This document shows positions 1-40,247 of a DNA stretch of 40,247 nt, piece after piece; within the stretch, counting starts at the first letter, position 1, and each line of letters begins with the position of its first letter. Origin of the DNA: a virus. The notes under the pieces are model-generated. The model searched no databases. It was given only the letters and a program-made list of their open reading frames with translations, and was not told the origin of the DNA. The translations under genes were made by a program, and so were the position numbers. The stretch is from positions 1 to 40,247 of the IMG/VR virus record IMGVR_UViG_3300025853_000224. One strand, 5' to 3'.

Positions 1-2
1 AC

Positions 3-902
3 GACATCGACGCCACTCAGTCCACTGCGCTCCACCAACCAATCGCCTACGTCAACTCAGCCGATGGCACGTTCGCCAGATTTGATGGCAGCGACGACCA
101 CATGTCGTTCACGCTGGCCGACCCGATCACAAATGGAACGGTGTTCTTCGCGACCAAAAAAGGCAGCTACGCCGCCAACATTAACCTTGCGGCTGGCACA
201 CATAATTTTGATGGGAACAAGATTTCCACATATCACAGTTTTGCAAACGATCTGGTTGCTTTACTCTTGTTTGATTTCGTTTTGGGCCAATCGCAAATTG
301 ACCAACTAAAATCTTATTTTGTCGCTAAAGGTGCGGTTGAGGATTATGGGACGGAAACCTCTCTCGCTAACGCATGGTTTTTCTCTGAAAACCTTGTTAA
401 TTTCCCACCAATCAAAACTGGTCTTGTAACTGATTTTAATTTCACTTGGTCTCAATGCAAAAATCTTATCAATTTTGCGTTAATAGACGTTTCTGCCGGA
501 GAAAGTTTTATTGAAACTTGGAATAGATGCAAATTTGTTAGTTTTCCTGCCATTTCAATGGTGCATGGGAGACGTTTTGGTTTTGCTTGGCTTGCTTGCT
601 CCAGTTTAGAAAATTTTCCATCTGGAGTTTTTGATAATTGGAATCCGGCTTCTATATTTAGTGGTGTATTCAATGGCACATGGGGCGGCTGCACATCCCT
701 CACCTCTCAATCCGTCGAGAACATCCTAACCTCGATCGACACGAGCGGGAAATGGGCGACCACCAACGGCACAAGCGGCGGAACAGCTCTGGCAGACCCC
801 GTGATTGATATCGACTATGATGGCAGCGGGCTGACACCTGCGACGACAGCCGCGATAACTAGCCTTCAAGGCAAAGGTTGGGGGATTAACATTAGTCCAT
901 AA
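3..902 (+). CDS. Tail fibre or receptor-binding protein, C-terminal part (5' partial)
   Basis: The reading frame is open from base 3 with no stop, so the gene begins outside the window; the first ATG at 102 is probably internal. The visible 299 residues start with the end of a LamG/concanavalin-like jelly-roll (pattern DGTFARFDGSDDHMSF followed by a TNGTVFFATKKGSY strand). They continue into leucine-rich repeats of the BspA type (repeated W/F-x-x-C/S-x-x-L-x-x-F units such as WSQCKNLINF and WLACSSLENF, about residues 145-240). Both domains are common in phage tail fibres that bind cell-surface sugars or proteins. The middle (about 180-670) is visibly more A/T-rich than its flanks, which fits module exchange. 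It is followed without a gap by a small gene and the lysis cassette. Role in adsorption is inferred from the domains. Confidence 0.7.
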   Translation, partial: DIDATQSTALHQPIAYVNSADGTFARFDGSDDHMSFTLADPITNGTVFFATKKGSYAANINLAAGTHNFDGNKISTYHSFANDLVALLLFDFVLGQSQIDQLKSYFVAKGAVEDYGTETSLANAWFFSENLVNFPPIKTGLVTDFNFTWSQCKNLINFALIDVSAGESFIETWNRCKFVSFPAISMVHGRRFGFAWLACSSLENFPSGVFDNWNPASIFSGVFNGTWGGCTSLTSQSVENILTSIDTSGKWATTNGTSGGTALADPVIDIDYDGSGLTPATTAAITSLQGKGWGINISP

Positions 903-1210
903 TGACCGACGAAACTCACAGGTTTTTCGCGTGCGAGGCAGCGACCTACACTCAACTTGCTGACGCAGTTGACCAGTCACGGGGCTACCCGCGAGGTGTC
1001 GGAACTAAGGCCGTGACATTGCGCGGCCTGCCGCCCTTCGATGAACTCACCATTGCCAACGATGGCAGCGGGCGCGGGCTCATCGCGATTGACAAGTGGC
1101 GATTTACACCAGCCGACGAAGAACTCCTCGCGCCAGCCATCGGGGCCGGATTGATCGAGGAATTAACTCTCTCCGAATATCAAAACTTAAAACCCGAACC
1201 CATACCATGA
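902..1210 (+). CDS. Hypothetical 102-residue protein upstream of the lysis genes
   Basis: The ATG overlaps the last base of the upstream stop (TAATG), a usual sign of translational coupling. The protein is soluble-looking, with no signal peptide or membrane segment. It contains an LRGLPPFDELTIANDGSGRG stretch and ends in a proline-rich tail. I do not recognise the family. It sits between the tail fibre and the holin candidate and overlaps the latter by 4 bases, so it is probably co-expressed with them. It could be a fibre chaperone or a minor tail protein, but nothing in the sequence decides this. Confidence 0.65.
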   Translation: MTDETHRFFACEAATYTQLADAVDQSRGYPRGVGTKAVTLRGLPPFDELTIANDGSGRGLIAIDKWRFTPADEELLAPAIGAGLIEELTLSEYQNLKPEPIP

Positions 1211-1524
1211 ACGCCCTCGCATCATACATCCGTCATCTAATTGTCACCGGCCTAGTCATGGCCGTTGAAAAGATTGGCCTTCCGACCGAAGGACTAGCAG
1301 AAGGGGCTGACGTGATCGCCCTCGCCGTTGTTGGCACTCTGTCTTGGCTGGCGGTGAAATACGTCGCGCCATACCTTAAGCCGTCCACTCTGCTTCTGAT
1401 AGCCCTCTGCGGAATCCTGACTATTGCCCTGCCATCCTGCGGCACATCGTTTTCGATTTCGGGACCGCTCCCTGACGATCTGGGAGGAGGAAGCGCAACC
1501 ATTATCATCACGCCGGAGAAATGA
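1207..1524 (+). CDS. Holin-like membrane protein with a lipobox-like third segment
   Basis: A 105-residue protein; the ATG at 1207 overlaps the previous stop by 4 bases and is preferred to upstream in-frame starts inside the neighbour. Three hydrophobic stretches are visible: about residues 8-20, 35-57 and 60-77. The last ends in LPSC, which resembles a lipoprotein signal cleavage site (Cys at about 77), followed by a short polar tail. Small membrane proteins directly upstream of an endolysin are usually holins, which open the inner membrane for the lysin. An in-frame GTG at 1354 (residue 50) could start a separate lipoprotein resembling an outer-membrane spanin subunit. The holin call rests on topology and position, not on sequence family. 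Confidence 0.6.
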   Translation: MNALASYIRHLIVTGLVMAVEKIGLPTEGLAEGADVIALAVVGTLSWLAVKYVAPYLKPSTLLLIALCGILTIALPSCGTSFSISGPLPDDLGGGSATIIITPEK

Positions 1525-2009
1525 TCTGTCGCCACCCTGATCCATACCAAGAGACGGTGAAACTTTCGCCCAATCGAGGCGATACGATTGTGCCGCTCTA
1601 CATCATTTTGCACCATTCTGGAGGATCATTTGAGGGTGGAGTTTCGTGGATTCTCAACCCGAAAAGCAAAGTCTCGTATCACTACCTAATCGACCCTGAG
1701 AACGGGAACCGTGTGCAAATGGTATGGGATTCAAAACGGGCGTGGCACGCAGGCCGGAGCCAATGGCAGGGACGCACTGGGCTCAACTCTCACAGTGTCG
1801 GGATTGCCTTTTCAGGGGACACCAACAAGCGAACACCCTCTGAGATCGAGATCGACTCGGTGGCTCACAAGTGCGTCTACCTGATGAACAAATTCAAGAT
1901 CAAGAAAGACGGAATCCTGACCCATCAAATGATCGCTCCTCAACGGAAGAACGATTGTTCGCCTGAAACCTATCAGCTTGTGATCGAGCGCATCGACGAA
2001 TTGTTATGA
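1521..2009 (+). CDS. Endolysin: N-acetylmuramoyl-L-alanine amidase (Amidase_2, T7 lysozyme type)
   Basis: This 162-residue protein cuts the bond between N-acetylmuramic acid and the stem peptide of peptidoglycan at lysis. The motifs match the zinc amidase family that includes T7 lysozyme: LHHS (His31/His32), a VSYHYLI strand carrying the conserved Tyr53, His135 in THQMIAP, Lys143 and Cys146 in KNDC. The His, His and Cys would bind zinc, and Tyr and Lys assist catalysis. It has no signal peptide, so it needs the adjacent holin to reach the cell wall. The length is normal for a single-domain enzyme without a separate wall-binding domain. The start overlaps the holin stop (ATGA) and the end overlaps the next gene by 4 bases, so the lysis genes form one tight unit. 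Confidence 0.9.
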   Translation: MICRHPDPYQETVKLSPNRGDTIVPLYIILHHSGGSFEGGVSWILNPKSKVSYHYLIDPENGNRVQMVWDSKRAWHAGRSQWQGRTGLNSHSVGIAFSGDTNKRTPSEIEIDSVAHKCVYLMNKFKIKKDGILTHQMIAPQRKNDCSPETYQLVIERIDELL

Positions 2010-2266
2010 GTGACGAAATCCTATACGCCCTCGGCACCGCCCTCGTGGGAGCCATCACAATCCTCTGGCGAGTGGTCATCAAACGTGCGAACGATTGCGA
2101 AGCTAAACACGAGAAGACAACCGGCGAGCTGATGAACATGAAAGAAGAAGTTGGCGAGCTTCGCGGAAAGGTTGATCTGGCCCGACAAATTGGCCCGAAG
2201 ATCGACAAGCTCACAGATTTGGTGGCAGCGAAAACCGGCGAAGGGTCAACAAATCCCGAAAATTGA
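2006..2266 (+). CDS. Small membrane-anchored coiled-coil protein, spanin-like
   Basis: An 86-residue protein with one N-terminal membrane segment (about residues 5-24, YALGTALVGAITILWRVVI), then a charged helical region (about 30-75) with heptad-like spacing, and no lipobox. This layout fits an inner-membrane spanin (Rz-like) that disrupts the outer membrane after the wall is cut. It also fits small XhlA-like lysis accessories. The start overlaps the amidase stop by 4 bases. Function is inferred from position and topology. About 150 bases of non-coding sequence with a candidate promoter follow. Confidence 0.5.
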   Translation: MSDEILYALGTALVGAITILWRVVIKRANDCEAKHEKTTGELMNMKEEVGELRGKVDLARQIGPKIDKLTDLVAAKTGEGSTNPEN

Positions 2267-2362
2267 CCCCGAACGCTGCGAAATAAGAGCAATCGGGCAA
2301 GAATTTGAGCCAGAGTTCCTAACTCTCGGACGGTGTATGATTACATGGCGTAAGGATCAGGC

Positions 2363-2391
2363 TTAAGGGCTTGCTTTTTGGCTGATACAAT
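2363..2391 (+). promoter_or_regulatory. Candidate promoter (extended -10) for the tail block
   Basis: The -10 candidate is TACAAT at 2386-2391, preceded by TGA to give an extended -10. A weak -35, TTAAGG, lies at 2363-2368 with a 17-base spacer. Predicted transcription would start near 2398, about 16 bases before the ATG at 2414. The rest of the 2267-2413 gap shows no gene and no convincing terminator. Confidence 0.45.
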
Positions 2392-2413
2392 GTTTACATA
2401 CCTGCTGTAGACG

Positions 2414-2755
2414 ATGGCCGCCGCAATCCACAATATCATTTTTGCCAAAGAAGAGGATTTTACATTCACATTGACTGTGAATGACACAGAAGGCAGTCCG
2501 GTCGATATTTCCGGTAATTCGTTCACAGCAGAGATTAGACGGGCACCTGATAGCCCGCTAGACGCATCCTTTACCTGCACCATTGTCGGGGATGGCTCAA
2601 CCGGTCAGGTGCTCTGCCAGCTTCCGAAGACAGAAACCACGAAGCTCAACGCTTATGGCAAATATCAATGGGATCTTTTCCGCACGTTTGACGGGCAGCG
2701 AACACAATTGATTTATGGTGACGCCACTGTAACCGCCAACATCACCGATTTCTAA
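2414..2755 (+). CDS. Tail/baseplate protein with beta-sandwich (BppU-N-like) fold
   Basis: A 113-residue, strand-rich protein without membrane segments. The pattern FTFTLTVNDTEGSPVDISG, then EIRRAPDSPL, then YGKYQWDLFRTF resembles the Ig-like N-terminal domain of baseplate upper proteins often found just upstream of phage tailspikes. It probably helps attach or organise the spike encoded next; the stop of this gene overlaps the start of the spike (TAATG). It is the first gene after a non-coding gap with a candidate promoter, so it may open the tail transcript. The family call is from remembered pattern and context. Confidence 0.55.
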   Translation: MAAAIHNIIFAKEEDFTFTLTVNDTEGSPVDISGNSFTAEIRRAPDSPLDASFTCTIVGDGSTGQVLCQLPKTETTKLNAYGKYQWDLFRTFDGQRTQLIYGDATVTANITDF

Positions 2756-4608
2756 TGCCCGCAATTGTTACCGAAACCCCGCGACATTCGCTCACTGTTA
2801 ATAGCTCAGATTATCAGCTGACGCTGAATGGCGGCCCAATTACGCTTCCGGCCAGCACTTATGGCTACCTGAACCCGATTGCCTTTGGCGCTGACCCAAC
2901 TGGTGCTACGGATTCCGCGCCCGCCATCCAGTCTGCTATTACGGCGGCCATTGCGCGTGGTACCGGCGTCGAAATCACGTCCGGAACTTACCTGCTGGAG
3001 ACCTACGCGGTCAGCACGATCCACCTAACCCTTTTCGAAACCAACTCGATTTCAGCCAATTCCCGCTGTGATGTCGTTGGCAACGGACGGGTGATTCTTA
3101 CAACCGCTCAAGCTGGTTCGACCATCCTCCGCCTACAGGGCAGCAGCCGTAATGCCCAGATTCGCAATATTCACTTTCGGAACACAGCGGTTGGCACAAC
3201 CAGCCTTTCATACGGCATCAACTCAATTAGCGGAGGCACAGGCATCATTAACCCACTCATTGCGGATAACCTGTTTGAAGGATTCGCCGTTTCAGTTGGC
3301 CTGTCTGGCGTAGAGGGTGCCCGCATCACCCGTAACCGGTTCCTTGCGCCGAATGGGCGCGACAGCGGAACTGCAACAAACACCGCACCAAACGTTTTCA
3401 TCCGGTGTGACTCAAGCGTTAGTGGCGGTGCGGTAAAAAACACCATCGTCACTGATAACTTTTTCGATGGCTATTCTGGCACAAACGGGATCGCGACCGA
3501 CGCACCCCTTACACGGGCCACAATGGATGGTTCGATTTGGGGTGACACAAACGGCCTGATCTTCACGAATAACACAATTCAGAATTTTGGTTTCGAAGGC
3601 ATTCAATGCACCCGCGAGTTTGACGACGGCAGCTCTGAAAATCCGATTATTATTTCCGATAATTCGATTAACTGCGCAGTTCCGATTGGTGCTTATAATT
3701 TCCCGACAACTGAGCCAGCTGGCCGTTCTTCGATGTGGCCAATCTGGTGTGCTTCGAGTTACGCCATTATTTCTGGAAACAATATTCAGGAAGCCGTCTC
3801 ACCCCTCACTGTTGTTAACCCGCCATCGTCGGCAAACAGTCGGTCAACACTGGTGACGGGCAACATTATTAATACGTCTTCGACTATTGAGCCCAGCCGG
3901 TGTATTGACGTCTTTACAGTTCCACCTGACCAGACTTCCAATGTTGCTATTCGCAACAACCACATCTACTACAACTATGAAAGTGAGCACACCGAATCAG
4001 AATACCTAATTGGTGTCATCCGGTGTGACGATTCACTGGTTGAAGGAAACACGATACACTTTACGGGGTTCACGACGGATTCAGGTGCGGAGTATGTGAA
4101 GTCAATTTTCCGCATGTTCAACTGCGACAACGTCAACATTTTTAATAACCACGCCAACGACGGGGACTCTTTTTTGGATGACAACGACGGAACTGAAACC
4201 AGAATTAAGCTTTACGGCAACACCTTCAAACGGTCGGTTAACGTCTTTAGTGGGAACACGCCAGAAGGATATTCGTTCGTAACAGGTGAACAGAACGGGG
4301 AACACGTTATTGACGTAACAGGCGGTGTTGTTACGCCGGACGCTGGCAACGGCTTGAGGCAACGGATGGTTATCACCGAAAACATCACTAGTTTTAACGA
4401 GCCGACCAACCTTGATGACGGGCAAGAGCTTATTGTGCTGGTCCAACAGGGCGACCCCGCACGCTCTTTCGTTTTCAATGCTAACTTCGCGTTGCTAGGT
4501 GTGACCAACTCATCTATTTCGAACATCCCAGCAGGTGGCTATGGTCAAATTCGTATTACCCGCTTCGATTCAAAGTATCTCGTAAACGTAATCTCATCCG
4601 TTCAGTGA
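2755..4608 (+). CDS. Tailspike with pectate-lyase-like beta-helix
   Basis: A 617-residue protein. Near residues 35-85 it has the typical entry of a right-handed beta-helix spike: a YGYLNPIAFGADPTGATDSAP capping motif, followed by AIQSAITAAIARG and GVEITSGTYLL. The next 350 or so residues are short repeating strands rich in Asn, Ile and Gly (for example ITRNRFLAP, VTDNFFDGY, FTNNTIQNF, ISDNSINC), the signature of stacked helix coils. The last 90 residues look like a separate C-terminal strand domain, perhaps for trimerisation or receptor contact. Such spikes bind and often cut surface polysaccharides; the catalytic residues cannot be assigned by eye. The start is coupled to the upstream baseplate-like gene and the end overlaps the next gene by 4 bases. 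Confidence 0.8.
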   Translation: MPAIVTETPRHSLTVNSSDYQLTLNGGPITLPASTYGYLNPIAFGADPTGATDSAPAIQSAITAAIARGTGVEITSGTYLLETYAVSTIHLTLFETNSISANSRCDVVGNGRVILTTAQAGSTILRLQGSSRNAQIRNIHFRNTAVGTTSLSYGINSISGGTGIINPLIADNLFEGFAVSVGLSGVEGARITRNRFLAPNGRDSGTATNTAPNVFIRCDSSVSGGAVKNTIVTDNFFDGYSGTNGIATDAPLTRATMDGSIWGDTNGLIFTNNTIQNFGFEGIQCTREFDDGSSENPIIISDNSINCAVPIGAYNFPTTEPAGRSSMWPIWCASSYAIISGNNIQEAVSPLTVVNPPSSANSRSTLVTGNIINTSSTIEPSRCIDVFTVPPDQTSNVAIRNNHIYYNYESEHTESEYLIGVIRCDDSLVEGNTIHFTGFTTDSGAEYVKSIFRMFNCDNVNIFNNHANDGDSFLDDNDGTETRIKLYGNTFKRSVNVFSGNTPEGYSFVTGEQNGEHVIDVTGGVVTPDAGNGLRQRMVITENITSFNEPTNLDDGQELIVLVQQGDPARSFVFNANFALLGVTNSSISNIPAGGYGQIRITRFDSKYLVNVISSVQ

Positions 4609-5828
4609 ACCCAACCCGCCAGAGACAGAGAGTCATTTCGTTCCCGACACCGAACGTCAATGACTACTTGTTTTTTGAAACTGTCGATGCGCAGCGTATC
4701 GGTTCGGAGAAGACTGCTATTCCGGAGTATGGTTCGAAGCATCCGGATACCATTAAGTGGCCAAACCACCGTCTTGTCCATGTTGAGCCTGCGGACGAAG
4801 AGCTTAACTTCTATAAATATTATTACGCTGCGGATCAACTTGATCAGGACGAAGATAACTGGGCATTCACCAAAGCGGATATTGGGGGCACAAAGTTTGA
4901 TGCGGTAACACGAGATTATGTTATTCGACGAACAGAGTTTGACGCAGATACACCGGCAATGGCCGCGACCATGCCCAACACTCCTTCTGATAAGTTTTCC
5001 GGAACATACGTGCTAGCCGAACGGGAGCAACGACCAATTGATAACAAGGTGCTGAATGGCCTTTACGTCATCGAGCGCAGAACATATGTAAAAAAAGTTC
5101 CGCTTACCCGTTTGGATTTCGACGAGTTCTTTAACACCAGCAATTATACGACTCAGACTCTCTTGCACAAAGACGAGTTCGGGCCAGATACTTCGACGTC
5201 AATTGAAGATCTTGTTGCAAATGCTGGGGGCGCTTTCGATTCCTACTGGGAAGTCAGCGCCTATGGTGTGCTGCGAACAGCAGAGCAGCTGTCGGACCAG
5301 TGGTATGTTCTAAACGAACGTGAAGTTGTTAACACCGGCGGAACAGGCACTACGACAATCACGCTAAACCAGTCAATGAACTACCGCTGGCCACCAGTCC
5401 TTGACGACGTCGTCTTTGATACGTGGAACTTGCGGAGTGGGGGCACCCGCACTTACCCACGCGTAACTTACACCAGAGGGCCTTACTCCGGCCCGTGTTC
5501 CGCAACAGTCGCCCGCACGTGGACGAAAGCGAAGCCCGCATCTGCTGGTGACGCCGACCCAACGATGCAGCCAGAGCCAATTTCTTTTTCGACGCCTTAC
5601 TTTCGGGTGAGTGTTCCGCCGACACTTCATGTCGCCCGAAACTTTGTTGGCACGAATGGAACAGAAGATGAAACTTTTGAGTACACAAACTGGGCTTACA
5701 ATAAAGACGCGACTAACTACACTGACTGGCCTTCTAGTCTCGTTGTATCGTCATCAGTACGTCCCTTCAGAGGGGGCTGGCTGCTTGAGGAAGTGACTGT
5801 CTTTAAACCCGAAACGACCGTTGTATAA
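4605..5828 (+). CDS. Structural tail protein of unknown fold (407 residues)
   Basis: The start codon is GTG, overlapping the spike stop. The protein is soluble, rich in Thr, Asp, Tyr and aromatic residues, with no membrane segment. Notable stretches are FPTPNVNDYLFFETVDAQRI near the N-terminus, DADTPAMAATMPNTPSDKF in the middle and a GGWLLEEVTVF strand at the end. I remember similar N-termini in uncultured marine phage proteins without known function. Its place between the spike and another tail protein, with overlaps on both sides, supports a virion component. It could be a long fibre, a collar protein or a spike adaptor. Confidence 0.6.
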   Translation: MNPTRQRQRVISFPTPNVNDYLFFETVDAQRIGSEKTAIPEYGSKHPDTIKWPNHRLVHVEPADEELNFYKYYYAADQLDQDEDNWAFTKADIGGTKFDAVTRDYVIRRTEFDADTPAMAATMPNTPSDKFSGTYVLAEREQRPIDNKVLNGLYVIERRTYVKKVPLTRLDFDEFFNTSNYTTQTLLHKDEFGPDTSTSIEDLVANAGGAFDSYWEVSAYGVLRTAEQLSDQWYVLNEREVVNTGGTGTTTITLNQSMNYRWPPVLDDVVFDTWNLRSGGTRTYPRVTYTRGPYSGPCSATVARTWTKAKPASAGDADPTMQPEPISFSTPYFRVSVPPTLHVARNFVGTNGTEDETFEYTNWAYNKDATNYTDWPSSLVVSSSVRPFRGGWLLEEVTVFKPETTVV

Positions 5829-6846
5829 AGTGGAAGACGAATTGAATCTCGACCAATATTCCAACATTGATACGGAGTGGAAAGCGGACCAGCCAGAAGT
5901 CGAAGTCTTCGAAGATGATCCAGCTTACAAGCCTTTTCCTTTTGCGTTGAGGCCAGCGCCAGACGAGCAGATTCACATCTACTTTGGTGTGCTGGTGCAC
6001 CAAATCAACAAGATGTATTTCAGTTCAGATGGTCTTGTTTCACAGACTGGTCTACTCGATCCAGAAATCTTTGTCCCCTCTAATTTCGTTGTCGATGAGA
6101 ACCGCTATCGGTTTTACACGCTGAACTGGCGCGGCGACGTTTACCTGTATTGGGAAACCGACTCCGAAGGCAATGTGACCCTCTGCGACGTAAGGGGGCC
6201 TGCTGCGCCCCCATCCCGCTCACTACCAAATGATTTGGGTGGCCAGTTCAGCGTTCGCTTAGGCACTGTCGCTTCTGGCGCGGCTGGTTACGAGATTGAT
6301 TCGCTGGACCAAAACATCTCAACGGACGTCTATTGGCTTTCGGCATTCGGGGAACAGTTGGATGATACAGGTTCTGACTCCAGTTCTGACTCCAGTTCTG
6401 CCTCCAGTTCCGACTCTGAATCCGATTCGGGCTCGGATAAATCGACCGCTATTGTACCAATGCCGTGGCATAAAAAAGGTTACGGTGCTTTGTTCACGAT
6501 GGAATCCAATGAAGTTCTCTTTGAGTTCGTCATGCGTGACATCGAAATCACGGATTCCGTTCAGTATGTCCCGATTAGTAAAAGGCACCTATATGTTTGC
6601 GCTCCAGACACAATTTGCGTCGCGGGCGCACCGTGCGGCGATAAAGGTCTTGCCGTAGGAGCGGAGGTATCAGGCAGCTTTATCATCTTGCGGACCAGCA
6701 AAATCCCGTTCTTGCGTCCAAACAAAGTTACTCTTAAACTTACTGGAGTTCGTAAAGGCTTCAACGGAATGGATATGCCGGAGCGTAGCCGGACTCAGTT
6801 CGAAGCCAACGAGCGGTTCATTAACTCAGCCTACCCTAAAGAATAA
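5821..6846 (+). CDS. Tail protein with Ser/Asp-rich linker
   Basis: TTG at 5821 or GTG at 5830 can start this gene; both overlap or abut the previous stop, and no Shine-Dalgarno sequence decides between them. The protein of about 341 residues has an N-terminal strand-rich part, a low-complexity linker at about residues 184-208 made of Ser with Asp and Glu (SDSSSDSSSASSSDSESD), and a C-terminal domain with AVGAEVSGSFIILRTSKI. The linker DNA contains short direct repeats (gttctgactcca). Ser/Asp linkers separate domains in surface proteins and can carry sugars. The next genes are a Ser-rich micro-ORF and three glycosyltransferases, so this protein is a plausible substrate. That link is inference. 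Confidence 0.6.
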   Translation: MYKVEDELNLDQYSNIDTEWKADQPEVEVFEDDPAYKPFPFALRPAPDEQIHIYFGVLVHQINKMYFSSDGLVSQTGLLDPEIFVPSNFVVDENRYRFYTLNWRGDVYLYWETDSEGNVTLCDVRGPAAPPSRSLPNDLGGQFSVRLGTVASGAAGYEIDSLDQNISTDVYWLSAFGEQLDDTGSDSSSDSSSASSSDSESDSGSDKSTAIVPMPWHKKGYGALFTMESNEVLFEFVMRDIEITDSVQYVPISKRHLYVCAPDTICVAGAPCGDKGLAVGAEVSGSFIILRTSKIPFLRPNKVTLKLTGVRKGFNGMDMPERSRTQFEANERFINSAYPKE

Positions 6847-6938
6847 TGTCAGAATCAGAATCAGAAGGATCAGCAAAGACGTCTTCGTCTGTCTCAGAGT
6901 CGATGTCCAGCGAAAGTTCAAGTTCAAGCGGATCGTGA
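6846..6938 (+). CDS. Ser/Glu-rich 30-residue micro-ORF
   Basis: The ATG overlaps the preceding stop (TAATG) and its own stop overlaps the next start (GTGA), so it is tiled like a real gene. The peptide is almost only Ser and Glu with a few Lys, Thr, Val and Met (starts MSESESEGSAK, ends SSSSSGS). The composition echoes the linker of the upstream tail protein. It lies in a different frame from that protein and I see no slippery site that would join them. It may be an acceptor peptide, a remnant of a longer Ser-rich tail, or only a translational bridge. Existence as a translated product is plausible but unproven. Confidence 0.4.
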   Translation: MSESESEGSAKTSSSVSESMSSESSSSSGS

Positions 6939-7609
6939 AGAACTTAACCGACTGGTTCGACCGCGTCTACGTGATTAACTGCCAGACACGACCCGACCGG
7001 CTACAGGAAACGAAAGACCACCTGTCCGAAACTAAAATGGCGGACATCGGAAAGGTCGTTTTTTACCCAGCTATTATCGGAAGCTGGACCACTGTTCCAG
7101 CTGACTGGCTTTCCGGTGAAGGCGCATGGGGTTGCCGAAACACGCACGCCCGCATTCTTGAAGACGTCATTCACACACGCAACGACGAAGGCGAGATGAC
7201 CCTTAAAAATATTTTGATTCTTGAAGATGATGTTGTTTTCGTGGATAAAGCGCTGCAAAAGTTTAATGAGTTCATCGTGAACGTGCCCGTCGATTGGGGC
7301 CAAATCTATTTAGGCGGTCAGCACAGGGGCCGCAAACTTGAAACGGAACATGACAACGTAATTGACGCAACCTCCATAAACCGCACACACGCCCATGCGA
7401 TTAATAAACCGTATTATCAGCAAGTTTACCGGCATATCACTTATGCGTCGGACTACAGGGGCAAGAAAAACCACCACGTTGACCACCAGCTTGAAGTCGC
7501 CCATCGGCGCGGAGACTGGCCCGTCTACTGCCCGAAAAAATGGTTGGTCGGACAGCGTGCTGGAAAATCCGACATTAGCGGGAAAACAAACCCAACAAAA
7601 TTTTGGTGA
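6935..7609 (+). CDS. Glycosyltransferase, GT25 (LPS biosynthesis) type
   Basis: GTG at 6935 overlaps the previous stop. The 224-residue protein shows the GT25 pattern: VYVINCQTRPDRL near the N-terminus (donor-binding strand), GAWGCRNTHARILEDV (about residues 64-78), and the metal-binding acidic motif ILILEDDV (Glu97, Asp98, Asp99). Family members transfer galactose or related sugars from nucleotide sugars to lipopolysaccharide or protein acceptors. It is the first of four overlapping sugar/methyl-modification genes placed inside the virion gene block. Likely acceptors are the phage tail proteins upstream or the host surface; the sequence does not decide. Confidence 0.75.
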   Translation: MKNLTDWFDRVYVINCQTRPDRLQETKDHLSETKMADIGKVVFYPAIIGSWTTVPADWLSGEGAWGCRNTHARILEDVIHTRNDEGEMTLKNILILEDDVVFVDKALQKFNEFIVNVPVDWGQIYLGGQHRGRKLETEHDNVIDATSINRTHAHAINKPYYQQVYRHITYASDYRGKKNHHVDHQLEVAHRRGDWPVYCPKKWLVGQRAGKSDISGKTNPTKFW

Positions 7610-8253
7610 TGGCTGTTATTGACTTAGACGCAATACGAATTATCTCTTTGGAAGAGCGGACAGACAGGCGGGAGCAGTCTACCTCTGAGTTTCAAAAAGC
7701 TGTTGACGCCGGTATTTTTCCAGATATCAAACCAGAATTTGTTAACCGCCTTAAACCTGCTGGCTCTTTGTGGCCCGCAAGTTTTTCTGGTCACAGAGGC
7801 TATTATCAGGCGACATGCGAACACATCCGGATTCTCGAAGAGCTGTTCCAGAACAAAAAGGATCTTGCGCTTATTCTGGAAGACGACTTCGTGTTCACGA
7901 AGAGCTTCTTCGACCACTTCGAAACTTTTTGGCAGGAGATCCAAACGGACGCGCCAGACTGGCTTGCTTTATTCTTAGGTGGCACAGATCAAAACGGTCG
8001 GTCACCTATTAAGGGCACAACACAAGTCGCGCTTAATAAAGGATCTACCCGCAGCCACGCTTACATCGTGAACAGGGCAGGGATGTGGCGGTTGTATGAC
8101 CATCTTTTCTGCGATAGGCGGGTAGTCGATTGGTCTTATGTGAACATGATGTCTTCGGACGCTTGCTGCTACTCACCATCTAAAGAGTGGTATGTGGAGA
8201 CCAGAGAATCGTGGAGCAATAACAGGCAGTGCATCGCCAAATACGGATCATGA
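7609..8253 (+). CDS. Second glycosyltransferase, GT25-like
   Basis: A 214-residue protein starting at the ATG that overlaps the stop of the first glycosyltransferase; an in-frame TTG six bases upstream is less likely. It has the same layout as its neighbour: an IRIISLEERTDRREQS strand, a SGHRGYYQATCEHIRILEEL helix, and the acidic motif LILEDDFVF (Glu91, Asp92, Asp93). The two proteins are clearly related in motif order but much diverged elsewhere. They may be an old duplication acting in sequence on one glycan, or they may use different acceptors. The end overlaps the third transferase by 4 bases. Confidence 0.7.
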   Translation: MAVIDLDAIRIISLEERTDRREQSTSEFQKAVDAGIFPDIKPEFVNRLKPAGSLWPASFSGHRGYYQATCEHIRILEELFQNKKDLALILEDDFVFTKSFFDHFETFWQEIQTDAPDWLALFLGGTDQNGRSPIKGTTQVALNKGSTRSHAYIVNRAGMWRLYDHLFCDRRVVDWSYVNMMSSDACCYSPSKEWYVETRESWSNNRQCIAKYGS

Positions 8254-8867
8254 ATATAGGACTCAGCTACAGCCTTTTCGGTGAAAATGAAAAATACTGG
8301 ACTGGAATCGAGAAAAACTACCGGAAGATAAATAGTATCTATCCGGAGGCCACGATGATTGTGCATACAGACGACCCGAAACGGGTGGCACAATTGTGCC
8401 CCAAAGCGGCTATCTTTGCACACCAGACGCCAGCTGACTTGGGGGGAACTTTCTGGCGCTTTCTATCCTACAACTGCGCGGACGCTGTCCTGTTTCGCGA
8501 TGCCGATAGCTTAATCAACGTTCGAGAACGAGCTGCGGTAGATGAGTGGCTGGAATCGGGCTTAGGCTTACACGCCATGCTGGACCACGCTTCGCACACT
8601 AAATCTGAATGGCCTGTTCTGGCGGGTATGTGGGGGGCACGCAAAGACAGCATTCCGTTTGACTTCAACCACCTAACCTTCTGGTGGCTGGCCAACAAGG
8701 GAAGCTTCAAATACACCTCTGACCAATGGTATCTTCGACGATACATTTGGCCACTTATAGTGAGTGGTGATGGCCTACTCCACAGCCGCTATCCGGCGCA
8801 CAAATGGGGTGGGCTTGACTGGCCAAAACATCCCGAATATAACTCTTTTGTAGGATCAAGAATATGA
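8250..8867 (+). CDS. Putative glycosyltransferase with DxD motif (GT-A fold)
   Basis: A 205-residue protein; ATG at 8250 overlaps the previous stop (ATGA). Near residue 84 it has FRDADSLI, a DxD metal/nucleotide-sugar motif (Asp84, Asp86), preceded by TFWRFLSYNCADAVLFR. This arrangement is seen in small GT-A transferases, where a hydrophobic strand delivers the DxD. The C-terminal half is Trp-rich, with HAMLDH, LAGMWGARK and the end HKWGGLDWPKHPEY. It lacks the EDD motif of the two upstream enzymes, so it probably adds a different sugar or linkage. Cytoplasmic, with no membrane segment. Family assignment is tentative. Confidence 0.6.
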   Translation: MNIGLSYSLFGENEKYWTGIEKNYRKINSIYPEATMIVHTDDPKRVAQLCPKAAIFAHQTPADLGGTFWRFLSYNCADAVLFRDADSLINVRERAAVDEWLESGLGLHAMLDHASHTKSEWPVLAGMWGARKDSIPFDFNHLTFWWLANKGSFKYTSDQWYLRRYIWPLIVSGDGLLHSRYPAHKWGGLDWPKHPEYNSFVGSRI

Positions 8868-9496
8868 AAGAGAACGAAGAAGTATTTGAAGACATTTATG
8901 TAAACCGTAAGTGGGGGTTTGGGCCGCGTTCTGGCGGTGGGTCCTCTCTTAACCAGACTCGTGTTTTGGCAGAGCGCTTGCCAGAGTTGGTTTACAGTTT
9001 GGATCTTGAGAAGATTTTAGACTGCGGTTGCGGAGATTGGACATGGATGAAGAACGTCGATCTAAAAGGCGCAAAATACACCGGTCTCGACGTTTCGCCT
9101 TCAGCCATCGCGGACCTGCAGGCGAAGTTTCCAGACCGGAAATTCAAAGTGGCTGATATCTGCCGCGACAAACTTCCGAAAGCGGACCTCGCTCTCTGCC
9201 GCGATGTGCTGGTTCACTTGCCGTTTGACAATATTTGGGACTTCATTTCCAATCTAAAAAGTAGTAAAATACGATATTTAGCCACAACCGCTTTCCCTTC
9301 CCGAACCCTGAACCGCGATTGTGAAACCGGAGACTGGCGGCCAATTAACTACGAGATCGCCCCATTTAACTTCCCACTGCCTTTTTTGACCATCAACGAG
9401 CGTCTGGAAGCGCACGGCGGGCATTATCGGGACAAGTCCACCTGCATCTGGCACGTGGATAGCCTGCCTAGCCGACCATTGACTTTTGAGACGTAA
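8864..9496 (+). CDS. Class I SAM-dependent methyltransferase
   Basis: A 210-residue protein with the Rossmann-fold SAM site ILDCGCGDWTW (Asp53-Gly57; motif I) and the acidic ribose-binding residue in YTGLDVSPS (Asp76), then KVADICRDKLPKADLALCRDVLVHLPF for motifs II and III. There is no target-recognition domain of a DNA methylase and no DPPY-type motif, so a small molecule, sugar or protein substrate is more likely than DNA. It overlaps the third glycosyltransferase by 4 bases, which suggests it caps or trims the same glycan. A promoter for the next gene begins inside its last codons. Confidence 0.75.
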   Translation: MKENEEVFEDIYVNRKWGFGPRSGGGSSLNQTRVLAERLPELVYSLDLEKILDCGCGDWTWMKNVDLKGAKYTGLDVSPSAIADLQAKFPDRKFKVADICRDKLPKADLALCRDVLVHLPFDNIWDFISNLKSSKIRYLATTAFPSRTLNRDCETGDWRPINYEIAPFNFPLPFLTINERLEAHGGHYRDKSTCIWHVDSLPSRPLTFET

Positions 9497-9507
9497 TTTA
9501 TTAGTCT
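9479..9507 (+). promoter_or_regulatory. Candidate promoter ending six bases before a start codon
   Basis: TTGACT at 9479-9484 and TAGTCT at 9502-9507 are separated by 17 bases. The ATG at 9514 lies where transcription would normally start, so the message would be leaderless or nearly so. The -35 is inside the methyltransferase coding end. Confidence 0.5.
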
Positions 9508-9513
9508 CTAGCC

Positions 9514-10449
9514 ATGCCCGCTATTAGTGTAAAGTCTATTCGCAGATATCTTGCGGACTACGTGAGGCCGGACGAGGATTTAGTAACGAAGCTGAATTTT
9601 GTAATGCCACGGCTCTACTCAATGGGTATGTGGCGAGATTTGGTCTACGAGTGGACCATCACGACTAGCAATACGTATTTCTCGTTACCGGAGCATTCTG
9701 AGTCGCTGCTGGGCGCAATGGTTGACAACGCTCCTTCTGAGATCAAAGCAGTATGGCACGACTACAGGATTCAAGGCTACACCAACGAAGGGCCTTCGCC
9801 ACTGTTCGGCGTTGTGGATGACGGCTGGTCAGTCATCAGAGAAGACCTCTTGACGGGCGATAGCGACGACTACGAGATCGAACTGCGACCCGTCTCTCCC
9901 GCCACGGCCTTACCGAATATAGGCGAAGTCTCGATCAGTTTCACGATTCGTGATGAATCCGACTTTGAAGAAGATTTCGAGATGGCTGGTCAATCCACCG
10001 CAACCAGCAGCCGTTCTACTGTAACGGAAATATCTGAAATCCAGTTTTCGGGCCTGAACGAAGCTATTGACGTTTATGCGATCCACCAGAACGGAGGAAC
10101 AGACATCAAACTTGCCACCATCAAAGGTGACGGGATCACCCGTTACCGACGCTTTAGGCTCTACAACGCGGACGGCACAGTTAAGAGCGTGAAGACGCTT
10201 CTGAAGCGTGCGTGGCAGCCTGTGTTCAATGATGACGACGTGGTCTATTTGGGAAACTTGAACGCCATCAAGCATGGCCTGTTGGGCATGTTGGCTGAAG
10301 ACAATGCGGACCTGCAACGCGCTGAATACCATTGGCGGGTGTGCGAAAAGCTTTTGAACGAAGAGATGGATGCCACCAGAGGCGCAGCAAAGCCTAAACT
10401 CCGATTGAAACCGGACGGCGGGTCTTTTGCGGTAACCAATATCATGTAG
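9514..10449 (+). CDS. Head-tail adaptor or tail tube protein, T7 gp11-like (putative)
   Basis: A 311-residue soluble protein. The N-terminal pattern KLNFVMPRLYSMGMWRDLVYEWTI, followed by TYFSLPEHSESLLGAMV, resembles gp11/tail-tubular-A proteins of T7-like phages, where a helix ending in a GMW motif precedes a strand that sets a wall of the tail ring. The C-terminal part has LNAIKHGLLGMLAEDNADLQRAEYHWRVCEKLL, a helix like that closing gp11-type proteins. The central part (about 120-215) is extra and may be an inserted domain. It is probably the first gene of its own transcript, behind a candidate promoter. The family call is remembered pattern only and needs a structure search. Confidence 0.5.
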   Translation: MPAISVKSIRRYLADYVRPDEDLVTKLNFVMPRLYSMGMWRDLVYEWTITTSNTYFSLPEHSESLLGAMVDNAPSEIKAVWHDYRIQGYTNEGPSPLFGVVDDGWSVIREDLLTGDSDDYEIELRPVSPATALPNIGEVSISFTIRDESDFEEDFEMAGQSTATSSRSTVTEISEIQFSGLNEAIDVYAIHQNGGTDIKLATIKGDGITRYRRFRLYNADGTVKSVKTLLKRAWQPVFNDDDVVYLGNLNAIKHGLLGMLAEDNADLQRAEYHWRVCEKLLNEEMDATRGAAKPKLRLKPDGGSFAVTNIM

Positions 10450-10450
10450 C

Positions 10451-10669
10451 ATGAGGGACTACAAAAAAGAGTATCGGGAATACCACGGCAAACCGGAGCA
10501 GCGTAAGAGACGCTCTAGCCGCGTAATGGCCCGCCGCCTCATGAAAAAGCGTTTGGGCGCAAAGGCATTAGCGGGCAAAGACGTTGACCACAAAGATGGC
10601 AACCCACGCAACAACTCTCCGTCCAACCTTCGCGTGATGAATAAATCGCGTAACCGATCCAAAAAATGA
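10451..10669 (+). CDS. Small HNH-type endonuclease-like protein
   Basis: A 72-residue, very basic protein. The C-terminal half carries VDHKDGNPRNNSPSNLRVMN (Asp46-His47, then Asn54 and Asn59), which is the beta-beta-alpha metal motif of HNH endonucleases of the HNH_3 type. The enzyme is shorter than typical homing HNH proteins because it lacks the N-terminal Cys-knuckle part and any DNA-specificity domain. In tailed phages a small HNH protein often assists the terminase in cutting DNA during packaging; it could also be a decayed homing enzyme. It starts one base after the upstream stop and its end overlaps the next start. Confidence 0.65.
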   Translation: MRDYKKEYREYHGKPEQRKRRSSRVMARRLMKKRLGAKALAGKDVDHKDGNPRNNSPSNLRVMNKSRNRSKK

Positions 10670-10839
10670 AGTCGCGAGTCAACGAAGCAGGCAACTACAC
10701 AAAGCCTACGATGAGGAAGCGTCTTTTCAACGAGATAAAGGCCGGAACCAAAGGCGGCAAAGCTGGCCAGTGGTCTGCTCGCAAAGCACAACTACTTGCT
10801 GCTCGCTACAAAAAAGCCGGAGGAGGCTACAGAGACTAA
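10666..10839 (+). CDS. Small basic conserved viral protein (57 residues)
   Basis: The ATG overlaps the HNH gene stop (ATGA) and its stop overlaps the next ATG (TAATG). The protein is rich in Lys, Arg and Gly, with the pattern NYTKPTMRKRLFNEIK, then GGKAGQWSARKAQLLA and GGGY at the end. I remember this motif order as a recurring short protein in marine phages and some large algal viruses, with no known function. The strong basic charge suggests nucleic-acid binding. No catalytic motif is visible. Confidence 0.65.
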   Translation: MKSRVNEAGNYTKPTMRKRLFNEIKAGTKGGKAGQWSARKAQLLAARYKKAGGGYRD

Positions 10840-11120
10840 TGCCAAAACGAGCACCACAGAAATCATTGGACAGCTGGACTCGCGAGAATTGGGGGACCAA
10901 ATCTGGCAAACCTTCGCTTGAGACTGGCGAGAGGTATTTACCAAAGGCCGCACGCGATGCTCTTACTGATGAGGAGTATACCAGAACTTCGAGAAAGAAA
11001 CGGGAAGGGATGCGCAAAGGCAAGCAGTTCGTCAAGCAGCCTAAGTCCATCGCGGAGAAGACCGCGAAATACCGTAGCAAGAAGAGGCTACTTCAATCAG
11101 CGCGTAAGCGCAAAGGATGA
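10839..11120 (+). CDS. Small basic protein, DUF5872-like
   Basis: A 93-residue protein starting at the ATG that overlaps the previous stop. The pattern LDSWTRENWGTKSGKPS, GERYLPKAARDALT, then KGKQFVKQPKSIAEKTAKYR is one I associate with proteins annotated DUF5872; this is memory, not a search. It is dominated by Lys and Arg in the C-terminal half, which fits DNA or RNA binding. It is overlapped by the next gene (4 bases), so the HNH-like protein, the two basic proteins and the nuclease form one tight set and may act together on DNA. Confidence 0.65.
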   Translation: MPKRAPQKSLDSWTRENWGTKSGKPSLETGERYLPKAARDALTDEEYTRTSRKKREGMRKGKQFVKQPKSIAEKTAKYRSKKRLLQSARKRKG

Positions 11121-11629
11121 GCCGATTTATAGTCTATAAGCCCACCAAAGAAGATGTCGCTGAAGCCTTCAGCCGATCCCAAAAACTTGGCATCACGCCT
11201 TCGTCGTTTACTCGCGGCAAAGGCCGTATGATTGGGTTCTTGGGCGAAGTCGCCTTTGAGCGGACATTTCCGCAGGCCATTTACGTTGGCGACAAATCCT
11301 ACACGCATGACTACGAGCTGAATGGCAAGAACATCGACGTGAAATCCAAGTCATGCAGCAGCCGACCGATGGTTCACTACATCGCTTCGGTCAACAAGCC
11401 AAAAGGCAAGAAGCTGCCCAAAGGTAACTTATATTTTTTTATGCGTGTTCGCACAGACTTTTCGCGTGTATGGTTGTGCGGTTGGACGACGCAGCAGGCG
11501 ATTGAAAAGCCGAAATATTACAAAAAGAAAGGTGAATCCGACGATGCCGGATTCACCTTCTTGTCTGACGGGTATCACCTACCGATTCGCAACACCCGTA
11601 GAGCCGACTCCCTTCTCGTTACGGCGTAG
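11117..11629 (+). CDS. PD-(D/E)XK-type endonuclease
   Basis: A 170-residue protein with the core of the PD-(D/E)XK fold: GFLGEVAFERTFP (Glu44 helix), then HDYELNGKNIDVKSKS (Asp65, Asp74 and Lys76), the last giving the D-x-K catalytic pair. Such stand-alone nucleases in phages act as restriction-like, Holliday-junction or packaging nucleases. It closes the plus-strand set of small basic/HNH proteins. Its last 11 bases overlap the end of the convergent primase gene, and its coding sequence contains a perfect 12-bp inverted repeat (11529-11559) that reads as a terminator for the opposite strand. Confidence 0.7.
   Translation: MSRFIVYKPTKEDVAEAFSRSQKLGITPSSFTRGKGRMIGFLGEVAFERTFPQAIYVGDKSYTHDYELNGKNIDVKSKSCSSRPMVHYIASVNKPKGKKLPKGNLYFFMRVRTDFSRVWLCGWTTQQAIEKPKYYKKKGESDDAGFTFLSDGYHLPIRNTRRADSLLVTA
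11529..11559 (-). terminator. Rho-independent terminator of the minus operon, inside the nuclease gene
   Basis: The perfect 12-bp stem AAGGTGAATCCG / CGGATTCACCTT has a 7-base loop (11541-11547). On the minus strand it is followed at once by TCTTTTTG, a good T-tract; on the plus strand the downstream bases are not T-rich. It lies about 60 bases past the primase stop, within the coding sequence of the convergent nuclease. Confidence 0.75.
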
Positions 11630-13778
11630 CGCCGATGTCATAACTGTCGGAGAGATTAATCTTCCAAAGCTTGCCGCCACCCTTTCCGGATGATGTGACC
11701 GGTCGGATGGTCCGGTTCACACGGCTGGCTTCTTCGAGTGTTGCCATGCCGCGCCGGACAAATTCCAGATTGTTTGACATGCCCACTGAGCGACCATTGT
11801 TGAAATCATGCAACATGACTTGAAACTCTGTCAGCGTCCCGCTCCATTGCATCGTAGACGGATCAGCTTCACGGCAGCGCTTCGAGAAGAACTCAACGAG
11901 TTCCGCAATAGCACTCCGACTGGAGTTGTCATAAGCAGCATCAGCAATAGCTGGATCAATGTAACTCTTCACACCGAACCTGCCAGTGTCGCGAACCTCT
12001 TTCGGCGGAACGTAATCCAGCAGGAACTTCGCAAAGAATGGCAGCTCTTCGTTGATCGTCGTTTCAAGAACGTGATTGGCTGGAAAGTTGTCAGTCGCAT
12101 CTTCGCGAACCAGCATGGCCATGATTTTGTCGCGGTTGCTGCTATCGAGCGAGGGAATCACCGAAAGGCTGTTCGCGTCCATGTTCAGTGACAGCGTCAC
12201 GCGACCAGACCACGGCACGGACAGAGCATCCGCATACTTCGCTTGATACTCAATTCGGGGATTTGCAACCGCCCGCTTGAGCAATTCGGTCGCCCTACGC
12301 TGGTCCTGAAAGGACGCTGCCGAAGTAGTGTCGTCTATGACCCAACTAGCCACGCGGCCCAGATCTTTGTTGAACTTAGTCTGGCCTGACAAGTAGTCAG
12401 AGGCATCCGAAAAGCCCCCAACAAGCCCGCTGATGATACGGTTTGAAAGCAGCGATTTACCACGACCGGTAGGCCCAACAAGAACCATGGCTTGACCTTG
12501 TAGATTCTTTTTGAAGTAGACCGCTTCATAGAACCGCTTAAGCCATGCGTAGAGGTAGTCCAGAGATGGCACATTGCTAGAGTCAACGAACAGCTGTTTG
12601 AGCCAGCCATGAATAAAGGGCCAGTTTTGTGGCTTACCGTTCGCCTCCGGTTGGACAATTTGCAGATTAGAGCAATTGAGAATGCGGCTGCCGTTGTAGC
12701 TCACAATACGATCAGCCGAAAACACCACCGGCGCAATTTCATCAATCCGGTTGTGGTTACTAACTGTGAGGATTGCGGACTCCACTTCGCTGATGGTGTG
12801 CCCTTTCTTCAGTCGCGGGGAAAAGCCTGCTTGCCGGAGTTCGAGAATAAGTTGCTCTTTCGGAATAGCGACAGCGTTGTCGTGCAGCAGCTTAAAGAAG
12901 CTACGACCGTTGAACCAATACTCGTCCAGAAGCGAGGTCAGTTTCCTATCTTCGTAATCTTTCACGAAGGACTGGCCGAAGATATCTGCCCAGCTCATGA
13001 AACCTTTACCCGCACGGTCAGAGTAACATACTACACCGTCCTCAACGACCTGACAGCCGTCGCGGTCAATTCCGTCGTCAATCCAGACCAGCGGCCCGCG
13101 TGACCCAACTTCGAAAGGCCCCTTCCAACGGTTCGGGAATCGGTCTTCAATTTCTTTTGCCACCACATCAATCGGGATGTTCGTGTCGCCCGATTGTGGC
13201 GGTTTGCTGGAGATAGTTTTCGCGAGAACACTGTGAAGATAAGACTCTTCGAGCGGGTCACCGAGTTTGGTCCAGTTCTTTCCCAATTCGAAATACTGAC
13301 CTGCTTTGAGTGACGTTTCATCAAAGCCTCCGAAAGAAGACGGAATGCGAAGTTTCTTCGCGAGTTCAGTCATGAATGACGTATAGGTCTCCGGTGCAAT
13401 CGGTAGAGTTGATTCGAACTCCCACACAAGACGCATGTAACCGGATTCTGTTTCGGTATAATACGTCGGCGGATGGTCTTTGAAGCGGACCTCCAAATCA
13501 GTTTTGATGGTGCCCCAATTGACGTTCACACCTGCATCGTAGTCTGCAACAATCCCGCTGACTTTGTTCACCGGATTGTCATTGCTAATGCGCTTTGCCG
13601 GTGCCCGACCTTCTGCCAGTGAGTAAAACACGTGGTCTGTTTTCGGGTCGCTGCACCATTTTCGGTATTGCGCTTTGTTCGCGAATTTAGGCTTCTGCTT
13701 CTTAATGGTGCAGAGACTGGCTGCAGCTTGCGCTTTGTGGTCGCGCAGATTTTTCAAGTATCGGTAGTTAATGCTCAT
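11619..13778 (-). CDS. Primase-helicase (D5/SF3-like replicative protein)
   Basis: The ATG at 13778 is chosen, 4 bases after the polymerase stop; an in-frame ATG at 13823 would overlap the polymerase gene by 41 bases. The 719-residue protein has an N-terminal region with VADYDAG (Asp79, Asp81), a DxD pair like the metal site of archaeo-eukaryotic-type primases. It also has a C-terminal ATPase with Walker A GPTGRGKS (434-442, Lys441) and Walker B WVIDDTT (Asp482, Asp483), the acidic pair of superfamily 3 or VirE-like helicases. It would unwind DNA and lay primers for the adjacent polymerase. It is the last gene of the minus operon and ends against the convergent nuclease. Confidence 0.8.
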   Translation of the reverse strand: MSINYRYLKNLRDHKAQAAASLCTIKKQKPKFANKAQYRKWCSDPKTDHVFYSLAEGRAPAKRISNDNPVNKVSGIVADYDAGVNVNWGTIKTDLEVRFKDHPPTYYTETESGYMRLVWEFESTLPIAPETYTSFMTELAKKLRIPSSFGGFDETSLKAGQYFELGKNWTKLGDPLEESYLHSVLAKTISSKPPQSGDTNIPIDVVAKEIEDRFPNRWKGPFEVGSRGPLVWIDDGIDRDGCQVVEDGVVCYSDRAGKGFMSWADIFGQSFVKDYEDRKLTSLLDEYWFNGRSFFKLLHDNAVAIPKEQLILELRQAGFSPRLKKGHTISEVESAILTVSNHNRIDEIAPVVFSADRIVSYNGSRILNCSNLQIVQPEANGKPQNWPFIHGWLKQLFVDSSNVPSLDYLYAWLKRFYEAVYFKKNLQGQAMVLVGPTGRGKSLLSNRIISGLVGGFSDASDYLSGQTKFNKDLGRVASWVIDDTTSAASFQDQRRATELLKRAVANPRIEYQAKYADALSVPWSGRVTLSLNMDANSLSVIPSLDSSNRDKIMAMLVREDATDNFPANHVLETTINEELPFFAKFLLDYVPPKEVRDTGRFGVKSYIDPAIADAAYDNSSRSAIAELVEFFSKRCREADPSTMQWSGTLTEFQVMLHDFNNGRSVGMSNNLEFVRRGMATLEEASRVNRTIRPVTSSGKGGGKLWKINLSDSYDIGATP

Positions 13779-13782
13779 TTTT

Positions 13783-15549
13783 CTATTTCTGGTAACGTTC
13801 AAGGATATCGCCTTCGGAATCAAGAGGGATATCAGTAATCCACGGTGGTGGTGTTGACATGATTCTGGTCAGATCTGTCGCGACCTGTTCAGCTTTGTCT
13901 TCATCGCACTCGACGACAACTTCATCATGCACATGAAGAATGATGTCGTGGCCCGCTTTGTCAATCTTCAACATCATGTAGCAGAAGATATCACGAGCAA
14001 GTTTCTGGGACAGATTTTCCGCGACGACCCCGCCCCAAAGCTTCATCGGCTGTTTCTTGCCGTTGCGCTCAACCATGGCGACGTGTTGCGCTTTCCCGTT
14101 GTATCGCATTTGACGAATCCGACCGTAGCCCATCGAATTGCCAGACGGCAAGTCAATCGTGAGCGGAGCACCTGCAGTGTGGGCTGCACGGATTTGGCTA
14201 TTAAGATTGCGCCAATAGGCTGGAATCTTGCGGAGCTTGCGGCGATACAGCTGCACGGACTTCTCTGCTTCGGCCAACGGCATTCCGGTAATGGCCGCAA
14301 ACGTGTTGGGGCCACTGCCATAGCCACAGCCCAACACCATAGATTTCACGGAGTGCCTCAATGCTGGATCTTCTTTTTTGAGAACGCCTTTGTCTTTTGA
14401 CCAAAGACCAAACCGAATTGCGAAAGCCTCATAGATGTCATCGCTCGCTTCGATTTCAGCCAGTGTATCGTGGTCACCAGCAAGCCAGCAGAGCGTGCGG
14501 ACTTCGATTTGCGAGAGGTCGGCGACAACAAGCTTACGACCTTTAGGTGCTTCAATAAGGTGCCGCATGTTGACGCCAAACATCTCCTCTCGGGGCATAT
14601 TCTGCAAGTTAAGGTTGCCACCGCTGCCGCTGAAGCGTCCGGTGTGGCCACCCCAATACTTAATGTTTCCGTAATAACGGTTATCAGACATCGTCCCAAA
14701 ATCAAAGGCATCCAGTTTTTTAGCGAGCGAGTTAATCCGCCGCCAGTTGCTCACAGCGGACACCCAACGGTATTTTTTGCCGTGTGTTGCAATCCACTTC
14801 TGTGCGTCCTCATCAGTCTGTGCAAGTGACGCAGGCGGCTCAATACCACACTTGATGCACTCATCATCGAAGGCTTTACGGCTCAACAATGGTCTTTCTC
14901 CGTTCCACGGAATACAAGACTCTGCTTCAAACAGCGCGGACTTCACTTTCTCCCGCGCAAGCTTTAAAGACTCTGGATTCATCGGGACACCTCTTTGCGC
15001 AATCGTCCGGTTAAGGCGGCTGATATCCTGTTCGAATTGGAGCCAATCACCGTTGTGTTTTTGCCAGAGCTTAAGACACAATTCCGAATCCTTTATCGCG
15101 TATTCCGCAACTTCTTTTTGGAAGCCTTCTTCCATGTCCTCCCAGCGCTTGCCCTTCATATTGTCGCGAGTCTCTTTGCTCACATCCAACTTGAATGAAG
15201 CCGCCGAAGCGCCCTTCAACGAGCGTGGTAAACCAACTGCCGCGCACATGTCCGCCGTGCAGGACCATTGTGCGTATTCAACTTTTGGCCACCAGTTTTG
15301 GGATACACCATACAGGTAAAGGGTTTCATCGAAGCCTGCATTGTGCGAAAGAACAACATTACCAATCAACAAAGACCAGTCGAACTCTTTTGGGTGTCCG
15401 ACAAACTCATAACCGTCGTCACCTACGATGGACACCATATAAGCATCGAAATCGTGGTGTGAGAAGTAGCCCAACGGCCCTAACTTTGTGATGGAACATT
15501 CTTTATCGTAATACGATTCAAAGTCCAATGCATATGTTTTTTGTTTCAT
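13783..15549 (-). CDS. Family A DNA polymerase with 3'-5' exonuclease
   Basis: A 588-residue replicative polymerase. The N-terminal proofreading domain shows Exo I LDFES (Asp9, Glu11), Exo II LSHNAGFDE and Exo III YAIKDSE. The polymerase domain has motif A VADLSQIEVR (Asp344), motif B RHSVKSMVLGCGYGSG and motif C HVHDEVVVE (Asp542). There is no 5'-3' exonuclease domain, as in T7-type phage enzymes. The gap upstream holds a strong terminator only about 30 bases before the ATG, so expression may need read-through or RNA processing. The leader is A-rich (GGAAACAAATA before ATG) with no Shine-Dalgarno. Four bases separate its stop from the primase-helicase start. Confidence 0.92.
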   Translation of the reverse strand: MKQKTYALDFESYYDKECSITKLGPLGYFSHHDFDAYMVSIVGDDGYEFVGHPKEFDWSLLIGNVVLSHNAGFDETLYLYGVSQNWWPKVEYAQWSCTADMCAAVGLPRSLKGASAASFKLDVSKETRDNMKGKRWEDMEEGFQKEVAEYAIKDSELCLKLWQKHNGDWLQFEQDISRLNRTIAQRGVPMNPESLKLAREKVKSALFEAESCIPWNGERPLLSRKAFDDECIKCGIEPPASLAQTDEDAQKWIATHGKKYRWVSAVSNWRRINSLAKKLDAFDFGTMSDNRYYGNIKYWGGHTGRFSGSGGNLNLQNMPREEMFGVNMRHLIEAPKGRKLVVADLSQIEVRTLCWLAGDHDTLAEIEASDDIYEAFAIRFGLWSKDKGVLKKEDPALRHSVKSMVLGCGYGSGPNTFAAITGMPLAEAEKSVQLYRRKLRKIPAYWRNLNSQIRAAHTAGAPLTIDLPSGNSMGYGRIRQMRYNGKAQHVAMVERNGKKQPMKLWGGVVAENLSQKLARDIFCYMMLKIDKAGHDIILHVHDEVVVECDEDKAEQVATDLTRIMSTPPPWITDIPLDSEGDILERYQK

Positions 15550-15580
15550 TATTTGTTTCCATTTTTGCTTTGGAGATAAA

Positions 15581-15621
15581 AAAGCCCCGTCCGCGAAAGC
15601 AACAAAAACGGACGGGGCTTT
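15581..15621 (-). terminator. Strong hairpin terminator between a coiled-coil gene and DNA polymerase
   Basis: The perfect 13-bp inverted repeat AAAGCCCCGTCCG / CGGACGGGGCTTT has a 15-base loop. On the minus strand it runs into TTTTTTATC, a typical intrinsic terminator. It is in the middle of co-directional replication genes, 31 bases upstream of the polymerase ATG. Confidence 0.85.
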
Positions 15622-15638
15622 AGGTGTGCTACGTATGA

Positions 15639-15818
15639 CTATTCAGCAACAAATTCTAACTCAAGTTGGCCGCTGTCGCTGAGTGCGTCCGACAATACTT
15701 TCCGGAGAGTAGTGAACTTCTCAAGAGATTCTTGTGCATCAGCAATGGACGATTCGATTTGGGCAATCATGCCATCCAGAGTATCAACTTCTGATCGGAG
15801 GATTTCTGTAGTGTCCAT
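15639..15818 (-). CDS. Small coiled-coil protein (59 residues)
   Basis: The ATG at 15818 is preferred; an in-frame TTG at 15827 would overlap the upstream stop. The protein is one predicted long helix with heptad-like hydrophobic spacing (TLDGMIAQIESSIADAQESLEKF), acidic overall, with no membrane segment. It ends just before the terminator that precedes the polymerase gene. It may be a dimerising accessory of the replication proteins; nothing specific is recognisable. Confidence 0.6.
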   Translation of the reverse strand: MDTTEILRSEVDTLDGMIAQIESSIADAQESLEKFTTLRKVLSDALSDSGQLELEFVAE

Positions 15819-15819
15819 C

Positions 15820-16461
15820 TTAAGCAAACTTTTGGGTGAACAAAGTTACTTCTTCCGGAGTGTCCTCTTTAGTGGCCGTCAACGATGGGTTGTACCATGT
15901 GTATTTGCCTCTAGTGATTTGCTCCGAAGTGAAATTCCAATAACGGGAAGAAACCGGAACGTTCTGGTTCAACGCGGCAAACGTCGCGAGACGTTTAAAC
16001 GTAGAGCGGTAGGCATTTTTAGCTACATTGATTTTACCCAATGCGTAGTCCTTATCGCCCAGCGGAATCTGGAAAGCGGAATCATCGTCACAGTCGTCGG
16101 GCTTCTCAATGAGAAGGGTGATTTCTGCAAATTCGATCATCCCCCAATCGGATTCAGCCTCGATAAAATCGCGTTGCTCTTTTGACCATGCAATTTGTGG
16201 GACATCATCTTCGTCGAACGGGATATCTTCCCGCCAACCTTTCTGCGCTGCAACAGCGACCACACGGAGTGGCGTATCTGGTGCAGCGAGGACACAACGC
16301 TTGTCAAAGAGAACCGAACCAACTGGATCATCTGACTCACTCATCTTCTGGACCACGTTAATGCGCGGGATATCAAGATCAGTAGGATCAATTTCAAAAC
16401 CTCCTCCGGCTACCAGAGAGTTGGTGGGCTTCTCAATTACTGCAGTGTTTTCTTCACTCAT
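15820..16461 (-). CDS. Replication-cluster protein, possible ssDNA-binding protein
   Basis: A 213-residue acidic protein with GWREDIPFDEDDVPQIAW and later YALGKINVAKNAYRSTFKRL, ending SRYWNFTSEQITRGKYTWYNP. I remember related proteins beside family A polymerases and Cas4/RecB-like nucleases in marine phages, without an assigned function. Position, acidity and aromatic residues would fit a single-strand DNA-binding protein, a role otherwise missing from this operon, but no OB-fold motif can be shown by eye. The upstream gap (16462-16486) is an A/C-rich leader with the repeated unit AAATAG before ATG and no Shine-Dalgarno sequence. Confidence 0.55.
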   Translation of the reverse strand: MSEENTAVIEKPTNSLVAGGGFEIDPTDLDIPRINVVQKMSESDDPVGSVLFDKRCVLAAPDTPLRVVAVAAQKGWREDIPFDEDDVPQIAWSKEQRDFIEAESDWGMIEFAEITLLIEKPDDCDDDSAFQIPLGDKDYALGKINVAKNAYRSTFKRLATFAALNQNVPVSSRYWNFTSEQITRGKYTWYNPSLTATKEDTPEEVTLFTQKFA

Positions 16462-16486
16462 ATTTCTATTTCTATTTGGTTTTGGT

Positions 16487-17608
16487 TTAGCGCACCTCTA
16501 CGACACTGAATCGTTCGGGCGACTTTTGGACAATACCTGCATCTTCACAGGCGTCAAGGAAGTTTTGCTTTTTTTCTGCTTTTTCTTCACGGGGCATGCC
16601 TTCGACAACGAGACCCGCGAGTTTGGATAGGGAAAGGCTGGCCACCGACAGTGCTTCTTCTGGTGACACACCGTGCTGTTCAGCGACCTTCATAAGAGTC
16701 TCGGTGTCGCTGCAGGTCTTTGCCTGACCCATCGAGCGGAGCTTGAAACCTTCGATCTGTTCGCCGTCCAGCATGTGTTTGCGGCCTTTTTCTTTCACTG
16801 TTTTGGCCCAGCTCTCAACCACTTTTGCAATACGCAAAAGCTTAGGCAAGTGTTCAAGATCATCAAAAGCATTCGGGTCAATGTCTGACAAACTATCTGT
16901 CAGCTTGTTCTTGATGTCCACCGCCATGTGGCCCAATGCCGGACAGCGATCTTCGTAGGCACAAAAGCGGCAGTTGTCAGACGGAGTAAAATCGTCGAAA
17001 GCCGGTGTGCCAGAATCCCATTTCGGGCGGACACGTTCACCTTCTTTGATCACATGAGAGAGTTCTTTAACGAGCTGGTCGAGATCGGAGCGGTGGAAGG
17101 TGCTGTGCAGACAGGCGTCGTGGAGCGGGACGTAGAAAACAAAGTCAATTTGTTTAACATCCGGAAAGAGTTGAAACGCGCCAACAACATATGCTTTTGA
17201 CTGCCAATTCGATTCCGGTGGGTCAATTACGCTGATTCCTGTTTTGTAATCAGCCATGACTGCGGTTTCACCGCCCTCAAGAATCAGGAACCGGTCACAG
17301 GTTCCAAATGTGCTGGTTCCGGTTAAGGCAACGTCAACTTGGATTTCGTTATATTCTTCAGCGACACCAACAAAGTTTGACATGAAATCTTTCTCCATCT
17401 TGACGATGTCGTTGTAGATATCCAGTTCTTCTTCGTCGTGCAGTGAAGACGGGTCAAACACTTCCAGCGCTTCATGAATGCGCGTGCCTCTTTCAGCTGC
17501 TTCGGAAGTTCCACTGCGGCCTTTGTAGGCTGCGCATTTCGCGACATACTTAAGGCTGGACGGTGAAAACTCCGCGTGACCTCTATCCGCGTGGTTTGGT
17601 TGTTTCAT
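16487..17608 (-). CDS. Cas4/RecB-like nuclease with Fe-S cluster (PD-(D/E)XK)
   Basis: A 373-residue protein with the RecB-family signature: RGTRIHEALE (His45), GTCDRFLI (Asp105), VMADYKTG (Asp120, Lys122) and the Q-helix NWQSKAYVVGAF (Gln134). Four Cys, one early (Cys24) and three in NCRFCAYEDRCPAL (Cys211, 214, 220), are placed as in Cas4 and AddB, where they hold a 4Fe-4S cluster. It resembles phage proteins annotated DUF2800. It probably acts as an exonuclease in recombination or end processing next to the polymerase. There is no CRISPR array, so a role in spacer capture is not suggested. Its first 26 bases overlap a 56-codon gene upstream. Confidence 0.8.
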   Translation of the reverse strand: MKQPNHADRGHAEFSPSSLKYVAKCAAYKGRSGTSEAAERGTRIHEALEVFDPSSLHDEEELDIYNDIVKMEKDFMSNFVGVAEEYNEIQVDVALTGTSTFGTCDRFLILEGGETAVMADYKTGISVIDPPESNWQSKAYVVGAFQLFPDVKQIDFVFYVPLHDACLHSTFHRSDLDQLVKELSHVIKEGERVRPKWDSGTPAFDDFTPSDNCRFCAYEDRCPALGHMAVDIKNKLTDSLSDIDPNAFDDLEHLPKLLRIAKVVESWAKTVKEKGRKHMLDGEQIEGFKLRSMGQAKTCSDTETLMKVAEQHGVSPEEALSVASLSLSKLAGLVVEGMPREEKAEKKQNFLDACEDAGIVQKSPERFSVVEVR

Positions 17609-17753
17609 TTCTTAGTAACTCACACACAAGTTTATTAAATTCGGGACTGCCTTCATCTGAGTTTTCTAACAAACAGAGCAGCACCCGCTTTGTAATTTTA
17701 GCAGCTTCATCCTTCATAATGTCATTAAGCGAATTAGAACTGTTACTACACAT
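17583..17753 (-). CDS. Small overlapping gene (56 residues)
   Basis: This frame fills the gap between two larger genes. The ATG at 17753 overlaps the upstream stop by 8 bases and the end overlaps the nuclease start by 26 bases. The product is acidic in the middle and begins MCSNSSNSLNDIMKDEAAK; a second ATG lies at 17717. There are four Cys but no spaced zinc motif. The predicted structure is mostly helical (KITKRVLLCLLEN). I do not recognise it. The tiling is its main support. Confidence 0.5.
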   Translation of the reverse strand: MCSNSSNSLNDIMKDEAAKITKRVLLCLLENSDEGSPEFNKLVCELLRNETTKPRG

Positions 17754-18039
17754 AAGGCAGAATTGCTTTTACGGCGGACATCAAATCCTGATCATCGAAG
17801 TGGTAAAGTTCCGTGCCTTCGTTGGTTTCAACTTCAACACACGGTTTATCCCCTAAAGCGGTGCGTAGTGCTCTAACCGCCATCAGCATTTCTTCTTCAT
17901 GTGCTTCGGTCAGTTCGAACCGTTGCTTGATCCACCGAACGGTTTTTCGGTAAACACGACGGATGAAAGACTCGCCGCAGAAGCTGTTCAAGACATCTTC
18001 TATCATGTTATCATCACGGATTTCTTTTCTGGTCCTCAT
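17746..18039 (-). CDS. Hypothetical helical protein (97 residues)
   Basis: A charged, mostly helical protein beginning MRTRKEIRDDNMIEDVLNSF, with IRRVYRKTVRWIKQRFEL and AHEEEMLMAVRALRTALG. The end, TELYHFDDQDLMSAVKAIL, may form a small alpha/beta unit. There is no membrane segment or catalytic motif. Its start lies inside the end of the DnaA-like gene (26-base overlap), so the two are likely translated together and may act together at the origin. The function is unknown. Confidence 0.6.
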   Translation of the reverse strand: MRTRKEIRDDNMIEDVLNSFCGESFIRRVYRKTVRWIKQRFELTEAHEEEMLMAVRALRTALGDKPCVEVETNEGTELYHFDDQDLMSAVKAILPYV

Positions 18040-18385
18040 TTTTGTAGACGTTGATAATTCCGATAATGGTGTCTCTAAGGTCGTTGTCCGTCAAGACTCG
18101 CGGGTCCATACGTCGGCAAGCCGAAATCACCGCAGATGGGTGGCTGTATTCAAAATGGCGGCTGATAACAGAAAAGCTAAGTTTCAAGATCGACCGGAGC
18201 AAACTCATCGCAACGGCACGCGGCTCGCTGTGCTTTGGTGCCCGTGATTTGATGTAGAGGTCGGATACTGGAATCCGATATTCATCTGCCACTGTCTGGA
18301 TAAGGCGCTCTGCTTTGCGGCCTTTTTTCTGCGGGACGCCTCTAAAGGGCCTCACCCTGTTTGGTTCAATTACTGTTTCATTCAT
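18014..18385 (-). CDS. DnaA domain IV-like DNA-binding protein
   Basis: A 123-residue protein. Residues 25-95 follow the C-terminal DNA-binding domain of DnaA: ADEYRIPVSDLYIKSRA (start of the domain), AVAMSLLRSILKLSFSVISRHFEYSHPSAVISACRRM. The last part matches the helix-turn-helix and the signature loop where DnaA has a GGRDHSTV-like sequence, here EYSHPSAV. The ATPase domain of DnaA is absent. A stand-alone domain IV could bind DnaA boxes to recruit or block the host initiator, or act as a phage origin binder. It lies beside a helicase gene, which supports a role in initiation. Confidence 0.7.
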   Translation of the reverse strand: MNETVIEPNRVRPFRGVPQKKGRKAERLIQTVADEYRIPVSDLYIKSRAPKHSEPRAVAMSLLRSILKLSFSVISRHFEYSHPSAVISACRRMDPRVLTDNDLRDTIIGIINVYKNEDQKRNP

Positions 18386-18390
18386 TGTTT

Positions 18391-19686
18391 CTAAGAGTAG
18401 TGCAGCTTGCCCAAGTTCGCAAGTTTTTTCTCGATTGATTCAATAACTTTTTCCTCAATGGAATCGCAGGCCACCAGAATCTTCTGCAATGCATCGCTTT
18501 TAGCGCCATTGCGGTGGATGCGGCCCAGCGCCTGCAGGTGGTCTTTCGCACTGAAAGAAGGTGATATCAGGCTGACACGGTTCCGTTTACCGTTTATGTC
18601 GTGCAGCGAGATACCGGTTCCGCCAGCTGCTATATTCACCACAAGAATGTGTTCTTTGTCCTCTTGAAAGGAATCAATGGCCTGCTGCCGTTCATCTGAA
18701 TCCTGATCGCCGTAGATGCCACCACATTTCAGCTCTTCACGTAGGGCCTCTAATGTGTCTCGAAAGTTGACAAAGATCACCACGCTCTTGTTCTGATCAA
18801 CCAGATCCTTTGCCATCTCTGCGATGTCCTTTACTTTGAAAGCTTCTGCGAGCTGTCGGGCGCGGAGCAGGTTGACAAGAACGTATTCACTGTCCTCAAC
18901 AGTCCCGTTCTCAATCAGGTCTTCCACAATAGCGGGCGTGATACCCAATTCGTCATAGGCTTTTACGATCTTCGCTCGATTGGAAAAATTGACGGGTTCA
19001 ACAATCACTCGATTTTCTTTGAAGGAATCCGGAAAGTCGGAGACGGTTAAGCGTTTGGCGACCACGCCATACATGTTCTTATGCAGGACACGTAGTTTGG
19101 ATGCGTTCTTTAGTTCCCACTGGTTCCACATGTTTTGGATGCAGCCATATTGTTTCATCCAACCATACCAATTCGGATACGGGGGTTTGGATGAGTTTAG
19201 ATTGTGCAAGCCCAGCGCGTAACCAATAGCCCGCATTTCAGTTGGGTCTTGTGACGCCGTTGCGGACATCATATGTACATTGAACTTTTGGGCAACAAGT
19301 GAGATAAGTAACTGAGCATTGATCGTATATGGCCCTTTGCATTTATGGCATTCGTCAATGAACACCATTGTGTGTTCAGGCAAATTCCACTTCATGGATT
19401 TCTTGCCTCTCTTCGACATATACGGAGTGTTACCAGTGCGGATCTTTTCGTAGTTCAAAACGAATACGGGCTCAATGCCAAACTCTGCCAGCTCGCGTTG
19501 CCATGATGGGATAACCGCTTTCGGGCACAGCACTGCCACCGGTCGCTCTAATGCGCGTGCGACATATGCCGCCACAATCGTCTTGCCAGTTCCGACATCG
19601 CTGGTGTCCAGCGTGTTTCGTCCGGTCGCGAGTGTGTTAATAAAAAAGGCGGCAGCTTCCTTCTGCTTCGGGTAAAGTGTTTTCAT
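18391..19686 (-). CDS. SNF2/DEAD-type superfamily 2 helicase
   Basis: A 431-residue protein with the superfamily 2 motifs: I SDVGTGKT (Lys35), II FIDECHK (Asp111-Glu112), III MSATAS, V VVNIAAGGTGISLHD and VI LQALGRIHRNG. The DECH box and the motif VI wording are of the SNF2/UvsW type. Such phage enzymes remodel replication forks, branch-migrate recombination intermediates or act on DNA-bound proteins. It lies between the RuvC-like resolvase and the DnaA-like protein, so fork repair or recombination-dependent replication is likely. The length is short, with no extra specificity domains. Confidence 0.85.
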   Translation of the reverse strand: MKTLYPKQKEAAAFFINTLATGRNTLDTSDVGTGKTIVAAYVARALERPVAVLCPKAVIPSWQRELAEFGIEPVFVLNYEKIRTGNTPYMSKRGKKSMKWNLPEHTMVFIDECHKCKGPYTINAQLLISLVAQKFNVHMMSATASQDPTEMRAIGYALGLHNLNSSKPPYPNWYGWMKQYGCIQNMWNQWELKNASKLRVLHKNMYGVVAKRLTVSDFPDSFKENRVIVEPVNFSNRAKIVKAYDELGITPAIVEDLIENGTVEDSEYVLVNLLRARQLAEAFKVKDIAEMAKDLVDQNKSVVIFVNFRDTLEALREELKCGGIYGDQDSDERQQAIDSFQEDKEHILVVNIAAGGTGISLHDINGKRNRVSLISPSFSAKDHLQALGRIHRNGAKSDALQKILVACDSIEEKVIESIEKKLANLGKLHYS

Positions 19687-19709
19687 TCTTCATTTTCATT
19701 GGTTTGGTG

Positions 19710-19961
19710 TCAGTCAATAATGCTCTTCACCGCTTCAGCGACCTCTTGAGCAAATTCTTCGTAACGCATGCCATCATACACCGATGCGACGATGGCGCGA
19801 GCGAAATCGTCCAGAAAATCAGGCCGGTGTGTTTTTACAGATCGAATGCTGCAGGATGGGGTGAAGGCAATGACGGACCAGCCGCTAACATGGCTTGTAT
19901 CTCGTCGGCTTTTAATTTCAACAACGACACCTTCAATGTCTACTTCAGTGATTGTTTTCAT
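19710..19961 (-). CDS. Hypothetical 83-residue protein
   Basis: A small soluble protein starting MKTITEVDIEGVVVEIKSRRD, with a strand-rich first half and a helical second half (PDFLDDFARAIVASVYDGMRYEEFAQEVAEAVKSII). Its start overlaps the end of the RuvC-like gene by 17 bases. No family is recognised. The 23-base gap after it is the A/C-rich leader (ACCAAACCA) of the helicase gene. Confidence 0.6.
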   Translation of the reverse strand: MKTITEVDIEGVVVEIKSRRDTSHVSGWSVIAFTPSCSIRSVKTHRPDFLDDFARAIVASVYDGMRYEEFAQEVAEAVKSIID

Positions 19962-20433
19962 GTTTTAAATAATATTTTGCGATTAAGTAGGCATCAATAA
20001 TGCCATCATGTGGGGTTTTACATCTTTTATTTGCCAACCAATTCTGGTCCGGTTCTAACTTTTTTGCAAGAGCTAATGCGGCGGGTTTGGTTTTGCCTTT
20101 TGGCAACCGGCCCAGCATATCAGTCTGCCAGTCACGGACCTCCACACATTCGACGTCGAAACCAGCGGCATCCGCCATGCCCAACAGCTTGCCGAACGAG
20201 ATCGACATTGATCGCATGGATTGCGAAGAGGGCGCGTGTCGAAGCGGTTCTTCGATCACCAAAACAAAAGGCGTGTTGAAATCCAGAAGCCATTGTTTGA
20301 TGGGTTTGGGGTCAATTTCACTTTTGCCTTTTCGCTTTAACGTGGGCATCTTGATGTAAGAGATCACGTCGCCATTAAATTTCGAAAGCGCACACAGGCC
20401 CCCATCCAGACCATTATCTACTCCAACTACCAT
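19945..20433 (-). CDS. RuvC-like Holliday junction resolvase
   Basis: A 162-residue protein with an RNase H-type fold. The first strand carries GVDNGLDGG (Asp6), the middle strand VLVIEEP (Glu61 or Glu62), and the C-terminal helix HDGIIDAYLIA (Asp143, Asp147). These match the acidic metal ligands of RuvC and the phage resolvase subfamily. It would cut four-way junctions before packaging. The start is preceded by a candidate promoter that ends only nine bases away, so it may be transcribed separately from the upstream small genes. The end overlaps the following 83-residue gene. Confidence 0.8.
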   Translation of the reverse strand: MVVGVDNGLDGGLCALSKFNGDVISYIKMPTLKRKGKSEIDPKPIKQWLLDFNTPFVLVIEEPLRHAPSSQSMRSMSISFGKLLGMADAAGFDVECVEVRDWQTDMLGRLPKGKTKPAALALAKKLEPDQNWLANKRCKTPHDGIIDAYLIAKYYLKHENNH

Positions 20434-20442
20434 TTAGCTAGA

Positions 20443-20470
20443 ATAGTAATGGCCTGCATCTTTAGGTCAA
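20443..20470 (-). promoter_or_regulatory. Candidate minus-strand promoter for the resolvase gene
   Basis: On the minus strand TTGACC (20470-20465) and TACTAT (20448-20443) are separated by 16 bases. Only nine bases separate the -10 from the ATG at 20433, so the transcript would have a leader of a few bases at most. Confidence 0.4.
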
Positions 20471-20754
20471 TAGCTGGTTTGGGTTCGGGCGATGGTCTCC
20501 GCAATCGAATCTTTAAGTGGCTGGGCTACCATTGGTTCATCCAGAACGGCCATGAGCAGGCGGCGCATTTCTTTGGATTCAGCCATCAAGTAAGCGTTGG
20601 CCAGAGCAGCTCGCTTGTCTTCCGGATCTTCTGCGTCACCACAAACAGCAACACATATATCGGTATTAATCACTCCAATGCAAACACGCTTTCCGTCAAA
20701 GACTTCAAGCTCTTCCATTACGGACCAATCTCCGCTAGTCGTCTCGTCCAACAT
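20467..20754 (-). CDS. Hypothetical 95-residue protein
   Basis: The ATG at 20754 (MLDETTSGDW) is chosen; the open frame continues upstream through a Lys-rich stretch that is probably not translated because it lies inside the neighbour. The protein has a strand-rich start (CIGVINTDICVAVCGDAED) and a helical C-terminal half with MRRLLMAVLDEPMVAQPLKDSIAE. It overlaps the upstream gene by 20 bases. I do not recognise the family. Confidence 0.55.
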   Translation of the reverse strand: MLDETTSGDWSVMEELEVFDGKRVCIGVINTDICVAVCGDAEDPEDKRAALANAYLMAESKEMRRLLMAVLDEPMVAQPLKDSIAETIARTQTSY

Positions 20755-21076
20755 TGTTCCGTTCTTCTTCTTCTTTGATGATTGCTTTCGCCAGCACTGC
20801 ATAGTTCAGCAGGTCGTCACAAGCGTCTTCAGCGGGCTCGCCAACAACGCGCAGCTCTCCGTCTGCCGCGAATGAGTTGAGCCGCATAATCTTATCCTGC
20901 ATTCGTAGTAGCAGGCCAACAAGCGGGTGCATGCCTAATGCGCTCGCGGATTTGAAATTAGCAAGTGCATCAACGGCCTTCTCGCCGCCAGTGTAATCGC
21001 TATTTTTACTTTTCATGATGTTTCGCGCTTTAGCGCACGTCAGCTCATGTAGATGTAGCAGGTCTTCGGGTTTCAT
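20735..21076 (-). CDS. Nucleotide-metabolism-like protein (DUF1599/MazG-like helical)
   Basis: A 113-residue all-helical protein with KNSDYTGGEKAVDALANFK, then GLLLRMQDKIMRLNSF and EPAEDACDDLLNYAVLAKAI. This order (a KNxDY motif, an ANFK helix, a helix with MxDKxxR, and a final ExxxDLxNY helix) is shared by a family found in phage nucleotide-modification or dNTP-pool operons, related to all-alpha pyrophosphohydrolases. The acidic residues would bind magnesium. It may clean or alter the nucleotide pool for replication. The identification is from remembered motifs. The leader upstream of its ATG (21077-21095) is A/C-rich with ACCAAACCA repeats. Confidence 0.65.
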   Translation of the reverse strand: MKPEDLLHLHELTCAKARNIMKSKNSDYTGGEKAVDALANFKSASALGMHPLVGLLLRMQDKIMRLNSFAADGELRVVGEPAEDACDDLLNYAVLAKAIIKEEEERNNVGRDD

Positions 21077-21079
21077 CGT

Positions 21080-21361
21080 TTATTTGGTGGTTTGGTTTGG
21101 TTTGTTCAACAAAACGTCTTTGATCCAATTAAGTGTGTGAGGCGACCAGCTTAACACTTTGGTGTGGCTGAAACTGTTAACGTCCATGGTGTAAAAATAT
21201 ACACCAAATTGGACTCGCGACCAGAGACGTTTTAGTTCGTCAGACCACTCGTTAAATTTAACAAGTGATACATCATTGCTGATTAGTTCTTCGAGTTTAT
21301 TGTTATGGTTTTCCCATTCACTATAGACCCATTCAAGATATGGTTGGTGGTTTTTTATCAT
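21080..21361 (-). CDS. Hypothetical 93-residue protein
   Basis: A helical, aromatic-rich protein beginning MIKNHQPYLEWVYSEWENHNNKLEELI and ending VLSWSPHTLNWIKDVLL. It contains six Trp, with no Cys and no membrane segment. Its DNA is more A/T-rich than the core replication genes. The ATG overlaps the stop of a 12-codon micro-ORF (TAATG). The family is unknown. Confidence 0.6.
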   Translation of the reverse strand: MIKNHQPYLEWVYSEWENHNNKLEELISNDVSLVKFNEWSDELKRLWSRVQFGVYFYTMDVNSFSHTKVLSWSPHTLNWIKDVLLNKPNQTTK

Positions 21362-21412
21362 TATTCAGTAGGATATTTTTCTTTGCGGTTGCTGTTCATT
21401 TCTCTGTTCGCA

Positions 21413-21553
21413 TTAAATAAACATCAAGCAGCACCCGACAACGCTCCAGATTGCAGCCGCTTCCCCGTGCCCGTTTAAGAGCATGGGAACAGACACAATC
21501 AGCATGGCGCACCCCGCAAGGATGCGAACAAGGCGTTTAAATCGAATGCTCAT
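21413..21553 (-). CDS. Tiny membrane protein (46 residues)
   Basis: The ATG overlaps the upstream stop (ATGA). The product starts with a basic stretch (MSIRFKRLVR), followed by two short hydrophobic segments (about residues 8-26 and 32-46) separated by a NGHGE turn, and ends in the second segment. The layout suits a hairpin in the inner membrane. Small early membrane proteins of phages can block superinfection or alter host membrane proteins. No specific function can be given. Confidence 0.5.
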   Translation of the reverse strand: MSIRFKRLVRILAGCAMLIVSVPMLLNGHGEAAAIWSVVGCCLMFI

Positions 21554-21841
21554 TCTTCGCATCGTTTAACTTCAGCGTTCGCAGGAAGAAACTCTTGCCC
21601 TGTTTTCTGATCATGGATTCGCACCTTGCCCGTTTTGGTGACGTAAACAGAAAGGGTTGCCTTGGGCGTTTCGATGCCCAGACACACCCATCCCTTCTTG
21701 TCATCAGAGCATTTGCGTTCAATCTTTGCTGCCCCGTAATCGAAGCCGTATTGTGTTTCTTGGTAGTTCATAATCAAAAATCTGCGAACAAAGCGGTGGA
21801 CATCAACGCTCGTTCCTCGCGTGAGTCACCTCAGCGTTCGG
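21544..21841. repeat. Pair of related gene-seam sequences (21544-21583 and 21801-21841)
   Basis: Two stretches of about 40 bases, each covering the end of a small minus-strand gene, align at roughly three quarters of positions on the minus strand. Both begin CGAACGCTGA and later share GAGC. Each carries a short inverted repeat: AACGCT (21805-21810) with AGCGTT (21833-21838), and GAATGCT (21544-21550) with AGCGTTC (21574-21580, one mismatch). Confidence 0.5.
21550..21771 (-). CDS. Hypothetical 73-residue protein, cassette-like
   Basis: The ATG at 21771 is used; an in-frame TTG lies six bases upstream. The product is a small strand-rich protein: QETQYGFDYGAAKIERKC, WVCLGIETPKATLSVYVTKTGKVRIHDQKTG, ending FLPANAEVKRCEE. 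It could be a single-sheet domain. The C-terminal NAEV echoes the end of the next upstream gene, because the two genes share a seam sequence at their 3' ends. The function is unknown. Confidence 0.55.
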   Translation of the reverse strand: MNYQETQYGFDYGAAKIERKCSDDKKGWVCLGIETPKATLSVYVTKTGKVRIHDQKTGQEFLPANAEVKRCEE

Positions 21842-22066
21842 CAAAGGACGCCAATGGTCGTGGTATTCGGGTGGGTTCAGACCAAGACAATGGCGCGACC
21901 TGATTTCAGACTTCCCGCACCGCTTACAGGTTCGTGTTGCTCTCACCTTTTCAAGTGCTAGTTTCTCATCATAGTATTCAGCGGGCGTGTATTCCCAAGA
22001 ATGCCGAACAAGGCATCGTAGCCACCGCCATACAGCGCGGACTGGTTGATTCGGTAGCTTTCTCAT
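21803..22066 (-). CDS. Small zinc-binding-like protein, DUF1660-like
   Basis: The ATG at 22066 (MRKLPNQPVRA) is preferred to the longer frame. The 87-residue basic protein has VRHSWEYTPAEYYDEKLALEKVRATRTCKRCGKSE, with a HxW element and a CxxC knuckle, followed by a His-rich stretch (HCLGLNPPEYHDHW). This looks like small prophage proteins annotated DUF1660, which probably fold around zinc. It ends PLPNAEVTHARNER on a seam shared with the next gene. A role in host takeover is possible but not shown. Confidence 0.6.
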   Translation of the reverse strand: MRKLPNQPVRAVWRWLRCLVRHSWEYTPAEYYDEKLALEKVRATRTCKRCGKSEIRSRHCLGLNPPEYHDHWRPLPNAEVTHARNER

Positions 22067-22079
22067 GGCGTGGCTAGAT

Positions 22080-22322
22080 TTAGTCGTTAGCAGAAGAAAT
22101 AGCCTCCACAGCCTCACTCAGTTTTTCTTGAGCTTCGTCGGTGTCTAGCTTGACCGCCCTCAAACAATCATCAGCGATGTCGCAAAGGTGTAGCGCGAAC
22201 TCGATCATGTCCCGCTGATCCACGTCAAACTTAATCGTAGTGTCGCCGTTGGTGGCGAGCATCCACATGCTGTCAGAGAACTGCGAGAAGTTGCTTCGTT
22301 GGTGTTGTAATTCTAATTCCAT
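22080..22322 (-). CDS. Hypothetical acidic protein (80 residues)
   Basis: The ATG at 22322 follows an A-rich leader (AAAAAGAAAAAGAT) and is preferred to an upstream ATG inside the preceding seam. The protein starts MELELQHQRSNFSQFSD and ends in acidic helices (DMIEFALHLCDIADDCLRAVKLDTDEAQEKLSEAVEAI). There is no membrane segment or motif. It is one of several short, loosely packed genes in the accessory block. Confidence 0.55.
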   Translation of the reverse strand: MELELQHQRSNFSQFSDSMWMLATNGDTTIKFDVDQRDMIEFALHLCDIADDCLRAVKLDTDEAQEKLSEAVEAISSAND

Positions 22323-22407
22323 ATCTTTTTCTTTTTGATTAAAAATTGCTAACAAGATGTTGCTGCCGACGCTTCGCATGGCAGAATTTAGTCACTCATC
22401 GTCTGGC

Positions 22408-22431
22408 AGGTTAAGGTGCTTGAGGATCTTC
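22408..22431. repeat. 24-bp direct repeat, copy A
   Basis: It matches 22750-22773 at 23 of 24 positions, same orientation (AGGTTAAGGTGCTTGAGG start). It covers the stop of the gene at 22411-22737. On the minus strand in a second frame it still encodes KILKHLNLPDDE before a stop, the C-terminus of the neighbouring gene. Confidence 0.8.
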
Positions 22432-22737
22432 CCATAAGTTGAGGACTTTCAGGAATGCTTCGGCTCGTTGTGCTGCGGTGGCATGGATTGTCTCAAATCC
22501 TGCGGTTAAACTGCTGTCGAGTCCTTTCCGCTTTGGCAGACGCCGAGCGTAAAAGAACTGTTTATCTAAGTTCAATACTTTTTCCGCCTCGTGCATCGCG
22601 TTGAGGTCGTTGGGGTAGTCTGGTATTAAATCCCATTTTCCATCCGATCTTTTTGCGGTATACTGAATCGTAGCCGGCTCAAAACAAGACCACCCACACG
22701 CTTTCGCAATCGCAATTCGTTGTTTTTCTTTGTTCAT
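22411..22737 (-). CDS. Conserved phage protein (IAKACGW type), flanked by direct repeats
   Basis: The ATG at 22737 (MNKEKQRIAIAKACGWSCFEP) is chosen; the longer frame would start inside the neighbour. The 108-residue protein begins with the IAIAKACGW motif that I know from many small phage and prophage proteins of unknown function. It goes on with PNDLNAMHEAEKVL and ends AAQRAEAFLKVLNLWEDPQAP, a helix also common in that group. It lies between two copies of a 24-bp direct repeat, which suggests it was inserted into, or captured next to, the end of the upstream gene. Confidence 0.65.
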   Translation of the reverse strand: MNKEKQRIAIAKACGWSCFEPATIQYTAKRSDGKWDLIPDYPNDLNAMHEAEKVLNLDKQFFYARRLPKRKGLDSSLTAGFETIHATAAQRAEAFLKVLNLWEDPQAP

Positions 22738-23027
22738 TCGTCTTCGGGAAGGTTGAGGTGCTTGAGGATCTTCGTCGGGCCATGATGGTTGAGCAGGCCG
22801 ATGACTTGAGCCCATTCCGTTCTTGTGTCGAATCCTGATTCTTTCGGTTCCTCATAGGGCGTGACCGTTACAACTGGGTGCCACGGGTCGCCGTCTTTGA
22901 TTTCATAAAAGTGTTCGAGGTCCCAGTTTTGAGAATAAGAACTGGGGATCATGACGAGGTCCTCTTGATCGCTATCCCCCTCGGTTGGTCGTCGGTCAGT
23001 GATCCATTCGATTTCAATCGTTTTCAT
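22734..23027 (-). CDS. Hypothetical acidic protein (97 residues)
   Basis: The ATG at 23027 (MKTIEIEWITDRRPTEGDSD) follows an A-rich leader. The first third, WITDRRPTEGDSDQEDLVMIP, is typical of small phage proteins that begin with a DUF551-like pattern. It contains GDPWHPVV, ends in the helix KILKHLNLPEDE, and overlaps the next gene by 4 bases. The sequence coding for its last residues is repeated at 22408-22431 after the next gene. The function is unknown. Confidence 0.6.
   Translation of the reverse strand: MKTIEIEWITDRRPTEGDSDQEDLVMIPSSYSQNWDLEHFYEIKDGDPWHPVVTVTPYEEPKESGFDTRTEWAQVIGLLNHHGPTKILKHLNLPEDE
22750..22773. repeat. 24-bp direct repeat, copy B
   Basis: Partner of 22408-22431, with one mismatch. 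Here it encodes the in-frame C-terminus KILKHLNLPEDE of the gene at 22734-23027. The two copies are 342 bases apart and bracket the gene at 22411-22737. Confidence 0.8.
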
Positions 23028-23223
23028 TTTCAATTTTTGTTTCAGTTTCAGTTTTTATTTCAAGAGTGTAGCAATCCAGTTCTTCTGGATTTGAAAACAT
23101 GCAGATTGGCAGTTTGAGGTTTCGGGCGTGTTGGTTGACTTCATCAGTCAATGCACGCGGACAGGTATCAAATTTAAGGCAACCGTTTCCAATGCAGAAA
23201 GTCATGTCTCGGTAGCCTATCAT
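23014..23223 (-). CDS. Small Cys-rich protein (69 residues)
   Basis: The ATG at 23223 is used; MTFCIGNG at 23205 is an alternative start. FCIGNGCLKFDTCPRAL near the N-terminus gives three Cys with CxxxxCxxxxxC spacing, and two more Cys follow (PICMF, DCYTL). The pattern is common in tiny phage proteins that probably bind zinc or a metal cluster. The tail is charged (EIKTETETKIENEND). It overlaps the next gene by 14 bases. No specific role can be given. Confidence 0.55.
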   Translation of the reverse strand: MIGYRDMTFCIGNGCLKFDTCPRALTDEVNQHARNLKLPICMFSNPEELDCYTLEIKTETETKIENEND

Positions 23224-23235
23224 GGTTCAGTTTCA

Positions 23236-23472
23236 TTAGAGTTTTTTCGGGATGCTGTCTCCTCTTACAAAGACACCGTCGCCTTTCGCGGGCACCAGCA
23301 CCTTTACATTCTTGGGCAGCATTTGCAAATAAAAAACTTCACGGGCCGTATGAGGTATCACCCGATACCAAAGGCCCGCTGTTTTTTGTGTCACGAACTT
23401 GATCTCGCCATTTGGCAAGTCTGTCCGGACCAGAAACTCTGGACCAATTTCTGGAGTTTGTCTTTTAAACAT
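23236..23472 (-). CDS. Hypothetical 78-residue protein
   Basis: The ATG at 23472 (MFKRQTPEIGPEFLVRTDLP) is preferred to an in-frame GTG at 23487. It is a small, strand-rich, mildly basic protein with LWYRVIPHTAREVFYLQML and VKVLVPAKGDGVFVRGDSIPK, perhaps an SH3-like or beta-barrel fold. It comes directly after the terminase small-subunit candidate in the direction of transcription. No family is recognised. Confidence 0.55.
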   Translation of the reverse strand: MFKRQTPEIGPEFLVRTDLPNGEIKFVTQKTAGLWYRVIPHTAREVFYLQMLPKNVKVLVPAKGDGVFVRGDSIPKKL

Positions 23473-23515
23473 GCCGGTATCATACACAACCAGCGTGCAG
23501 CGGCAATAAAAATCG

Positions 23516-24169
23516 TCACTTTTTTTTCTCTACCACTCTGGCATCAACAGCATCTTTCTTCATTTTTGAAAGAGCACCGTCGCCTCTGTCTGCAAGACCA
23601 TTATTCAAGATGGAGATATCAATTTGCATCTTCCCACCATTGCCGCCGCCCGTTTTCGAGTTGAGGCCAAGATTTCGGCGGATGAGTTGATCAAGTTCGG
23701 AAAGCTCACGAACCGATTTTGGGCCTCTAAGCTGGCTCATGCTGTCACGCAAGAGCTTGATACCAGCCGCTGCAATATAGTGTTGGTATTTGTCGGCGGC
23801 AGTGGCTTGTGATTCCGCGATGGAAGCCAGCGTTTTATCTTCTTCGACTTGAGCCTGCTCGCGTAGACGAATGGCGGCGTCGTCGGTGTAGGATTCCAGA
23901 ACTTCTTCGGTTGATTCGCCCGCTTCGATGCGGGCTTTTGCTTTCGATAGGACCGGCTTTTCTATGGTGCACTCCCGTTTCCGGAACTTGTTACGCGGAG
24001 GTAGAGTAGAATCCGTCCACCACTTGCTGACGGTTGTCATGTGGACCCCCAAAACTTTGGCAATGTGCGCGTTTGTGTTGCCTTCACTCCGCATCTCAAT
24101 AGCTCTGGCGAAGCGTGGGTCCTCCATCAGCTCGTTAAACGCTTTCTTGTCTTTTGGGATTGGCTTCAT
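23516..24169 (-). CDS. Putative terminase small subunit / HTH DNA-binding protein
   Basis: A 217-residue protein. The N-terminal helix-turn-helix is clear: ARAIEMRSEGNTNAHIAKVLGVHMTTVSKWW (about residues 20-50). The middle is long charged helix (EAGESTEEVLESYTDDAAIRLREQAQVEED), then a helical part with AAGIKLLRDSMSQLRGPKSVRELSELDQLIRRNLG and a polar tail. An HTH followed by oligomerisation helices is the plan of small terminase subunits, and it is divergent from the large terminase by only about 12 bases. But it is on the opposite strand and heads the replication operon, so a transcription regulator is a real alternative. Confidence 0.55.
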   Translation of the reverse strand: MKPIPKDKKAFNELMEDPRFARAIEMRSEGNTNAHIAKVLGVHMTTVSKWWTDSTLPPRNKFRKRECTIEKPVLSKAKARIEAGESTEEVLESYTDDAAIRLREQAQVEEDKTLASIAESQATAADKYQHYIAAAGIKLLRDSMSQLRGPKSVRELSELDQLIRRNLGLNSKTGGGNGGKMQIDISILNNGLADRGDGALSKMKKDAVDARVVEKKK

Positions 24170-24174
24170 TAGAA

Positions 24175-24189
24175 TTTGACTATGTCAAA
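24175..24189. promoter_or_regulatory. Palindrome at the divergent terminase start
   Basis: TTTGAC-TAT-GTCAAA, two perfect 6-bp arms around 3 bases, overlaps the start codon of the large terminase and lies just upstream of the divergent HTH gene. It is placed like an operator for the HTH protein, but a 12-bp match of this kind can occur by chance. Confidence 0.3.
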
Positions 24190-26875
24190 CGAAGCTGAAA
24201 AACGCAAGACTCAACTGGAGCCTCAGATTCATCCGGTTACGAAAATGATGGACGTTGGGGGTTTAACCATTCCGCCTACAAGTATGCTAACGGCGTTGCT
24301 ATATGGTTTTGCGCACCACCCTAAAGTGTATGCTCGTGAGTTTTACTTTTGGAGATTGTGCGACGAACTCTGGAACCATCCGGATTTGCCGGAGCCAATG
24401 ATGGTTCGGCATCCGTGGGCCACGCAAATGATTCGGGAAGCATTGGAGAACAAGTATTTTGCGGTTGGTGGTTCCGCTTCGTCTGGCAAGTGTTTGGCAC
24501 CCGATACGTTGGTCCGGATGGCCTACGGTGGTTCGCACAGAGCGGACGCGATTAAAGTAGGGGACAGGCTCATCGGCGACGACGGCAAATACCGGACAGT
24601 CACGGGCGTCAACAGAGGCCGGTCAAACATGGTCCGGATTGTGCCCACAGTGGGCGAGAATTGGTGCTGCAACGATGATCATATTTTGACGGTCTTTCAT
24701 AATGGGAAAAAGGAAACGTTTGACATCAGCGTTAAGGATTATTTGTCAAAAGGTCAACACACAAGAGAAAAACTCAAACTGATAAAAGGAGTCGCGCCGA
24801 TGTTCCGGAACAACGTGCCATTGAGCGCACGTGTTTATGGTTATTGGATCGGGATGTATGCCTATCATAACAAAAGTTCCGAAATTATAAAAAACATGAG
24901 CGCCGACGAAGAAGCGCGTTTGTTTCTCGATACCTTTAAGTCGGAAGGAATCGAAGTCAAACCAAATCAGGTAAAAAAATTAGCCCGCCTCATCAAAGAG
25001 GGGCGTGAGGAAGGTCCAAAACGGATTGACCACCGATATTTATGGAATGATGAAACCCGACGTTTGGAGCTTCTAAGCGGTATCGTTGAGGCAAACGGCG
25101 AGCATGGTGTAAGAGAAAATTCAAGAGTCCTGAAATTTGAGCACGAGCAAACCAGAGATGACGTCAAAGAGCTTGCCGATTCATTGGGCTTTTTTTGCTG
25201 CAAGAACAATGAAGCCTCTGACCCGCGCAGGCCATATGGTGTGAGCATTAGGTGCCGTAGGACCAAAAAAGGAGTCGAACGAAGCATGACCCATACAGGC
25301 TTCAAAGTAGAGGAGATCGGCGAAGGCGACTGGGCTGGTTTTGCGGTAGATGGCAACCACCGGTTCCTGTTGGCAGATGGCACGATTACCCACAATAGCC
25401 ACACGATGGCCGCTTACGGCATTTTGAGCTGGTTGAGTCAGCCAGCCGACACGATGGTCCTGATGACCAGCACGACGCTACGAGAAGCCCGCAAACGTAT
25501 TTGGGGCAGCGTCATGTCTTTGCTGTCCGTCATTGATGGTGCACCAATCAAGATTCGGGATTCAATTGGTAATGCATCCTACGTGAATGCAAAAGGAACG
25601 CTCATCGAGCGAGCTGGTCTTTCGTTGATTGCAGCGGAGAAGAGTAAGACGAAGGATGCAATCGGTAAGTTTATCGGTCTGAAGCAGAAGCGGGTCATCC
25701 TGATCGGTGATGAGCTTTCGGAGCTGTCGGAAGCGATCCTGCAGGCTGGTCTGTCGAACCTTTCGAAGAACCCGTTCTTCCAGATGATTGGTATGAGCAA
25801 CCCGAACAGCCGCTTTGATGCCTTTGGCGTTTGGTCTGAACCGAAAGGCGGTTGGGATTCAGTGGACACGCAAAATGCGGATGGTTGGGATACGAAATGG
25901 GGTGGCCGGTATTTGCGGTTGGATGGTGAGAAGTCCCCTAACATTATCTTAGGCGAGAACAAGTATCCGTGGCTTCCGACGCAAGAAAAGCTGGACGAAG
26001 ACCGGAGCCTGTTGGGGCCAGAATCAAGGGGATACATGCGAATGGTGCGTGCGGTCTTCTTCGACAGCGACGAAACGACCGGAATTTATAACGAATCGGA
26101 ACTCGCTCAAAGTGGGGCCATGAGCACGGTTGGCTGGTCCGGTAAACCAGTCACGGTTGTCGGGATTGATCCGGCTTTCACGAATGGTGGTGACCGGACC
26201 ATCATGTCGGTGGCGGATGTGGGCTACGCGACAAACGGCCAGTATGTAATCCAGTTCAAAGAGTGCATCCACCTGAACGACGATGCAAGCAACAAAGCGG
26301 TGCCAAGAACATATCAGATTGTTCACCAGATCATTGATAACTGTAAGCGGTTGGGTATCGCGCCACACAATGTGGCGATTGACAGCACCGGTGCGGGTGC
26401 GCCCTTCTGCGACGTTCTGGCGGGCGAGTGGGACCCATCATTCTTGAGAGTCGTCTTTAACGGCAAAGCGTCTGACAAGCGGGTCTCCTCCAATAGCCGC
26501 ATGACTGGAGAGCAACTATACGTCAACCGTGTTAGCGAAATGTGGTTCGTCGGTAAGGAGCTGCTACGAACCGGACAGATTAAAGGCGTGCAGTCAGATC
26601 TTGCGCAAGAGATGTGTGCCCGTAACTACGAGATGGTCAAAACAGGATCACTGAAGGTCAAGATCGAATCGAAAATGGACTTCAAGTCTCGCTTCGGTAG
26701 GTCACCGGATTTGGCTGATGCGGCCTTTCTGGCGCTTGACTGTGCCCGCCAGCGGTTAGGTCTTGTCTCTATTGACCCACCGAAAGACGAAATGGTGAAC
26801 GGGGTCATCCGCCCACGAGTCACGATAAATAGTTTGCGAAACGCCTTACATAATCCGGATACGTCTTTGGTTTAG
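24182..26875 (+). CDS. terL: Large terminase subunit interrupted by an intein
   Basis: The ATG at 24182 is preferred to a TTG six bases upstream. The precursor is 897 residues; after splicing it would be 595, a normal size for a terminase. The packaging ATPase has Walker A GSASSGK/SH, split by the intein between Lys and Ser, Walker B RVILIGDELSE (Asp510, Glu511) and the coupling motif MIGMSNPN. The C-terminal RNase H-type nuclease shows GIDPAFTNGGD (Asp663), VAIDSTGAG (Asp734) and SPDLADAAF (Asp846), three acidic metal ligands. The enzyme pumps DNA into proheads and cuts concatemers. Without splicing the P-loop cannot form. It diverges from the small-subunit candidate and is followed by the repeat-rich non-coding region. 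Confidence 0.92.
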   Translation: MSNEAEKRKTQLEPQIHPVTKMMDVGGLTIPPTSMLTALLYGFAHHPKVYAREFYFWRLCDELWNHPDLPEPMMVRHPWATQMIREALENKYFAVGGSASSGKCLAPDTLVRMAYGGSHRADAIKVGDRLIGDDGKYRTVTGVNRGRSNMVRIVPTVGENWCCNDDHILTVFHNGKKETFDISVKDYLSKGQHTREKLKLIKGVAPMFRNNVPLSARVYGYWIGMYAYHNKSSEIIKNMSADEEARLFLDTFKSEGIEVKPNQVKKLARLIKEGREEGPKRIDHRYLWNDETRRLELLSGIVEANGEHGVRENSRVLKFEHEQTRDDVKELADSLGFFCCKNNEASDPRRPYGVSIRCRRTKKGVERSMTHTGFKVEEIGEGDWAGFAVDGNHRFLLADGTITHNSHTMAAYGILSWLSQPADTMVLMTSTTLREARKRIWGSVMSLLSVIDGAPIKIRDSIGNASYVNAKGTLIERAGLSLIAAEKSKTKDAIGKFIGLKQKRVILIGDELSELSEAILQAGLSNLSKNPFFQMIGMSNPNSRFDAFGVWSEPKGGWDSVDTQNADGWDTKWGGRYLRLDGEKSPNIILGENKYPWLPTQEKLDEDRSLLGPESRGYMRMVRAVFFDSDETTGIYNESELAQSGAMSTVGWSGKPVTVVGIDPAFTNGGDRTIMSVADVGYATNGQYVIQFKECIHLNDDASNKAVPRTYQIVHQIIDNCKRLGIAPHNVAIDSTGAGAPFCDVLAGEWDPSFLRVVFNGKASDKRVSSNSRMTGEQLYVNRVSEMWFVGKELLRTGQIKGVQSDLAQEMCARNYEMVKTGSLKVKIESKMDFKSRFGRSPDLADAAFLALDCARQRLGLVSIDPPKDEMVNGVIRPRVTINSLRNALHNPDTSLV
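24491..25396 (+). mobile_element. Intein in the terminase P-loop (302 residues), endonuclease core degenerate
   Basis: It begins at Cys104 (CLAPDTLVRM, splicing block A) and ends THN before Ser406, so Cys1, the final His-Asn and the Ser+1 nucleophile are all present. Block B is WCCNDDHILTV, with the His but Asn in place of the usual Thr. Block F is GFAVDGNHRFLLADGTITHN. The central part looks like a LAGLIDADG homing endonuclease whose two motifs are degraded: YGYWIGMYAYHN where WLGDG is expected, and LLSGIVEANG where LIDTDG is expected. Both catalytic Asp positions are lost. It therefore probably still splices but can no longer home. Confidence 0.88.
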
Positions 26876-26934
26876 GGGGAAAAATCTAACAGAAAAAGGG
26901 TCAAAAATCGCCCGATTTATAGTATGCGTTATGC

Positions 26935-27300
26935 TATATGCACGTGGGATTTGGCCCGTTTTCAAAAACCCCTTCCAGTATGCAGCTTGCCAACCACCAC
27001 TTAGATAATATTTAGACAAAATCACGTGTAAGAAATAATGTTGTATTTAATGGTATTTTATCCTACCGTTATTTTTTTGGGTCCGTTTCGATTTATCGAT
27101 AGCATATCTTTGGCATATCTTTCCCTAGAGCGGTAAGGGCTAGCGGTTTTTTTACCCCCAAAAAAGGCGGTATGCAGTTGTCCATGTAAATCCTACCTAA
27201 AAAGTTTCTGGAAAAACAGGTATGCAGGTGGGATTCCCACGTGAATACCATTCCTGAGAAGAGTTTTTTATATATACTGCAGGGAGCCCACATGCATACC
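26935..27300. repeat. Iteron-like family, consensus GGTATGCANGTGGGAT
   Basis: Plus-strand copies are at 26935-26950 (14 of 16 defined positions), 26977-26992 and 27169-27184 (first half conserved), and 27219-27234 (full match). Minus-strand copies are at 27234-27249 (one difference in the first half, one near the end) and 27285-27300. The copies at 27219 and 27234 are head to head and form an imperfect palindrome. They occur nowhere else that I noticed in the window. Confidence 0.7.
27102..27123. repeat. Two tandem 11-mers
   Basis: GCATATCTTTG (27102-27112) is followed directly by GCATATCTTTC (27113-27123), 10 of 11 bases identical, between the A/T-rich stretch and the right-hand group of 16-bp repeats. 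Confidence 0.65.
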
Positions 27301-27342
27301 GTAATTTCTGTTAGAGATTTCGGGCAATTTTAAACCGAATCA

Positions 27343-27371
27343 TTGACACCGAACCGCTCTCCGTGTATCCT
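27343..27371 (+). promoter_or_regulatory. Strong promoter candidate, leaderless geometry
   Basis: TTGACA (27343-27348) and TATCCT (27366-27371) are separated by exactly 17 bases. The expected transcription start coincides with the GTG start codon at 27378. Confidence 0.65.
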
Positions 27372-27377
27372 GCTGAC

Positions 27378-27671
27378 GTGGCCACAAAACGCTTCAAGAG
27401 ACTCCCATCCGGAAAGATCGTTTATCACGGCGAAACCTTTTCGGGTTTCAACAAACCAAAGCCCGCACCAAAAGGATCGAAGAAAAAGTTCGTGGTGTTG
27501 GGCAAAGAGGGCGACAAAGTCAAAAAGGTTTCCTATGGCCACCGAGACTACAGCGACTACACGAAGCACAAAGATCCGAAACGCCGGTCAAACTTTCGGG
27601 CACGTCACAACTGCAAGACCGCCAAAGACAAAACAACCGCCCGTTATTGGGCCTGCAAGCACCTATGGTAG
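27378..27671 (+). CDS. Conserved phage protein with Arg/Cys-rich C-terminal motif (DUF5754-like)
   Basis: GTG at 27378 is chosen because an upstream in-frame GTG at 27363 overlaps the promoter -10. The 97-residue protein is basic, with GKIVYHGETFSGFNKPKPAPKGSKKKFVVLG, VKKVSYGHRDYSDY, and the C-terminal pattern SNFRARHNC...TTARYWACKHLW. I recall this C-terminus in many marine phage proteins annotated DUF5754, next to portal or protease genes, function unknown. The two Cys and the His could bind zinc. It is the first gene after the repeat region and is likely strongly transcribed. Confidence 0.65.
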   Translation: MATKRFKRLPSGKIVYHGETFSGFNKPKPAPKGSKKKFVVLGKEGDKVKKVSYGHRDYSDYTKHKDPKRRSNFRARHNCKTAKDKTTARYWACKHLW

Positions 27672-27829
27672 AAAAAGATGAAGTCCGGTGTGATGTGTGC
27701 GGTGATGTCATTGAGGAAGTCATGGCCTACGAATACGAAGAAGTCGCCGATATGTGCTGCACAGAATGCCTGAACAACCTGCTGCTGGCCGAAGAAGTTC
27801 TCGCAAAGGCGTTCCGCACAAAAGCCTGA
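27665..27829 (+). CDS. Small zinc-ribbon-like protein (54 residues)
   Basis: The ATG at 27665 overlaps the end of the previous gene by 7 bases. It is an acidic protein with two Cys pairs, CDVCGD near the start and MCCTECLNN in the middle, giving a CxxC...CxxC zinc-ribbon pattern, and a helical acidic end (LLLAEEVLAKAFRTKA). Such mini-proteins may bind host RNA polymerase or DNA, but no target can be read from the sequence. A promoter for the next gene follows within 12 bases. Confidence 0.6.
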   Translation: MVEKDEVRCDVCGDVIEEVMAYEYEEVADMCCTECLNNLLLAEEVLAKAFRTKA

Positions 27830-27840
27830 AGCCCCAATCG

Positions 27841-27869
27841 TTGACATCGTTGCCGCTTCGTGCTACAAA
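27841..27869 (+). promoter_or_regulatory. Strong promoter candidate (TTGACA, extended -10)
   Basis: TTGACA (27841-27846) and TACAAA (27864-27869) have a 17-base spacer, with TG one base before the -10. The ATG at 27883 is 13 bases past the -10, leaving a leader of about 7 bases. Confidence 0.65.
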
Positions 27870-27882
27870 TTAGCACTAACCG

Positions 27883-28650
27883 ATGTCAGACGAAAATATG
27901 TATGGGCCAGTGGCTAGCTTGATTGGGGCATCCAAAGACCACGAGACGGAGAAGAAGAAGCGCAGAGGAGTCGCCAGAGGCTTGAAGAGTCTCAACCGAT
28001 CTGGCAAACTGACTTCGGACCTGCTGAAAGAAGCCCGCCAGCGTTCCGGCGTCAGTGATAACCAGTTCGATTCGTTCTTGAAACGTAACAAGATCAGTGT
28101 TTCGGAAGAGCCCGAACCAACCGCTTTGGCCGATTCGCCTGAAGAAGCTGCTCAAAAAGTATCATTTAACAAACAATTTGGTTCCGGACTGGACACGCTT
28201 TCTGGAATGCAGGACCCGAATTACGAGTTGGGTAGCGGATCATCGCTCCGCCAACCCGCCCGCCAAATTGGCACCCGCAGTGGTGCGTTGAGGCGGGCAG
28301 CCCGTAGATTGCGCAAGGATGGCTACAGCGGGCAGGCAGGACAGCTGGCTATGATGTCTGAGCTTCAACGCCTAAAAGAGCCTAGAATCGCCTCTGAGGC
28401 CACAAGAAGGCGAGATATGGCGCAGCGTATCATGGCCGGTCGCCTGATGAAGCAGGAAAATGACCTTTTGCAGCGTCGAAACGAGTTCATGTCGAAGATG
28501 TATGACAGAGGCATTGGCTTTGCGGAAGGTGAAGAATCCGACGATTCCAACATGACGGAGTTCGCGAGAAGGGAAGATGATTTCCAAAAACGAAAAAGGG
28601 AACGGGATTCCCTGTTCGGGAATAGGCTGAACGCCACACGCAACCGTTAA
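27883..28650 (+). CDS. Charged coiled-coil protein, putative internal virion protein
   Basis: A 255-residue, very hydrophilic protein with many Arg, Lys, Glu and Gln. A KKKRRGVARGL basic patch is near residues 25-35. Long helices without membrane segments include ALRRAARRLRKDGYSGQAGQLAMMSELQRLKEPRIASEATRRRDMAQRIM and a final EFARREDDFQKRKRERDSLF. It precedes another coiled-coil protein and the giant protein, the usual order of internal virion or ejection proteins in podoviruses (small, medium, very large). That analogy with T7 gp14-gp15-gp16 is positional only. Confidence 0.55.
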   Translation: MSDENMYGPVASLIGASKDHETEKKKRRGVARGLKSLNRSGKLTSDLLKEARQRSGVSDNQFDSFLKRNKISVSEEPEPTALADSPEEAAQKVSFNKQFGSGLDTLSGMQDPNYELGSGSSLRQPARQIGTRSGALRRAARRLRKDGYSGQAGQLAMMSELQRLKEPRIASEATRRRDMAQRIMAGRLMKQENDLLQRRNEFMSKMYDRGIGFAEGEESDDSNMTEFARREDDFQKRKRERDSLFGNRLNATRNR

Positions 28651-28651
28651 G

Positions 28652-29638
28652 ATGGACTTTGATTTTGACAACGACATCGCTCCGCTGAAGAGCCAATACT
28701 TTCCGGTCCTCGTCGGTCAGGACGAGTTTGATCGTAGTATGGAGTATGACCAACAGGTGCTGACGCCGCTCCGGAATCGGGTGGTTGGTCTGCAGCAAAG
28801 CATGGTCGAGATGAGGCGTCAGGATCTACTATACCAGCGGCAGAAAGCGGAACTCAATCGTCAGCGCGAACAGGCCCGTATGGACCGTCAGGTTACAGAG
28901 ATGCTTCCGGAAGTCGAAGAGAGACTGCAAGAGCTTGAGATGAGCGGCTTGACGCCGCGTGAACAAATGCGCGAGCTAAACAAGCTGGGCCGTGACAACA
29001 TCAGCCTGTTCTCCAACGACCAGTTCCGCACGTTGTTTAATTTGCATGAGAAAGCTATTTCGACGCGGGCGGCTGAAGAGGCTGTTGAGTCTGCCAAATT
29101 GGAGGCCGACGCCAACATGTATAAAAACCGTTTGTTTAACACCCCGCTCTACTCTGATGAGATCTATAAAGGTCTTCAAACCGGTCAGGTGACTTTGGGC
29201 GACGTATCGCAAGCAGCGGCCAACTACAAAGAACAACTCGAACAGCAGGAGATGCAGCAAGAGGCTGCCGAAATGCAGCAGAAGTCTGAGGCCAGAGCGT
29301 TCGCGAGCGAAGAAGCTGCTTTGAAAGAAATGTCCGCGCTGGTAAACTCCGCTAATCTGGAGCCCCAAATGAACGAAAAGGGCGAACCGCTTCCGGCTAC
29401 GTTGAGCAACGAAGATCGGACCAATGTTCTACTGGCGCTCGCCATGTCCCGCCAGCTCCCGTTGACACAAGATACCCTGTCAGACCTAAGTTCGGAGTTT
29501 ACATCTGATCAGGAAATGTTATCACGGGCGCAGATCGAAACGCGGACTCGCCGAAACCAGCTGTTAGGCATTGATGACTCTGTATTTTCGAAACGCCAAC
29601 AAGAGCTTAACAGTGTGATCGACGCAGGCTTCCAGTAA
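28652..29638 (+). CDS. Coiled-coil protein, putative internal virion protein (328 residues)
   Basis: It starts one base after the previous stop with no Shine-Dalgarno sequence. The protein is almost all helix, rich in Gln, Glu and Met: DRSMEYDQQVLTPLRNRVVGLQQSMVEMRRQDLLYQRQKAELNRQREQARMDRQ near the N-terminus and KEQLEQQEMQQEAAEMQQKSEARAF in the middle form strong coiled-coil stretches. There are no enzymatic motifs. It is four bases from the giant gene. It probably forms a scaffold inside the particle or a partner of the giant protein during DNA ejection; this is inference from position and composition. Confidence 0.55.
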   Translation: MDFDFDNDIAPLKSQYFPVLVGQDEFDRSMEYDQQVLTPLRNRVVGLQQSMVEMRRQDLLYQRQKAELNRQREQARMDRQVTEMLPEVEERLQELEMSGLTPREQMRELNKLGRDNISLFSNDQFRTLFNLHEKAISTRAAEEAVESAKLEADANMYKNRLFNTPLYSDEIYKGLQTGQVTLGDVSQAAANYKEQLEQQEMQQEAAEMQQKSEARAFASEEAALKEMSALVNSANLEPQMNEKGEPLPATLSNEDRTNVLLALAMSRQLPLTQDTLSDLSSEFTSDQEMLSRAQIETRTRRNQLLGIDDSVFSKRQQELNSVIDAGFQ

Positions 29639-29642
29639 AAAC

Positions 29643-32600
29643 ATGTTAGAAATTCTCCCAATCGACGACTGGGCACAGGTCAACGAGATTACGGACACCG
29701 CTCAAAAATTCAAGAAATACAACACCTACGTTAAAGCGCAGGTGTTGAACTCTGATGTGTCCGATGAAGAGCGCAACAGTGTATTCGCCCGCATCAACCA
29801 ACGGACGGAAGAAGGCATGCGGAGCGCCGGATTAGCTGAAGATGAAGTCAAGCAGGCTTTCTCACCTAAACCTTTTGGGTTTAACCGTAAGCTTGAAATC
29901 GTCCACCGTGCGCTGGACGCTGTAGACGATCCGGTTGCCGCGCAGTCAATTCGTGACTATTACGCTTCTTCGAAACTGCTGAAGGCAGACCCGAATCAAG
30001 CGGAATCTTTCAAAGCGTTGGTGGCCGACCGGAAGAAGCTGGCCGAGCAGTATGTTGACCAGTATTATTCAGAAGCAGCGCAGAAGTTGGTGACACAAGA
30101 GGATGTCCCATTCACCCGTGTGGAGTTGCCAGATGGACAGATTTCACTGGTCGCGGGACCTGCTGCCGTTGGTCTTTCTGCTAAAGACGCCTACCGTAAA
30201 TCACTGGCCGCTGGCACCATTCGGGACGAAGACATTGAGGGCATCATCAACTCGATGGCCAAAGACGAAAACGGATACGAACAGTTCCGGCACCGTAACT
30301 TTGAGGAAGCGAACCTGTTTGTTAGCAAAGCTTCCAAAGAAAACAAAAACATCCAAGCGCAGATCGCGCTAGCAGCCAACGAAATTGCGGAAGATGGCGC
30401 TCTGTCTGACAGGACCGTCACCGGATTCAAGGCTTTGATGATTGGGCATGACCCTAATTTCTCCCGCCAATATGATGACGCTGACATCAAAGCAGCACTC
30501 GAATACACAGCAGGCTCACGGGCAATGGTGTCTGGGACCGCTGAGTATGACGAAGAAAACGAAGAGAACAACATCCGAAAGTTCGGCTATGGCTACCATG
30601 CGCTGCACCGCGATACGATCCTGAACAATGAGAAGTTCGAAGCCGCGACGAAGAACATGTCGGAGCGGGACAAGAAAATCGTCGGCAACCAGAGGGCGCT
30701 ATTGCGTGAAGCACAGTTCGACCAGTTCAATAATTCGTTGAGCCGGTCTTATCTGGGTGAAGAGTGGCAGTCATTCCTGCAAAAAGGTCTCTCTGAGGGC
30801 AAAGAAAAGGCCGACATTCTTGATGAGTTCACGTCTAGCGAGGCTTACAGTGGGGCCGCGAACATTGCGCAGCACATCGGCCTTTCCATTGGCGAAGCCG
30901 TCACAGATATCGGTTGGGGTGTTGGCGCGATCTTAGGCAGCGAGGGGGCTCGTGAGCAGCTTTTGGAAAATTACAAAGACCGGCAGGCACGCGCTGAAGT
31001 CGCAAAATTGTTCGGTCAGGACTTTGGAATGGGCGTTGAGCTTTCTTCAATGGTCGCGCCGGTCCTTACCGATGTAGCCACTACAATGGGCCTTACGGCT
31101 ATTACAGGAGGCGCAGGTGCTGGTCTGGTGGTTGGTGGTAAAGTGCTTAAGAAAGGCATAGCAAAGCAGATGCAGCGGTCTGTCCTCAAAGAAGCGGTTG
31201 ACCAGACGGACAACGCGGCTATTAAAACCGCCATTAACGCAACTGGTTCGGGCGCACGAAACACCGCTGTTCCGGCCATGCGCGGCTTCGCGTCATACTA
31301 TAATGGTATTGTGGGCCATAAAGCGACACAACTTTCTTCGCTCTTTGTGCCAGCCGCTACCCGCAGTGGTTCGATGACTTATGCTGCGGTCTACGACGCG
31401 CTTGAGCGCACACCGGAGGGCAAGAATCTCACACCGGAAGAGAGGCACGACAAAGCATTGGCCGCTGGCGCTACAGCTGGAATGATCACCGGCATCATCA
31501 CCACTTCATTTTCGTTGGGTGGTCGTGGTGGTCTCGAAGATTTCATCTTGCGTCGGGCAACAGGAAGAGATGTCGAGAAAGTATTCAATACGATCAGTCG
31601 CGGCGTTACAGGCCGTGAGTTGTCGCAAGGCAGTCTGCAGGCAGTTCTGAAGGACGTTCTTGCAAAAGGTCATAAATCGTTCTCACGCCGTGCAGCAGGC
31701 AAGCAAATCATCAAAGGTTTCACTGATGAGGCTCTGGAAGAAGGTCTTGACGAATACCTGAACACGATTGTTCAAGCGGTGTTCACTAATAAAGATTTAC
31801 CGTTTGAGGAAGTCGCCCGTTCTGCTTACATGGGCGCTCTATATGGTGGTATCTTCGGTGCCGCTGTTGGACCCGTCCGGAAAGGATTCCAGACGCTCAA
31901 CGAAGTTCTCACGCCTATTGACCCGCTCACGGAGCAGCAGAAAGAGGGCGAGGTCATCCGGAACATTGCGCTTGCTTCCGCCAACCGAGTCATTCGTGAC
32001 AAATCGAATAAGCTGAAACGCAACAACGCACCACAAGCCGCAGCAGCTTTTGAAGAGGAAATCCGAAAGGTAATGGCCAATCAGGCGGCAGTTGACGAAA
32101 CAGAGGCCATTGCATCCGAAACAGAGCAGCCGGTCTTGACTACGCCAATGACGGACTCTGACCTCTCCGATGAGATGGCCGATGAGTTTGACGCCGCGCA
32201 GCTTGAGATCGAGAAGATGGAGGAGCCTCCTTCGCTTGAGGAAGCTGTTAAACAGGACACAGAGGCAGAAGCTACTGAACAGCCAGTTGAACAGCCAGTT
32301 GAACAGCCAGTTGAACAGCCAGTTGAACAACCAGTTGAACAACCGGTCGAACAACCGGTCGAACAGCCAGTTGAACAGCCAGTTGAACAGCCAGTTAAAC
32401 AACCAGTTGAACAACCGGTCGAACAACCGGTCGAACAGCCAGTTGAACAACCGGTCGAACAGCCAGTTGAAGAGGACGCGGAAGAACCAATTTCCGATGA
32501 TTTAGCTGCTGAGTTAACAGAAGAATCAGCCGAAGGGCTGGACTTAGATAAGGTCCCCGAAAAAAATATCAAAGAAGCTGTCGAAGAAGTCGAAGCCGCG

Positions 32601-35600
32601 AAGCCAGAAACTGAAAAGGTTGCGGACGTTCCAGTCGAGAGTGATAATGACCTGAAGGCTAAAGCCGAAGAGCGCATCACTGAGTTGGCCGAATCCGGCA
32701 TCCCGCTTACTTTATCTTCCGGAGCTTACGGCCTGCCTAAATTGGGTGGGGGCAGCACCGATTTCTGGAAGGCCAAAACAAAACAGTTGGCCGATGACAT
32801 CAACAAAGCGAAGGCGGATAAAACCAGCCCGCACTTCGTGACTACTGGTGATGCGCTATATGGTGTCTACGGCGTGCAGCCCGAAGAGGTCAACACGCTC
32901 GTTAAACCAAAGAACTCTTTCGGCGAACTGCAGACCACGTCTGATGGTGGGGTCCTGTTTAACAACGATCCGGTTGTCGTTGACCATGCGCTGAGTAAGA
33001 TGAAGCGGCCTTACGTCGTGATTCCGAAAGAATGGAATGGCCCCATTTCGCCAGCATTTGATACAGTGTCGATGAAAGACGGGACTTACCGTATCGTCGC
33101 AGTCAAGAAGCCATCCCGCTACCCGAAAGCAGAGCAGACTGGTGAGGTGGAGGCCCCCGAAACGGGTATTAAGAATGCCGCCAAGAAGGTAGAACTGGCT
33201 GGTGCGGTTGATATTAGCCAAGAAGCGGACTTTTATCAGGCTGGTTTGTTCCGAGATGGTGATCCAGACAAGACTTATATTCTTGATGGCACCATGAAAG
33301 TGTCGGAAGCGCTCGCCAACTTTAATGGGTGGGTCTCTGCGAACAGCCGAAACATTGAGTCCGTTACAGGTGTTGGTAAAAAGTTTAGCTCTTTCATTGA
33401 CTGGAGCAAAGTAAAAGGAGTTAAGGACAAAGAGCAATTCATTACGGATGTGATGTATGAGTTCATCATTGATACTCATGCCGTCATCGCCACTGCCCCG
33501 CTGCAGAAAATCGTTGAGCCCTATATTGTGGATGGCAAGATCCCTGATAGCATGGTTGATGATATTATCGAGGGGATGATTTCTGAAGAAGGCATCAAGA
33601 GAGGGTCATTCTACATGCGGTTCATTCAAAAAAGTCTCGACAGCCTCAATGAAGAAGGCGGTCTGCAGATTGGGCGGACGACCTACGAAGGCGCGAACAT
33701 AACGAAGAACGCAGAAACGGATTCGCAAAAGATCGCGGCCTTCCTTTACCACCTTCTGTCTGGCCGAACCTCCATAACAGGCTCTTCTGATATCTTTAGC
33801 CAGAAGCAGATGGTCGCTGACGGTATCATTACAGACGCTAAGAAGTCAAGAAATCGGTCTTCGCTGAAGAAAGGGTGGGACCGCAAGATTATCAAGAAAG
33901 CTCTTGAAGAGATCTACGACCATCCGGAGTTCTCTAAGCAGGGGGGCAGGCCCTTCCCAGACTTCCCAAACATCATTCCGAAAGCATCTACCCGCGTTCA
34001 GCAGCGCCTCCGTTCCAGTGAGCAGCTGAAAGAGGACCGGCAGATGTCTTCGATTAATGATCTTAGCAACAAGCAGCAGCAACAGATTGGGCAGGACGAC
34101 GATTCAGTCGATCAGAATGTTAATGCTGCTTTCGACTTTGAGGGTGAGCAACAAGACACTGGACAAGTTGATCTTTCGGACAAGGGACCGAAAGCCCGAT
34201 ACACTGAAATCTTAAATAACATGACGAACAAAGTGACGGGTCATCTCGCCACTTTGAGCGAACCGAAGAGGGTAGAAGCGGACGAAGCGCTCTTCGATTT
34301 CGCAGGCGCTGTGTTTGGTGACACCGGTCAGGGTTTGAAAGACTCCGGTGAATATGGAACTGACAATATCCGCAAACTCATTTCTGATGTCCTACACCGT
34401 GTTCAAGTCCGAAAGCCATCACCAGCGCTGCAGAGCTATTTCGAAGCGGTCTATGACAAACTACCAGACCCATTCCGCCGTTCGCTGGCGTTGATGGGTC
34501 TTGATGTGCCGCAGACGTTGACCACTGAACAAGCACAAGACCTGTTCCTTAAGCGTGTCCATATATCTGAACAATATGAGAACAGAGCACTGAACGAATC
34601 CGCTGATGTTGTAGAGAACCGCAGCATTAACAATGAAGCGATTGCCCGATTAGGTCTGGTGGATGGTGATTCGTCGTCTGTCCTCACCGCTCTCCGACGC
34701 ATCTCAGCAGATGAATCCCACAAAGCGGTGGCGAAGCTTTTGTTGCGTGAAGCCAACAGGTTTAACAATGTTGACTTCCGTATCGAAGACAACCCACAAA
34801 GCGGTTACGCTGGTTTATTCGAAGCTAATGAAGATGGTTCACGGTCGGTCACAATTAACATCGCTGGTTTTTATGGCAAAGGGATCGAGTCTGTATTGCT
34901 ACACGAATATCTGCATGCCGCCACTTTTGACCTTCTTCGCTCGCCCGATCTTAGCAGTAAACAAGCGGCGGCGTTGACACGTTTGAAGAACCTCCGGTCT
35001 GAAGTGGAGAAGGTCTACAAAGCTTCTGGCAACACTTCTTCAACAATTGACTACGCACTTTCGAACACTGATGAGTTTGTCGCGATGCTGTTCACTTCGC
35101 CGGTGTTTCAGGAAAACGTTCGCTCACTTCCACAGAAAGGTTTCGTTCGCCGTATTATCGACGCAATCAAATCTCTTTTTGGCATCCAGCCGAAGTCTGC
35201 GATGTCCCGCGCTTTTGATGATCTGACGGACTTCCTCAATATGGACCGTTCACCGGAACCTGCTGGCATTGAGACACTGGATCAAGCCGCGCTTTTCGGG
35301 AAGTCAACGTCCGACATGCGCTCGCAGTTGATAGTTGATAGTAAAAAACAAGAGCTGGAAGACCAAATATCACAAGCTCGCGAGGGGAGATATTCCAGCA
35401 TTGATGACATTGAGGCAGACGAAGACTTCACGGTTGAGCAGCAGGTCGCTGTAGATGAACTCATTGACGAGACCATTAAATCTGTTGTGCCTGCCGATGT
35501 TCCGGTATTCGAATCTACGGACGCCAAAGCAGAGATATTTAAGTCTCGGCCAGACTCGCTGTTCGCGGCTCGCCTAATGCGCGTGAATGGCCGTTTGGTT

Positions 35601-38600
35601 TCGTCCATTATCCTGAACAGGCCAGCAGCTCAAAAGGCACTCACAGAGGCACACGGCGTCATTACGAATGAGCAGCATGTTAGACAGATGTTGGAGTCTA
35701 TTTTAAATGAGGAGATCTTCCACGCAGCAGAACTCCGGTCCATCCCCAAAGCGGAGCTTGATAAGCTGGCTGACGAACTGTCATCCTACGATTTAGAACA
35801 GGCCATCGACCACTACACCAAAGATTCCGAACTCGCTAACCGCCTGAAGGCTTCTGTCCAGAACGGCGACAGAGTCGTCATGAGACAGGTTGTTGGGGAA
35901 CTACTTCGGATGAAGGCGCAGCAGCTTACCAGAGGTTACACTACGGAAGAGGATCGCGCATTCTACTTCTCAAATCCTAAGTTCCATCAGGTTATGTTCC
36001 GGTTCCTGATGGGTGTGTTTCGCCGCATGGCTGCCGCATACAATCTCAAGAAACAGAATGCAGAGATGGCGCGGATGGTCAACAAACTTTCGACCGAAGT
36101 CCGCCTGCTCCGTAGTGGTGTCCTCCGCATTAACCAGCGGATGCAGTTTGATGCGCTTGCCCCTAACAGCGTGGAGACGGAACTTGAAGAGCGCTTCTCC
36201 GCCACGATGGAGAAAGGCAAGCTGATTGAGTTCGGGCCGGATACCACTTTCGAAGAAGTCTCGCGGCGTCTACCAATGTTCGAGGAATACGAACTGGCGC
36301 TAGGTGCATTCAAAAAAGGTGAATACAAACAGAACAAATGGTTGGGCCGAATCCTGAATGGTAACCTTGACCCGCGAGTGTTAGAGGTCTTTAAGCAGGC
36401 TGAAGCTGTGAAGACCGCGATTCCAGACAGAGCCCGATCCATCGCTGATGAAATCCGCAAAATGGTGGAAGCTGATCCGGAACTCGATCATATTCTGTTG
36501 GGTGACTTCTTAGGCCGTCCGAACGACACGGAGGTGCCCACGAAGTTTATTGAATATCGCAAGAAAGTCTTTGACACACGATATAAGCGGGTGTCACGTG
36601 AGAAAGGCGGCGTTACTCCGTCAGAGCGCGAACTGATCTACGCAGAGGAGGTAGAGGAGAAAGTCAAGATTGAGCACGCCCGCCTCGTCTCTGAAGCGAA
36701 GAAGCGCAAAGAGGCCGCCCGTAAAAAACTACTCGCGACACACCCTGAACTTTATAGTAAGTTGTCAGAACTTCGGATGATTCTTGACGGGCTGTCCATC
36801 ACGATGGCTGAAAAGTTCGACCACTCTGGTGAGCTTCGCGCAGTGATCGACGAGAATCTGGGCATCTACGTTACCAGATCATACAAAGCTTTCATCGAAG
36901 AAGGCTACATGGACAAGCTGATTTCTGTGATCGAAGGCCGTAAGGAAGGCAGCGATGAAGTTATGCTTAAGAGGTATGAGAAAGTTTACGAGATATTCGA
37001 GCAGACTTACCACGAGAAGTGGGCGATGAACCAGCAAAAAGTAGAGCGAGATAACAATGTTCCTGAAGATCAACGCACGAGCTATGACGAGCTTATCAAA
37101 ACTTCAAAATACAGTTTGAAGTTGGCTATAGAGGAGAGGGCCGACCCAATCAGAGGAGCAATTCTTGATTACCTCTACTCGCTGGACTCACATTCTCAAA
37201 TCCGGAAAGGCCGACCAATGGCCCGATCTGTAGCGAAATCTGTCGTTGACCAGATTCGTCAACGTAAGGTTGTCCCTCAACCAATTCGCGAACTGTTAGG
37301 CCAGTATGACGACGCTGACGTTCTCGATAACATCCTCCGCTCCGTCACGGTGGTCTCTCGTGCGGCGAGCCGTGAGTCATTCATTCAGAACCTGATTCAG
37401 TTGGGCCAACGTTCCGGATTTGTTTACTCTCTGAAGGAAGTGCAGAAGATGCAAAAAAATGGTGACCAGCGTTACCACAGTCTTGTTAACCTCCGCAACG
37501 GTGCGACCGTCAGCGACGACGAGATTCAGAATGAGGTGTTATCAGATAAAGTGGAGAACGACTACACGAAGAGTCTTTATTTTTACATCGACAAAGACGC
37601 GCACGAAGCTCTGCAGAAGCACATGACCCACCAGACACCGGCTGACCTCTCGTTCGAGCGTCAATGGGTTGAGAACGTGGTGTCTTATTATCGGATGGGT
37701 ATTGGCCTGTCTCTGGGCGCAAAGACATTAGGCTCGTTAGGCTTCTACCTTCGTAACGTCTTCGGTAACTTAGGTTTCTTCGGGCCTATGCAGGGCGTTA
37801 TGCCGCACAAGCTGGTCAAGCACTGGAGCCGCGTCATTACCGCGCTCAAAACGCCAAAAGAAGTGGACGAATATGCCGCTGAACTGATGGCGTATAATGT
37901 CATACAAGGTGACATCAGAGCGCGATTCACTCAAGAGCTGCTTCAAGGCAGAGTAACTCTGCAGACGCTTAGAGAGGACATTGAGGACACTTCAACCAAG
38001 ATTCGTAAGCTTAAGAGTAACGCCAAGAAAGCAGGCAAGACCGTTAAAGAAAAGACGAAGCCACTGACCGACCGCCTGCTTGCGCTATCTAATGCAGTGG
38101 ATACCTTCTACAAGATTGCTTACTTTGAACACGAGCTGGACGTCCTCAAGAAAGCCAGAGCACACGATATCAGTATGGGCATTCCAGCAGGAAGTGGCTA
38201 CCGGCTTAGTGACCACGAGCTAAAAAAGATGGCTGCTGTAACTGTCCGTAACACATCGCAGTCCTACGTCGATGCATACGAGACGGTTAAATACATGACC
38301 AGCAAGTATTCGTTCCTACTGCCTCCATTTATCCGCTTCCGGTTTGACGTTCTTCGAATCCTGTTCGATGGAACGCCAAAGCAGATTCGATCTGAGATCG
38401 ACAGCGATAACCCGATTATTAAAAAGCGCGGCTACTCCCGTTTGTTTGGGTTCACCAGCATTGTTGGCGGATTCAGTATTGCCGCACCACTTGCTCTTCG
38501 AGCGATCTTTGGAATCTCCGACGAAGAGGATGAACTGAACCGTGAGGCTCTTCCGGACTATGCCCGTAACAACACGCTGTTCTACATGGGCGACCACTTT

Positions 38601-39416
38601 TGGAACTTCACGTTTATGAATCCAGTATCTGGTGGTGGCGCGGATGCAGCACTTCGGATGGTGGAAGATACCATGAGGGGGAAACCGTCTGAGGGTTTCA
38701 TGAGGGCAATCAAGATGATGGCTTCCGAATACGCAGGCGAACAAATCTTGAATCAGGCTGTTGCCGATGTGGCCTCTAATCAGGACTCCAGAACGGGTGA
38801 CCCGATCTACGAAGAACACGATGGTGTTAGCGCCATCTACAAAGTCTTCAACTATATCTGGAAAGAAGCCTACGAGCCCCGAAGCCTCACGGCTACGAAA
38901 CGAATCATAAACGCTGCTATCGGTGACGAAGCTCTGGATGAAAATAGAACGGTGTCATCATTGTTGCTGAACGAGATCAAGCCAACACGTTCAAAAGAGT
39001 TTGATGTGAAACGGGCTTTCCAGCAAGTGCTCTCAAAGAAGAGGGACGAACGGAACCGCTTGAGCAGTAAGATCAACCGTCTCAAGTCACGCGGGGCTTT
39101 GACGGACGGGGACATTGAGACGATGGCCCGCGAGTTTATTGAAGATCGCAAGCGGATTGATCAGGACATTTCACGATATGTGAAAGCAGCCATGTCTCGT
39201 GGCATGAGTTTTCAACAGGTTCGTAACAGCATGAAGTATTACCGCATGTCAAATGACCGTATTGAGGACATTGTCAAAGGGCGTTTCAAGAAACCTGAAG
39301 TGTCAGCTACAATGAAAAAGGATCTGCAGGAGATGGGTAGCGTTGGTGTTGAGCGGCTTAATAAGTTGAACAGCATTATGGCTGAGTATAATGTCTACAC
39401 TCCGCTCCACGAATAG
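29643..39416 (+). CDS. Giant multidomain virion/ejection protein (3257 residues) with metalloprotease motif
   Basis: About a quarter of the window. Residues 1-420 are helical. Residues about 460-760 contain Gly/Ala-rich hydrophobic stretches (VAPVLTDVATTMGLTAITG, AYMGALYGGIFGAAVGPV) that could enter membranes. Residues 880-943 are a VEQP repeat. A HEYLH zinc-protease motif (His1754, Glu1755, His1758) lies in ESVLLHEYLHAATFD. A second site, EEIFHAAE (2023-2030), looks like a degraded copy. Long helical and mixed regions follow, and a hydrophobic segment FTSIVGGFSIAAPLALRAIFG lies near residue 2940. Such proteins belong to the large polyvalent proteins of phages, carried in the virion and injected with the DNA. 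It has no close domain I can name beyond that. Likely roles are membrane passage of DNA and protection or host attack on entry. Confidence 0.75.
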   Translation: MLEILPIDDWAQVNEITDTAQKFKKYNTYVKAQVLNSDVSDEERNSVFARINQRTEEGMRSAGLAEDEVKQAFSPKPFGFNRKLEIVHRALDAVDDPVAAQSIRDYYASSKLLKADPNQAESFKALVADRKKLAEQYVDQYYSEAAQKLVTQEDVPFTRVELPDGQISLVAGPAAVGLSAKDAYRKSLAAGTIRDEDIEGIINSMAKDENGYEQFRHRNFEEANLFVSKASKENKNIQAQIALAANEIAEDGALSDRTVTGFKALMIGHDPNFSRQYDDADIKAALEYTAGSRAMVSGTAEYDEENEENNIRKFGYGYHALHRDTILNNEKFEAATKNMSERDKKIVGNQRALLREAQFDQFNNSLSRSYLGEEWQSFLQKGLSEGKEKADILDEFTSSEAYSGAANIAQHIGLSIGEAVTDIGWGVGAILGSEGAREQLLENYKDRQARAEVAKLFGQDFGMGVELSSMVAPVLTDVATTMGLTAITGGAGAGLVVGGKVLKKGIAKQMQRSVLKEAVDQTDNAAIKTAINATGSGARNTAVPAMRGFASYYNGIVGHKATQLSSLFVPAATRSGSMTYAAVYDALERTPEGKNLTPEERHDKALAAGATAGMITGIITTSFSLGGRGGLEDFILRRATGRDVEKVFNTISRGVTGRELSQGSLQAVLKDVLAKGHKSFSRRAAGKQIIKGFTDEALEEGLDEYLNTIVQAVFTNKDLPFEEVARSAYMGALYGGIFGAAVGPVRKGFQTLNEVLTPIDPLTEQQKEGEVIRNIALASANRVIRDKSNKLKRNNAPQAAAAFEEEIRKVMANQAAVDETEAIASETEQPVLTTPMTDSDLSDEMADEFDAAQLEIEKMEEPPSLEEAVKQDTEAEATEQPVEQPVEQPVEQPVEQPVEQPVEQPVEQPVEQPVEQPVKQPVEQPVEQPVEQPVEQPVEQPVEEDAEEPISDDLAAELTEESAEGLDLDKVPEKNIKEAVEEVEAAKPETEKVADVPVESDNDLKAKAEERITELAESGIPLTLSSGAYGLPKLGGGSTDFWKAKTKQLADDINKAKADKTSPHFVTTGDALYGVYGVQPEEVNTLVKPKNSFGELQTTSDGGVLFNNDPVVVDHALSKMKRPYVVIPKEWNGPISPAFDTVSMKDGTYRIVAVKKPSRYPKAEQTGEVEAPETGIKNAAKKVELAGAVDISQEADFYQAGLFRDGDPDKTYILDGTMKVSEALANFNGWVSANSRNIESVTGVGKKFSSFIDWSKVKGVKDKEQFITDVMYEFIIDTHAVIATAPLQKIVEPYIVDGKIPDSMVDDIIEGMISEEGIKRGSFYMRFIQKSLDSLNEEGGLQIGRTTYEGANITKNAETDSQKIAAFLYHLLSGRTSITGSSDIFSQKQMVADGIITDAKKSRNRSSLKKGWDRKIIKKALEEIYDHPEFSKQGGRPFPDFPNIIPKASTRVQQRLRSSEQLKEDRQMSSINDLSNKQQQQIGQDDDSVDQNVNAAFDFEGEQQDTGQVDLSDKGPKARYTEILNNMTNKVTGHLATLSEPKRVEADEALFDFAGAVFGDTGQGLKDSGEYGTDNIRKLISDVLHRVQVRKPSPALQSYFEAVYDKLPDPFRRSLALMGLDVPQTLTTEQAQDLFLKRVHISEQYENRALNESADVVENRSINNEAIARLGLVDGDSSSVLTALRRISADESHKAVAKLLLREANRFNNVDFRIEDNPQSGYAGLFEANEDGSRSVTINIAGFYGKGIESVLLHEYLHAATFDLLRSPDLSSKQAAALTRLKNLRSEVEKVYKASGNTSSTIDYALSNTDEFVAMLFTSPVFQENVRSLPQKGFVRRIIDAIKSLFGIQPKSAMSRAFDDLTDFLNMDRSPEPAGIETLDQAALFGKSTSDMRSQLIVDSKKQELEDQISQAREGRYSSIDDIEADEDFTVEQQVAVDELIDETIKSVVPADVPVFESTDAKAEIFKSRPDSLFAARLMRVNGRLVSSIILNRPAAQKALTEAHGVITNEQHVRQMLESILNEEIFHAAELRSIPKAELDKLADELSSYDLEQAIDHYTKDSELANRLKASVQNGDRVVMRQVVGELLRMKAQQLTRGYTTEEDRAFYFSNPKFHQVMFRFLMGVFRRMAAAYNLKKQNAEMARMVNKLSTEVRLLRSGVLRINQRMQFDALAPNSVETELEERFSATMEKGKLIEFGPDTTFEEVSRRLPMFEEYELALGAFKKGEYKQNKWLGRILNGNLDPRVLEVFKQAEAVKTAIPDRARSIADEIRKMVEADPELDHILLGDFLGRPNDTEVPTKFIEYRKKVFDTRYKRVSREKGGVTPSERELIYAEEVEEKVKIEHARLVSEAKKRKEAARKKLLATHPELYSKLSELRMILDGLSITMAEKFDHSGELRAVIDENLGIYVTRSYKAFIEEGYMDKLISVIEGRKEGSDEVMLKRYEKVYEIFEQTYHEKWAMNQQKVERDNNVPEDQRTSYDELIKTSKYSLKLAIEERADPIRGAILDYLYSLDSHSQIRKGRPMARSVAKSVVDQIRQRKVVPQPIRELLGQYDDADVLDNILRSVTVVSRAASRESFIQNLIQLGQRSGFVYSLKEVQKMQKNGDQRYHSLVNLRNGATVSDDEIQNEVLSDKVENDYTKSLYFYIDKDAHEALQKHMTHQTPADLSFERQWVENVVSYYRMGIGLSLGAKTLGSLGFYLRNVFGNLGFFGPMQGVMPHKLVKHWSRVITALKTPKEVDEYAAELMAYNVIQGDIRARFTQELLQGRVTLQTLREDIEDTSTKIRKLKSNAKKAGKTVKEKTKPLTDRLLALSNAVDTFYKIAYFEHELDVLKKARAHDISMGIPAGSGYRLSDHELKKMAAVTVRNTSQSYVDAYETVKYMTSKYSFLLPPFIRFRFDVLRILFDGTPKQIRSEIDSDNPIIKKRGYSRLFGFTSIVGGFSIAAPLALRAIFGISDEEDELNREALPDYARNNTLFYMGDHFWNFTFMNPVSGGGADAALRMVEDTMRGKPSEGFMRAIKMMASEYAGEQILNQAVADVASNQDSRTGDPIYEEHDGVSAIYKVFNYIWKEAYEPRSLTATKRIINAAIGDEALDENRTVSSLLLNEIKPTRSKEFDVKRAFQQVLSKKRDERNRLSSKINRLKSRGALTDGDIETMAREFIEDRKRIDQDISRYVKAAMSRGMSFQQVRNSMKYYRMSNDRIEDIVKGRFKKPEVSATMKKDLQEMGSVGVERLNKLNSIMAEYNVYTPLHE
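32280..32471 (+). repeat. Sixteen tandem 12-bp units coding for VEQP
   Basis: Consensus CARCCRGTYGAA, 192 bases, in frame in the giant gene (residues 880-943). Three unit types occur (A cagccagttgaa, B caaccagttgaa, C caaccggtcgaa). Units 2-7 and 8-13 share the order AAABCC apart from one G-to-A change, so a 72-bp block was duplicated after the basic array formed. Confidence 0.9.
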
Positions 39417-40247
39417 TAACACGTCCGGTAATACTACAACGGCGTAAATTACAAATGCGCCCATTTGCTTGTTTAGGCTCGCTAACAAAAAATTGTCGGC
39501 TGTCTCCGCTGGCGCGGCCCATGGACCGCATAAAATCTGGTGTTCTTACGCGGCCCTTTGGTGATATAATTTTTATGCTCATATTATTTTTCTCTTTCCA
39601 CCACCGAAACCAAAAGTAACGCCCCGTGCTGGGACAATACTAAATCCGCGACCATTTGATGAACCAGTGCTATAACGGAGGGCACCACCGTTACCGTAGC
39701 CTTCAGCATGACCTCTACTTCCTACTGTCTCATAAAACATTGGTGGGAGTAAAGACCCACTCGTTCTTTTTAAAACGGGCAAAATTTGGTTTACATTGTT
39801 TTTGTTCATTGTAGATTTAGGAATAGTGAGAATAAAGAAAACGAATGGATTTGGGGAACATGGACGCAGCAGGACCAACAGTAGTATAGGTGCAGCTGGT
39901 TCATCATACGGTTGCGGGGCGATTCATCTTAAAGAATTTTAAGTGGTAATGATTAAACACCCAAAAGGAAAAGTCACACCAGCACTTTCTGGTTTTGGTG
40001 CTGGTTCTAACGCTGGTCTCATTATAGTCGGTTTTGGGTGGGGTTATTGTAAATATAGTGGAAAGTATGTTGGATATTGTGGGACAGAAGAGAATAAGAG
40101 AAACAAACGGCGAGGCTCAATTTAATACGGGATGCCCGCTCGAATATGGACTGTTTGGCATTTACTATTGTGGGGGGTGCCCTGAAGCCCCACACGATTT
40201 TAGGGTTTACAGAGGTAGCGGCAGAGGATTCATATCATGATGTTGAT
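39417..40247. other. Region without a secure gene
   Basis: More A/T-rich than the rest. Short Gly-rich frames occur on both strands, broken by stops and shifting between frames on the plus strand (39740-39940, 39943-40125, 40034-40240). No clear terminator follows the giant gene. The last 40 bases read toward GATGTTGAT and may be the start of the next gene. It could be a decayed repeat-rich gene or an intergenic control region. Confidence 0.4.
39579..39809 (-). CDS. Possible Gly-rich small protein (76 residues)
   Basis: An open frame on the minus strand from the ATG at 39809 (MNKNNVNQILPVLKRTSGS), with a Gly/Arg-rich second half (GSRGHAEGYGNGGALRYSTG, GRGFSIVPARGVTFGFGGG). The leader is A-rich as in other minus-strand genes. 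No family is recognised. The region also contains similarly Gly-rich frames on the other strand, so composition alone is weak support. It may be real, or a by-product of local sequence bias. Confidence 0.3.
   Translation of the reverse strand: MNKNNVNQILPVLKRTSGSLLPPMFYETVGSRGHAEGYGNGGALRYSTGSSNGRGFSIVPARGVTFGFGGGKRKII

Follow-up and report, generated by a model that had tools for sequence, protein, structure and literature searches.

A predicted splicing-competent intein with a decayed homing endonuclease in the Walker A loop of a marine phage terminase

Inteins are well known from P-loop sites, and so are inteins whose nucleases are dead. The published homing cycle runs from invasion through fixation to degeneration of the nuclease, followed by deletion or loss (PMC8966425). 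The PhoVMA intein lacks both active-site Asp residues of its partly truncated nuclease but has kept its splicing domain, and grafting active-site residues onto it restored cutting (PMC8966425). In mycobacteriophages, the TerL1-a intein lies between Lys and Thr of the terminase large subunit (TerL), and five other TerL inteins from the same study spliced in a reporter, with two TerL inteins able to cut (PMC5050341). PI-SceI (Sce VMA) carries an embedded, active LAGLIDADG nuclease with both catalytic Asp and an extra DNA-recognition region, and phage helicases of the Salmonella Jersey-like, Klebsiella and Vibrio groups hold P-loop inteins, many at GK/T, which nearly always keep their nuclease motifs (an exception is that of St162, L089, without the motif 2 Asp).

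Here we describe a TerL intein that cleanly exemplifies a recognised decay stage. It is like PhoVMA in having lost both nuclease Asp and part of the nuclease with the splicing domain retained; however, the host of PhoVMA is an archaeal V-ATPase and the fold match is weaker (7qst, 8.7e-9). It resembles TerL1-a by position, with insertion between Lys and Ser instead of Lys and Thr. With PI-SceI it shares the block B Asn and the embedded LAGLIDADG nuclease, whereas PI-SceI has no phage P-loop Lys/Ser insertion. The phage helicase inteins differ in host and are related over the full length at 27-30% identity.

The window, by which we mean the whole stretch of DNA analysed, comprises positions 1-40,247 of IMGVR_UViG_3300025853_000224, from a marine phage, and the features of the locus are listed in Table 1. 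The TerL precursor matches the PHROG terminase large subunit (8.8e-10), as does the C-extein by itself (2.5e-10). The insertion is 906 nt long (302 in-frame codons) with no stop or frameshift, starts with CLAPDT and ends with TITHN followed by Ser. Within the Walker A motif of TerL it falls exactly between Lys and Ser (GGSASSGK/SHT), and when it is excised in silico the flanks join as GGSASSGKSHT to give a predicted TerL of 595 residues. As in class 1 inteins, the insertion is in frame, and taking it out gives back a conserved host protein, here one seen intein-free in 79 contigs. Because those relatives carry the motif uninterrupted, the boundaries of the predicted intein are exactly placed and the insertion is genuine, bearing out the earlier note, which had placed an intein in the terminase P-loop at Lys/Ser. 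Because the insertion separates the Walker A Lys from Ser, normal ATP binding is not expected of the precursor before splicing, given the role of the P-loop, and we can soundly infer that packaging depends on splicing of the predicted precursor. Downstream, a 3257-aa ORF (window 29643-39416) occupies a quarter of the window and contains PT disordered repeats (PF04886 near residues 876-910); the part scanned gave no other notable family match.

Table 1. Coordinates of the TerL intein and its parts in the window
Feature	Position	Strand	Basis
TerL precursor gene	24182..26875	+	ORF and translation; 897 aa from ATG at 24182, plus stop; 595 aa after predicted splicing
Walker A N-terminal part, GGSASSGK	24467..24490	+	sequence; GGSASSGKSHT contiguous in intein-free relatives
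Intein, 302 aa	24491..25396	+	Hom_end_hint E=7.6e-14; PI-SceI 8.3e-8 (sequence), 7.4e-20 (fold); absent from 79 related TerL contigs
Cys1, first splicing nucleophile (block A)	24491..24493	+	Cys in 129/130 relatives, Ser in 1
Block B Asn61-Asp-Asp-His64	24671..24682	+	Asn61 in 128/130 relatives, His64 in 130/130
Degenerate LAGLIDADG motif 1 helix	24827..24859	+	catalytic position Met122 (24854-24856); alignments; predicted helix 113-123
Remnant of first endonuclease half, shortened	24860..25030	+	AlphaFold2: no beta strands, pLDDT about 61-77 over most
Degenerate LAGLIDADG motif 2 helix LLSGIVEAN	25052..25096	+	catalytic position Asn202 (25094-25096); predicted helix 188-202
His301-Asn302, block G, C-terminal splicing residues	25391..25396	+	invariant in alignments A1 and A2
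Ser+1 (second nucleophile) and resumed Walker A, SHT	25397..25405	+	sequence; +1 nearly always Ser or Thr in relatives

Scanning IMG/VR with the C-extein of the window TerL yielded 80 loci. The site is empty in 79 of these, with GGSASSGKSHT uninterrupted, although one of the 79 (L043) begins inside the motif. The 79 intein-free TerLs are 74-86% identical to that of the window. The sole other carrier, IMGVR_UViG_3300007344_006928, is the same virus (99.98% identical over 9 kb), with two SNPs that both lie outside the intein; when partners for a dN/dS estimate were sought, this one further copy proved identical over the intein. The comparison of close relatives with and without the insertion that the earlier note had proposed thus gives 79 empty sites and one filled contig of the same virus, so that a single virus population among about 80 TerLs carries the intein. 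We found no isolate phages with the window TerL C-extein. The flanks show no clear recombination or co-conversion tract; a slight dip in identity beside the insertion for L004 was inconsistent in others.

The intein scores 52.7 bits against Pfam Hom_end_hint (PF05203; curated cut-off 32.1), and PI-SceI is its best solved relative both by sequence and by the fold of an AlphaFold2 model (TM 0.70). Relatives were found in 247 isolate-phage records; most align over their full length at 25-30% identity, and helicases are frequent hosts. Viral and bacterial contigs yield many more, with some bacterial host loci looking like DnaB as judged by the flanks. Because nearly all members are inserted directly after the Walker A Lys, ahead of Ser or Thr, they are, judged by alignment, a broad family of putative PI-SceI-like P-loop inteins in phages and bacteria. 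The window intein shows both the full-length homology and the insertion directly behind the Walker A Lys. The phage's own DEAD-type helicase (window 18391-19686, minus strand) is intein-free, though helicases are the commonest hosts of the family in isolate phages.

The nearest inteins are those of unclassified viral contigs from IMG/VR (L101-L108). They lie at the homologous Lys/Ser or Lys/Thr site of genes with C-exteins orthologous to that of the window TerL (identity 47% for L107 and 39% for L101), and share with the window intein a CLAP start, a VTHN-type end and 51-59% identity in the splicing parts. They differ in having both catalytic Asp and a full nuclease, and in their length of 340-345 aa compared to 302. 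Occurrence of the intein in the TerL group of L107 is sporadic, with 4 carriers among 19 loci in which the site can be seen. Phylogenetically, the window intein belongs to a 15-row clade that also holds L101-L108, L112, L117, L124, L130 and L134 (support 100/99). Its exact place is uncertain: its end branch measures 1.77, and it is paired with L109, whose branch is also long, possibly by long-branch attraction. L112, from the same clade, is 244 residues long and lacks most of the nuclease. Both L112 and L117 have exteins of terminase-like appearance, to which no library gave a family name.

Several family members are found in other settings. L109 (L109:2030-4096) lies in a phage portal protein after a Gly-Lys that is not part of a P-loop (DNAGK/T), and crAss-like phage cr118_1 (L093:1501-2562) has an intein in its portal protein after EGGK and before Ser, the latter suggesting jumps to GK sites outside ATPases. 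The annotated large terminases of Vibrio phage pYD38-A (L092:1501-2589) and Klebsiella virus KpV2811 (L094:1501-2589) have inteins at another P-loop position (FGGRG/SGKT), and their motif 2 reads LLDTDS, not LLDTDG. A Ruegeria phage tape-measure protein (L095:1501-1794 and on) contains a short family intein of about 139 aa in which the nuclease is absent. A viral contig and a Candidatus Nitrosotalea genome-bin contig share an identical intein sequence (L133:2501-3493 and L187:2501-3493), which may reflect the same virus or a matter of binning. One member (L150:1494-2528) starts with Ser and not Cys (SISPD).

All residues expected of a class 1 intein are present in the window intein: Cys1, the block B His64, His301-Asn302 and Ser+1. 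The AlphaFold2 model places the splicing domain in a Hint fold with pLDDT >90, and the PI-SceI, Prp8 and gp41-1 inteins match it by fold. The earlier note had described the splicing residues as intact, and this holds for each of Cys1, Asn61, His64, His301, Asn302 and Ser+1. It had also regarded the block B Asn as unusual; on the contrary, Asn is the family norm and PI-SceI has CNATH there, and we rejected this residue as a splicing defect because it is shared by nearly all relatives (Table 1). A redox switch through private cysteines was likewise discarded, as Cys60 is common to 65/130 relatives and only Cys59 is private; we observed no redox feature in the sequence that is distinctive to this intein. 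From these residues, the intein is predicted to be splicing-competent.

In contrast, the eighth-position acid of an active LAGLIDADG nuclease is missing from both motifs. At motif 1, 126 of the 130 relatives have the Asp and the window intein has Met122; at motif 2, 123 of the 130 have it and the window intein has Asn202, in a helix (LLSGIVEAN) that aligns with LAGLIDSDG of PI-SceI. Relatives with both Asp read GxWLGDG and LAG[LI][LI]D[SA]DG. In a wider set, 185 of 200 distinct relatives retain both. This set includes loci recovered by splicing-domain patterns alone, and the motif pattern for the viral and bacterial contig search admitted Asn, both of which limit, without abolishing, the bias to intact nucleases. 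The earlier note's claim that both catalytic Asp are lost therefore stands, although for motif 1 it had singled out the Asn of YHN, where the alignment gives Met122 (WIGMY against WLGDG). That note had also allowed for acids at shifted positions. Residues 117 to 129, around motif 1, include no Asp or Glu. In the vicinity of motif 2, Glu200 is the sixth LAGLIDADG position, not the catalytic eighth, and Glu204 is two residues beyond it.

Loss of the two acids is accompanied by asymmetric erosion of the intein. Against L101-L108, the N-terminal splicing part is 53-58% identical and the C-terminal part 51-59%, but the nuclease only 24-29%; L105, just as distant from the others in its N-terminal splicing part (54-59%), still has 48-55% identity in the nuclease. 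For one nuclease comparison the Fisher p was 3.7e-7 and for the splicing part 1.0, values that are guides only, as sites are not independent. The window intein retains 0.53 of the conserved nuclease positions compared to a family mean of 0.875 (s.d. 0.082), and its splicing parts are near the mean. At the same alignment depth, AlphaFold2 gives the intact relative L103 three canonical strands (pLDDT 87-97) in the region of the shortened remnant, where the window model has none, so that the two beta-sheet DNA-binding halves of such nucleases are not both predicted here. Of the profiles that the earlier note had suggested comparing, Hom_end_hint matches (Table 1), while the separate endonuclease model Hom_end gives 14.2 bits and is under its cut-off of 21.1. 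The apparent erosion is well beyond two substitutions and is not a matter of two chance changes. Together, the missing Asp, the eroded nuclease and the first-half strands lost in the model uphold the earlier suggestion of a dead homing endonuclease, a predicted inactivity that is well supported.

We conclude that this is very probably a splicing-competent PI-SceI-like P-loop intein at the TerL Lys/Ser site, at the point of the homing cycle where the nuclease degenerates. A TerL P-loop would have been invaded by an ancestor whose LAGLIDADG endonuclease was active, and this nuclease would then have lost both catalytic Asp and part of the DNA-binding framework through substitutions and in-frame deletions, with the splicing domain staying intact throughout. 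In the proposed splicing reaction, Cys1 would attack the Lys-Cys bond, transfer to Ser+1 would follow, and cyclisation of Asn302 would leave Lys and Ser joined. The nuclease would decay because there is no selection for cutting, and the splicing domain would remain intact because TerL would need the intein excised in order to bind ATP. As the nuclease is embedded in an essential reading frame, the only changes to survive would be substitutions and deletions that keep the frame, which matches what is seen. The intein fits a stage between its intact relatives and L112. The earlier note had argued that an intein with a dead nuclease must be useful or newly fixed; this does not follow, and no adaptive explanation is required, because the homing cycle predicts such decay (PMC8966425) and other family members have decayed too.

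Different explanations for the state of this intein can be considered. An endonuclease still active through acids at other positions is extremely unlikely: Glu200 and Glu204 do flank the motif 2 catalytic position and one Asp is missing in a few relatives too, but the lack of acids around motif 1, the absence of first-half strands in the model and the low Hom_end score all oppose it. It is also very unlikely that the intein was kept after losing homing as a packaging switch, in which slow or conditional splicing of Walker A delays active TerL until late infection. The intein does interrupt an essential ATP-binding loop, passages in the literature document conditional splicing for other inteins such as those of mycobacterial DnaB (PMC6195587) and RadA (PMC5790916), and a regulatory role for TerL inteins has been proposed (PMC5050341). 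However, the analysis turned up no sign of such a switch here; 79 of 79 other related TerLs dispense with the intein, block B is standard for the family, there is no distinctive redox feature among the cysteines, and the five mycobacteriophage TerL inteins spliced readily in the reporter, the precursor being plainly visible for one only (PMC5050341). Unlikely as well, though less so, is that the nuclease without cutting became a structural support needed by the splicing domain, in a mutualism of both domains. Such dependence is described for other inteins (PMC8966425), and some 150 in-frame residues of the nuclease remain, much of the second half being predicted to fold; against this, the first half is strandless and of low confidence in the prediction, the remnant is poorly conserved, and L112 indicates that the family tolerates deletion of most of the nuclease.

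An alternative that concerns timing only, and is compatible with the homing-cycle explanation, is that the intein was already decayed on entry, arriving by ordinary recombination or by trans cutting from the nuclease of another P-loop intein. We regard this as possible, if doubtful. It agrees with carriage by a single sampled lineage, with the common occurrence of active P-loop inteins in phages, and with erosion far above that expected for decay begun after the split from L004 (86% identity in the TerL C-extein); entry after that split would mean either very fast erosion of the nuclease or decay before arrival. Still, no donor with the same decayed nuclease was found, and the flanks are without a clear recombination tract. 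The order of fixation and then decay was not seen, as no sampled clade of related phages has the intein fixed. Repeated loss of the intein in other lineages is possible.

The window intein alone demonstrates no new function. Nevertheless, as a degenerating member of its clade, it completes a series among the inteins of one TerL clade that runs from intact (L101-L108), through point-mutated and shortened (the window), to a largely deleted nuclease (L112). Together with the many TerL alleles that lack an insert, this is a fair natural series for the time that inteins with dead nucleases persist in phages.
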